A stretch of 64,000 nt of DNA from Tetmemena sp. SeJ-2015 (lineage: Eukaryota; Ciliophora; Spirotrichea; Sporadotrichida; Oxytrichidae). The DNA lies in the NCBI GenBank assembly GCA_027382625.1, contig JAJKFJ010021784.1, forward strand, positions 56,171 through 120,170, given 5' to 3'. Position numbers and translations under genes: made by a program. Shown here piece by piece: positions 1 to 64,000 of the stretch. How positions within the stretch are numbered: the stretch's first letter is position 1; each line of letters begins with the position of its first letter. The notes under the pieces were generated by a model that ran no database searches, was not told the origin of the DNA, and worked only from the letters and a program-made list of their open reading frames with translations.

Positions 1-2565
1 TACGGGCCTTACTACCCTCTCCACTCAGACAAGTACCTCAAGATGAGGATCATCCCTAAGCTTCTCTCTGAGGAGACCACCAAGTTCAGGTACTTCTCTT
101 GCAAGTTCAGAATCGAGAGATCCAAGGAGAAGGCAGCTAGGATTGTGCTATGGAGGGAGTTCAACATTGTCAACTGCTTCACCTTCGAAGCTTCTTTCCA
201 TGGCTATATCAATGACGACAGGTAGACTGAGGAGTTATAAGTATAATATCTAATGTAACTTTAAGAGTTCAACGACAAGACTTATGAGAAGATGGGAGAG
301 CACTTGGTAAACTCCATCTACGAATACTTCTTGATCATTGAGGAGGAAGAGCGACAACGCAAGGTCAAGCAGCTCAACAAGAAAAAGAAAAAGAAGAACG
401 CAGAGGACAAGTTAAAGAAGAAGAGCTAGAAGGACTCTAATGCAGATGCTCAAGGCAACAACTTAGTGGGAAATGAGTCACCAAGTAAGAAAACAAGTCC
501 AAGGACTAAGACAAGCTTGGAGGAGAGCAAGGTGAGTCAGAGTTTTGGAGCTATGACCGAGAACAGAATGGCTAATCTGAGTCCAGCTGTAAGTAAGTAG
601 GATGGGACTAATCCAAATGAGCCTCCTCTTGGAGACTTAACTTCACCTCATCAAAGATAAAGCCCTAGGAGGGTGATAGCAAGCACCTTTGGTGCAAGCC
701 TGTTAACAAGAGGGATCAGATCGCTGAAGTAGATATTCAAGCAGCTGAAGAAAGATGAGAAGACCAGATCAAGGCTGGAGAGAATAGAGGATGAGGAGAA
801 TAAGGGTGACGACAGTGATGATGGCGAAGGAGGTGGTGGAGGATCTGGAAGTGACTCCGATCCCCAGGATGACGAACTGACTGGAGCTGATCAGAACGTG
901 CTGATGGAGGACATTAAAGATGCTATCACTTAATTCAACGACTACTACAATGGTAATAAGAAGCCCATCAAACTTAAGAAACCCAAACCACAAATCTCCA
1001 ATACATACATCTATAGAGTTTTAATAAGAAGGATTCTCTTGCAATGGCTTAGAAAAAGTAGCAGGAAGAGCTAGAATAGAAACTCAAAGCTCAGAATGCT
1101 CAAAACTAGATACAGAAAAAGAAGAAGACGAATTAGGAGGATTAGAGAAGACCTTCATTCTAGCCACACATGCTCAAGTCTAGGATAATTTAGAGTAACG
1201 CCGCAAACCAGATGCTTAACAAAGCAGCTGTGCCAATCTATGGAAAGCAGAACATCATGAACTCAGGCTACTACATCGTCACCAACAAAGGAAGCACTTC
1301 TGCAGGTATGGGAGAAAATCCCCTTATCATCAACAAGATAGTCACCGATCTCAAAGGAATTGAGTACGTTAGCAAAGCCCCTCCTCCCAACAATCACATG
1401 AGGAACATCTAGAACCTCATAAACTAACACTACCCGCCCATTAAGAAGCCTGCTCAGAATAAAATCTCTCATTCTTCAAACTCCCAATTTGAAGATTTAC
1501 AGATTTTCAACAACTCAGCACTTGCTCAGACTCAACACAACAAGCATTTCAGCAATAGCAGGGGACTCTCTTAAAAGAATTACGGGGCCGATGATCTCCA
1601 GGCTGTATACTAGGTGAATGGAATCCTCAACCCCAGAGACTTTTAGATGCAGTTGATGGCTGTTCAAAGCCAACAAGAGAGATAGAAGGGTAGCCACTTG
1701 CAATAGCAGCAGCAGTTATTTTCAAATCAGCAGCTGCACCAAATCTATGACCAAAACCCTAAATCCCACAAGAAGAAGAGAGAGAACAGCACCAAGGATA
1801 TGTTGTCCAGTAACTTGATTCAAGCATGGTGAAGAGGAAAGTCAAGAATAACACTCCAATAGTACAGAGGATGGATAATGATTTCTCCCCTCCTAATGAT
1901 TACATTATAAACATATTTATTGATTCTTAGGGGACAGAACTGTTAAACCTGAACGGGTTTTCTATTAAAAACTAAGTGCAGTCCCAATTCAACTCTCTCT
2001 ACTAAAAGTTCAATTAGGCAGACTTGATGAACTTTTCGAACCAAAATTTGATGATGAACATGCAAAGCTAGATGCAAGCCTCTAAGCCCCACTTAAACCA
2101 TCCTGCATATCAAAACAGAGCTGAGGTAAATAAGACTAGTGCAAAGTAGCTAAATAGCAACTCTGGTATCTCTGGAATGCACCAACAGCAGCACTCGAAG
2201 CAAGAGCGCAGGAACTTAATGAGCACTTTCAACTAGATGGACCAGGCTGAGAAATTCTACTACGATCTCCACAACAAGACAGTTTCAAACTTCAACACCA
2301 ATCATGATGCGTTCAATTCTGATCTCCAACTAGTTCATTATTTTATGTTTTATTAGTGACAAAATAGTATAGAGACAGCTTTTTGGACTTGTCGGCTGAT
2401 AAAAAGCTTAAGCATAAGTAAGCTTCTCAAGATTTCTCTTCTGATAAGGCACTCAAAGATAAAAAAGGAGAGCTGAGCTTTTTGGACTTCCAAGAGAGGT
2501 AAATGATTCTGAGGGATCTCAAATCTACTGCATTTAAGAAATGTCCTTAAAATTATAATTGTTGA
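1..2565 (+). CDS. cytosolic carboxypeptidase (M14, CCP/AGBL family), 3' part
   Basis: The 5' end lies outside the window. The first 70 codons match the end of the M14 catalytic domain of the tubulin-deglutamylating carboxypeptidases (KFRYFSCKFRIERSKEKAAR, then VLWREFNIVNCFTFEASFHG). The Glu in FTFEASF sits where the family has its catalytic glutamate. Downstream is a lysine/glutamate-rich, then acidic and Gly/Ser-rich tail, ending in a Q/N-rich stretch. It reads only with TAA/TAG as Gln; TGA at 2563-2565 ends the last frame. Two IESs are visible (232-264, 954-1021). At 1826-1832 the frame changes: TGA (1830-1832) overlaps an ATG (1826) in the +1 frame, and the tail continues in similar Q/N-rich style. 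I read this as one protein with an unresolved frame step; a second overlapping gene is possible. The family assignment is firm, the C-terminal structure is not. Confidence 0.8.
232..264 (+). other. IES in carboxypeptidase gene, pointer GAGTT
   Basis: GAGTT occurs at 232-236 and 265-269 around an AT-rich spacer. Removing one copy plus the spacer (33 bp) joins ACT GAG GAG TTC AAC GAC, reading TEEFNDKTYEKM. Length is a multiple of three, so the frame does not decide; AT content and the repeat do. Confidence 0.6.
954..1021 (+). other. IES in carboxypeptidase gene, 10-bp pointer TAATAAGAAG
   Basis: TAATAAGAAG is present at 954-963 and 1022-1031. Excising 68 bp changes frame and joins the acidic region to NGNKKDSLAMAQKKQQEELE, which then stays open for about 800 bases. 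A GT-AG intron reading of nearly the same span is possible but gives a less natural join. Confidence 0.75.
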
Positions 2566-2571
2566 ATAAAA

Positions 2572-5500
2572 ATGGTAAAAAATATAATCAAAGAGCTACT
2601 GGTTTTCTTATAGCTTATTTAGTTATGTCTTTGCAGTAAAGAGTTAGAGTTTTAAATTCTCCTGAATTTAAACTTTCATTCAGATTTGAGTTCGATACAC
2701 TAATCTCTTCCTTGGAGTAAATACCTGAATTAAGATTAGGGATAGCTAATGTATATGACTTCAAAAAGAAATTTGAAAATGATCAACTGGAATCCTTGAA
2801 TAAACAAAAATTGAAAACTCTATTTAACAAGCAAAGACTCTTCTTCACGAGTACGATAATAGATACAAGGATTATTTAAGAAATTTACTATGATGATCCA
2901 TTAGAATTGCAGATTTAACTTCAGGCTTCGAATAAACTGTTGAAGGAAATATCTCAAGATCCGAAAGCTAAAATTACAACAATCATTCTTTAGGATATAA
3001 ATACTAAGATCAATTAAGAGCTCATCTTTGAACTATCTTAAAATGGAATTGAAAATATCATAATTTAGGGAGGCGACTCTTTATAAAGTCTAGATCCATA
3101 AAGCTTTGCGTAGAAAATTCTCGAATACTAATTGAGAGAGGATCAACCAAAAACATTTGGCAAGAATGATAAGGTCATAAATTTAATAAAAGTGCCACTA
3201 ATAGATTCGGAAGTGAGATTTTCAAATATCATATAAAAAATATGCGATAACGGAGTTCAACAATTCTAAATGTAATTCATTGAAATATTTGACAAATTTC
3301 AAGGAACTTAAAGTAAATCAATGAACAACAGTATCAAAAAGATAAATCTACCACTCATAATAAATATGAATTACTCTTTAGACTTTGTGGACAGAATTTA
3401 AACTTTTTAAAAGCAAGTTTAATAAGTACAGGAATGTATAAATTAAGACTAAGAAAATACTCAACTGCAAATATCTTTCAAGTTTCTAGAAGGCTCATCA
3501 TAAGTTAAATTAATAATTATCATACTTATTTTGTACATAAGTATAAAAATTTGTTTAAGAATTTAATGATGCCTTCTTAGACGATTAAATCGATTCGTCA
3601 AGTTATCTTTACAATAAAAATCCTCTTCCTTTTGACATAAGCAAAGATTTTCTTCTTCACAGGCAAAAGTTAAGTTCACTTAAGAAATTCCAAGCGCTGT
3701 CTCTCCTATTATATGAAATTTATGGGCTAAGTTAGAATGAATAATAGTCTGAGTTCTTCCTCTAATTTAAAGAGATCTAAATTCCGAAAATGAAAACTTA
3801 CACTAAGTTCAAAGCCTTGTCTCTAATAACTTTACTGAAAGCAAGCTAATAATCTACAGAGAGTATGTCTAGATTTAAAATATAAAGCTGAAGGAAATGG
3901 AATAAGATATATCTATCCTTATAAATGATACTATAAGCTTGGTTGTTTAATTTCTGGTAAAGGAGCTTAAACTAAATTTGAATCTGAAATAAAAATACAT
4001 AAGAAAGCAGTAAGTAATGAGTGAGATCTCTGAACTTCAATAAGTATAGTTAGAGATGATCTATGTAGAAAATTTAGATACTGCTATTATAGAGGAAAGA
4101 CTTTATAATTTTAAAGTTAGAAATGATTCAATAGCAATTGTTCTTGACTCTAATCTAGAACCTGTAGAGAATAATTATATATTATAATCTATCGAAGAAG
4201 ATGGCAACACTGCATTTAGCAAGCAATTGTAAATATTTTTATCTATCTTGATTAATTCACAGTTCTTTAGTTCAGCAATGACAAATATATAATTTACTAG
4301 TGAATTTAAATTTATTTTATTGATTGGAACCTGTAGAGAGTTAGACTTTAGTTAATTTAGAGTTGAGTGAAGAAGATGAATTATATTTAATTGTAATTTA
4401 TGGGGAAAGAGTTGAAACCATTTTCTTTGAATACATTCACAGTTATTTATAAATGACAAAGACTGCTTATAATTTGTAAGGAGAATGGATTTCGATCACA
4501 GGTATTCTTAATGCAGAATATAAAGTGAACAATTTAAAGAGGTTAAAGAACACTCTAAGACAAGTAGATAGTTTTATCGATAAAGTATCTTCAATGCAAT
4601 AATTTCACCAGTCGAGATAATGGAGAATAATTTCTACAAGCTTACTATAAATAAATTTAATTATTGATAAATGTTGAGGGAAATATTTAAGAAATTCTTT
4701 TGAAATAGAGCGAGGGCGAAAAGAATAAAATCTCTAAAATTAGTTTCTCATATTACTTTAATGATAATGAAAAACAAAACCAACTCACTGGCATGAAAGT
4801 TATTCTTAGTTATAGAAATGAAGGCCAATTATTAACTTGCTTAAGTTACTTTAAACGCTCTGATTTAAACTTAGAAACCAAATTAAATTTATTGTGAATC
4901 TAGAAATTAAATTATACTTGAGAATCAAAAAGAAAATAGATGATTAAATTTCCTAGAAATATAAGATGTCTGAGTTGTTGTAGTCTGTCCCTTAATATAT
5001 TACGTTTAATTTAACATATCTCCTAATTTAAATGTGGAACTCAACAACTCTATCAATAGCAATAGCAACTTCACCCACTCTTACAAGAGAGCTCGCAGAC
5101 ACCATCGAGATCTTCAAGGCCACAAAGTTCAAAAACTGAAGGCTACCCTTTTGATTTACAGAGACTTATCTTTGCTGGCATGCAACTTGAAGAATTGAGA
5201 TTAGACAAAATTTTGAATACTTTTGACAACTCATTACTCAATTCAGATCTTCAAGACAATCAAAACCTTCTACCTAAACAACATCAAGAACGAAAACAAC
5301 AAAAAAAAAGAAAAGAGAATTCGAAACTAAAATGGAATCAAAATTATAAAAACTACGTCTTGCCAGTGAGGATCTTGACGAAAATCTACATACCGCCTCC
5401 TTCACTCATTAATAATTAAAATTTAATATATTTATGCTATCACTTATTATAAGTCACTTCCTACGGCACTTATATATCTTCATTTAAGTTTTTATCATCA

Positions 5501-7141
5501 TCTATCACTTATTAAATTCTTCAGTATATTAGACGGCCTTCTCTTTGAGTAATCATTTTGCCTTTACAAAAGAGGGGAACGGTAAAAGGAAATCATTTTC
5601 AAAACCAAAGTCTTATACTCACGAGCTTTGGATTTATAACTAAGAATCAATTTTGGAACGAAATAGTTCTAGTAAAGGGATCACTTAGATTTTTATATAA
5701 CCAGAGAAGAGTTCTCGTAGAAAATCTTTTCAGTTATTTTTTTAAATAAAATAAGATAGAGCTATAAGATTCAAGATAGCGAGAGTTAAAATATGAGACT
5801 TCTAAATTAATTAATAAATTCTCTAATAAAATAGTATCATAAAAATATTTTATTTAAATTCATTAGATTTATTAAAAGTGTAAATAAAGATATATTCAAG
5901 ATGTTAAATTATTGAAAAGTCATTATATAGGTTTCTATTATAATAAAAATAGCACTATATACTTATTTCTTTAGTTATTGAGTAAATTAAATGACTTCAT
6001 AAATTATTGAGATGCTCTTCCTCTTTAATTGTTTATGACAATAATCGGAATCTCGCTACCTCAATCATAGTTTCCCAACCTATAAACGTCTAAATACTAG
6101 AAAATAACGAGATTGAGTTTAAATTAGAAAAGGATTTAGGTAATAGTGGATCTTGGGAAGCTGCAATTTTTATAGAAGAAGTAAAGGATATAGAATCAAG
6201 AGATCATTTCAATTATGAGTTAAGGTAATCAATTCAAAGATAAAGAACACCTCCCCTCGTGTTGAAAATAACTAACTTTTGATTTTTATGTTAAGAAGAG
6301 ATGTATCTTTTTAAGAGTTCCTTAGTTTGTAAATAGAGGATTTAACATTACCATTAAATCTCAATACTCTTTAAGAAATAGACGATTTGTAGATTATAGA
6401 TGTTCATGCTTTTGATCCTAATAAGTCAGTAGACTTCATTAATTTATTTCTTTGTTCATAGTTCAGAATTCAAATCCCTCTGATATACTTAAGATAAGAA
6501 CAAGTCAAATATATCCTTTTACTATCAAATAGAAGACTTATAATCAACCATCATATACTAAAATTAAACAAACAGACTATCAATTCAACGAACCTTAGGA
6601 TGGGAAAAATGAACGAAATAAATATTTTGAAACCATGTTCCAAAAAGAATAAGAGACAAATAGTTAGGATTAAATAGATATCTCACTATTGGATGAAATT
6701 TGGAAGAACAGCTTGAGCTCAAATATAGTATCTTTAAAAGATTAGGAGCTTGAACTAAAACCTTTTTAGAAAGCTATAATCAGCTTAAGAATGAATGATG
6801 CCTACAATTAGAGTTCTTATTTATAGCAGAGTGAAATAAGATCGACAATTTTAACTCAGAGTAAGCTATCTAAATACAGAACTAGCATCTAAGATTTAAG
6901 ATAGCTTGAAAACTATCGAAGGGCGGTTAGGGAGTATGAAATAGCTATTGAGAAATACATTTAGTAGAATTATTCTTGCTTTTAATCAACATACTTGGCT
7001 TTTACTGCAATCATTTTTCTTCTACTCTCAACTTCATTCCTAATCTACAGCAAAAAGAAAAATCATGAAAGATTCAAGACCTTTCATGACTAAATCAATA
7101 AATAAGAAAACAATTAAAGCAATAAATCCAAGTGTGAGTGA
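2572..7141 (+). CDS. large AT-rich putative type I membrane protein, unknown function
   Basis: Long stretches are open only with TAA/TAG as Gln. The proposed start at 2572 is followed by a hydrophobic signal-like peptide (MVKNIIKELLVFLQLIQLCL). Near the end (about 6985-7050) a single membrane segment (AFTAIIFLLLSTSFLIY) is followed by a basic tail and TGA at 7139-7141. The reading frame steps several times (about 2640, 3547-3565, 3850, 4370), which suggests IESs or 19-25 nt introns; I could not settle each junction. Clear coding stretches include 2640-3550, 3570-3850, 3860-4370, 5560-5930 and 6600-7141. I recognise no domain. The start is only 6 bp after the carboxypeptidase stop, so either the two share a macronuclear chromosome or the true start is elsewhere. 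The ubiquitin-like piece at 5.0-5.4 kb may not belong to it. Confidence 0.5.
5032..5419 (+). CDS. ubiquitin-like domain fragment
   Basis: From ATG 5032 the frame gives a stretch ending TRELADTIEIFKATK, comparable to ubiquitin around its DTIENVKAKI region. After a frame step near 5135 comes KTEGYPFDLQRLIFAGMQLE, matching ubiquitin [20 protein letters not shown] at most positions, including QRLIFAG. The following residues diverge and no C-terminal Arg-Leu-Arg-Gly-Gly is seen. It could be a divergent ubiquitin-like gene, a decayed copy, or MDSs of a ubiquitin gene lying among segments of the flanking membrane-protein gene. The similarity is clear; its status as a functional gene is not. Confidence 0.4.
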
Positions 7142-7348
7142 ATATATTCGTTGATTACATTTTTCTTAATTTTTAATTATTTCCATTATGAAAATAGAAG
7201 CAGATTCTTACCTAAGCAAAATTAATTGATAAATAATATCCGAATGTCTGCTCTCCTTTTAGTTTTGAATACTGAGCTTTATGTTTTTGCTTACGATGAT
7301 GACTTAACAATTATTAACTTATTTTGGAAAGTGGATAATAATTAACGC

Positions 7349-8426
7349 TCAGCAGCATTTTTTCTTTCCCTTATCTACTTTAGTTCTTCTGCCGTCTAGC
7401 TTAAGATTTGCATTAGGATTGAATGAGTCAAGGCCATCTACTTTGAGTGCACCTCTGGTGTTCCCTATTTTGTTGGGGAGCTCAACTGTAGTTGATCCAT
7501 TTAGTTAATTGTGAATTATCCCTGTAGAAAAAATTAGGACAGTGTTATCTCCAATGAAGAAAAATATTGAATTTCAGCACTTACTTCTTGCAAGTTCAGT
7601 GAAGAGCTCATTTACTCCGTTGCCTGTTTTTGCGCTGGTTGCGTAATACGAGCTATTATGAGTCTTCGCATATTACTATGCCATCTCCTCTTTTATTTAT
7701 AAAGGGAAGTTAAGTATTTCTAATATAAAGTAGAAAAAATCGATATTTAATTGATTCCTAATAAAATACTGATGCTTTCTAATAATTTTGCTATTTCAAA
7801 AGTGAATTAGAAAAGTTCACCCCTCTTAAATTTATATTTGATTGTAGAGATCAGATTTATTGCCTGCAATCAGAATTGGTATCTCGTTTGGAAGATAGTT
7901 TCTTAACTCGGTAACCCATTAGTTCATCTTTTTGAATAATAATTAAAATGAAAGAGTCTACATCTGTTGCGTCATACACCACCACAGCACCTAAAACACA
8001 AATTATCCTCCTAATTTTCTATGACGACATCAAGTGATATCAAATAAGAAAAGCCCATTAAGCTTCTAGTATAAAAAAGTACACTCACCTTCTGCTCCTC
8101 TGTAGTAGACTTAATTGAGAGCATTATATCTCTCTTGACCTGCAGTGTCCCATATTACTAATTTAATCGTCTTATCGTTTATGCTAATCTTCTTCTCTAT
8201 GCAAGTCGCATCCACTGTCGATTGTTGATGCTCGTTAAAGATCCCATGCGAGAATCTGTAAGTCAGAGAGGTCTTTCCTACTCTCGCTATTCAATAGATT
8301 AATGCTATCTAAACAGCTTTCAGTTTTATTTACCTTCACCAAGCACGACTAAAAGGATTATTTTAAATGTCTAAAAATGCATTTTCTGAGTGAGTTTACT
8401 TTAGCTGGACTAATCTTTTTTTCCAT
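7349..8426 (-). CDS. Rab21-like small GTPase
   Basis: Starts at ATG 8426-8424 and ends at TGA 7351-7349. Visible in order: P-loop GEARVGKTSL (after removing a 47-nt GT-AG interruption, 8287-8333), switch I region with the threonine of STVDAT, switch II WDTAGQERYNAL, NKSD base-recognition motif, SAKTGNGVNELF, and a C-terminal KKKCC for double geranylgeranylation. The spacing and VLGEARVGKTSLTYRF best resemble Rab21/Rab5-type proteins, which act in early endocytic traffic. Several further interruptions occur (about 7.56-7.62, 7.68-7.86, 7.92-7.95, 8.00-8.09 kb). Some have GT..AG ends, so introns and IESs are probably mixed. All key nucleotide-binding residues are present. Confidence 0.85.
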
Positions 8427-8599
8427 TACAATCAACAATAATTAATATACAAGAGCCGAAAATTAAATCTCTATGCAATCTATCTTCAATCTGAGAGCGT
8501 AGTGAAATATTTATGCCTTATTTCATGATAAAGATTCAAGTGAGAATGCATTCATTAATTATAAATTAATTGCTAACTCTTAAAGACTCAAAACACTTA

Positions 8600-11500
8600 A
8601 TGCTATCTAAACCTATTAACTCCTCAAGAATGCATTGACAACCTCAAGAAACTTACTAAGTTAAACAAGAACGTTGTTTACAACCCTAGGTAAATATTAA
8701 GATAATCAGTTACTTTAATAAAAAATAGAGGAACTTAATTATAAATTATAAATGTATGAGGGAGCTCTACGAATATGCACTCCAACCAGAGCACATCGCC
8801 TCCATCCACCCATCTGTCACTCCTAATTTAAGATTAAACATCGGTGCCCTCTCAGTCTCATCTGGTCTTAAGACAGGCAGAACTTTTCTAAAAGCTCGAT
8901 TTTTAAAAAGAGAGTTGTTCTCGATGCTCTTGAATGGAAAAAGCGCTGAGATGAATGCAGCTTGATTTTGACTAAGAAGATGAGAATCTTGAATCATGTG
9001 TTTTTTTGTTTTAAAGTCTCTATTACATTAAATCATTCGTTTTAAAATAAAAGAAGATGTTTTTGAGTTGTGCATACTTAAGCGTATCTTTAGACCATCT
9101 GGTGGGGAAGCGTAAACATTCCTATTGACCCCAAGGGCTATGTCAGAAACAAGAGAAGAGCCACCGACTACCTCAACATTGCAAAGAGGGTATGAATGAA
9201 TCACTCCTCATCACTATCTTATTAATAATACTAATTATATAGCTCTTTATCATTCAATACATTCTAAAAATGATAAATTTATTTATAATTATCTTGATTT
9301 GATTGATTACATCTGATGAATGAACCTATCACGCTTTGTTCATGAAGAACATGATGATCAGAGCTCCTATTGAGCAATTTAAACTTTGCCAAGGGCGCAG
9401 ACTTCACTATTTTGAATGCTAGCATATTATAGCATGCTAGTGCCAATCAGGGACAAAAGGGAGACACTACAGTACTTTTCGGTCTATCAGGAACTGGAAT
9501 TACCATATTCAATCTATTTAATTAAAGGAGATAGCTTGATCCTTTAATTGCATTAATTTATATTTGGGTTTACTAAATATTTTTCTTCTTGAATTAAGAA
9601 CAAGGAGTTATTAATTTATACAATATAAAATTAGATCCTTCTACATTCAGTCTGGACTCAATAATAATTGGAACTCAGTATGCTGGAGAGATAAATAAAT
9701 ACTTTATATCAGGTAAGAGAATGAGCTTGAAGATTTAAACTACATTTAATTAGCAAGGCCTCTTATAACGAGCTTGCAAAATATTAATGCTTACAAAATG
9801 AATTTTCATGTGTTCAAATTACTTAGAAATTAATTATCCTTTATTTTCATATTTTAATTAAGAAAATAATTTAAAGTTAATAGGTTAAAAAGTAAAATTT
9901 AACCATTTAATCACTTTATCTAAAAATTATTTAAAATACGTCGATATTTTTTATAGTGGCACCCCCAAGGAGGTTATTCAAAATATAATTTAAATTATTC
10001 ATGGATAAAAATAAATTAATTTGTTCTCTTACCGACTCCGTATTTGCTTTTAAATATATTTGTTAGTCTTGTACTTCTCGACCATTAATATTTTGACAAC
10101 TCTCTTTTCCTTGGGAGTTCTGCATTAAGTAGCACCGTTGTAAGCAATCAGTTATAAAATATGTTTTATATTGAGAATGGTGAATTTGATGAGTTGAATG
10201 GTGGTAGGAGTGACATTAAAATATAATAAGAGCTCAGCAACGCTATAGTTTGGTTATATCCATCTTAAATCTATCATATCCATTTCTTGTTGTTGATTCC
10301 AAGCTTCTTCACAAATTCTAGCATGAGGAGCAACAGCGAACTGTCTGAGTCCATTCCATTATATAAGAAGGATCTAGCCAAATGGTTTCTGGCAGTGATA
10401 GAGGCTTTAGATAGTATTATAAAATAACTAATCTTTATCATGAATGTAAGGAAAGATTTTCACAAATCAAAGTTAATCTACACCTCACAAAATAGGTTAC
10501 CAATTAGAGTTAAAGCAACTAAAGAATCTTTGCTTTCATTATCATAAGGATTCAATTATTTCGTCACTTTTAAATCACTCCCCTATTTAACCAGCATACT
10601 AATATTTCAATTCAAGAAAGTATGAATAGTAAATAACTTATCAAATATTGATAGGGTCTGGTTGAAATAACTCTGCATTTCATTTAGTATTCCTAGTCCC
10701 AGCCGGCATATCCGTCAATGATAAGAAAATGAATATTTCAATATGCTAAATTTTTAATTAATTTTGAGGTTCTCGATGCTACCACTAAAGATGTAAGTAG
10801 TAATAAGTGGAAAAAAACGCTCTCTTAATTCAATAAAACTTATGAAATACTTTCATCTTTTTGAGCAGTTGCAAAAAGACTTTCCCTTGGTCATTATATA
10901 GTGCAATATTTATGAATGCTGGCGAGTTCGGAGCTGATCCAAGTACTGAAAACGTTACCAGTGATACCTCAGTCAACGTCAACTTCACTGACAGAGAGCA
11001 AAGTTATTCTTGGAACTCATCTTATAATATGTCTTAGGAGAGATGAAGAAGGGACTTTTCGGAGTCATGCACTATTACATGCCCCAAAGAGGAGCCCTAT
11101 CCATGCACGCTAGTGAATCAAATTAATCTAGCAATAACTGGAAAGACTACTCTCTCCGCAGATCCCCACAGAGCTTTGATCGGAGATGACGAGCACGTTT
11201 GGACCAGCAAGGGTATCTTCAACATCGAAGGAGGATGCTACGCCAAGTGCGTTGGCCTCTCAAGAGAGAAGGAGCCCGAGATCTATGACGCAGTGAGATT
11301 CGGATCTATTCTTGAGAATATCAAGTACTACCCAGACCAACCAAGAGTCGTTAACTATGATGATATTTCAATCACTGAGAACACTATTGCAGAAAAAATA
11401 TTTCTAAATCTATCAGCACAAAGAATATTTATCGTTATAGAGTCACCTACCCCTTGGAATATATCCCAGGAGTTAAGATCCCAGCTGTTGGAGGTCACCC

Positions 11501-12106
11501 CAAGAACATTATCTTCCTTACTTGCGACGCTAATGGAATTCTCCCTCCCATTTCCAAGCTTACCAAAGAGCAGATCATGTATCATTTCATCAGTGGATAC
11601 ACCGCCAAGGTTGCCGGTACTGAAGTAGGAATCACTGAGCCCCAAGCCACTTTCTCAGCTTGCTTCGGTGAGGCCTTCCTTCCCCTCCACCCCTACAAGT
11701 ATGCTTCCATGCTCGCAGAGATGGTCGATCTTATTATAAAAGAAGACTAACGTCTGGCTCATGAACACTGGCTGGTCAGGTGGCAAATACTTTATCATGC
11801 ACATATAGAAGAGTTGAAGATTTCAAGAGCCATTCTTGACGAGATCCATAATGGAGATCTTGATAAGGTTGAATATGAGACCATGCCAGTCTTTAACCTT
11901 CAAGTTCCTAAGACTTGCCCACAAATTGACCAAAGCATTCTCATGCCCATCAACACCTGGAAAGACAAGGCCTCTAATAAATCAGAAGAAATTATAAGAG
12001 CTTGCAAAGAAACTCGCAGGACAATTCGTTAAGAACTTTGAGAAGTACTCTGATGGCACCCCATTATAATTTTGTCGTTATTCAGAAGGGAGGTCCCTCC
12101 ATCTGA
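8600..12106 (+). CDS. pckA: ATP-dependent phosphoenolpyruvate carboxykinase, scrambled gene
   Basis: PEPCK converts oxaloacetate plus ATP to PEP, CO2 and ADP in the cytosol. Most of the protein can be rebuilt, but only by joining pieces out of order through pointers. Protein order: 8600-8690, 8759-8887, about 8908-8928, 10769-10793, about 9092-9190, inverted 10649-10722, 9325-9420, 10913-11019, 9668-9692, 11037-11115, 9436-9499, 11136-11795, 9697-9736, 11814-12106. Recognised motifs include [56 protein letters not shown], the P-loop [44 protein letters not shown] and [16 protein letters not shown] is at 12104-12106. The conserved SPKD after KTGR was not found, and single-base frame disagreements remain at about 9383, 11004 and the 10793/9092 junction. 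The true start codon is also unresolved. Confidence 0.9.
8759..8887 (+). other. PEPCK MDS 2
   Basis: Carries [11 protein letters not shown] to [13 protein letters not shown]. It joins MDS 1 (ending 8690) through pointer AGG (8688-8690 and 8759-8761), skipping 70 bp of AT-rich IES. The right boundary is unclear because the conserved SPKD motif is missing from the following bases. Confidence 0.6.
9325..9420 (+). other. PEPCK MDS 7 (YHALFM...ILNA)
   Basis: Begins with pointer CCTATCA (9325-9331), whose partner is the inverted copy at 10649-10655. Ends with TGAATGCT (9413-9420), whose partner is at 10913-10920. Encodes [16 protein letters not shown] and GADFTILNA. One base appears to be missing in the run at about 9380-9384, since NFAKGADF is in another frame. 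Confidence 0.8.
9436..9499 (+). other. PEPCK MDS 11 (P-loop half)
   Basis: Bounded by GCTAGTG (9436-9442, partner 11109-11115) and AACTGGAA (9492-9499, partner 11136-11143). It supplies [20 protein letters not shown], exactly what is missing between MHAS and GKTTLSADP at 11.1 kb. Only 15 bp separate it from MDS 7. Confidence 0.88.
9668..9692 (+). other. PEPCK MDS 9, 25-bp micro-MDS
   Basis: Left pointer TTGGAACTCA (9668-9677, partner 11010-11019) and right pointer GGAGAGAT (9685-9692, partner 11037-11044) leave only seven unique bases, GTATGCT. They restore GTQYAGEMKK across the gap at 11020-11036. Confidence 0.85.
9697..9736 (+). other. PEPCK MDS 13 (40 bp)
   Basis: Bounded by AAATACTTTAT (9697-9707, partner 11785-11795) and TTGAAGATTT (9727-9736, partner 11814-11823). 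Supplies ISGKRMS between GGKYF and [10 protein letters not shown], matching the family's GKRMK stretch. It begins five bases after MDS 9. Confidence 0.85.
9740..10160. other. AT-rich spacer in PEPCK locus
   Basis: About 420 bp of AT-rich DNA between the two PEPCK MDS blocks. No PEPCK-like coding or other gene was recognised. It would be lost as IES if the MDS model is right. Confidence 0.5.
10161..10625 (+). CDS. unknown ORF nested between PEPCK MDS blocks
   Basis: An open frame of about 154 codons from ATG 10161 to TGA 10623-10625, readable only with TAA/TAG as Gln. Its residue mix looks coding ([40 protein letters not shown]), and the frame is open for some distance upstream too. It resembles no PEPCK segment and I recognise no family. 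It ends 23 bp before the inverted PEPCK MDS. It may be an MDS of another gene, or a chance ORF, since only one stop codon operates. Confidence 0.35.
10649..10722 (-). other. PEPCK MDS 6, inverted
   Basis: On the minus strand this reads [20 protein letters not shown] then RPYH, the block PEPCK needs between NIAKR (9190) and YHALFM (9328). Its 3' pointer, TGATAGG on the plus strand (10649-10655), is the reverse complement of CCTATCA at 9325-9331. Its 5' boundary, near 10722, is uncertain. Confidence 0.88.
10769..10793 (+). other. PEPCK MDS 4
   Basis: Starts with the 12-bp pointer GTTCTCGATGCT (10769-10780, partner 8917-8928) and adds ATTKD, giving [11 protein letters not shown] before IWWGSVN. 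The right junction to about 9092 (shared AGA) is off by one base. Confidence 0.7.
10913..11019 (+). other. PEPCK MDS 8
   Basis: Pointers TGAATGCT (10913-10920) and TTGGAACTCA (11010-11019). Encodes [20 protein letters not shown] and VNFTDRE, then VILGT after a one-base frame step at about 11004, probably an extra A. Confidence 0.85.
11037..11115 (+). other. PEPCK MDS 10
   Basis: From GGAGAGAT (11037-11044) to GCTAGTG (11109-11115). Encodes [20 protein letters not shown] then LSMHAS. Confidence 0.85.
11136..11795 (+). other. PEPCK MDS 12 with internal conventional IESs
   Basis: Begins at AACTGGAA (11136) and ends at AAATACTTTAT (11785-11795). Covers [18 protein letters not shown], the SITENT region, [30 protein letters not shown] and [13 protein letters not shown]. 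It is interrupted by an IES at 11385-11437 and a short one of about 13 bp near 11738-11752. Confidence 0.8.
11385..11437 (+). other. IES in PEPCK, pointer TA
   Basis: TA at 11385-11386 and 11438-11439. Removing 53 bp joins SITENT to [11 protein letters not shown], as in homologues. Confidence 0.75.
11814..12106 (+). other. PEPCK MDS 14, C-terminus
   Basis: From TTGAAGATTT (11814-11823) to TGA 12104-12106. Encodes [46 protein letters not shown] and a terminal [10 protein letters not shown]. It contains a 10-bp IES (11986-11995), and another change of a few bases is needed near 12066. Confidence 0.8.
11986..11995 (+). other. 10-bp IES in PEPCK, pointer AAGA
   Basis: AAGA at 11986-11989 and 11996-11999. 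Deleting 10 bp restores the frame [19 protein letters not shown]. One of the shortest interruptions here. Confidence 0.75.
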
Positions 12107-12379
12107 GCAGAGGGGATGTAGTTGCTTGGAAAATGAGTTTTCCTACTGTCAACTAACTTAAAGCATCTAACTATTTAATAAAGCCCCAAAGATTCGGTCC
12201 AGGCCACGCAATAAATGTATTTAAAGCCTCCAAGAGAATCCGAAATAAGTACTATTTATTTAAACTTTTCTTATCTCACTGGACTATTTTAAATCACAGA
12301 TGTGTGAACAAGATTAAAATCATTATTGAATTTCAATATTAAATTAGTTAAACCAAAATAAAAAATCGTATCATTAAAT

Positions 12380-14213
12380 TCAAAATGATTAGTTGCTATT
12401 TACAGGTGGATTATTTATAGCCTCTTGGCTCTTATTAGAATTTTGAGTTTTCTTGTCTTAAAGGTTATGGATTTCTGTGAGAAACAAACTTGAAGAGAGT
12501 GAGATTAGACTACTGCCCAAGAAGAATGCAAATGGATAAGGGTCATCAAGCTCTGCGATTACTGGTGCTCCGGCTGCAACTATATGAGATACAAAGTTTC
12601 CAAAGCCGAAAGTGGTTGCAAGAATTAAGTAGGAAACAAGTTGCTATTACTCACATATACTATATTGAAAGCCATACTGTTGCCAAATCGAGTGAGTACT
12701 ACCACCACAGGGATCAATTAAGTTACCTGAAACAGAAACATGTAAAGCAGAGCACCTGCCAAACTGAATATAGAGGAAACTATCAAAGACTTTTTCATCC
12801 CCATTTTTCTTACTAACAACAGAGAAACTATATTAAAATTAATTGGTAGTTAACTATGTAGGCTGATAGATCTGCAAACACAAAAGCAAGAGTGTTTTGG
12901 AAAATATTTCCCTCAAAGTACTTTATATAGAAGGCCAGAATGTAGAAATTGAACATGATTGCACACCACACGAAAGTAACGAAGATCAAGTTTATTCTCA
13001 AAACCCTTGACAGGCATAAATTCCGTAAGCTAGACTTGCTTTTTAATGAAGGAATAAAGGATTAATTCTCCTCTCTTAAAATCTTTGAAGCTTCAGATTT
13101 TATATCTACTTCTTCTTGAAACTGATATCTCTCCAAATCAAAGCTTTTTTAAAAAAAAATACTTTGGCAGTTGTTAAACTTCGCGATATATGAAAACACT
13201 TTTCGAGCTTCTTTAAATCTTTTGACACTGACTAAAAATCTTGGACTCTCTGGCAGAAAGTGAAGTAGAATACATCCGATAGTTCCAAGTATCAGTGTTG
13301 GAACCTAAACATATATCCAACTCTTGCTCACGTATGCAAAATATACTACTATCAAAAAGTAGAGAAGCGATTCAAAAATGAATTCAGAACTCCCAATTAT
13401 ACTCTGCTTGCTTTTTTGGTGCATCTCTATCAAATACGGGTAGCCAACATATAAATTTATTTATAAACATACAGCTCACCAGTTGTGGCTATTCCTAGCA
13501 AAAATATAGAGAAATAACTTATTAAATAAAATTTAAGTTAACCGATGTCCAAACTATTCGAGTAGAACATAACCAAGGTAGTTATAATTTACAAGACCAT
13601 AGTTCCTATTAGCATTGGCTTCCTTCCATATAAATCTCCCATTCTTGTTACACTCAGTGACCCAAAACTCACACCAATTAAAAACATGGTGCCAAACATG
13701 CCTATTTTCACATCGTTTTCGCAATACAGATTATATTTCTCAACAAAATTGTCCAAGGACTCTTAGTTGCTCCAGTCTATCTTCCATTTCTGATTTGGAT
13801 TGCTGCAAAACTCTGAGGATGAACACTCTCGCCAGATTTCATTACTCGGTTAGGAATTGAAAGTCTACGAAAATTAATAAATTAGTTATAAAGTCTGGTT
13901 CAAGCAAAGATAATGAGGCTCTAACTCTAAGAAAGCAAGACTGTAGAGGAAAATGGAAGAGCATCCCATCGTCATTATAGTCACAATAGCATGATACTTT
14001 TAAAATCTACTTGACCCTTTACACATTTCGAATGCCTCGTCCACTGAAATAAATTTATAATTTTGAAATGATCCTTTTATCTTCCTTTTTTAGAGTGCTA
14101 GGACTCCCTTGGTTCTGTGATTGTATTTCATCATTAGTAGTAGATTTGCTTTCAATCTCTTCTTCGTCTAACTCTTATTTCTCATCCTCCTAATTGATGT
14201 ATTAAATAGACAT
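12380..14213 (-). CDS. SLC22-like major facilitator transporter 1
   Basis: ATG 14213-14211 (MSIQYINQEDEKQELDEEE) to TGA 12382-12380. A hydrophilic acidic N-terminus is followed by TM1 (VTIMTMGCSSIFLYSLAFLE), an extracellular loop with Cys residues, and the MFS motif-A region GSLSVTRMGDLYGRKPM. Next come a central LPESPRFLVS motif and a C-terminal part ending LDDPYPFAFFLG and FLTEIHNL. This is the organic-cation/sugar-transporter arrangement; the substrate cannot be told. It is one of three paralogues on the same strand in this window. An IES with pointer ATTTCA sits at 14045-14063. Several other AT-rich interruptions (about 13.14-13.20, 13.44-13.49, 13.85-13.90 kb) need removal for a continuous frame. 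Confidence 0.8.
14045..14063 (-). other. IES in MFS transporter 1, pointer ATTTCA
   Basis: TGAAAT (plus strand) at 14045-14050 and 14064-14069. Removing 19 bp joins KRIIS to VDEAFEMC on the minus strand. Confidence 0.8.
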
Positions 14214-14449
14214 GAAGAATTTTTATAGTTAAATTGAAAATAATTGAGGGAGAATGTTTAGTAGCCATTCATGAGTCTAAGTTTTTATGTAATTAAATTG
14301 TCTTAATTGGTTTATGATTGAGTAGTATATTCATAATGTTAATTTTTCCTTTTCTCTAGACTATTTTCTTATTTAGGAATGAAGTATGAATTTTGAAATT
14401 AATGAAATTAAGATATCACTTTGTCAATTATATATCCTTTTTTTCTAGT

Positions 14450-17400
14450 TCATGTTTCAAATTAGTATTAGTCTTAGCTTTGAGTGTCGTTGATGTTTTC
14501 GAATAATTGCTCACTTAGAATAGACTCATCTGATTCTTGCGGCACTACTTCCACCTTCTTAACCACTTCCTTCCTAGTTGCATTTACTAAAGGCAGAATC
14601 TAATCTAAAAACTTCTCTATCTTTCTGTACAGCAGGTCTGCACTCTGTCGGTACTTTATGGATGCACACCTGCAAATAAATTCTAAGAACTCTACGAATA
14701 TCATACAAATCAACAAAGTATTAAAAGAGAAATAGATTTTCATATTTGTACTATTACTGCAATTTCTCTCAATTTTATTAATGATAGTTTTTAATTCATT
14801 TTAATTAAAATAATTTTTGACTGGATTATGTATCTGTTGCTCACTATATAAACTAGTTTAGATATATATGTTCTTCCTATAAATAAAGTAAAGTTAATCC
14901 TTTCTTAATATTAAAAATGTATTTAAAATTTTAGTATCTGAACAAATATTTTTATGTTTGAAATAAATTAAAGAAGATTATTCATATGTTTTAGTACTTT
15001 ATAAAATTATATCAGAATTTCTTTAAATGCTTTCTATAAATATAGAAATATATATAGTTTGTTTGAATACCATCTTGATATATGGACTGACGCCCTTTTC
15101 CATTTCGTTCCTGACACTCATCTGACTCATTCCATAGGCTTGAATAATTTCGATGTGGGCGAAATCAAGTTGAGGCAGATCCTTCACCATCATGTTCACA
15201 GCATCTTAAACTGCTAGCCAGTTTTGCTTTGGATGCAAGTATTTCTTAAACAACTTTTCCAGGAAATAGAGATTTGCATCCAGCACCAAGTTCACATCCC
15301 TCACCCAAAGTTCTTCCTCCCTGAATTCCTGCCACGATAAGGGCTGGTAGTACTTAAGGATACAAAAAGCATAAACATTTTTTGCGGATATAAGACTGCA
15401 GTAGTCTCTCCAGAGCATCACTATAAGAATCAGTAATTTCTGTGTTCTTGAACTTATGTTCTGCTATTCTAACCAGTAATTCAAGAAACTCATATCTGCA
15501 GAGTGACTTATTCGGGTTCTCTTGTAAATCCACGGTCTCAACATTAGCAGCGATAAACATGATGTCTACATGCGCCATGTTCATATTTTCATCCAAGACT
15601 TGGCATTGCTGGATGAAATTCACGAAGTCCAGCCACCCAAGATATGGGAAGTTAGATTGGCAAATGAGCAAATATAATAATCATTCGTGCGTAAATAATA
15701 TCCTTATTTATATTTATTATGAGGGAGATGTAGATATCTTTGATTTGCTTGAAATACTTTTTGAGTATTGAGAGTACGTCTCCATAGTCTTTTTTGTCTT
15801 TGATGAATTTCTGTACCTTCCAATACTTGGCATCTATGTCCAAGATTTCCTGCAGAGTTTGTTGTGTATCTGGCTTCCAGTCTGCGAATACGTTTACATT
15901 CCTATCCTCGAATACCTACTCTCGTCCCTTTACCTTAATGAGCTGTAACTCATCAAGCAAAAAATTATATAAGTAAATCCCTTCTGACTTGAGGGAAGAA
16001 GAGATGCGAGGGCATGTCTTGGATATTTACCTGCTCCAACTAGTTGGTAGGTTTTACGAAATCTGCAAACACATACAGATTTTCATCGCTATTCTCGAAA
16101 GTTATTATCTTAATATCGAGGAATTTAAAAATATATCAAATATTATTTACAAAAATTGTTAAAAAAAAAGATGTAAGTCAGGAAAGATAATAAACATACA
16201 TAAAATAGCAAAAGAAAGCTAATTTAACAAAATACTTCCGATTGAAGGATCAAATGCCATAACTATTTCACAATCAACCTAATCTAATAGAAGCTTCCAT
16301 CAATGACAGATTTTAAAATAGCTGACTTCGATTCATTCCTTTTTCCTAATTAAAAGTCTTATCTTTATGATTTATCACCTCAATTATCCAAATATTAATG
16401 ATGAAAGTGATGTTCTCTGGTACAAACTGAATATTTTTGTACTTTATTTGCTCACTTAGCATTTCCTTCCAATTTTCTTTGTAGTAGTTTTCGACTTCCT
16501 TTTTTACCTCGTGGAACTTCTATTCCCTAAGTATTTAATTCTTCGTTATCATGCTCATAGTAGAGTGGTCTAGATTCTTGAGCAGCTCTTAGAACTTGTC
16601 CTCTGGGCTGACATACTTTGGGTCTAGAATTTGAGTGAACTTAAGAATGTTGACCATCCTCTGAGTTTTGACATTTCTGAAGGACTCGTAGCTGCCCTTA
16701 ATCTTGACTTTCAAATGCATTATATGATATTTCATAGTAGAGTCGGTGATTAGAGGGTCCTATAAGAAGGTAGCCTTCTTTGCAAGAATGGAATGGGAAC
16801 TATTCTAGAGCATATTTTGCTCCCATCAGACCAGCGATTGTGAGTGAGCTCTGTTCCTCCTTCTCTTTCTTCCTCATGAAGATCGTGTACTGCCACCTCC
16901 CGCACACAAAGCAGTCTCTGAAATCTCCCTTTCCACTCTTCACCATCCAGCACTAGCTCTCATCTATCTCTGGGTGGCCTAGTAGTCTATACAAAATCAA
17001 ATTGTCCTCCAGGGTTGCGGGGTCTGCTGCTAGCTAATCCTGGCTCAAGTTGTAGCAAGTAAATTCCTGCAACTCCTTCTCTCCCTCGTTCATCAGGAAC
17101 TAAGTTAACCAAAATATTTTAAAGGATAAGTCTTCATCTGAGCTCTCCAGTCGTTCTTAAAGAGTAAAAAGCATATATTTATTTTTTAAAAAAAAGTTTA
17201 TTTATATATAGTGAGTTGAAAGATGTTGGGTTTCTTAAATTTCTTATCTCTTGCCGGCTTTGCTCTCAACTTCTTGAAGAGGTAAGTATTAAGTCTTCTG
17301 TCACTTACTAAGACTGAAGTATTTGCAAAGTGCACTCAAATCTAAAATAAATTCTCTAGAATACTTAACAAGGTTTAGCATTTTACAATTTAAACTCTTT

Positions 17401-20400
17401 TAAATGATTTGGATTTGACTGCTTGCAAACTGAGACTGCTTTTGATAGCTTTGATGATCTTCTTGAGCTAGAGAGCAGAGGCAAACATCTTGGAGAGATC
17501 TAAATGCACAAGACTGGTATTCTATCTAATGAAGGAACAGAAGGGAGTGATATCTTAATTAACTTATTAAAGGTTAATTCTACATCTACCTTCTCCTTAA
17601 CTTCATTCCAAGACAGGTTGAGGTTTTAAAGTCTGCTGTTAGTCTGTAAACTCTTGAACAGCTTGGAGAGTGAATTGGAGCTTATCCCATTCCAGCTAAT
17701 GTCCAGCTCTATCAAATGAGGAGCCTAGTTCTTACACAGCAGATAAGAGATGATATCTAGAGATTGCTCGCTCAGTCGACTGCGAGGCAGAGAGAGTCTC
17801 TTCAAGAAACATGTCTCCTTCAGTCCCAGCAGTATGTTAATCTAAAGTTAATTCTATATGCATCCTCTAATCTTAAGTTTTTAGTTTATTGATAACACCC
17901 GCAGATAGCTTACAGTTTACAATTCTCAGTTCTTCAAGTTGGTCTGGGAAGAACTTGCTTAGATACTTAGACTTAAGCACCTCCAGACTTTTAGGCCCAA
18001 GCTCAAATAAATTATCATTGAGATTGCAGTAGATGATGGACTTCAGGCTGCTCACCTATTTTGAGTTAAGGCTGTTCAGAAGCTGTGCAAACTAGGCGTC
18101 TGTAATCTAGTTTTGTGAGAGAGTGAGCTTCTCAAGCTTCTCCTCAGATAAGTTTATGCTCTGGCAGAGTGCCTTTACCACTCCTTCATTCAGCTGATAG
18201 TCATTTAGGAAGTAATGGGAGTTTTAGATCTGAGCTGCTGCTAGAGCCAAAGGAACTGTGTGTTACTTTTCGCACTCCTTCAAATACTCAATCGACCACT
18301 CCTTCGTCTGCTCCTGATATAATTATTATAGTTATTCCATCATCATTTTGTTGATACTTAGGCCTGATGATGTTTCTGAGATTTTGAGAAAGAAAGTTTT
18401 CCCTTTCTCTAAGTGACACCAAGAAATCGTAGAACCTGGTCATATTTGCATTTTCTGACTCCTTTTGGAGCTTCTCTTTAAATTTCAAGCCCAGTCCTCC
18501 GAGCATCCCACTCTTCAGATGAATCTCACCCTCCTCTTTTGCTTTAGCCTTCTTTTGCTTGTTTTTCTATAAATATAAAGTGCTTTACCAATATTCTTGG
18601 CAAGAGCTGAGGTGCTTGGGAATAAAATCATGCGCTGGAAATCATCCTAGTCTACTTGTGAGTCCTTCTCAAACTAATTCTTGATGCTTTCTCTGAGTGT
18701 GACTCTCTCCTGATGCTGTGCCAGAGATGAACTGATTTGCTGGTCTTCCTGCACCAACTCCATAATTATCTAGTCTGAGTCGTCCTCCTCTTCTCCATTC
18801 TTCTCCTCATTAAAATAGAGACCTTATTTTTAATAAATTTTGATGGAAGAGAGAGTGAAGGTGGTGCTTGTAGTGCTCGATCAAGTCCAGGTAATCAGTG
18901 GTAGCAAACATATAATTAAATGATGATGAGCAGGGTTGAAGACATCCACTGAGTTCCTCTTTTTAGTCTGAAAGCCAACAAGTGACTTCTCACTTTCAAT
19001 CTTCTTTAGTTCATGTAGCAGGTCTGCTTTGCTGCCCCTTTTGTCTGAAATGCGGGGTAAGCTGGTAGTTTTAGGTTCTTGATTGTAGTTCTACTTTATA
19101 CTGTCAAATCTACTTTGAAGATTGTTAGACTTAAAAGAAAGACATAATCTAATTGGATGTAATTATTCTTTGCGCTGACTATCTTTTTCTCAAGAGCAGT
19201 TGCGACCTTAGTAACTATCTGAGCGTTAGAAGCTTCCTTGTCCTTGAAAGTAGCTCTCATTTGCTGATTATTGGAGTGAATCGATTCCGCACTTATCAAT
19301 TGATAAACCATAACTTATAATATCTTATATCAAATATCATGGAGTGAGTTTAGTCGATAGAAATTTAGCTTTGATCGAGGCTTTCGTTCTTTATAAGCCT
19401 CCTAAATTTGGCCTGACAGACTGAGCAATCAGCTATCTCACTTAGCAGTCTTTTTTCAATTTCTCCAAAGTTTTCCACCATTCACATCTTATAAACAATC
19501 ATAGACTTATTTTATATCCAAGTGAATATGATTGTTGAAGTCCTCAGGGATTTCAAGTCGAACTGCGCTCCAGTGTTTTTGGAAGCAAACGTACTCAAGC
19601 CCTTCTTGTCTTTCAAGCGAGCAGGAGTCAGCCCCATATCAAAAATAATAATTACTCTAATTATCTCTGAAACCATTATCAGGAGTAGGGTCAAAGTTAG
19701 TATTAATTCTGAGCCCATCTTTATCAAAATCACTCCTTCCTATAAGAGGAATCTCTCTTGCCTCAACTCCAGCAGACATTTGTTTATCAATATTAATTAA
19801 ATTTGAGATTCACCAATGGGTGTACCTGTCAAGAAGAAGCCGCCTCCCAATTGACTTACTGGAGTTTATATTACAAAACTTTATTTGTATGTTTGCATAG
19901 GAATAGTCTGAAACTGGGTGTTGAGTTGGGGCAACTTGTTTGAGTCATAATTTATCGTCTAAAAATTGAGAGAAGGCAAATTCTTGCCTCCATATTATTA
20001 AATATAAATTATTTGTGATATTGGAGTCTTTAGGAGCCTCCTTGCATGCCTTAGAGTTAAGATCCACCTGGACTAGGCAACTTATAACCTATCTTAGAAA
20101 ACTTAAAGACCAATAACTAATACAATATAAGATAATGCAAAAGTAAAAGAGAAAATAAATGCTAATGATTTTAAATTCTTTTAAATTTTAACATTTCTGC
20201 TATAGGAGGTTTGTTAAACTGATATAAATTATGAATTCACAAAAGAAAGTAGAGTTGAGTTTAGGAGAATGAGAGTGAGACCTAGAAGTGTTGACAGACT
20301 CAGCTTTGCGTTGTCCGAATCTCCTTTTCTCTTAAAAAAAGACAATTTACAATAAACGATTTTACTCTTCAAGTCCTTCTGGCATGTTGAGACTAAACTT

Positions 20401-21527
20401 TTAGTTTCCTAGCTTGTTGTAGTTTATTTTATTATAGAGGTTTTAGGTGGCAGCCATGGATGTGTGTGGGTTGTGGACTCCGTGACTTGGATATTAAATT
20501 GAATCCTACTGTATAGTTGTGGATTGTAAAAATTAACTATAAAATAAAAATAGCAATTATCTAATGTTTGTAAAGAAGGTCCTCCATTAAATTAATTCTG
20601 CTACTGCTGGCTAATAGTTGAGTAATTCTTTGAATTGGTTTACTGCCAGAACTAATCCTTGAACTTTTAATACTTGTCGGCTTAATTATTGAAAATGTGT
20701 GCATCTGTGATCTAGCTGGACTCTAAGAGCGAAGAGAAGTGCTGCTCGTTTACGCTTTGATTCTTGATTGCATTCAGATTCTGTGAGTAGTCTTCTTTAA
20801 TTTCCTCGTTCTTTATTCTCCTCATCACTCGGTAGGGTAATGAATTCAGCTTCACTAGTTTGCTCTTTATTATCTGCGTCTCTGCGTTTCTTTGAGGAGA
20901 GAGCTAATAAAAAATCTATAAGGAGAGTGAGCTTTGTCTTTCCAAGGACTGAGAGGTGGGTCTCTGTGGGTTGGAAGTGGTTGAAGTTGAGAGCTCTATT
21001 CCTCTGAGGGAGTGAAAGGGCCTGCTACTGCAAGTATCTGAGAGTTTTCTTTGAGTTTTGGTGAGACAGACTGTGATTAGCAAACTTAAAAGCAGATCCC
21101 TCCACTCCTATATATTATTTAGTCAATTAAAATATTTAAACATGCTTCTTAATTGAAACAGTAAGCTAGAAACTGATGCCTTTATAATTTGGATAAATAT
21201 GGCATAAAACATGTTGTTTGTTTCTTACCAGTAATTTATACTTTGGGGGAGAACTGAGGGTTTATATGAGAAGGGAGCTTCAACCGCTGCTGCCCCTCCT
21301 AGTTCTTTAACTTTATGCCTTGAATTGACCTCTCAATCAAATTCTATAAATATTATGTAAGTATCAAGTATAAAAATGTAAATGAATGATAGCGAGAGTA
21401 GTTGGATTTTTATTAGGCTCAGGGGATTTGAATAGGCCCTCCCCTGTGATGGCAGTTGCATCTTCTTGTTGTTGATAATTTGGCCGCTAATAAAATAGAT
21501 GGTATTAATTTACTACAACCTCTGCAT
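14450..21527 (-). CDS. very long leucine-rich-repeat protein
   Basis: Proposed start ATG 21527, stop TGA 14452-14450; boundaries are provisional. The N-terminal third (19.8-21.5 kb) is Q/N/S-rich (MQLPSQGRAYSNPLS; SLPYRVMRRIKNEEIKEDY; KLPSPGGSQLQGMQGG). At 19.3-19.7 kb are LEIPEDFNNHIHLDIKQVYD and a CSVCQAKF cysteine pair. At 17.2-18.8 kb several leucine-rich repeats are seen (QLEELRIVNCKLSAGVINKL). Then comes CFVCGRWQYTIFMRKKEKEE (about 16.9 kb), a conserved-looking block (KVKIKGSYESFRNVKTQRMV, about 16.65 kb) and a C-terminal region (DVNLVLDANLYFLEKLFKKY, about 15.3 kb; CRYEFLELLVRIAEHKFK, about 15.5 kb). The C-terminal part resembles a ciliate family often annotated as LRR or EF-hand-like; function unknown. 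It could be two genes fused in my reading, since no start is decisive. Many short interruptions are present. Confidence 0.6.
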
Positions 21528-21739
21528 CTCATTGTGATTTGTTTTCTTAAATTAATAAAGTGAAAATCAATTTATAGAATTCATCATCACTATCATTATA
21601 ATTATTCACCTTAATAAAGTTAGATATATTCACTTTTCAAGCATTGTTTCTCTTCTAGCATTATGTTTTTAATGTAAAAGAATTAATAAATTTAAAGTTC
21701 AAAATGTTTCCTCGTATTTCTAAGTTTTCGAATGTCTCT

Positions 21740-24700
21740 GCTACTAGCTTATAATAAGATTAGCTTTTGTTTAATTAGCTCTTAAGTAGGATCAGCTTCA
21801 CAAACTACAGCCAGCTCTAATGCAAACCAAGGCAGAAGAAATGACAGTTCAAATAAATGCATTAAACTTAATTTTGATAAAATATCAGAAACCTTTTGTT
21901 TGGGGGAGGTCCTGAAGAATCCACCCCATCCAATATGGGAACATCTGCAGCCGTACTTTAAACACCTCCTTAGTCAAATGCAAATCGCATGCTAACTACA
22001 AACCAGCACATCTAAAATTAACAACAGATTCTACTTTAAAGTTCCCAAGACAAATAATTATCATGATAATTACTATTCTTTACTTGAATAAGGTCTGAAC
22101 TCATCTACAATAATAGGAGAGAGAAAGCAGCAGACACTCATTTCAAATATGGACTAGATAGAAACCAAGATCAACTCAAAGCTATAAGAGATAGAGCAGA
22201 TGTTCGCCAATAGAAACCCAACTGCAGAATCCACCAGCAGAAGTCCACTTGTTTAAGCTGGTGCTAGTCAACTTCAGGCAGAGAGTCATCTTAATGTTCT
22301 CAGTCAATAAGAGATAGAAGAGCTCAAATAATAAGCCAAAGAGAGCTTGTAAAATTAGAAGAGCAGAGAGGATACCAAGAAATAACAACCTGTATAAATA
22401 ATCATTGATTAGTTATGTAAAGAGATAGAACTCCATGGCAGAGAGAGGAAAGCAAGTGGCAAAGACTGCCCAAAGATAACCTTCTCTAACTTAGCAATAA
22501 AGGGCTCAGTAGTTTTTGGAAAGCTCTTAACAAAAGAGCAAGCCAAATTTGTTGCATGGGTCAGACAAGGAAGGTAGCAACTTGAAACAGACTTCAAGTC
22601 AAGGCTTTTAAAAAGCCCAAGTAGTCTAAAACAAGTTGCCTCCCAGGTCAGGTCCAATTAAAGCCGTAGATCCAATTGCTCATTCAATTATAATTTGGTA
22701 GAACTAAACAGAGACATAGAGGACAGTCAGCAACTTTCAGAGATAAGCTTAAATGAAGAGACAAGCAAACCAACTAACAATAAGCATACATCTAGCAAAG
22801 TTAGCAGCTCTACTATTCAGCAAAAGGCTCCTTCTTTTTCACAGCAATTAGATTACCAGCACATGCAGAAGCTAACCGTGGACCTAGAGAACAAAATTTC
22901 AGATCTAGAGAGATCACTACAGCTCAGGAACATTGAGAATACCAAACTCAAGAAGAAGGTTGCTTAGCTGGAGAAATAAGTAGAAAGCATAAAGTAAGAG
23001 CAAGATAAGACCTCCGCATTCTAGAGTGCACTAATGAAGGGCGAAGGCGGGCCTATCGAAAACACTGATGAAAGGAGGATCCTTATCCTAAAGTCTCAAC
23101 TTTATACTTTATTGATTAATATCTCAGAATGGAATCTTGACAAAGCACAATGCCTACCTAAATGAGGTTTTAAGATCATAAAAGAAGATCATGATTGAAG
23201 TGGACCATGTGCTCTCTGACCTAAATATTCTTTGCAAGAATATGGACGTCACTAATCTTGAGAAGAAGATATAGGATGTGCAGTAAGTTTCATCAGAATG
23301 CTTATTAAAAAGTTTAGGCAGCTAGTTTAAGGTATGAAGAAGAGACTAAAAGCTACATCAACTGTGGAGTAGAAAGAATTCAACAGCAGAAGTTTTGAGT
23401 AGGACAATCCTTTCTATCTGACTAAGGAGAGTCAATAATTTTCAGCAACAAGAGTAGATGAGGATTCTGGTTCTAGTTCAGAAGTATACTTTGTGCTCAA
23501 CAGAGAGAAAATCATGACTGTAATATATTATCCTGAGATTAAGATTTTAGACAGAGCAGAAACTTTCTCTGCTTTTGGAAAATGCTATCGATTTGTACCA
23601 GCGTTGCTTTGTGAAAGGGAAAGAGCCGAACACCAATCAGTTTCTCAGATTTTGCGAAGACTTGAGAGCCTCGATTGAATCTCTTCTGCTTTTGGGAATC
23701 GGAATAAATCCTGATAATTCTCAAGAAGGATCTTTTCATCATTATTAATTATAAGCATAAAAAATAAATGATCAGACTAACAGGCTGAAGCTGTAATAGC
23801 TGAAAGAATATGTAGAAAAGAAATTGGTGAGCAAGATTCAGTTGGACAAGCACTAGGTCATAAGCAGAGTAGGCATGAAGCAGTCTGATAAGAACATTTC
23901 AGCAGGTTACTAACTTATCCTCTATTTATATTACACAAGCAATAACTTGATAGTGAGTAGGGAGGTGCAACAACACATGGAGGACGTAATGTTCTGGAAC
24001 AATTCTAAGAAAGTGGAGAAGCAGCGAGAGGTAAAGAGGATCCTTGAGAAGTTTCAATAGGGGGAGATGGCTTACTCAGTGGAGCTGTATCTGAGACAGC
24101 AGTAACTAAACTTGGTGAAGGCTTAGTATGGGAAAGTGTTTGCTCATCTAAATATGCTCAAGTAGTGGTTCAGATCAAGGGTTACTTCAACTCTCGACAA
24201 TTTAAATTAACTTAAAGCATAGTTTTTAATGAGGTGCGCCATGGATTGATGGAAAAGTTTTCAGACTTGGAGTAGATATACCAGTAGGGGTTGCAGTAAT
24301 AATCCTCTCAATATCCAGGAAGTAGTGAGTAAGGAGTGACAGCTGCTTAAGTGAAGTTGTGGAGTGTGTTTAACTTGCATTACTCCGATATGAAGCGCTC
24401 CCTCAGATCACTTAGTCAAATTAATGCTGAAGATATTATGGGAAACATGAAGCTCAACCGAAATATATTCTTAGAATTAATTTTGAAATAATAGGAACTA
24501 GGAAGAAGACTATGATATTATCTACTAAGGAGAAGGAGGAGCCTTGGAAAGACTGGGCAGGGCTTTTGAAGAAAGGGTAACAGAGGCTAGAGAACAGATA
24601 ATGAAATGGGAAGGCACTCATGATTTTCTGAACGGCCATAACAATTAGCTAATGCGGGCAGCCATGATGGAGGACGACTCTCAGTTTCAAGAAATACTAA

Positions 24701-24825
24701 GGAAGAGAGAGACTCCTTTAGGGCCAAAGACAAAGATGGCAGGCAAAAATACATCTTATGTTTTAAATACTGATAAGCATTAAGGATCCAAGAAATAAAA
24801 TCTTAAATAAGAATGGGTAGACTGA
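21740..24825 (+). CDS. glutamine-rich coiled-coil protein
   Basis: A long plus-strand frame with internal Met at 22149 (MDQIETKINSKLQEIEQMFA) and upstream in-frame Q/S/N-rich sequence from about 21.74 kb (GPEESTPSNMGTSAAVLQTP). Heptad-rich stretches: DLENKISDLERSLQLRNIEN (22.88 kb), KVEKQREVKRILEKFQQGEM (24.0 kb), and MKRSLRSLSQINAEDIMGN (24.4 kb). Stop TGA 24823-24825, 93 bp from the convergent stop of MFS 2. CKEIELHGRERKASGKDCPK faintly recalls the start of an actin-binding costars domain, but the rest does not follow, so I do not claim it. Frame steps near 22.08, 23.15, 23.3, 23.7 and 24.5 kb imply IESs. Probably structural or cytoskeletal; function unknown. Confidence 0.6.
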
Positions 24826-24918
24826 TTATCTCCTTAAAAAAATTCATTAAGTTCTAAGTCCAATAAATTTGGAGCATTTAAAGAATTTGTGAGGAATAAG
24901 ATTTCTAAAAATATAAAA

Positions 24919-27041
24919 TCAACTGATTTCCTCCTCTTCTTACTCTATTTCTTACTCTTCTTACTTTTAATTCCCTGCTTGCTATTTATCTTAGTTGATT
25001 TGATCTCTGTCAACTTCAGTTAGGAAGAAACTGGAAGCCATGGCCACTCCACAGTTACCCAAGAAAATCAAGAAGGGATAGGGATCGTCTATCTCAGCCA
25101 CCAGAGGTGCCCCTACAGCTAGCACATGAGACACAAAGTTACCAAAGCCAAAAGTAGTGGCTAGGAACTGAGTGGGGAAAAGTCTGCTGTTGCTCACATA
25201 CACAGTGTTAAAAGACATGCTGTTGCCAAAGCGAGTCAGCATAATTATTACTGGCACTAGTTCACTTATGTGATGCAGACCTATGTACAAGCCAGCACCT
25301 ACTATGCTAAATATCTACGCGAGTCCAAGCGTAATCTTCATGCCTAGTCTCTTCAAAATTAGGCCAGAGAAAATAATATAATTTTAAATGTAAGCAGCAA
25401 GATCTGAGAACACAAGAGCAAGAGTGTTTTCGAACACATTCCCTGGGAAGTACTTTATATAGAAAGCCTGAATGTAGTAGTTGAACATGATAGCGCACCA
25501 AATGAAACATGCAAAGATCAGATTTCGCCTGAGAATTGAGTTAAGACATAACTAGGAGATGCTATTCTAAACGCAATAAGAATTAACTAATATTCTTAGA
25601 ATGTTATTTCTACTTGAATTGTGGAATCCTTTGAGGGGAGCTCTCAGAGAGTGTGCTTGTTTCATCTTCTACCTGCTCTTTAAGTAATTCCATTTTATTG
25701 TTTAGTTCTTCCTCTACGAAGTAGAAGTCATTTGCAGTGTCTGCTGGCTTTCTGTTCTTAAAAGCGATTTAGTTGAAGACCTTCCTTGCCTCATCGAATT
25801 GACCTGAACTTATCAGGAATCGAGGACTTTCTGGTTAGAAGTAAATCATGATCGAGCCTATTACTCCAAACCCTATGGTGGGGATTTGAATATACTTCCA
25901 GTTCTTGCTAAGGTGTGAGAAGTACAAGATTATGATCAGGTAAATCATATAAAGAATGTAATAAGAGATGTAATTAATGTAAAATCAGAGCCTCGTAGAT
26001 GAACTCTAGACTGCCAATCATAACCTGCCATTTCTTTTCATGCATCTCAATCAAGTAGGGATAACCTACGTACTACTTACCAGTGCAAGCGAACCCAATC
26101 ATGAATACCAAAAAGTAAGCAACAATAACAAATCAACAAATATATTTTTATCATGTTAAGTTATAGCAAAAGTGAGGGAGTCAGAGAATAAGAATGCAGT
26201 AGTAGTTATCACTTGAATAAACATCCCCACCAGGAAGATCGGCTTCCTTCCGTATATGTCTCCTAAGCGAGTAAGTGAAAGGGAGCCAACTGTAATCCCC
26301 AAAAGAAACATGGATCCGAAGAGTCCAATTTTGATATCTGCATCACAATATAGGTCAAACTTCTGCACGAAATTATCCAGGGATTCTTAGTCACTCCAGT
26401 CAACAGTCCACTGGAGTTTATCATTTGCACAGAAATCAGAGGCAGAGCAGGTTTGCCAAACTTCTTAGATTGGTTTTTGAGTGGTCTTATTCAGACAGAG
26501 ATAATGCGGTTCCAACTCAAGGAAAGCTAAGCTGCTCAGGAAGAAAGAGGAGCTGCCCATAGTCATTATAGTAACAAAAGCATTCCAGAATTAGAATCTA
26601 CCGAATCCACCACACTTATTGATTGCCTCATCCGCAGTTATTGGAATCCGTTGAATAATAAACATAGTTATAATTTGACTTTGTTGAGTCTCAGTCCTTT
26701 TATCTGGACTAATTAAAATGACATATGATGTTAGGTAAGACTATTGTCTGCAAATGTATCGTAATTGTCCTCGTTCATTTTGGCTTTCTTTTTTCCTGGT
26801 GACTTCCTATCATCTCCTTCATCCGCCTGATTTATGTATTAACAAAATTTAACTGCGATATTATGGAGAAGTTGTTGTTAAAGACATATTAGCTTTCTTG
26901 AGCTTCTGCCTTGAGATTTTAATGAGACTAAGGTTGTTTGCTGCTGAGTAGATTAACGTTCATCAATTTTGAGTCCTTGGGGTGGGTGGCTCGATTATTA
27001 GAGGTGAATGGATTTTGAGATTAAGATTTTTACTATTCCAT
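24919..27041 (-). CDS. SLC22-like major facilitator transporter 2
   Basis: Stop TGA 24921-24919; proposed start ATG 27041 with a Q/N/S-rich N-terminal extension (MEQQKSQSQNPFTSNN, LMNVNLLSSKQPQ). The frame then moves to YINQADEGDD, like the start of transporter 1. Core motifs: SQIITADEAI, GRFQFWNAFVTIMTMGSSSF, DIKIGLFGSMFLLGITVGSL, TRLGDIYGRKPIF (MFS motif A), PESPRFL, and SMSFNTVYVSNSRLFPTQFL followed by HVLAVGAPLVAEIDDPYPFL. The tail is Q/E-rich. It is the closest relative of transporters 1 and 3. An IES with pointer ATAACT lies at 26636-26665. Frame steps near 25.55, 25.97 and 26.14 kb suggest further IESs. Confidence 0.8.
26636..26665 (-). other. IES in MFS transporter 2, pointer ATAACT
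   Basis: AGTTAT (plus strand) at 26636-26641 and 26666-26671. Removing 30 bp gives SQIITADEAI. It sits at the same codons as the IES of transporter 1. Confidence 0.8.
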
Positions 27042-27255
27042 TAAACTAGCTTATAATTTTAGATTAGTTATTGCACAAATAAAATAAGAGAAATAAATTG
27101 CTAGATCCCTTACCTATTAGAATAGTGTTATTTTGTTGAGAAAATAGTATAAACTTAAAGGAGTGTGATAAAATACTACTACTGAATTAAATTTAATTTC
27201 AAACAACCTAAAACTAACCAATTAACTACTAGTACTATTAATCTGTATATTTTAG

Positions 27256-29205
27256 TCAGTGCATGAGTAGCATCTCTTTGTCTTCTTCTTTCTCAGAAGC
27301 TGTCTACTCTTTATTTATCTCCTTTAGGAAGAAGGAGCAGACTGCTCCCACGCAACTGTGAATGAAGAAAGTGGAGAAAGGGTAGGGGTCAGGGATTTCA
27401 GCAACCATAGGTGCTGCAATAGCATACAAGTGGGAAATGAAGTTCACTATTCCAAAGCTAAAATATTTATATATTATCATAGCTAGATGTGAGATACTTG
27501 GTTGGAAAAAGTCTGTTATTGCTCACATAAACTGCGTTGAAAGCCATGCTGTTGCCGATTCTGCTCAGAAGAATAAAGAGAGGCACAAGTCTCAAATCCC
27601 AAAAGAAGAACAAGTAGATTATTGAACCACTTCCTGAAATTACGTAAGATATGAACAGAGTCTTCTAAGTGTTAGTCCTCTTCAGTATGCTAAACTCAAA
27701 ATAAATGCTAAAAGAACTTAGGATTTACAAATGAATTTACCTGAAATAAGATAGGAAATAAAGTCACTGAGTGCGAACCAAAGTGAGTTTTTGAAAATAC
27801 TGCCTGGGAAGTATTTGAGATAGAACGCTATAAGATAGTAGTTGAACATTGAGCAGGACCATATAATCGATGCGAATAGTAAGTTTGATCTACTCTATTT
27901 GTCAGACAAGAAATCTTTAAGACTGTGTTTGTTATATTCAATTTGAGAGTAAAAAATATTTGTTATTATCTAAAAAGTCTTTCTAGTTTACCTGATGAGA
28001 ATGGTTTTAGGCTGATGCCTCTTCCTTGAAGATGAAATTGTCTGCAAGTGTTGGTTTGTTGAGATTATACCTGCCAATCATATTAAAGACTTTTCTAGCT
28101 TCATCAAATCGTCTTTAGCTCACTAGAAATCTAGGACTCTCAGGTAGGAAGAAACAAATTAGTGTTCCCAAGTACTGCAAGTCCGATAGTAGGGATCTCA
28201 ACAAAAGTAAATAAATGTGTGAGTAAACATAATACCATAGCTTGGATATTTTGTAGAAGTAAAAGCATACACACAGATAGCCCACTGCTTCAAACATAAA
28301 CATGCTAGTGCCTATAATCACTTGCTTGTCTCTAGGCTGCATCTCTAGCAGATAGCTGAACCCCACAAACTGCTTTCCAGTTATTGCCCACCCCATCATG
28401 AAAGTCAACACAAAGTAGAACTTGTAAACAAATCACTAAACATTAATTAAGGATTGTTTTTTTGTACGAAGTTGAAACCAATAGAAAAATGGTCACTATA
28501 ATCTGGCAAATCATTCCTGTTCTGAACACTGGACGCCTACCATAAATGTCTCCAGCCCTTGCCATAGTGAAGCACCCCACCACGATTCCCAGCAAAAAGA
28601 AAGACCCTATTAAGCCTAGCTTGTAATCTGGCTCACAATGGAAATTTAGCTGTTCAATGAAGTTATAAATGCTTTGATCGTCATCGTAGTTTACCCTCCA
28701 CTATAAATTTGCAAGCACAATAAGAAATATAACTGATTAAATTTCGAAGGTTTATACTCGGATTATTGCAAAACTCACTTGGGAGGCAGGTTTACCATTA
28801 TTCAAATATAATTTAAATTCCTGGCTTTAGTTGTAGCATAGATACTATGGTCTATGTTCCAGAAAGGCAAAGCCAGATAGAAAGAAAATTACTGAACCCA
28901 TAGCCATTATCATGAAAATAGAAGTTATTAGCTAGAACCTGCCAAACCCCCCACAAAGCATGAACGCTTAAGAAATATAAACATATATGTAATAGAAGCT
29001 TAATCTATGGTTACTATTATCTTACTATCTCTCCTTCCCTAATTTTATTTGAACTATAGGAAGAGATGAGGCTGCTTTCCGAGGTCTGTTGGAATTTCCT
29101 ATATCTCTTCATCATTATTCTGGTGCAGATTTCTATACTTATATTAGTCTGAAGGTATAAAGAGCTACTCCTTAGTAACTTTTTATTACTCTCCTTCAAT
29201 AAAAC
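27256..29205 (-). CDS. SLC22-like major facilitator transporter 3
   Basis: Stop TGA 27258-27256 after an E/K-rich tail. Motifs read on the minus strand include FGRFQLITSIFMIMAMGSVI, the first loop with FLEHRPQYLCYN, MTFMMGWAITGKQFVGFSYL, EMQPRDKQVIIGTSMFMFEA and FFLPESPRFLVS. Near the 3' end there is a stretch matching the FNTVYV block of transporter 2. The hydrophilic N-terminal part EEIQEIPTDLGKQPHLFLQF is at 29.04-29.12 kb, and an in-frame TGA near 29.21 kb blocks extension. The real start must therefore be in another segment, possibly the region at 29.2-29.7 kb. An IES with pointer TTAAGC lies at 28966-28997. Substrate unknown. Confidence 0.75.
28966..28997 (-). other. IES in MFS transporter 3, pointer TTAAGC
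   Basis: GCTTAA (plus strand) at 28966-28971 and 28998-29003. Removing 32 bp gives VTIDQAFMLCGGFGRF, aligning with VDEAF of transporter 1 and ADEAI of transporter 2. Confidence 0.82.
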
Positions 29206-29691
29206 TGAGTCAAAAATTAAATTAATTTTATGTTTCAATGGGATTCTCTCGATCAGGCTATCTGATTGAGTTTGCCGCTTATTCAAGTGCGGTAGGATTT
29301 TAAATAAGTGAATGAAAAGATGTAGTTGATAAGTAAATACATTACTCTTCTGTAGTCTCCTCTCAGCACTAGACATGCCGTCCATATTGGTTTCTAGGAG
29401 ATTAATTTTGGCTGGAGACTAGGTTTGAGTAAGATTAAGTTGCTCCTTGAAAAGAGAGGGATTAGACAGTCTATTTTGCATGTCGATGAATTCCTTCTAA
29501 AAGGATTTAACAACGATGTGTTTATATTAGGTATTTGATTTGGGCTGTGCAATGAGTGAGAGTGTATGTTAATTGGAATCATTCATGTTGTCTATTTTGT
29601 CTATGAATGCCTGCAACTCCTGCTCTTCTTGGGCAGACTGCAATCTCTGTCTCTCCTAATCACTAAACTAATTTGTATCTCGCTTTTCCAT
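29205..29691 (-). CDS. hydrophilic Q/N-rich protein or N-terminal extension of MFS 3
   Basis: From ATG 29691 a frame read with TAA/TAG as Gln gives MEKRDTNQFSDQERQRLQSA, EEQELQAFIDKIDN, then INLLETNMDGMSSAERRLQK. No membrane segment or known domain. Its 3' end is unclear, because the frame runs on as a shadow of transporter 3. Transporter 2 has a similar kind of extension (LMNVNLL), so this may be the missing N-terminus of transporter 3 rather than a separate gene. Confidence 0.4.
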
Positions 29692-29812
29692 GCAATTTAT
29701 TAGTGTTTAATTTATCAATTTAAAAAACTACATTTGCCAAGTATTTTGATGGAAAAGTAAATGCAATTAGTACCTTATTGAAAAGAAGAAGTTTATATTA
29801 TGACTATAACTT

Positions 29813-32800
29813 TCATTACAAATTATTACTTTTCTTCATATCTGCATCATTATTTTTAGTTGAGTTTCTTATTTGATAAGCTCTTTCGAGCTTTTACTGC
29901 TCTGGCCCAAAGTATTGCTTTGTTTCTATCATCTTTAGCTTATTCTCAATGAATTCTTAGCCACGATGTGTATCCTCTCTATATTCCCTCTCTGTGTCAG
30001 GAATATACTCGTCAGTATTTTCATACCTTGCTGATAAAATATATCCAATCAAAATTGATGTCTGAAGAATCTAAGTCTTAGGGTAGACTGTGTCTGTGCC
30101 TGTGCTTTGATTTACAAACTAAGATTGAGATGGTGGTTGTTACTACTGAACCAAGCTCTAATGTGAGGTGAGTTGATTCTATTGGAAGTTGAGTCTGAGG
30201 GTAGAAGGGTCCTTGCATATCTTGATGAGTTTCCTTTTAGGTCTGCTCTCTATCTTCGTTATCTACAATGCTAAGTTTGCATTCAAATCTACAATCACTT
30301 CATCCTCTTGTTGTTATTGGTTATGCTTTTACTAATTTTAACCACTCTTTTCTTTGGATTGCTTTGCCTGTTGATAACTGATGTAGGAGTGCTTGCTTTG
30401 ACTATGCCTAATAACATCATTCGAGTCTTTGAGGACTGACAATGCAAGAGACTTGTTTTGAGAATCTTGCTTGAATAGCTTGTGATATTAAAAAAGACTT
30501 TGCTAGCTTATGTCCAAAAGCGATTTAAGATCATAATGTGGATAATATACTTATTAGATTTCTAGTTTTGTTGCAAGCTTAAGCTTGTCTGTTTGAGTTA
30601 ATTGCTTTATAAATTCTAGTCACTTGAATCTTATTAACTACTTTCAATATTCTTGTTATAGATGCTAGAGATTATCTAGGGCTCAACTTAGTCAAAGAGA
30701 TCATCCTCATACTCTCCTGCAGCAACAGCATTTAGCTTTGTGTCTTAAGCCTCACCTCCTGATTCACTTAGACCACGGCTGACCTTTCCAACTACTTTCT
30801 CCTTATTAAAGTAAAAATTTAATTGAGGTAATCGTAGGAGAGAATAAGTGAAGAGTCTTGATCATCCACATCCTACGAATTAATTTGGTCTGAGGAATTA
30901 TTCATAAACTACCGAGCTAAATCAAAGCTGTTTCTTGCTATCTTGTGACCCTTGTTCCTAATTCAAAAATTAACTTAAAAACAATTTCTTTGACGCTATT
31001 CAAGTATCCTTCGGTTTGTTGATGCATTTGGTATTTATTATGAAGCTTGGCTAAAAATTTAGACTGCTATGCTTGGAAGGCTTATAGCTACTGTGACTCA
31101 GATCATAATAATTCAAATAAGAATTTCAAAGATCTCTAAAGAGATTCCTGAGAGCTATTTTTGAGCAGCTGTATTTACTATTCTTAAAGGCCCTTTATTC
31201 TGAAAGCTGGCTATTTCAAATCATTTTGAGAATTCCTTTTGTGTAAAAATCTATCAATCTAGTTCTACTCGTTCGAGTTAGCTTTATATTTTAAATGCTG
31301 AGCTGATATGTTCGGCAACATAGAGCCAGAGGAAGAATCGTTTTAGCTTTGAGCTACAACCTCAGATTAATGATAGGTATTGTAATTTGACTAAACTCGA
31401 TTATGACTGGATTTAGAAATATATTTTAAGTTAAATTTATGCTGAGGCAAGGAGTTCAAATTATTCTCAAGAAGTGTTATTGAGCTGTTTCCATCTATTT
31501 GCTGATTTTCTTGTTGCAAATACCCTACCGTTCTATTAACATACCCTTGAACTAAAGTAGATTAGTTTCTACTGTAGTTCTGCTATTTTTAGCTATATTG
31601 AGGTCCTTGTCTTGGAGAAATTTTAAGACTTTAAGGATCAACTATTTAGCTTTATATTGGCAACTTAAAAAATTAAACTTATCTTGGGTCTTCTTCTCTT
31701 TGACTGGAGATATTTTACTTTCTGATTTTTTAGAGGTCGACTTTTCTAATTCAAATCTCTCAGTTTATCTTGGCTCAACTCTCAATCTATCAGTAAAAGA
31801 TAATTAAAAAACTAAATATTTCATAATAGTAACTTGAAGTTCAAGATCAACTTGATTAACTTTGATTTGGATCTTGGAAGAGTCAGATCTGAGCCGCATC
31901 CTCTTCTCTTGCTCTATTATTTTTGAAAATTTATCTCTGAGATGGAGGTGATTGCTTTCTATCTTGGAGGATTTTTACTTCTTAGAAATGACTGCTGGCT
32001 GCTGTATGATTTCCAACGCAGGTTTTATGAAGTTGTAGTTACTGCTCTGAGTTGAATGATAGGTAGAGCTGCTATTTTCTAGTTGTCCTTGAGATACTAC
32101 ACTCTGGCCAGAGAGATTTTAAATGCTGAGACTGACATTTGGATTTGAGTTGAGTTGGCCATAGGGATGATGGTCATCCAATTTTTATTTGGCTTTCTTA
32201 ATATGTTTGGAAGGTGGATCTTTATTGTGCAGTTTCTTTTAAGATTTCTAGCTTTGAATTAGGTTGAGAGTCACTGAAGGTGCAATTGTGATATTCCCGT
32301 TGTTTAAACTTGCATTAGGATTGGAGTGAGTTGCTGTTTATATTATACTCTAAGCAGAGTTAATAGTGTATTCTTGGTATAGCTCCCTCATTTATTTGTT
32401 AAACGCTATTTGCTTTTTTAAAAGCGCATCTTTACTTTATAGCGTGTTCAACGAATAGCTGTAGTAGCTGCTATCTTACCCTTGCTAATTCATATTCAAA
32501 TCTAAAAATACTATATATGACATACATTAAGTTGCTTATATATCACAATAATTATTCATTATAAATTATTAAGTGGCATATTGAAAATATCTTTTGATTT
32601 AAATATTTTTTATAACATTAAAGAAAAGTTTATTTTACTATTTGATTTGAATTAATATTGAAGTCCTTGAGCTGAATCTTTGAATTGTATTCTTTACTGG
32701 CGAGTAAAGCATCTGAGTTGTTTCTCTTGTGAATTTATTCTACAAGTCCCAAATTTAGGGATAAAAAAGGGGTAAAAAGTCCGGGATTCTTCTAAAGTTT

Positions 32801-33186
32801 TTTAAATTATTGGCCCCCAATATTAATACTTCTTTTGTATTTTTAAATTAAAATTTGTTTTTTTTGAACATTTTTTCCAAAATTAAAGCATTTTTTTATG
32901 ATTATCTGTTACCAATTTTTAATTTAAACAGGAATTTAAATTAATTTAAATTTTAAAAACCTTTTTTAGGGTTATAAATTAAAAGAATTAATTTTGGGAG
33001 TTATTATGGAAATAATTCTTAATTTTTAATAAGTTTATGATTTTAATAGATAATAATAGAGTGGTATCTGCCATTTATCTTAAGATTATTCAGGTCTAAT
33101 TCCTTCACAGATTGGAGAGAGTTTCTGACTGGAGGATACATTAACGCGGAAGCGTCACTGCTGTTCCTTCCTACCTTAAAACTCAT
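29813..33186 (-). CDS. Q/N/S-rich protein of unknown function
   Basis: Start ATG 33186 (MSFKVGRNSSDASALMYPPV), stop TGA 29815-29813. Three N-terminal pieces are visible: 33.06-33.19, 32.64-32.75 (IHKRNNSDALLASKEYNSKI) and from 32.50 kb downward (MRELYQEYTINSAQSIIQTA). Between the first two lies about 300 bp of extremely AT-rich DNA. The protein is low-complexity with basic patches (PPSKHIKKAKQKLDDHHPYG) and ends with FIENKLKMIETKQYFGPEQQ. No domain recognised. Overall composition is typical of the intrinsically disordered proteins common in ciliates. Confidence 0.55.
32760..33060. other. very AT-rich interruption in the Q/N/S-rich gene
   Basis: About 300 bp of homopolymer-rich DNA with G-runs (ggggtaaaaagtccggg near 32.77 kb) and no coding sign, between two minus-strand coding pieces. 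Probably a long IES. I did not find a convincing pointer pair. Confidence 0.45.
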
Positions 33187-33394
33187 CCTACCCTCTTTCA
33201 CTTACCAAATAAAAAAATTAATATGAATGACTTGAGTAACACTATATAGAAGATCCTGTTGGCTTTTGTTCCTCGAATGTGGCTACTGATGCTCATGGAT
33301 TTACATTTTAGTACGATTATAAATTTATCAATTTTAACTAAATCCTAGCAATTACAAAGCAGATTCACAATTCTTAGGAGTTATAAATTGATGA

Positions 33395-34735
33395 TCATTG
33401 ATTTTTCTTTTATAAAGTTTGCTTATCGTATTTCCTTAAAAGCCAAACTTTAGAAATGATATAGTCTATCCTCCTCTCCATCTTTTCATAAGAGGTGTCC
33501 ATCTTTTACTTATTCTTTTGATAGAGCAAGGGATAGACTAGCATTAAATCTATTAGAAGCCACGATAAAACCCCATCACTCAGGCAGAAACTCAAAGCCA
33601 TTAGAATTGAACACTTCATGAGAGCTTTAGTAGTTAGGCGAATGTCCTCTAAAGAGAGTACATCAGATAAATAAGCTTGCGCTCTTAGTGATACACTGTA
33701 AAAGGCTACCATCAATAAATAAGATAATCAAAGACTGAACTGTCTCAGTAGAAACTAATTCCAGATGATGCTCTGTGAATGAATTTGCTCCGTGCTATAC
33801 TTAGCTTGCCTCTGATATGAGCTATGGATGGCCTGAATTTACAGTCAATTCTGATATTGTTCTATAATCATCTCCTTGAGCGTTCTGCAGGAAACTAGTT
33901 TCCGTTGTGTCACTATAGAGTTAGATGAACAAATATTTTTGCAATCAAAGCAAGAATGTTGCTTACTTTTCATCGAAGGAAGAAAGATAAATCTGATTTA
34001 AGATCATCCCAGCTAAGGAAATGAATAATTATACGTATAATATTTAATATTTCTAATGAATAGTCCAAAAAGCAAAAGTAGAGAGATCAAGGAGTATTCA
34101 TAGAAAACAATTAGTACAAAGAAGATATTCACTATCCCGAAGATTTTCCCAGTCTGCTTGACGTTTTTCCACATTATTAAGTCAGTAACTATAATGGTCA
34201 CTTATATTGGGAAAATTACTTTCTTCTGGAAGATAGGTTGCAAGAAAGAGATAGTATCGAGTTTGTTCCATTGTATAGATTAAAATATTTTTACTTTCAA
34301 TATAATTGAATTTAAGTGTAAGAGTTATAATTAAGCTAAGAATCTGATTTTGTTTTTGAGAATTAAAGATCATTTGCACTATCAGAGTTCAATTGAATAG
34401 ATAGCTTGTAATAATATATTATAAACTCAGAGATCTCACTTCTTATCACATCATTTAATTTATCTTATATTTCTTTGAGAAATGGCGAAAGATGACGGGA
34501 AAAACAAACACTAAAGTAGTTAAGAGAGACAGATCTAATTTTAAAAATACTCACAGCTTTTATTTATTTGATCCCCAAAAATAACTACTTCCAAGGACAG
34601 CAATACATATAGCAGCAAAGTCTAACTCCTCAACAGACAAGGAAACAATTTCTTACTTAAGGAGGCTAGAACGACAACAGCTAAGACTCAGATGGAGGCA
34701 TAAACGATAACAGCAGCTTTCAACTAGCTCTTCAT
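33395..34735 (-). CDS. multi-spanning membrane protein, unknown
   Basis: Proposed ATG 34735 (MKSQLKAAVIVYAS) and TGA 33397-33395. Hydrophobic stretches include VLAVVVLASLS, TLLLYVLLSLEVVIFG, IFGIVNIFFVLIVFYEYSLI, SLLLLFGLFI and GVLSWLLIDLMLVYPLLY, then a charged tail (KMDTSYEKMERRIDYIISKV). An in-frame TGA at 34690-34688 and frame steps near 34.2, 34.0 and 33.75 kb have to be explained by IESs or errors. At least four or five TM segments; no family recognised. Confidence 0.45.
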
Positions 34736-34776
34736 GGAATGGGATTGCCTGATGAATCTTAATTGTAATCGAATGT

Positions 34777-35114
34777 TATTCTTAGATTTTTTGTTCTGGT
34801 ACTTAGAAATCATGTCTTCACAACCTGCGCACATCCTCACGTTTTTCTATTGTATGCCTAAATGTAATGTCAAAGGAAAATTATCAATTGAATACCTCCA
34901 CTTTTAATAGCTTGCACTGTGGTGCAGTTGTGGCAGAATACGTTTCCGCAAATCCTGCAATGATGTTTTCTGTAAAAGAATGTAAAATCCTTGTAGCACT
35001 TAAAGCACTGTCTCGCCTTCTAGTCAGGTACCTAGAGAAAAATAAGAATGAGTATTTTGTTACCCAGTGGTTTCTGTTGAGTGTCGCATCTTGATGCTTG
35101 GGATCAAAAGCCAT
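34777..35114 (-). CDS. PIKfyve/Fab1 segment 1 of 5: start and FYVE zinc finger
   Basis: ATG 35114. After removing a 32-nt interruption (GT..AG, also flanked by GGTA repeats) it reads NHWVPDQKARQCFKCYKDF then TFFYRKHHCRICGNVFCHNC, a full FYVE signature (WxxD, R+HHCR, paired Cys). After a 38-bp IES (34849-34886) it continues NVRMCAGCEDMISKYQNK, giving eight zinc ligands. FYVE fingers bind PI3P on endosomes. It ends at pointer GAATA (plus-strand TATTC, 34777-34781), whose partner is at 39230-39234; the join is in frame. FYVE followed by TCP1-like and lipid-kinase domains is the normal PIKfyve architecture. The alternative is that it belongs to the membrane-protein gene next door, which has a different frame and its own start. 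Confidence 0.75.
34849..34886 (-). other. IES inside the FYVE finger, pointer CAAT
   Basis: ATTG (plus strand) at 34849-34852 and 34887-34890. Removing 38 bp gives SGGIQQKNVRMCAGC with normal spacing between the second and last cysteine pairs of FYVE fingers. Confidence 0.8.
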
Positions 35115-35374
35115 TTAGGCAAGACCTCCAGCCCCTATTTAAGATTCATCATAATTCGTTCATGGCTTATAAAGTATGCAGAACTTAAGTGCAAGTGTAA
35201 AAATTAATTCAACTAACAAACAAGCAATATGTAGAGAGAGTTAACATCCTCCTTTTCATCTTATCTCATGAAGTTTGCTAGTAATTTCCGCTTACTATAA
35301 ATAAACATTAAGAGCAAACTAAGTTGATGAAAATCTGACGGTAGTGCTGATCAGAAATGCAAGAGGCCACTGGC

Positions 35375-38300
35375 TCAAGATTCGGTAATTGGTTTCTCTG
35401 CTTTAGGAGCTCCATCTTAGACCAGAAATGGTCTACTATATCTGCTGCCAGAAGTGAATCCTCTTTCTTCAATACTTCCAGTCTGTGACTGTGCTTCTCC
35501 AGCTCTTTTAGACGTTCTTTTCCTTACTATGGCATTGAATTTGCAGCCATCTAAATCAAGAATAACATTTAAGATCTTTGTGGGAGAGTAGAATCTGCTC
35601 TCGTTATTAGTGATTTTAAGGTACATATACGAATCAAGCTACGATAGTGTAAGTCTAGAGATTTCTCCAAAATGTTTCTAGATTAGCTCAGCTGAGAAGC
35701 TAGGCACTATATTGTAAACAGCCAGTAGGTTGATGCGGCGAGACTCTTGAGAGAGTAAGAGATCCATCTTTGAGAGCCAAGCATCTACGAACTGCTCAAA
35801 TGTAATGTTGTACTGTTGCTTCAATCCGGCCAGGCAGAAGTTTAAGAAAAACTCGGTGTTGAGCAATATCACTCTGTTCACGAAGGTTAAGGCCTGGGTA
35901 TAGTAGTTGGAAGTGGAGGGCATAGATTTTGTGGCGTTAAACTCTACTAGGTAACTGCAGAGCATAGTTACATATTCCTACATGGTAGTCAGGACAAAGT
36001 CTAGAACTTCGGGTGTGGCTTATGCTTATGCTTTCCAAAGCATGATGTGCGGAATTAGGACAAGGTTAAACTTTGTCTCGTACATACTTTGTGGGTCAAG
36101 GCTTCCTCCTTTTGAGTCTTCTAATTCACCGTCAATATCAGAGCCATCGCCGTTTTAGCTTTATTAAAGCCATTAAAAGAAAAATATTGAAGAAACAAAA
36201 CACTGAGTTTTTAAATTGATTGTCTTTCAGATTGAACTTCTGACAAGAACTTGGTGCCTGAATAAGTTAGTATCTACTAAATTTCTTCCTTTGAGGGGAA
36301 CAGATCCATGAGAATCATTTCTTGGATAATCTTAAGGAAGTCTATGACGATGTAGTCCTTGGTAAATTCTCCCTTTGCTGAAATCTTTTGGAAGAGTGTC
36401 TTCAAATTCTGAATGGATTTGTTCTCCAAAGAGACTGCTCTCACTATGAACAACCAGTACTAAACTATAACGGCATCTTAAATAATAAAAGATATCTTGC
36501 TTTTACGAAAGTTTGTATTCGATGATTGATATACTGAGATCTAAAATGACTGCAGAATCTGGTGCTATTATAAATAGGTTCTTGAGCATGTCTATTACAG
36601 CCTCATCTATAAGCTCCGATCCTAATTGCAACAAGTGGTGTAAGTTAATTCATTAAATTTAATTACTTGAGTTGAGAGTCTTGAAGCACTCTAAAATTAT
36701 ACTCTAGGAGTCAAGATTCTTCTCCAGTAATTGAGTGAGGTAGTTGATGAGGTTCCATATCAAATTTGGTGCCTGAAAAACCCCCATTATTGGGATAGTC
36801 TTCACAGCAATCACTTGAAACACGGCTGCATAATCTATCTGTCTGTTAATCTACAGGCTTTGAGTAATTTGATCCTCTTATTCGTTGCCAGACTCTTCAA
36901 AATTAAAGAGACTCTATTAAGCATAAGCCTAAGCTCGGGAGGGCTCTTGCTCTGACTTTTTAATTTAAGCATCGATTTCCTTTATCAATTCGTGAACACA
37001 TCGAGTGTAATCGTAAATTAGAACAGGGTCGGTTAAATTTCTGATAGTGTCAACTAGTATACGGAAGTAGCCTAGGAACCTACTCTTTGGAAGGAGGCGA
37101 GCCCATTACACCAAGATGTGAGCAAATCTACGTTGTAAAATTGGGCTCTAGAACTTATTCATCATTAAAAATTATTCTGATAGATTGAGTCTAGCACATA
37201 GCATATGTCAAATCTTTTGTCAGCTGGAATCTTGAGTTCTTTCTAGATCTTTCCAATAATGCCTGTCAGACTTAGCATAGCATCCTCAAACAGCTCGTCT
37301 TAAATTGGGATCTAGCCGCTGAAATATTTTGGAATGAGATCTTCGTTGATAAGTGAGTAGCATGATGGATAGAAATTTGAGAGTAATTTTTCAATAACCT
37401 GGTATGCAAGAGCATTAATCGGAGTTGCTGAATCTAAGTCAAACTCAGTGATGAAGTAACTCTCATTTTCCAGTTCAATAAAAGTCTCAGGCTCACTTTG
37501 CCAAAGTTCGATGTTCTCCCTCATAGGAAGGTAGTTCTGGACTATTAATTTCATCAGCTCTCTTGCTCCGTCTTTTCTGTTAGCCAATTTAGGATCAGAG
37601 GATCCTACCTCGGGCATGTCGAGGATATATCTGTACTAATCTGCCGCTTCCTGAATTTGAGGCTCGAAATTCTTCGACTTACTGGGTGAAACTAGAATGC
37701 CAACGGATAGGGCTGCTTTTTCGATGCAATGCTGATTATAGTCGATTGTATTTATGACTCTATAAAGGGAAAAGAGCGCCAACTTCTTAATCCTCTCTGA
37801 AAACAAGGCGCCTCTGAATAAAATGTTTGCTAGCAGCTCTATGTTAAATAATTAGACAATAACTTTAGAGATTAGATGTACTGCCCTAAACTTTCGTAAA
37901 CAATGAGTGCGTTAGCATACTAAAGTTCTTGAATATGCTTCAGTAGATTTTTGATTTGATCTTCAAAAATTCCCTTGAAATGCTCTGTCTATTGAGTTTT
38001 AGGCATCTAAGCTAATGACTCAACGCATTTAGAGTAAAAGGAAGTCTTCTCAATGAGTTGCTAAGTGGTTCTTACATATTGGTTATTCTTAGGTTCATTG
38101 ATCAAATCATAGAGGGAGAAACCGCATGCAATTACCAAGAGTAAACATTTGTCGAGCTTCTAAGCAAGATCAAAGAGTAATTCGTTGAAATTTTCCATTA
38201 CTACTCTTTAAGTAGGGTGATCGAAGATCATGAGCATTTGCTTCTCATTGAAGAATGTCCACAATTGATAGAGCGCATTTAGGTGTTCCCTGGCAACTTT

Positions 38301-38957
38301 GTGGAATTATCCTTTCTAAGTAGATAGCTTCTTCTTGTTTTGCTCTTTCATTACCTCAAGGTAAAATCCGAGAAAGCGCTAGATCTTTGGAATCTCACTG
38401 ATCTGAAGGTTATTCAAGTTGGCATAGATTTGTTGCAAAGTAGTTAACAGCCATTCATTAAGCCCGCTCCATTTGGCCGGAAAGTCATACTTCACAAGTA
38501 AGCAAGCTACTAAAGATAATTGGTCGAACGCATGCTGTCCTAAAATCACGTTATCTGGTTCCTTAATTAGATTCAATAACTTTGCCTTAATCTATTCCAA
38601 AAATTACTGATATATTAAATAGTTTGAAGCTTTAAAATCTGCATAATAGTCCTTAAGCTCCTCTGAAAGCCCTTGTGGAGCATTCTGCTTAAAGATCTTC
38701 TTGTTCCTGTGCATTTGTAGTACTCGAGTTAAGGAGTTTTTCATAAACAAAATTGCTTGGTATTGAAGTTGCTTATACTCAGCAGTACTCTACGCTGGGC
38801 CGTCATTAGTACCTATGATGAAGAGCAAGGCTAGCTAAAACTCTGGGTTAGGTTCACACTGTTTAGTAAGAAATTCAAGAGATTGGTTCCTGAGTGTTTC
38901 GTTCATCGACAACGAATTCACGAGCGCTATCTTGATCTGTTCAATGACAGAGTCCAT
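35375..38957 (-). CDS. importin-beta superfamily receptor (importin-11-like)
   Basis: ATG 38957 (MDSVIEQIKIALVNSLSMNE) to TGA 35377-35375. The N-terminus has the family pattern: an early helix pair, then LQYQAILFMKNSLTRVLQMH, LVACLLVKYDFPAKWSGLNE (the HEAT-repeat DFPxxW motif) and LQQIYANLNN. About 1,000-1,100 residues fits importin-7/8/11 receptors, which carry cargo through nuclear pores with Ran. HEAT-like amphipathic helices continue to the C-terminus (LDGCKFNAIVRKRTSKRAGE). A few frame steps (about 36.2, 36.5, 36.65, 37.85 kb) indicate small IESs. The whole gene lies between PIKfyve segments 1 and 2 and on the same strand. The exact subfamily is uncertain. Confidence 0.72.
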
Positions 38958-39078
38958 ATTTAATTAGCTCATCATTCTTCTTTCTACACTTCTTTCAAAT
39001 TCTAAATTGCTTAATCTTGCAAAAATTGTAATTATCTGCTCTCGGGAAGCATATATTCAATAATATTCTACCTGCATC

Positions 39079-39234
39079 ATATTCTGAAGATGCTGCATGT
39101 TAATCTACTGACTCTGATTTACGTTATTGGTAGTTGTTGAGAGTGCAGGAGCATTAACTGCAGGCTACTATTACTTCTCAGCTTTCTTCATTACTACTTT
39201 GCTAAGCACCAGGGTTTGTCTGTTAGCAATATTC
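39079..39234 (-). CDS. PIKfyve/Fab1 segment 2 of 5
   Basis: Minus-strand frame from pointer GAATA (39230-39234) to AATAT (plus-strand ATATT, 39079-39083). Encodes NIANRQTLVLSKVVMKKAEK then a Q/N/T-rich linker ending INMQHLQN. Joined to segment 1 it reads QNKKSKNIANRQ; joined to segment 3 it reads QHLQNISIEDLSNKYQK. Both joins keep frame. The linker itself has no recognisable domain, so its assignment rests on the pointers. Confidence 0.65.
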
Positions 39235-39295
39235 CTAGTTATCAAAAATGGAGACTCTAACAGATATTCAAATACAATCATCCACCACTTTAATA

Positions 39296-39541
39296 GTCAT
39301 CTATCTCATCCTTGATTTATCTGAGTCTATTGAGTTCTTCGACATCCTTTGTGTTTAGTCTCTCCTTATTCTGTTCTAGGCCATCGATTTCAAATTCGCC
39401 ACTTCCTCTATTGTGAATGGCGCTGCTGTTAAACTAATGATCTTTGAAGTAGTTTGAGCTCCTTTGGTGAGTCTGGATCAAGTTATTCTTGTTTTGGAGC
39501 TCTTTCTGGTACTTATTACTTAAATCTTCAATAGAAATATT
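39296..39541 (-). CDS. PIKfyve/Fab1 segment 3 of 5
   Basis: From AATAT (plus-strand ATATT, 39537-39541) to the 13-bp pointer TGAGATAGATGAC (plus-strand reverse complement at 39296-39308). Reads ISIEDLSNKYQKELQNKNNL, FKDHQFNSSAIHNRGSG and DVEELNRLRQIKDEIDD. The next segment repeats the pointer in inverted orientation at 39558-39570, so translation continues EIDDMDQDLKRDG in frame. Confidence 0.75.
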
Positions 39542-39557
39542 TATTCTTAAAATCATT

Positions 39558-40848
39558 TGAGATAGATGACATGGACTAAGACTTAAAGAGGGATGGTCTA
39601 AATCGTCTGCTAAGCGCTTTAGAGGAGGAGAGGTATGAGTACTCAGGCGGTTCAGTCTAGATAGACTCAGCAAACATGGACAAAGTCAACTTTGTAAGTT
39701 CCCTTCTTGAAGATAATCCTCTAATAGTAAAGGCTGAAAGACTTCTCAAACTTCCACATAAGGAACATAGTGCTGGATATCATGAACAAAAATGGCATAG
39801 ACCATGAGAAGTGGTCTTCTAAGCTACTTGAGTATGTGTCTACTGCAGTTGAGAGTGTCAAGCCATCTTCAAGACTGCTAGGGGATGAGATGAACTTCAA
39901 CAAGTACATCAAGATCAAGATCATCAATCATGTTGACAACTCTCGCTCAGCCTATGTTAAGGGAGTCGTACTTAGCAAGAATCTAGCAGATAAGCGTATC
40001 ATGAAAAACAAATCAAGGGAAAATCCTAAGATCCTTCTACTTAAAGATAGTCTGGGAGGGCAGACATCAAACTCAGGAAATGAAAGCAACATGCTCATCT
40101 CAGATATCTCAACAGTCATAGACTAGGAACAGTTCCAAGTCAAAATTATCAACGAGAAGCTTAGACAAGTTGAGCCAGACATCCTCATTCAATTAAAGAG
40201 TAGTTTGTATTTTATTCTAATAAGGACTATTCTATATTGTGGAGAAGGATGTGTCTTTCTAAGTGCTTGAGCAGCTAAAGGACGCTGATATAATTGTGAT
40301 TAGCAACCTTGACCTTAAGAAAATGAAGAGAATCGCAAGATACACACAGACCATCATCTCTCCTTCTTATAACGTTATCGACCAAAACTTCGTCCTTGGT
40401 CGCTGCAAAAACTTCAAAGTAGAAAAGCCCTACACTGCTAATCTTCCAAACCAAAGAGGGATGAAGGGAATGGGAGGAGCTTATTCTAACAACAACATGC
40501 TTTAATTTATTTTAACTTATAAGCTTGCTGGCTTACAAGTGGGTGCAGAGGTAACTTAGTCTGTACTCGAAAACAATGCAAAAATGATCTCAAACGAGAG
40601 GAGTCTCTTATTCTTTGAAGGTTGCAACCCTGCTCTTGGGTGCACAGTTTTATAAAAAATTATCAATTTTACTGAGTGGTAATATCAGCACTGAAATTGA
40701 TGACTTGAGAAAGGTTAAGCTTGCTCTTAAGGATATGTTAGCTCTGGCTAGAAATGTAGTCCTGGAGAGATCATTCCTCATGGACGTCAATACTGTGATT
40801 CCGAGATCAGTCCTGGATGATGGTTCCATTAACTCTTCAGAGTCTCCA
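39558..40848 (+). CDS. PIKfyve/Fab1 segment 4 of 5: TCP1/chaperonin-like domain
   Basis: Starts with TGAGATAGATGAC (39558-39570) and ends with TCTCCA (40843-40848). Contains MNKNGIDHEKWSSKLLEYVS, FNKYIKIKIINHVDNSRSAY, VKGVVLSKNLADKRIMKNKS, ENPKILLLKDSLGG, ILIVEKDVSFQVLEQLKDAD and LLFFEGCNPALGCTVLLSGN. This is the Cpn60/TCP1-like domain found only in Fab1/PIKfyve lipid kinases within this architecture. It contains two IESs (40187-40235, 40648-40666). One frame step near 39755 is unexplained. Confidence 0.85.
40187..40235 (+). other. IES in PIKfyve, pointer ATT
   Basis: ATT at 40187-40189 and 40236-40238. Removing 49 bp gives VEPDILIVEKDVSFQVLEQL, as expected from Fab1 homologues. Confidence 0.8.
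40648..40666 (+). other. IES in PIKfyve, pointer TTTTA
   Basis: TTTTA at 40648-40652 and 40667-40671. Removing 19 bp restores EGCNPALGCTVLLSGN, the conserved FFEGCxxxLGCTxxLxG motif. Confidence 0.88.
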
Positions 40849-40963
40849 TAATTTTTAATTTTTATCACGAAATACTTTGAGAATTTGTAAATCTATGATA
40901 GATAAGAATTTCAAACATGATCGATCATGCTTTCAATTTTCTCCCCTCCGGCTAAATAATATC

Positions 40964-43900
40964 AATAAAAAACCTTTTAATTTTCTAAATTAGATAGCAG
41001 ATGGTCTTCTCTAGTGTGCTTGCCTGTCATAGCAGGAGTGACAGCATTAGAATAGGTGATGTTTACAGTCTCATTGATCTCGTCATCGTCGTCACTGTCT
41101 CCTTCTTCTTGTCCTTGAGCGGTTGTTCCCAGACCTCTGGCTGCAGAAGCTCCAGCGAGCCCATGCTTCTCTGTGATATTGCCACTAACTATGGCTGGCT
41201 CTTTCTCCTCCTAGATGCACATACCCACAAAGTAGCTCTTCATAGCCTGCTTGAATCTCTGTTTATACTTATCGGGATCCACGATGGTGGGCTCCTAGCC
41301 TTTGACTAGGTTCTTAAACTTGCTCTCAAATATCTTCTCAAGAGTGTACTGCTGAACGAAGTCGATAATTCCAAACCTGACTTTCTTATGCTTCTTATCA
41401 ATGATAGTGAGAAGTGAGTAGTCAATGATGTTAGACTTAGATAGACAAAGAGTGTCGTTGTTTATGCAAATGTGTAGAATGCGGTTTATGGTATAGCGAA
41501 TTGGTAGAGGCCTTCCGTTGAATTATAGTAGGAAATTATTGTCGTGGAGGACAGTCTTCTCCTAGCTTTGCACAAAGCGGTTCAATTTTGAGCCTTTCAA
41601 GTCGTATCTGACGATGTGGCTCTCATCCTCTGGCTTTATTCCAAAGTTCAAGTTCTCAGTAATGAACAGGTACTTCAATTAATGAAGATATATATAAGCT
41701 ACTTCTTTACAGTCTTGGTTTTTCCATTCTGTTTGGTCATGATCTTGATCTTGTATGCTCCTAGGATTTTGCAAAGTGCGCATGGATAGTTGTGGAAGAA
41801 GGACTTGCAAAGGTAGTCGAAGTACTGGGAAGCGAATTCCAGGAACATCTTGAACTCGTTCTTACGAAGTTCCTTATATACGTACTTGTCGTCATATGAC
41901 TTATAGAACTTAGACTTGCTCTTGCCTCCACTTACATTCGACCACTCTACTGTCTTGAGTAGCGACTAGATGAAATCATACTGGCTGCCGCAATAGAATC
42001 TGCGAAGAGCTTCAAACTTCTTGGGGAAGTAGATCTTCAACTGGAAGTCAACCTTAGGAAGCGACAACTCTTAAATTTATGGAAAATAAGATGCAATATT
42101 AAGAAGTATCTTGCTTTAGAAGGTGGTTAGGATTCATGATGAGAGTTTCCTTTGGCGACTTGATGCCGCAGAACTCCTGGGGCTCTGAGTTGGTGAAATT
42201 GGCTGTGTTGATTCCTTAATGGTTGAGTGCATTCAGGTTGTGGGAAGTGGTGCTGCCTAATTAAGGTGTACCGTTGTTTAGTGGGATGTTCATAGTAATG
42301 TTCTGAGTGCTGTTTCCCATAGTGGGTGATTTGAAGTTAAGATGAAAAGAGAATTCAATAATTTTATACATGTGCAGCGTTGAGACTTTCTCTCATTGAG
42401 GGGACTGTAGGGTGGTTCTGTTCAATGAGGTGGTTGAAGTGGTGCTGCTGGTCTTGATTCAAAATGTCTAAGTTTTGGGAATCATCGTTGCTCATTACCT
42501 AAGAATTAGCAGCAATTAGAGTCCTGGGTGGTGAGAGGATGTTCTGTGCAGCTGCTTGCTGGTTTTGGTTGGTCTATGGCTGTTCGAAGTAGTAAACATT
42601 TAGCACCTTGAGAATCTGGTCTAACTCTGAGCAAGTGTTACTGTAAAATTCGCTGTCCAGATAGTCTCTAGAGAGCTATGGACATATCTTCCCTTAATAG
42701 TCATTCATGTAAATTACAAACTTACCATTTATATTTTATAATAGAATTGATTGTAGCTGACCTTCTTGGTTTTGTTCTTGCTAGAGAGCTGAACTCCAGT
42801 GGTGAACTGAAGTGAAGTTTGCTTGAGTTTGGCTGAGTTGCCGTTCTTTATCATCTTAATAGAGAGGTCCTCCTTGTCGGTGGAGAATTTTACGATGAAC
42901 TGAAGTCGTTCTCCACACAGCAGCTCTGTCTCGATCTAGTGAGCTGACAGCTCTGCGTTGAAGACATCGTTCTTCCCTAGCAGTTTAATAGTTTCATCTA
43001 CTTAGTGCGCTCCTATGTAAGTATTTTTGGTCTGATAGATAAGCAATAAGAATAAGATTATAGAGATAATATAAAAATGATACTGAGCCTGAGCTGCAAA
43101 GCCTTGCATGTTTATTGCAGAGTCTCTGATACCCAGAGGTAGCTGCTAAGTGTCTGTGTTAGAGTTGCTTCCTGGGAACTGACTCTTAAAATAATTAAAG
43201 AGAATCTGATGTCTGGGGTGTTGTCTTAGTCCCTTAATCTTCTAGGATATGTCCATGTAGTTTTGCTTAATCTAAGTTATATTCACACACTTTAGTATTT
43301 AATCATGGCCTCCTTGTAGATGTTCGAAGCCAGCACAAATGAAATGATAGAGCCAATGTCTTTGTCCTTCACTGGAACATACAGGTTGTCTGTACCCAGT
43401 GGGAGTCCCACGAATCCTTCTGACAGCAGCTCCATCCAAGATTTGAACTCTTGCTTTGTGTTCTACACTCCCAAAACCTAAAACTAAAGAAAATTGCATG
43501 CAATGGATTTCCTCTTTATTTCTAGCATCATAGGCCCTTGAGTAGCAGAAAGCATTGAGTCTGTCAATCATAACTTGCACATTACTCTGGATTATCTGCT
43601 TGATTGGCTCGCTGTTTTGAGTTGCCTGATTTAGGGCCCTATTTACTTGGATGGTGCAATGTTCATTTGAGTCTGGTTCATAGTAATTGTCTGATTGAAG
43701 TCCTAAGTATTTGCTGAGATAAGTTCATGAAATATGAGAACGTAAGAATATTAGTGGAGTTCTGAAACAACATGTCAAATCAGGTGGTTAAGAGAATCGG
43801 GTTTTGAAATTCTTGAGGTTAGAGAGAGTTTAACGATCAAGGCTGCTGAGCTGCTGTCCATGCCCTTAGGTATTTCTATCCACAAAGTTAGTGTTTAAGA

Positions 43901-45237
43901 AGAAGATAGATAATTGAGAGTTGCCCATACCACCGCTGCCTATTCCTCCGCTGCTGCCTCCTCCAAGGTGATGCTGATCAATCCTAGAAGCTGAGTTATC
44001 AGCAGGGTTATCATAAATTGCTGCGTTACTTTGCGATTGGTCAAGTCTATCCTCGGGTGAGGTGAGTTGGTGTGGTTACTGTTTCAGTATTTTCATCCTC
44101 ATGCTTAGCAGAACAAGCAAGAGACAGGCGATTCGAGAGATCTCCTCCAACAGCTTTTAGAAGGTGAGAAGATTCACGAATACCTTCCTCTCTAGGAAAA
44201 GAGTGCCAAATATGGAGTCTACTTCATGGAGGGGTAAAGTCACTATCTAGATGAAGTTAGAGATTTCTTTCTCAAGCTCCTTGAAACGGAGTTTAATCAC
44301 CTTCAGGAACTCAATGAAGAGTGGAACGTTTGTTCCAGAGGCAGTGACAAGATATAATTATTGAATGACAGCCTTCTGTGTCTCTTTGGAGAGGAAACTG
44401 CGCTTCTCTTCCTTGATGAATTTGAGAATGTCAGAAATCCTGTTCTTGAGTTGCTCATTTCCAGCATGGATGCCTGCCTCTATGTTTAGCTTTCTTCTAT
44501 CTATTTCAAGCTTGAGAGTCTCTGCTGTATCCTGGGTCTTTGGTTGGATCATCTCAATTGTGAACACATCCAGTGGAATGAACTTGAAAGTGATCTACAC
44601 TCCCTTGGAGTACTGGAACACCCTGGATATCTCCCTCAAAGACTTATGGTTGCATTAAAAATAGCAGCTGATTTGTTTCTGGGCAGGTTGAGTAACTTGT
44701 CTCCGTTGTAGAAGAATTGCTCCAGGAATCGAGCTGTGGAGTACTCGTAAAGGAGTCTCTCATGGCCACCTCAGGAGTGACTACTTTGTTGCAGACGTTG
44801 CAGAAGCCAAACATCTTAGTCTCACTCTTCTTCTGGGGCTTCTACTGCCTGGGCTTGATGGTTTGAGTCTTGTTCTTGGCCTCATTCTTCTGGATCATGT
44901 TATCTGAACTTCGATGCAGCCGTCCTTGTGGTAATACTGGTGAAGTGCTTTACAAGGGGCTCTTTGCAGTAGTCACAAGGCTTTCTCCGTTCTTGATTAG
45001 ATTCCTTAGGAAGGACAATAGTCAATATAAATGTAAAGTAAGTGAATAATTAGTCTTGTCACCTGACTTGCCATTCTCCTCCTTCTCATAGAACTTCCAT
45101 TTCTCAAACAACATCATATAATAGTAAGTCTCTTTCTTGGGGCAGCCGCAGACCTTGTCAGTGAACTGCTTGACCTTCTCCTCAGTGGCTTGCTAGTTGT
45201 TGAGCATCTGCTGTTGAGGGACAGTAGCCTGTGGAGA
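40964..45237 (-). CDS. PIKfyve/Fab1 segment 5 of 5: Cys-rich region and PIP kinase domain
   Basis: Begins at TCTCCA (plus-strand TGGAGA, 45232-45237), continuing SSESPQATVPQQQ in frame from segment 4, and ends at TGA 40966-40964. Cys/His-rich block: CDYCKEPLVKH (44.95 kb), FGFCNVCNKVVTPEVAM (44.8 kb), FLEQFFYNGDKLLNL and CNHKSLREISRVFQYSKGVQ, matching Fab1's central region. Kinase N-lobe: GGKSKSKFYKSYDDKYVYKE then MFLEFASQYFDYL (41.8-41.95 kb). C-lobe: HIVRYDLKGSKLNRFV, NIIDYSLLTIIDKK and RFGIIDFVQQYTLEKIFESK. The enzyme makes PI(3,5)P2 on endolysosomes. An N/Q-rich linker fills 42.1-44.1 kb. Several IESs or introns remain inside (about 41.68, 42.08, 43.0, 43.7, 44.65, 45.02 kb). Confidence 0.88.
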
Positions 45238-45502
45238 AGCAACTGAGAAATACTCTTTTAAAATTGTTATAAAAAAATATCTCTACTATGAAGAAAAATT
45301 GACTTCCTAATCTATAAATTATATTTGTTGTAAATAATCTTTAACATTAAAATAAAGAATAAAATGTATTAGTTTATATTTGAAATGTTGTGGGGGTCAT
45401 TTGGTTCCTGCATCATAATCAAATACATAACATCCACATATACCAAATTATCTCTATGCTATTTAATAAAGTAAATTTAATTAAAAGAAAAGACTGTCTT
45501 TC

Positions 45503-48097
45503 TCAATCTGACTCTTCCTCATCGTCTTCCTCTTCATCTTCGTCTTCATCGACCTCTTCACCCTCTGGCTCTGCTATATCTCCATCCTCCTCATCAAACA
45601 GCATGGAGTTCGCTTCAATGTTGGGAGTCTGGATGAACTGCATCAGGTTCTCAAGAGAGGCACCTGAGATGCTGGAACAGAACTGCTTGAAAACAAAGTT
45701 TGCCACCTCTCTCAGGAAGCTCTGCTGCTTAGTAAGCAGAGAAATCAAGAAATCAAATAGTACCTGTTAAGCTTCACTCTGTTCCTCATTGCCCTTGGAA
45801 CTTTGCTCCTTCTTCTGTCTCTTAGCACTAGACTGGCCCTTGTCACCAGCAGCTTCTCCAACTCTGAGCTTCTAGAAAACAGTCTTCATCTCCTCTATGT
45901 CCTGCTATGACTCTTCTCCAGCACCCTCTGGACCTGGTAGCAATACCAGCAACAACAAGTTATGGAGTAGCAACTCAAAGGCTAGGAGCTGCTTGAACTG
46001 AGGCTTGAGTTTGAGAGCCAACTCGTCACTCTTGCTCATCTGCTTGCTGAGGTTGCTTCTTTTAGTTGTGATGTGCTCCTTTATGAAATCTAGTTGCTGC
46101 TTGTGGTAAGTAGCAATAGGGTTAGCGAACTTAACAGCATGACGTTGGATAGAGTTGTTGAGTTCAGAGATCCATAGGTCTGTTGAGTTCTTCAAGCCCT
46201 TGGCTAGCTCACCTACCTTGATCTTATGGAGCATTTGAGCCAGTCCGAACAACTTGAACTGAGCGAGAGAGCAGATGTCATTGCTCTGCTTCTCTCCCTC
46301 ATTAAAATGAATCGCAATTTAATCTTATTGCTGAAATAGGTAGCCTTGACAAGTACGTCTATCAATGAGCTGATACTCTCAGCAGTGATATGGTTTCTGA
46401 ACAATTGAGGGAAGCTCTGGTTAAGAGCGAAGGTCTTGATCAAGTCTTTGCGCATGGCCTCATCAGTTGGCTTCTCGTTTTCACTATCACTCTCATTATG
46501 TTCCTCCTCTTGCTTCTCTGGGTTCTTTGCCTCCTCAGCGGTCTCTTCGGGGAAGTGCTCATCAACATTAGGAGAGTTGAATTGAGCAAGCAGAGACTAG
46601 AAGTACTCAGTGATTTGCTCTTTCTCTAGTCTGGGAGTGATCACCTTGAGTAGGTCTTGGTTACGCTTTGTGGAGAATCTGATGTTGCTGTTGGGACCGA
46701 AGGATTGCTTGAGGAGCTTGAGAGAGAAGGCACTTGACAGATTAGAGCTAGAAATGAAGGAAGTGAGAGCTTCCTTGAGTTGCATAGCAGCCTCGTGGAG
46801 TTGGTTCTTCTGGAGAGACACATTCTTAACTAGGAGTTTCATGAAATGCAGTGAGAGGAGAGAATCGAGTAGCTGCTCTCTGGCCACTTGCTTGGTGTCC
46901 CAAGCTTGGACGTTACGAAGAATGAGGATAGTGAATCTGAAGGCGATGTTGAGGAACTTCAGCTTGGTTAGACTTTTGAGCTCCTGGTAGTACTCCTCAT
47001 TAAAGAGATACTCCACAACTACTTCCTTCACTAAGTTCTGAACAAGCTTGGCCTTGTCAGCAGTCTTGGACTCCTGTGATATCTCGTTGAGGAGAAGTGG
47101 GAGAGAGGAGTGTAGTCTGGGGTAGAGATAGGTCTGGCGCTTAATAAGTCCGAAAATTAGTTTCAGGTTCTTCTTATCAGCCAAAATCTAAATCATTAAC
47201 ATAAGTAGGAAGGATTAAATCTTGTAGTTGAAGACATCTGCATACTCTCCTTTGCCCATACCCTCTGACTGTCCTTAGTGATAGACCTCCTTCAGCCTAA
47301 GGAATAGAGCAAGCATATTTGAGTCCACAAGGACGGTAGTCTTGAAGTCAACACCTGATTTACTTTCCTCTCCTTTCTAGACAACTAGTTTCTCCATCAC
47401 TATTTCGATGGTAGATAGACTTGCCTATTTATTAGGAAACATTAATTCTCAAAATTAAATGAGGATATCATCACCTCTATGGAATATTATCCTTGGTGAT
47501 TGCGAGAATCTTGGAGATGATTGCTGAGACAGACTCTTGAAGGAAATCATGTTGCTCATACAGCTCCACCAAGCACTCAACTATCACTTTCAAGACTTTA
47601 GTGTTGATAGACTAGCCACTGCCGAACACCTTTGCTTCAACGCAAGCAGATACGTTCATCATTCTGCCCATGGCCATGTTATTAGCCTCTGATGATTTCA
47701 TGGCGTTGCTGCTCTTAGTCTCATTGAATAGGAATTTGAAGTAGCGCTCGAAGTCAACTTGAGACTTGAACTTACTCAAAACGAGTACTGAGGCAAGGAA
47801 GAAACCCTGCTTCACTGAATGGTTCTCACTGCAGAGACCTCTTAACAAACGCTTGAGTGTGTAGTTCAAGTCTGCTGACACCTTCTCACCCAAGTCACCA
47901 GTCAAATACTTCTTATTAAGAGCCTTTTCTGCTTTCTCTTGAATTTTGGAGGTGGAATCAGTTGAAGCCTTGCGACCGGCCACTGAGCCAATAGCCACTA
48001 GAGTTGAGACAATCTTGTTGGAGGCTGTCTTGATTTGGTCCACAGTGGAGGGTGGAGTGAGTTGAGTGAAGTATCCCAAAAAGTCTTTGTCTTCCAT
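45503..48097 (-). CDS. Pol5 / MYB-binding protein 1A family nucleolar protein
   Basis: ATG 48097 to TGA 45505-45503. Near the start it has DLNYTLKRLLRGLCSENHSV then KQGFFLASVLVLSKF, the signature of DNA polymerase V/MYBBP1A proteins. These are HEAT-repeat nucleolar factors needed for rRNA production, not true polymerases. A helical-repeat body follows (LKLIFGLIKRQTYLYPRLHS; QLFRNHITAESISSLIDVLV) and a late motif TPNIEANSMLFDEEDG leads into a highly acidic Asp/Glu tail, as in homologues. Frame breaks near 46.59, 47.20, 47.45 and 45.77-45.90 kb imply small IESs. Antisense of the acidic tail looks like a poly-Ser frame and is ignored. Confidence 0.8.
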
Positions 48098-48208
48098 TGT
48101 GAATGTGGTTTCTACCGCAATTTACTTATTAAATATATAGTACCTCACATATTGGAGATATATAGTACCAGAGGTAATTGAGCTGATTATAAATTGTAGA
48201 AAAAAGAA

Positions 48209-49643
48209 ATGAAAAATATCCACTTGACTACTAAGGATATAACTCTTGAGCTATTACTCCACAGCCTTAATTTCCAACCAAGATGGGAAACAAATGCTGC
48301 TATTGAGTGGGCCAGAGGTAAGCAATGCAAATCGTATCATTCATTTCTCTTAAGGTCTAAAGAAAGTTCCTTCTAAGCCAATTAGACTAAGCCTAAACCA
48401 GAACTAGTACATGATTAATGAGAGATTCTAAATTCAGACGTCACTCTCCTTCGACAAGAAGCATCTCAAATATGAGTCAAAGCAGGTAAGACCAATTATA
48501 GCTTCGTACAAGATGCTTAACTATGGATGTTTAGTCAAAACTATTGCTGGTAGATTAAGGTGGCACCACCCTTGGCTCTTGTGACTTTGACATTGCATCT
48601 TACGCTTAGCCTGACAACTTAAACATCTAGATGAATCTGAGTCTGCCTCTTTAAGAATGAGAATAGAATGATTCATTTATAATGTGAGGATAGGAACGCG
48701 ACTCTAAATGTTGTGATAAAGATGAAGTAACTTGACTTTGCAAACTAGGCTGAAGAAACGCATGAGTACCGCCAAATGCACTAGGCTTTTGAAAAACAGA
48801 TTCAAGAGCTTAACTCGGAGACTGAAGTACTTAAGTAAGACCCCATTACAATAGTAGAAGGTAAGTTTAGCTCTGAACCCGGATGATCGTCTGATGTTTA
48901 ATAATAGTACGACAAGTGAATATTGGTTATTAGTGGAAAAATATGGATTATCTCATGTTCGCACTCATGTTTATTTATCAACATTTTCACTTCTTCATTA
49001 AGTTAAGATGGTTTCAAGACCCTTGGATAAGTTGGCTGTTTAATTATGCTCTTTGATTATTGTTAATTCTGAATAGTTATAAAATGAGAGTCGACAATGA
49101 AAGTATGAATAAATTTTTCTTTTCATTTGGAGAATTAAGATTTCAATTTTGATTTAAAGAATAATTGTTTATAGAGGGTAGCTACATATTCTAAAAGAGA
49201 ATTTCCAGCAGTCAGAGTTAAAGCTGCAAGGAGTGACATCCAAGGGCTAATAAGAAATCAAAGAACGCAAGACTAGGATAGACGCCCTCAGACAACAACT
49301 TGAAGAAGCTAAGAGATAAAGAAGAGAAACCCAGACCTAGACCTAAGAGTTGCAAGCACAGTTGGAGGACAGCACTGGCCAGTCTATGGCACTACTTCAG
49401 CAGCAGGAACTTGCCAAGAAAGAGTCTCTACATTCAAACTTAGAAGAAAAGCAAAGGGAGCTAAGAGACACACTCTCTAAATTGTAGAAGAAGTAAGACC
49501 AGCTATTAGAGAGCAAAAGAAAGGTGTTTGAGGAAAGCCAAAATAATAAACAAGTTAATTATAAGCTGGAAATACTCAGGATGCGCAAAGAAATGCAAGA
49601 CATATTTATTGCCTTAAAATGTTAGCATTCTAATTATAATTGA
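48209..49643 (+). CDS. NT-C2-like domain protein with coiled coil
   Basis: Proposed ATG 48209; TGA 49641-49643. After removing a GT..AG interruption (about 48318-48354) it reads WARGLKKVPSKPIRLSLNQN, QTSLSFDKKHLKYESKQ, then GGTTLGSCDFDIASYAQPDN and IQMNLSLPLQ. The glycine-leading LGSxxxDIAxYA strand pair is typical of NT-C2/EEIG1-type lipid-binding domains. From about 49.2 kb a coiled coil follows (RKTRIDALRQQLEEAKRQRR; SKLQKKQDQLLESKRKVFEE). MGNKCCYC in another frame at 48.28 kb would suit an N-myristoylated start but hits TGA at once, so I prefer the upstream ATG. Membrane tethering is an inference from the domain. Confidence 0.6.
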
Positions 49644-49892
49644 ATGGAAATAAGTATAAAGGCCAAGGACTAAGATAGATATGACTTCGATGATTTCCTT
49701 TGAGAACACCTATCAGTAATAAATTATATCATCTATCTTATTGCAATTTATCTATTTCTTATAACAAATCTAATCACGTAAGTGAAATCTTGATAAATGT
49801 TCTTAATGGAAAATCAAATAGTAGGCTTAAGCCTTGTCTCGTATTTACAATCAGAGTGAAATATCACAACATATCTTGAAGAAGGATTAAGA

Positions 49893-50608
49893 TCATTAGA
49901 ACTTTAAAGAAATGAAGTAAGAGGCGACTATCATAATCAAAGCAAGTATGAAGAAGCTACTCTGCTTGTCCTTTTATTTCTTCTGCTCGAGTACTTGATT
50001 ACTTATTTGTATCCTCTCCTGATTTATTCCTATTTTGGGATATAGCTGAGTGAAATACTTTGCAAAGTCAGGATTGTTTAAGTTCCACTGCAAAGATAAA
50101 CGCATAAGTGATCAAAAGTAAAGTAATTATAGGATAGATTTAAGATTACTTGAGCGAACTCCTTTTTACGATAAGTTTATATCATTTAAATTATAAGTAG
50201 AAGTCTACATAGTACCAGTACTCATCTCATCGCTGTTGAAGAAACTGATGAGTCCTTGGATGATAGTCTCTACTTTCCAGGCGGGACTCCAGCTCTCAGG
50301 ATGAAAATCGGATATCGACAGGCAGAGACGCTTCATTGTCTCAAATCTGCCAGTAGGTGTCACCATCATTATCCCAGGTGGCTTCAACGGATATTCCTAA
50401 TGAAAAAATATAAACATTATTCAGTTGGGAAAAGCAGCTTGCCATGATAGAAACCTCCTTCGTAGGGGCAGTCAGTTAATCCGAAGATACAGAAGTGCCA
50501 CTCAAAAATATTCTTGGAGTCTGGCACTGCTACAAAGTTTGTGCCATAGTTATTCTATGCCAGGCTCTTGAATTCTTTTTATAGCCTAGTTACTCCTTGC
50601 AAGTTCAT
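49893..50608 (-). CDS. ubiquitin-conjugating enzyme E2, UBE2J/Ubc6 type
   Basis: ATG 50608 to TGA 49895-49893. Contains RLQKEFKSLAQNNYG, NIFEWHFCIFGLTDCPYEGG, FYHGKLLFPTE, YPLKPPGIMMVTPTGRFETM and KRLCLSISDFHPESWSPAWK. The catalytic Cys lies in RLCLSISDFHPESW, the form diagnostic of UBE2J rather than HPN-type E2s. The C-terminus has a single hydrophobic anchor (SFFILALIMIVASYFISLKF), so it should be tail-anchored in the ER for ER-associated degradation. Interruptions at about 50.40-50.44 and 50.10-50.20 kb split the frame. Confidence 0.88.
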
Positions 50609-50753
50609 TTTGATTTAATAAGTTTTATAACTATTTCCAAGAATTTTTAAGAAGTTTAAACTTAGATGTTAAATCTCAACTCTCAAAATCGCAAAGTCTT
50701 TAATTAACTTTTGTATAAAATAACTTAAAATTAAGTTTATTTAAATTTAGAGT

Positions 50754-52712
50754 TCATGTTTGAGCATTATCGGTCAAAAGCAAAGCAATTTTAATGAGAA
50801 TGGACATCTATTCAATCTGTGAGGCAGTATATGGTAAATCCTCTCTCTTGAGGTTCTTATCATAAGCTTGGTTATAGGAGTAGACGCAAATGTCCCTTAG
50901 AACTTATTTAACTACACCGACGAATCTCCTCGTTAGAACTTCTCTTTCACTTTCATTCCCTTTTTCCTTCTGTTCTTAATCATCAGCTCCATAGGAGAAG
51001 TTTGCCATGTTCTCCTCCCCTCCTAGAGCTCTCTAAAGCTCATACTTCTCTTGCCCAGTCCAATTATCAAATAGTTCTCTATCCTACTTCCCAAAAGACT
51101 TAGTGTCATCCTCTACATTTCCTATGAACTGACTAAACTCATATGCCATGTCAAAATCTACTGGTGCCAAGAGACTCACAGTTTAAGTCTCCACAGATAC
51201 TTCACGAGGTAGGGTTAGTTACTTTTCTAAGTCAAGGATAACGAAATTATTGGGGTGTGCGTTGCAATGAGGCTCAAATGGATTGTGGTCAATGAAATAT
51301 CCCCACGATATTAAATTATCATCCAGCAGTCTCTTGAAACTTCCACAGTCCAAGCCTACTAAAGTGTAGATGTCTGAGACTACTTGTAAGGGTGTGTCGC
51401 ATTTAGTTTAGAATTCTGAAACTAACTAGTGAACGTTGGCTTTCAAGCTTTCACTTAGGTTTTGTTCTGAACAGAGTTAGTCGATTTCTGATTGTTAAAG
51501 TGTAAGAATTTCTTTATCCATGTAGCTTATGACTTCTGCGTCTTGATCTGTAATGTCTTTAAGAAGGAGGTAATTTTCAGGTTCGAAGACTTTCCCTTAA
51601 CTAATCCATTCCAGGTGGTTCATTTTTACTTCAAATTCTATAATGAGGTAGGTTTAAGAATAAAGAAAGACTTACTTGAAGGGTCCTTGAAGCAACTAAA
51701 TTAAGAGACTGTGCTGAGCTTTGAATCTTGCTTGTCGATTAATCTATCTGGATGGAAGCAAAACATCAACCTTTCAAGTTCAGTATAAGTCAAAGTCCGT
51801 TTATTTACTCCAGATTCAATTGCTGCTTTTAGCAATAGTTTAAATTAAACGTTCATAATATTGGAACTTAATAGTTCAAGGCCTTATAAGAGATGAGATG
51901 CCAGTCTCTTGTCTCCAAGGGTTTCATACAATCCACAGTCAAAAACTCTAATTAAATTATTTCACTAACTTAAAAATGGAAAATTATTAAATGAATAATC
52001 TATAAATATTGAGTACTTATCGACCAAGGGACAATCGTTTACTAAGTTTTGAATGTCCTATGAGTACTTAAACACTCCTTGAGGGATGTTTCCAATCTCA
52101 AATTAAATTATATAAAAGTTTCATAATCTTGATGCCAATAGGCTCTGCCAACTAAATGAGTTTGTGAGAGAAGTATATTTCTCTGAAAGTGGTGTTTGAA
52201 AATTGCACGCCTCTGATTTCTTTTAAGTGATCTGGAAACACCATATTTTACAAGTTGAATCCTTTAGTCTGGTTGCCGCACCCTTTTAGTCTAAAGTACT
52301 TTGCTTAATCTACATCTTCCCCTTCTAAAATATATACCAAATTTATATTTATATAAATTTCCACTTAGTCAGTTTTATTATCTTTGATTGCAACTATCGC
52401 TGATCTTTTGCCACTTTCAAAAGCAGTGAGCTTTAACTCTGGATCATCAGCCTCGCATTTAGCAAGTGGTTGCATTAGAATAGAGGGTAAGCCTGAGACA
52501 TCTTACTTGTTCATCTCAAACTTGAGGTCAAACGAAGGGATTGAATTAAGGAATACTCCGCTATAGTTCTCATCCAGATGTGATAAGTCTTCCTACACGA
52601 ATATAACAACTTATTCTTACCTGCTTATACTCTCAAAATAAATATCTATAAACTCATATTCAAATTATCTAGTGAACGCAATATTTAAGAACTTCCTTGG
52701 GGTCTTAGTCAT
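50754..52712 (-). CDS. conserved protein with kinase-fold-like motifs
   Basis: ATG 52712 (MTKTPRKFLNIAFTRQFEYE) to TGA 50756-50754. N-terminal half: FRLKGCGNQTKGFNLQNMVF and EIRGVQFSNTTFREIYFSHK. C-terminal half: WGYFIDHNPFEPHCNAHPNN, FVILDLEK and LLAPVDFDMAYEFSQF. HPNN with a following DFD resembles the catalytic loop and metal-binding motif of aminoglycoside-phosphotransferase/SelO-type folds. That is motif resemblance only; I cannot name the family. The two halves are in register through several small interruptions (about 51.9-52.1, 52.33-52.36, 52.60 kb). Confidence 0.55.
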
Positions 52713-52998
52713 CTTGAAATATAATTGCTCATCAATATAAAAATATGATATGAACAGTGACTGTTATCACTTAATTAATTAAATTTAAGTACTTTAAATT
52801 ATCCAATTAAATTTAAAATACTTGATCGAAGAGTTGGCCTTGCCCCTTGTTTAAGAAACTGGCTTATTAGATATGAATATCTGCACTTCTCTTTCCATTG
52901 CTAAAATTGTTCGACTTCTGATTAATGTGTAATGTTTTAGTAATTTTATAAACCAACTATTTCATAAATTAAATGCAACATCAGATAAGATTCATGTA

Positions 52999-53187
52999 TG
53001 CGTTGAAGTGAGACCCAGTGATTTTGTAGGTGAGCACAATTGCAACGAATATGCCACTGGCGATGACGTCAGCCTGCCCCCAAGCGAAGTTCAAAGCTAT
53101 AGTAAGGATGGCAGTGCCAATCATCTCATAGAGAGCAAGCACTCCGTAGTCACTTGCCTTCGTCACTCTTATTTGACCCTACTCCAT
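52999..53187 (-). CDS. aquaporin A, N-terminal segment
   Basis: ATG 53187 (MEQGQIRVTKASDYGVLALY), then TM1 EMIGTAILTIALNFAWGQ, TM2 VIASGIFVAIVLTYKITG and SHFNA at the first NPA-box position. It ends at pointer AACGCA (plus-strand TGCGTT, 52999-53004), whose partner is at 58817-58822. The next segment therefore lies 5.6 kb upstream in minus-strand terms, out of order. The start codon is only 62 bp from the left end of the TIR element. Confidence 0.8.
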
Positions 53188-53249
53188 TATCAAACACTAA
53201 ATAGAAATATAGATGTTTATCAAATGATGAATCCAAGTGTTATAATTTA

Positions 53250-53288
53250 GTAAAAATCGTAAGAATTTGGAGGGTAATAAAAAGTTTA
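53250..53288 (+). repeat. left terminal inverted repeat
   Basis: 39 bp, perfect inverted match to 56570-56608. Preceded by TAATTTA (53243-53249). Confidence 0.92.
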
Positions 53289-53809
53289 ATCAATCCTAGT
53301 GTGATCTTATTATTGCTCAATTAGTAATTTATTAATTCATTTTTAAAACATAAACTAGCGAGATTCATTCTAGTTCGGACATAGAAAATCATGCACCTAT
53401 ACTTCTTGAAATGTAAAAATCAAAAATTAAAAATTTTTTCTAATCTATTTCTATTTACCCTTTTTGAAAAGGAACATTTTCATCTATTTATCTTTAAAAA
53501 TTTTTATGATTTCTTTTTTAAAAAATGAAAAAATTTCTTTACAATAAGGGGGTACTTTTAAATTTAAATTACCTTTTTGAATTTAAAAAAATTTGAAATG
53601 AATAAGGTTTAATTTTTAACTCCAAAATTTTTATAATCATATTTTAGAAAGGGAATTTTCAAATTTTAAGATGAAAAAAAAGGAGAGAAAATGACAAAAT
53701 AAATTTTTTTGTTTTAAAGTAAACATAACTATTAAGTAATCATTTCCATATTTCAAAAAAGGGAAAATGTTTTTAATCATTAAAAATAATTTTTTAAATT
53801 TAGGGAAAA

Positions 53810-53836
53810 TTCCGCGCGCGCGGAATTTCCGCGCGA
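53810..53836. repeat. GC-only palindrome, left subterminal
   Basis: Contains CGCGCGCGGAATTTCCGCGC, self-complementary around GGAATTTCC/GGAAATTCC, inside DNA that is otherwise almost pure A/T. A related block is at 56063-56101. Confidence 0.75.
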
Positions 53837-56062
53837 TTGCATTATTTACTTACAATGTTTTAAATTTAAACTATGAAAGTTTAGTATTGTGGGCGCCTAA
53901 AGATTTTTTATCAAATAAATTTAAATTATATTTATAGAAAAAAAAATTTATTAAGTAGAATCTTTGTTTGAAGAAAAAATTTTCCCCCTAAGAAGAAAAA
54001 TTCAAACTTTGCTTTTTGATTCACAAATTTTCATTTATTTTTTTTTCAAATTTTAAAAAATTTTTTTCTATACTTTGAAGCATTCCAACTATAAATTTTT
54101 GTTTTTCCCTTTGGATTATTCATAAAATTTTTTTTTATTATATTTCTCACAGTTTTTTTAATTCCCTTTTCCAAATGATATATTTCCATTCCTCCTAATT
54201 TCCAAAATTGAGTTTCAAAAAATGAGCATTGCTATATTGGGACCTCCCTCGCAATAATAAAAAAACGATTCAAGAGAATGAAGATAAAGGACTCAAGCTT
54301 AAATGAAGAAAAAAATACTTGGAACTCATTGCAGAATAATTTTTTAATGTTTGTGATTGCACAAAATAGTTATTATGTTTGAATTAATTATTAAGCTAAA
54401 TTTAAATTTTTAAAATTTTTTTTAAAAAAACCCTTTAAATCAAAACTTGGAGAGTTTAAATTTAAAGTCTCAAAAATTTTTTCTTCTTCTCTCATTGGTT
54501 TTAAAACAAAAGTATAGATGATTCGTCCCTGTGATTAGAAAAATCATTCTGACTCAGGAACATAAATTTTTCCCTGAATCTATTCTGTGATGAAACAAGT
54601 GAAGGGTTTTGCTTCTAAAATCTGAATTTGAAAGCCTAAGCTGTTTGCTTCATGAGCATGAGTACTCTACAGATTTTATCTATGAAAATAAGTTTAGAAA
54701 AATCTCAAACTATTTTTACTTTAGACAAAAGTCTTAAGAGTTACTTGCATGGTTACATTATTACAGTGAAGTATGTGAATAGATCTTGTTTGGACATGAA
54801 TCGACTAGAGGGCTCTTGAAGACTCACACTCATTGCATTCTCATCAAGTCACCCTCATGTGACTGCTCGACTCTGTCCTCATCCATTTTAGAATTCCATA
54901 TCATTATTCTGAAGTCTGTTTGCAAAATGAAGAAATTGAATTGACCCAGTTGAAAGCATATAGTAAATAGCTTTGATTTACTAATTTCCCATTTAGAGGA
55001 AATAGACTTTCTTGTTTTCAAGTGAGAATTTAGAAATTTGAGCTTGTGATTGTTTTTCAAGAAAGCTTTGCTTTTTTTCTGATCTGGCCCCAAATCGTTC
55101 TCCTTCATGCTGTTTTGTGTGATTTTCTGATCAGAATGGGGAAAAAAGAGGGAGATTTCTCATGTCGCAAAATTAGAGAAAACAGCCTCTGTGATTTTTT
55201 TATCATAGTTATATTTGGTTTGAAAAATTTTCATTTCTGTCAAGGAAGAAATTGACAAAATATTTTTTTATCCAATAGACTTTTCATAAGTATTAAAAAG
55301 TTCTTGACCTTCTGGTATTAGAATGCAGCAATTGACTGCCAAAAATTTTTATCGCAAATATTAATCTTTTGGGCTGCAACTTTTTCATTTTTTATATTTG
55401 AGTCTAATTGGAGTCTTGTTGAAGCCTAAAGAATAATTGAGTTCTCAAGAATAATTTTGAATGTTTCATGGTGTGACTTTACATCGCCTGTAGGAATTAT
55501 GGTTTTAGTAATCTTACATTTTTATTTCAGTTTCATTAGTTGCGAATTGGGAATGACAGAATAATTTTAATAGAATTATTTCGATAAGCCTCTGTGAGCG
55601 AAAAAAGTGGTATGAGATAATCTATAAAAAAAATTTTTTGGGAATAATATTCACTACTCAATTTAACTCATCCACATTATCTAAGCAAAGTTTTGTGAGA
55701 AACTAATGATTTGCTATTGTTCGATGATAAATTTATTTCTTGTCATTAAAAAGTTGGGAGTATAGTTTGAGAAACAAAATTATAAAATTTATGTGTGAGT
55801 TCGATAAGTAATTTCAAATAGCTGAAAAGGTTTTCTGAATTAATTGATATCAGATTGTGAAATAAAAAAAGAGAAGCTGATAAAGAAAATATGCTCATTC
55901 ATAAAAAGTGCTTTAAAATTCTCACATCTATAAATTAGTTTACAGAAAAGAATTAGTCTAGTTTAAAAAGTTATAATGTCTATTAGTTAAATATTTTTAA
56001 AAGCATATCAATAGTATTTATCTTCCTTTGCTAATAATCTCATTTGAATATATATATTAACA

Positions 56063-56101
56063 CCGCGCGGAAATTCCGCGCGCGCGGAATTTCCGCGCGA
56101 T
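56063..56101. repeat. GC-only palindrome, right subterminal
   Basis: Contains CGCGCGGAAATTCCGCGCGC followed by CGGAATTTCCGCGCG, an extended palindrome and a longer version of the left block. Could fold into a strong hairpin. Confidence 0.75.
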
Positions 56102-56569
56102 GATTACTTAAAATATTTACGATGCAATCACATAACTTTTCTTGGATTGAATAAATATTGAAATTAATAAAATTTTGATTTTGTTTTATATTCACAAAAG
56201 CAACCTATTCTCGCTTAATATGTCTTATCATTAAAATAGATCAAGACACTTATTTAAAGTTGTTAATGATTAAGCATTATTTTTTCAGATTAATTTAAAT
56301 TTGGGGAAAAGGTTTTTTTAAAATTTCTTTTAATTGCAGGTTTTTAAGAATTTTTAAGAAGAAGAGTTTTAATTTAATTTAAAAATAAAAAATTTTTTAA
56401 AGAAATATTTAAAAAAATTTTTAAATTCTTTATTAAAAGAGGTTTGGAAAAACAATAAATTTTAATTAAAGTAAATTTTGTTTTGGGGATGGTGCATCTC
56501 CATTTAAAATTTTTTTTTAATTTAAAAAAATTACTTAAAATTGGAAAATGTTTTTTCCCTAATTTATTT

Positions 56570-56608
56570 TAAACTTTTTATTACCCTCCAAATTCTTACG
56601 ATTTTTAC
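56570..56608 (-). repeat. right terminal inverted repeat
   Basis: Reverse complement of 53250-53288. Followed by TAATTTA (56609-56615). Confidence 0.92.
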
Positions 56609-56936
56609 TAATTTATAGTTATAATTAGATAAGGCTATTTCCTACATAAATCAATGCAAGTTTTGTATTTTATTATTTAAACACTCCTTCTATCTTTTCA
56701 AACATATGATTGGAGCAAGATAATTATAACAAAACGAAACAGGAGAAAAAAATAATTTTTACTTATATAAACCTAAATTCAATAATATATATATCCTTTA
56801 AAATGCTTTAAATATTTTACGCTTAATCAAATATAAATTGATGAGAAGAGATAAGAAAAATGCTAAATGTAAGAATAGAATTCTTAAGTGATTATTTACA
56901 ATAAGTTACATTCGATAAATCATGAATCAGTAGATG

Positions 56937-58095
56937 AGGCTGTCAGTGAATTTGAGTGAAGACTTCCTCATATTTTTATTGTAGACTTTGTTGGTATCTC
57001 TAATGCTCTAATTTGGAGAAGAGAAGTCTGATTGTTGAGAAATTATAGTTGATCTCTCTATGTCAAGCATATTTTCATCTTCCTTTTAAACTATTAAGAA
57101 AGAGAAATTAAAGAGATTTAAATGGGTTTTTATTTATCTGAGGTCATTTACTCTCAACGCTACAAACTTTACAAAAGCAGCAGCTGCCAGACAGCCCAGC
57201 AAAGGCCCAAAAATAAAAGCAGGCATGTACTTCAAAGCCTGCTCATTTTTAAAAGCAGCAGCACAGAAGAGCAAATTTACTATTCCTATGTTTGGGTTCA
57301 TCACTGCTCCATAAAATATACTCATACAATTTTATTTGTCTCCAGTTTTGTTTCAGATGCAACCGCAGCTAAAGTATATGGCAACTAGGGAACTAAATAC
57401 TCCTGGCACCATATCACTAAAGAGTGACAGTTTGGCGTGCTTGCCGTGTAAAATCGTCAGCATCATAAGCATAGTAAAGAAAAATTCCAGAAACAGAACA
57501 CTAAGTACAGAGCTGTTTGGGTCTCCAGGTTTTATGTAAGCTATTTTATCTCCAATAAAGAGGTAGGAAATCAACATCCCCAAGAACTCCCAACCAATTT
57601 AACAATAACTCTTTATTTAATTAATTCTGCAAGCTCATAAATAGCAAAAGCTTTGAGTTACTTCTTGGAGTAGTTATTTTCTATAAGGAGTACTGCCACC
57701 GTCAGACCCATGTTGAAATGAGCCCCTGTCTGTTTTGCGGTGAGCATACACGCTATGTATATACCAGCAAGTACTATGAATGTGTTTCCTTAACTGAAGT
57801 TAATCCCTATCAATAGGATAACACATTCTAAATATCTTAATACAAATGTATGGTAAATTTCTAGGATTGCAGTTCCCAAAGCCTCGTAGCAAAAGAGAGT
57901 GAAGTAGTCTAGCTTATTCTCAAGTTTAAAATTGCCTGCCTCCATGATTAATTTCTCAAGTTCGTAATTTACTCTGCTTTTACTTGTGAAGTATTTAATT
58001 AATTCAGCTGAACCATTCTCCAACTGAGTTTTATATTTTAGTAAAGAATCTATGTGCTTAATATCCAAATAATTTTATAAGCATTCCTTCACCAT
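56937..58095 (-). CDS. aquaporin-like channel B
   Basis: ATG 58095, TGA 56939-56937. A cytoplasmic N-terminus (YLDIKHIDSLLKYKTQLENG) precedes TM1 (FTLFCYEALGTAILEI), a short interruption, then FIVLAGIYIACMLTAKQTGA and HFNMGLTVAVLLIENN at the first NPA position. Next come GMLISYLFIGDKIAYIKPGD, FFFTMLMMLTILHGKHAKLS, VAIYFSCGC, AVMNPNIGIVNLLFCAA at the second NPA position and FIFGPLLGCLAAAAFVKFVA. The tail is S/N-rich and ends FTDSLIY. Six TM segments fit an MIP channel, but both selectivity boxes deviate (HFNMG, NPN). The whole gene lies between the two main segments of aquaporin A. Confidence 0.8.
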
Positions 58096-58099
58096 TGCA

Positions 58100-58290
58100 T
58101 GAGTGAATAAATGAGAGTGAAATATTAGATGTAAAGAAATGAAGCTAAAGAAGAGATTGTAAATTTGTTGAATGATTGGGATTTCACTGGGCTTGTTTTT
58201 GAAAGAAGTCAGTGTTAGTGCTCCTAGAGTCATTGATCTGCCTCTAACCAGTAGGAGTATAGTCTTGAGTTGGTTTGCCCAGTTTAGCAG
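58100..58290 (-). CDS. probable C-terminal tail of aquaporin A
   Basis: Minus-strand reading SAKLGKPTQDYTPTGQRQIN then FLSKTSPVKSQSFNKF, hydrophilic and S/T-rich, placed after the aquaporin A core and an AT-rich interruption (about 58.29-58.43 kb). The TM6 segment that should lie between core and tail was not found, so assignment is tentative. The frame runs to a TGA overlapping aquaporin B's ATG. Confidence 0.45.
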
Positions 58291-58431
58291 AGAAAAGCAA
58301 AAAAATTTTTTAAATTTTTTTATTTAAAGGGGAAATCACAAAAAGTCCACTAAAAAAAAAGGGGAAAAAAAGGAATCAAATTTTTAAATTTTTCTAAGAT
58401 ACCCGATAAGGGCTCTTTGCTTCTTAATCCC

Positions 58432-58822
58432 GGGTGACGGCGCAGAATCCAATTGTTGGGTTGAGACAGCCACCAGTGATATTGATGATCATTCCAGCGT
58501 TAACGTACTAGATCACCATCATAGTGATTGCCCTGAGGCCTGGGTCAGCTGAGGGCGCAATTTTATTTGTCTTGGCGTGAAGATAGACAGTCTGGAATAT
58601 CCAAGAGAAGAATAGTTCAGTAAGGAAAACGTAGTAAACTGCAAAGTCGTTGGGAGGAGGTGGCCTCAAGTTTAGAGAGAGATCGTGGCCAATTACCAAA
58701 TAGGAGAATACCATGCCCAAGTAAGCACCCACGAATTAAGCTGCGATGTATGTAGCCAGGAGAGGACCTTGCTTCTTCCATTCGTTGTTTATAATGTAGA
58801 TACCCAAGCTGATGCCTGCGTT
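58432..58822 (-). CDS. aquaporin A, central segment
   Basis: From pointer AACGCA (58817-58822) it reads NAGISLGIYIINNEWKKQG, YIAAQFVGAYLGMVFSYLVI, a periplasmic-side loop LRPPPPNDFA, YYVFLTELFFSWIFQTVYLH and AGMIINITGGCLNPTIGFCA. Joined to the N-terminal segment it gives GSHFNAGISLG in frame. The second box is NPT. TM6 is missing after it. Confidence 0.8.
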
Positions 58823-59350
58823 TAATTGAAATATTTTAATACTCGATTTGTATACTCAATATTGATCCTCAATATTAGCCAGTTTTAAATTTTATTTTTA
58901 GATAAGAGATATTATTCTCCTTTGAAAATGGATTTAAAGTTTGTCTTATAAAATAATTTTTGAGGAGATTTATTAAGAGTAAAAATCAACAGCATTTTCT
59001 AGAAAAATTATTCCAGTTTTTTTTTTAAATATCCATATTAAGATTTTTAAAATTTTCTTGATTTAATTAAAATTAAAGTTGTGTATGAGAAACAAGAAGC
59101 AATTGCTGATGATTTATTTTTAGATCTTTAAATTGGCATACCAAATACCATAAATTATAATTTGAAGTCTTAGGCACTCGAAGAGTTAATTATTCCGCTA
59201 AGAAGTTGACTAAAAAGCTTTTATTAAACAATAATAAATAAATATCATTTGTTGAAAATAGTCAAAATTAAAAGTTTAATTAAAAATAGAATTATTTGGA
59301 GTGTGACTAATTACAAAAAGATAAATCATTCTTAGGATGAGAAGGCAGTA
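58823..59350. other. AT-rich spacer between aquaporins A and C
   Basis: About 530 bp, strongly AT-rich. No gene, RNA or repeat recognised. Confidence 0.5.
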
Positions 59351-60425
59351 TCAGTAGATGAGGCTGCCGTTGAATTTGATCGAATTCCTCCTGATATTTT
59401 TATCTTAGCTGTTTTATATAAAGCTCTGATTGGACTAAATGAAGTCCGATTAAGTAATTATTGTAGTTCTATTTAAATCCAAAAAGTTCTCATCTTCCTT
59501 TTAAACTCAAATCTTATGAAGATTAGGATATATAAAATAATTCTCGAGTTTATCTGAGAGTGATGACTTTCACAGCCACAAACTTGACAAAAGCTGCAGC
59601 AGCTATACTTCCCATTAGAGGACCAAATGCAAACGATGGTATGTAACTCAAAACATGACTGTTTTAATGAGTAACTGAACAGAAGAGTATATTTACGATT
59701 CCTAGATTTGGACTCATCACTGCTCCTTAAATCAATATAAGAAGTATATGATGTTATTGTTGCTCCTGTTCTTCCTCCTATACAGCCAGCGCAGAAGAAT
59801 ATACCAACTAGAGTGCCAAACACTCCTAGCACCATGTCACTAAAAAGTGAAAGTTTGTGGTTCTTGTTATGTAGGATCACCGTAATCATTAGCATAGTAA
59901 ACACAAATTCAAGAGAAAGAGCATGCACGACAGAGCTGCCCAGGAGTGTCGGATTTATACAAGCTATTTTATTCCCAATAAACAAGTAGGAAATCAGCAT
60001 CCCCAGGAAACTTCCAAACAATTTAACTATGATAAATACTTTGGATATATGAAATTAAGCGACCAAATAAACGAGGAAAGCTGTGAGTTGTTTCTTAGAG
60101 TAGTTATTTTCAACAATTAGAACTGCTACTGATAGACCCATATTGAAATGGGACCCTGTCTGCTTTGAGGTAAGCATACATGCTATAAATATTCCATTGA
60201 CTACAATGAAGGGGCTTCCATGACTGAAATTAATCCCAATCACAAGGATATATATATAGAAAAATCATATAAGAGAGAAGTAATTTTAAAGGATTGCACT
60301 TCCCATAGCCTCGTAGCAAAAGATAGTGAAATAGTCTAGTTTTCTCTTCAATTTAACGTTCCCTTTTTCCATTGATAATTTCTCTAGTTCGTATTTTAGT
60401 CCGCTTAGAGTGAAATTCTGTTAAT
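59351..60425 (-). CDS. aquaporin-like channel C
   Basis: TGA 59353-59351; start not resolved (about 60.42 kb). Closely follows aquaporin B: LDYFTIFCYEAMGSAIL, then after an interruption FIVVNGIFIACMLTSKQTGS and HFNMGLSVAVLIVENNYSKK. Further on are GMLISYLFIGNKIACINPTL, LVGIFFCAGCIGGRTGATIT and, in another frame, SPNLGIVNILFC at the second NPA position and PSFAFGPLMGSIAAAAFVKF. It ends NGSLIY, like B's DSLIY. A recent tandem copy of B, with the same HFNMG first box. Frame breaks near 59.73 and 60.04 kb and at 60.25-60.28 kb. Confidence 0.75.
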
Positions 60426-60429
60426 TAAA

Positions 60430-61126
60430 TATTTTAGGTGAGCAATTGTATGCATGCAGTTAATAAATTCCACTAATCAACAAATATATTTATATTGAGT
60501 ATCTTTCAGTTTCTTATTTATTTTTATACCTATTTTGTAAATGATCGATCAATTTTTAATCCTCTAAAAAGAGTTAATGATTGATGAAAATAGAATAAAT
60601 ATTAGAATAAATAAAAAAAGAGCTTTCAATTTTGAATAATTTAGTTTTTATTGTAATTTAATTGGCCTAATTTTTAAAAAAATTTTTTATGACGGGTTGG
60701 TTCGATCAAATTATCAAAGGCATACTTTAAGTAAAGTTAAACAAATATAAATTGAAAGTGAGATGAATCTCTAAAAAATTCTCCTCTAAGTTATGTACTT
60801 AGAATGTTGCTATGCTAGTCCTGAAGAGATGTCTTAGCTATTCAATTAATTTTTATATTCAAAATACCTTAACTAATTACTTGTCTGAATTGAATATCTT
60901 AATAAAAGATTAATTTAATAGGTAAGATTTCCCTCTTAGTTTATTAATTTAAGGTTTGTCTAATAAAAAACTTCTTGGGGATGCTTTGTACAGAGGAAGA
61001 AATCCACATTATAGATGAATCATCAAGACTATGAGTTATTTTATTTATCACTCTTGCTTGCTTTTGATACTGTCTCTGGTGAGATATATTTTGCATTTTG
61101 GATTTGAATTGAAATTAAAATTAGAA
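60430..61126. other. AT-rich region, no gene seen
   Basis: About 700 bp of AT-rich DNA upstream of aquaporin C and the divergent TM/PH-like gene. It probably holds flanking and non-coding DNA for both. I see no conserved element. Confidence 0.45.
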
Positions 61127-62060
61127 ATGAGAGTGACAAGAGCAGGTGTTATTGCAGCAGTGCACTAGCAAGCTGTGAAGAAGAATGCAGATTAATAGAA
61201 ACTCAAGTACCTCAGAAACAACAGAAGAGATGATATCTAAGAATTTAATTTGACTTGTTTATATTTCATTTTTTATTATGTGATATCGGACAAACTGATT
61301 ATGAAACCCCTGGAGGGTAAACTCCCTCAGGAACTTCGATTGGAGGAATAGGAAAGGAGTTCTCATCTTCTAACAGACCTTATTCAGGAAGCAGCAATAA
61401 TAGCCATGGAAGAAGGCAAGATAATAGAATACTCTCTAATGAAGATGGAAGCAATTATTATTGAGGTGGGTTGTCTATCATTACTAAATTTTAACTCAGA
61501 TAAGAAGACGAAGAAGACATAATCGATGTTGGTCACATTAATTTAAGAGAGCGCACTCAGGATAGACTTATCTTTAGAAAGGTGCCCTATCATATTTGGC
61601 TACTCATTTTTAAGAGCGCTTATCTTCATAGCTGCGGTTTACTTGGTGTTCACACTTGCTGTTGGCTATTTTGGAACTGTAAACAAAGGCACAAAGTAAA
61701 GAACTTGGTGGCAATATATATTGAAGTATTTCAAATAAGGATTCTCTTTTCTACTTGCAGGAAAAATAGAGTCAATGGTATTTGACTTGACCTTAAACCA
61801 ATTAAATATTGTAGTGCTAAAGAAAAGTTGAGTCTTATCCTTTGAGTGACATCACAGACATAAGGTGCTACAAACGAGGTCACAGCGGAATAAATGTGTA
61901 CACCATTCATTACACAGTCACTATAGAGTTTAGATCCCAAGCTCCCATTAAACTTACAGAGACTGGAGTTGAACAAAAATGCATTAAATAGGTAAGATAT
62001 CAATAGATGAAATAGACATACAAAATATGTTTAGAAATCAAAATTAAAGCTAATATATAT
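61127..62060 (+). CDS. single-pass membrane protein with PH-like domain
   Basis: ATG 61127 (MRVTRAGVIAAVHQQAVKKN, AQ-rich start); end near 62.06 kb, not resolved. A disordered linker (PGGQTPSGTSIGGIGKEFSS; NRPYSGSSNNSHGRRQDN), acidic DIIDVGHINLRERTQDRLIF, then a membrane segment (FLRALIFIAAVYLVFTLAVG), GKIESMVFDLTLNQLNIVVL, and SDITDIRCYKRGHSGINVYT with IHYTVTIEFRSQAPIKLTET. The last part has the strand pattern of a small PH-like domain following a TM hairpin, seen in ciliate membrane proteins of unknown role. Frame shifts between these blocks imply IESs. It converges on the cysteine-rich gene. Confidence 0.5.
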
Positions 62061-62123
62061 TTCCAGTGTTACTATCTGTATTTTTAGAGTTATTGTTTAG
62101 GTAGTTATTTTTGTTTGCATTCT

Positions 62124-64000
62124 TCATCCGCAGTAGTAGCCTTCAGGGCACGCTATTTACTTTCCAAATACGCAATAGTATAATAAAGTGACTTATTTTC
62201 CTTATTTTGATAAGTTATATCCACTTGGACATGCGTTACATTTCTTGGCTCAGGGACCTAGTTGTAGAAGCCTACAGGGCACATTATTTATTGAGAAGCT
62301 CCCTGTGGGCAGTAATAGTAGGGAGAGCATTAGTAGTTAACTGGGTTAGGGACTGACTATCCTGGAGGGCAGTAGTAGCCAGCATCACATAGATCAGTAG
62401 GCGCTGTCAGGCCAGTTGTAAAAGTTTATAATTGTTAGTTGTAGCGCAATAGAATCCTGAGGTGCACTTTTGGCAGACTGAATCATCGATCGCATTGGTT
62501 ATGGTGGAGAAAGTTCCAACTGGACAGTCAGTTGCTGTGGTAGCGGCAGCTGTGCAGTACTTGCCCGCTGGACAAGGACCATAGTAACCATACTTGTGAA
62601 GCTCAGAGGGTGTAGGACTGAAGGCAGATTGTACGCAGAAGTAGCCGGCCTGGCAAGGTCCTGTAGGAGCTATTTGAGCCTCATCGGAACAATAGTTTCC
62701 TTCAGAGCAAGGAAGGCAATCTTTGAGTAGGGCTTTGTTAGTGTATGGCTGGTATGTGCAAATTAATAAATATGCCAACTGGGCATCTGAGCATTTGATA
62801 TTGAGAGTCGTCAAGCAGGAAAGAGTCGTAGGAGGGGCAGTAGTATCCAGCTGAGCAATCGATAGAAGCTGTCAAAAACATTAATATTATTCATTCCAGT
62901 ATTAGGACAATATCTCCCTGCTTCACAAGATTTACATGAACCTTTGTTAACTTATAAAGCAACAAATATAACTTCATCTTCAAAATTAATATAATTTAAA
63001 TTTAAAAAAAGGTCATAGATTTTGGAGGTACAAATCTATTAAAAAGCATATGCAACATAACATCTCGTTCTCATTCTATTTATAATATATACATTTTTAA
63101 TATGTTATATAATAAACTTCATCTTGGTAGGTTCCAACTGGGCATTCAAAATCGAATTTAAAAAAGTTATATTTATGTAATAAGATTCAGTCTGCTCTTG
63201 AGATCCCTCACTAGAGTAATGTCCTACCTGGGCCTCATAAGTAGTGTAGCTTGATTAACCTGCCAAGCAGTAATAGCCTTCGGGACACTTGCCCGTTGGT
63301 TCTGGCAGATTTGAGCCTTAGCAATATTCTAAATATACAATTTTACTCAATTCCTTTCGATATTATTCCAAAAACTAACTAGTTAAACGTAAATAGAAGA
63401 TTATTTAACTTTGTGTTGGATGATAGTATCCAGGCCAGCAGGTTTAGCAATCAAATTATTAATAAATCATCTTCTGACTCTCCTCCCTCGAAGGAGTTAT
63501 TAAAATACGAACTTTGTCTTATTCTACCATATATTTATAAAAGTACCTGCAGGGCAGTTCACTACTACTGGTGTTCCCTCAGGGCAGTATCCACCCTCAG
63601 GGCATATAGAGCCTGTCACAGTGTCTGTTGGGTCGGGAGTCTTGGATCCTCTGATACACAGATAACCCTAATCGCAAAGGTCAGTGTAGGAAGTTTGCCC
63701 TCTTCTAGGACAATAGAGAATAAACTTAAAATAGTAACCAGCAGGGCAGTAAGTGCAACTGCGTGAGTCTATCAAACCTTCTACATTGCTGTAAGTTCCC
63801 TCTGGGCAAGGCTCAGGAACTATAGTACCAAGGGGACAGTATTGTACAATGAAAATATCACTAAGGAGAATAAGGAGCTCTTAATATTTTAAGCTATAAT
63901 AGCCAGCTGGGCAAGCTTTAACTACCCACATTCCTAATTCATCGCAGTAATATCCTGAGGGACAGATAGCGCAGTCCTTTGGCTCACTTCCTCTTCAATC
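62124..64000 (-). CDS. GCC2/GCC3 cysteine-rich repeat surface protein, C-terminal part
   Basis: Runs off the right edge (its 5' end is beyond 64000); TGA 62126-62124 after IACPEGYYCG. Repeats of about 45-50 residues carry patterns such as CPAGKYCTAAATTATDCPVG, CQKCTSGFYC, CLPCSEGNYC and CQAGYFC. This is the GCC2/GCC3 (ephrin-receptor-like) repeat widespread in large ciliate surface proteins. Interruptions at 62.87-63.0, 63.0-63.18, 63.33-63.40 and 63.45-63.54 kb separate repeat blocks and look like IESs. No transmembrane anchor is visible at this end. Likely extracellular; ligand unknown. Confidence 0.8.

Follow-up and report, generated by a model that had tools for sequence, protein, structure and literature searches.

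Evidence that PIKfyve of Tetmemena sp. SeJ-2015 is scrambled in the germline, with one piece inverted and another gene interposed

With a probability of about 0.87, the DNA analysed here (the window, 64,000 nucleotides of contig JAJKFJ010021784.1) is the germline (micronuclear) precursor of the PIKfyve gene of Tetmemena sp. SeJ-2015, the only PIKfyve found in the assembly, in scrambled form and joined from pieces M1 to M6. That PIKfyve is scrambled in this germline DNA, with one piece inverted, is well supported. Its FYVE, TCP1-like, Cys-rich and PIP-kinase segments, all of one gene, stand in reverse order, and the TCP1 piece is inverted; a locus is scrambled when the pieces of one gene stand in non-consecutive order or orientation, and this is the state found. 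The gene lies in at least five pieces, six being the probable number, out of order and partly inverted, with another gene between two of them. The locus is a good example of the gene scrambling known in spirotrichs and not a new phenomenon; what it offers is a domain-verified case of scrambling with inversion, another gene being interposed, in a ciliate germline genome. A narrow literature search for scrambled PIKfyve listed one paper, which is unrelated.

The window DNA is germline, since IESs are present between direct repeats. In the genes of the window, TAA and TAG are read as glutamine. The assembly that was searched comprises 146.2 Mb in 5213 contigs. C4A4 ends are typical of hypotrich somatic chromosomes, and C4A4 repeats of exactly 20 bp occur at the ends of three other contigs. 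With M4 as query, only two germline contigs of the assembly were matched and no somatic copy. All contigs of seen size are at least 10 kb long; a PIKfyve-only chromosome, estimated at ~6.5 kb, might therefore be unrepresented, and the lack of a somatic copy is uninformative.

During development of the somatic nucleus, the pieces would be joined in the order M1(-), M2(+), M3(-), M4(-), M5(+), M6(-) by recombination at short pointer repeats, M2 and M5 being inverted relative to the other pieces. The nonscrambled IESs would be removed. By analogy with Oxytricha, where rearrangement is guided by RNA copies of parental somatic chromosomes, the joining may be guided in the same way. The enclosed gene would either become a chromosome of its own (nested locus) or keep its place ahead of M1, on a chromosome with both genes.

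Pieces of the locus and their allelic copies

A preliminary description of this DNA had proposed five PIKfyve pieces, namely a FYVE finger (-), two linkers (-), a TCP1-like domain (+) and a Cys-rich/kinase region (-). All five are real and were confirmed in position. The count appears to be one short, as a probable sixth piece at 34576-34774 (+) had been missed. The pieces, in the proposed order of joining, are as follows.

M1, 34788..35114, minus strand: ATG at 35114 and FYVE finger, also present in contigs C4412 and C1371; GT..AG introns at 35063-35032 and 34895-34858 (minus strand); 3′ pointer candidate CAAAAA at 34793-34788 (minus strand)
M2, 34576..34774, plus strand: probable missed linker, inverted beside M1; CAAAAA at 34576-34581, in-frame GAAT at 34771-34774
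M3, 39079..39234, minus strand: linker, recognised by frame and codon score only; GAAT(A) from 39234, AATAT at 39083-39079
M4, 39296..39541, minus strand: linker; AATAT starting at 39541, 13-bp pointer TGAGATAGATGAC at 39308-39296
M5, 39558..40848, plus strand: TCP1-like domain, inverted; pointer at 39558-39570, end pointer TCTCCA at 40843-40848; intron at 39694-39727, IESs at 40187-40235 (ATT) and 40648-40666 (TTTTA)
M6, 40962..45237, minus strand: Cys-rich and PIP-kinase regions, running to the stop codon; TCTCCA at 45237-45232 as start pointer; IES at 45055-45024 with direct repeat GACTA

After removal of the two short introns, the FYVE finger of M1 is canonical (motif WVPD..RKHHCRICG). In M5, the motif PDILIVEKDVS is restored once 49 nt flanked by ATT repeats are taken out, and GCTVLLSGNIS once 19 nt flanked by TTTTA repeats are. 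The 49-nt IES replaces a 25-nt intron that had been considered at 40.2 kb. M1 to M5, with M2 included, form a single stop-free frame of 673 codons.

Several frame breaks in M6 are single-base differences from C4412, which has extra bases at those sites; these breaks are attributed to base errors or allelic frameshifts and not to IESs, and the small IESs once placed in the kinase piece were rejected. In the window, frame breaks of this kind lie at 43.6-45.2 kb.

The arrangement recurs on two further contigs. C4412 is colinear with the window over 32903-47460 at 97.3% and covers the whole locus. C1371 covers 38344-32997 at 95.8%, followed by two further blocks to 28375, that is, the importin-FYVE side (10,000 of its 10,923 bases were compared, and it stops at 38344). 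Over 36.3-40.1 kb C4412 hardly differs from the window and is thus not independent there. Because both contigs repeat the arrangement, the locus is not chimeric. An assembly artefact or chimeric contig, to which the frame breaks at 43.6-45.2 kb might point, has next to no probability given the same arrangement on C4412 (32.9-47.5 kb) and C1371 (about 28.4-38.3 kb).

Domain content and membership of the FYVE piece

The order FYVE, TCP1-like, Cys-rich and PIP kinase, canonical for PIKfyve as had been proposed, was borne out by Pfam, PDB and inspection by eye. In the product of the first four pieces as originally described, Pfam found FYVE at E=5e-18 and Cpn60_TCP1 at E=3e-12; with the sixth piece and the corrected IES, the values were 5.7e-18 and 1.5e-14. 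Two frames of the kinase piece matched PIP5K (E=1.7e-21 and 3.6e-11). The best PDB match of the TCP1 stretch is the PIKfyve structure 7k2v, and the Cys-rich region was recognised by eye against Moneuplotes P0001.

The best protein match of the five-piece join is Moneuplotes crassus PIKfyve/Fab1 (P0001), at 28% identity over 82% of the query (E=1e-156), the query being one whose kinase part was patched by the small IESs later rejected. This homologue is a single protein of 1807 aa with the FYVE finger at its extreme N-terminus, followed by the TCP1-like, Cys-rich and PIP-kinase regions, as proposed for the locus studied here. It is unlike the Tetmemena gene in its low identity, in its linkers, which have no visible similarity, and in sitting on a contig of 6092 bp, its longest. 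No recognised homologue of linkers M2-M4 was present among the matches listed. Among the names shown for the protein matches, many of which are nameless, there was none from Oxytricha or Stylonychia. In a protein search of the assembly, TCP1-type matches were confined to the window and C4412, bar one weak match (E=7e-4, 28%).

The FYVE piece very probably belongs to the PIKfyve locus. By eye, its N-terminal position and its sequence resemble those of Moneuplotes PIKfyve. When 13 FYVE stretches were compared (the window and 12 of the 21 genome matches, four of the 13 being this same gene), that of M1 was outright the top match for 48 of 65 FYVE domains, with 1 tie and 16 against. The 65 queries were those, among 89 proteins from the homologue search, in which the motif search found FYVE. 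Membership of M1 is argued from the position and type of its FYVE finger. There is a very small chance that the finger is a separate small gene, with PIKfyve beginning elsewhere: M1 could continue to a TGA at 34688, and pointers of 5-6 bp prove nothing. However, all three codon differences between this extension and C1371 are non-synonymous, the opposite strand of the extension is coding-like, and the position and type of the FYVE finger fit PIKfyve.

Joins and the candidate sixth piece

The 13-bp pointer ends M4 and begins M5, in frame and on opposite strands. Of somewhat fewer than 1500 random pairs of 65 bp, 70% had an in-frame word of at least 5 bp in common and 30% one of at least 6 bp, and none had one of at least 12 bp. 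Shorter words are thus at chance level and only the 13-mer is taken as pointer evidence; at four of the five joins, the pointers are of 4-6 bp, as expected by chance. The four pointers named in the preliminary description all exist and keep frame, but only the 13-mer beats chance. For the joins other than M4-M5, the support comes from domain order and from the homologue in Moneuplotes, the M5-M6 join being carried by domain continuity with the latter.

GAATA, which had been proposed to join the FYVE finger to the 39.2-kb linker, exists and is in frame. The join itself is doubtful because an extra coding piece, M2, probably lies between M1 and M3, and GAATA (34781-34777) would fall outside M1 if M1 joins M2. 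Two in-frame words are common to M1 and M2, CAAAAA and AATAAC, both at chance level; CAAAAA is preferred since the copy of AATAAC on the M1 side differs in C1371. M2-M3 offers in-frame candidates of 5 bp (CTTAG, ATTTT) and of 4 bp (GAAT, TATT). GAAT was adopted for its position at the M2 end, a matter of choice and not a result.

M2 is probably a missed PIKfyve piece, to which FYVE would be joined first. The stretch 34582-34774 has 6 differences from C1371 in 193 bp, and 34440-34569, just to the left of M2, has 28 in 130 bp. This conservation alone is not decisive, since no more than 29 differences occur over the 661 bp of the noncoding spacer 33780-34440, near the coding rate of the enclosed gene (98 in 2831). 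Read on the plus strand, five of the six codon differences between M2 and C1371 are synonymous; one minus frame reaches the same ratio, yet it holds three TGA codons. The codon score of the plus frame, 5.6, is the best of the six, and 3.6 is the highest that any TGA-free frame reaches in noncoding DNA nearby. Haplotype differences can thus help to tell coding pieces from eliminated DNA and to flag missed pieces without somatic data.

M2 could also be part of a different gene. A plus-strand gene starting at 34492 was considered and set aside, the exclusion not being strict. Joining through GATC breaks the frame. Through TTTTA the frame is kept in the window, but on inspection the bases are unconserved in C1371. 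The stretch 34474-34540 has a codon score below zero in all six frames.

The enclosed gene and its possible fates

The gene that sits between M3 and M1 in the germline has the following features.

35266..38957, minus strand: importin-like gene (a weak label), 1147 codons, with one intron and five IES-like insertions
36666-36622, minus strand: intron
37862-37852: IES-like insertion (TTATT)
37176-37160: IES-like insertion (AATAA)
36517-36460: IES-like insertion (TAC)
36213-36158: IES-like insertion (TAAAA)
35571-35511: IES-like insertion (TAAA)

An intact importin gene had been described at 35375-38957, in the gap between the FYVE piece and the linker. The gene is real and lies in that gap, but it ends at 35266 and not at 35375. 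Its frame is broken by the intron and the five insertions. Its codon differences are mostly synonymous, 91 against 4 non-synonymous in the comparison with C1371 (35266-38344, 83% compared) and 45 against 5 with C4412, and the gene is therefore functional.

The importin-11 name is a weak assignment. It agrees with the C-terminal frame alone, which scores 28.9-30.2 bits with Pfam TPR_IPO11 (cut-off 27); an early joined version gave 26.7 bits, just under the cut-off, and the scan of the final 1147-aa protein found no family at E<=0.1. The enclosed protein had no match in PDB up to E=10, and no homologue among 7999 candidates scored. Its first 364 residues are modelled as all-helical, but with a mean pLDDT of 51 the model is too poor for a fold search. 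The PIKfyve model does not draw on an automatic frame-jumping gene finder, whose output contained spurious jumps; the importin version from this finder was scanned and later adapted for searches.

The claim that rearranging PIKfyve means cutting out another intact gene goes further than the evidence. Between the stop codon of the enclosed gene (35268-35266) and the PIKfyve ATG on the same strand lie 151 bp, which differ at 2 positions from C1371 and at 4 from C4412. Because the enclosed gene lies on the same strand, 151 conserved bases upstream of FYVE, it could share one somatic chromosome with PIKfyve.

About even odds are given to the view, proposed earlier, that the enclosed gene forms a nested chromosome of its own and leaves the PIKfyve locus in development. 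Embedded loci are common in Oxytricha, where 1,847 of 15,811 contigs are embedded only (Braun et al. 2018, PMC5940158), and the purifying selection on the enclosed gene favours this reading. On the other hand, no breakage-site mark was found on either side, the motif of the species not being known beforehand, and the tandem orientation and short conserved spacing would suit a two-gene chromosome equally. Somewhat less probably, the enclosed gene and FYVE form one continuous retained segment of a two-gene somatic chromosome, from which nothing intact is cut out. The two genes are in tandem with the enclosed gene upstream, the conserved stop-to-ATG gap is short, and a two-gene chromosome within a nested locus has been described (PMC9797194). 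Against it, Table 1 of that paper gives one gene on 68.5-76.1% of telomeric contigs in three spirotrich species, and the Moneuplotes homologue is on contigs of at most 6092 bp. Breakage sites can persist or span just a few bp (PMC10901763), so breakage is compatible with the conserved gap. The separate nested chromosome is slightly preferred, on nearly even terms, because most spirotrich chromosomes carry one gene.

There is a small chance that one germline segment is processed both ways, giving a chromosome with the enclosed gene only and a two-gene chromosome with PIKfyve; if so, a scrambled junction would decide gene dosage.

If the enclosed gene is a separate chromosome, the arrangement is of the published nested ('Russian doll') type reported for Oxytricha trifallax and Tetmemena (PMC5940158; Feng et al. 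2022, PMC9797194). In that type, all pieces of one somatic chromosome stand between two pieces of another; here the enclosed gene stands between M3 and M1. As in the loci described there, the pieces are disordered and partly inverted and another gene lies between two of them; of the pointer repeats, the 13-mer is clear and those of 4-6 bp are candidates. Unlike those, the present locus has a single nesting layer, and its embedding is putative. Nested scrambled loci are already established, and this locus would add another case.

A 14-bp palindrome at 40916-40929 was considered as a breakage motif and rejected; it is the only exact copy in the window. In one haplotype, two IESs of the enclosed gene show strong divergence, at 17 of 56 and 9 of 61 positions. 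Not all IESs look fast-evolving, as IES 36158-36213 has no differences from C1371 and IES 36460-36517 has none from C4412.

Reading frames at the PIKfyve locus

The frame of the kinase piece is broken at window 43600-45300 by clustered single-base differences relative to the allelic contig C4412. Either the bases are in error there or the allele itself carries frameshifts. The minus-strand frame at window 33415-33654 is a coding neighbour of the PIKfyve locus; its differences to C1371, a further contig of the same assembly, were 8 synonymous and 3 non-synonymous.

Palindrome near the PIKfyve 3' end

A 14-bp perfect palindrome, CATGATCGATCATG, was observed at window 40916-40929, in the interval that separates the TCP1 piece from the stop codon of PIKfyve, and no further exact copy was found in the window. 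The chromosome end should be expected in this interval.

C4A4 repeats on other contigs

C4A4 repeats of exactly 20 bp were seen at the ends of contigs C298, C334 and C508 (matches L005, L006 and L008; contigs of 16-21 kb), which are possibly large somatic chromosomes within the assembly. On C126, telomere-like C4A4 repeats are internal, at 8437 and 12791 (L001, L002; spacing 4.35 kb), a pair resembling telomere-bearing transposons.
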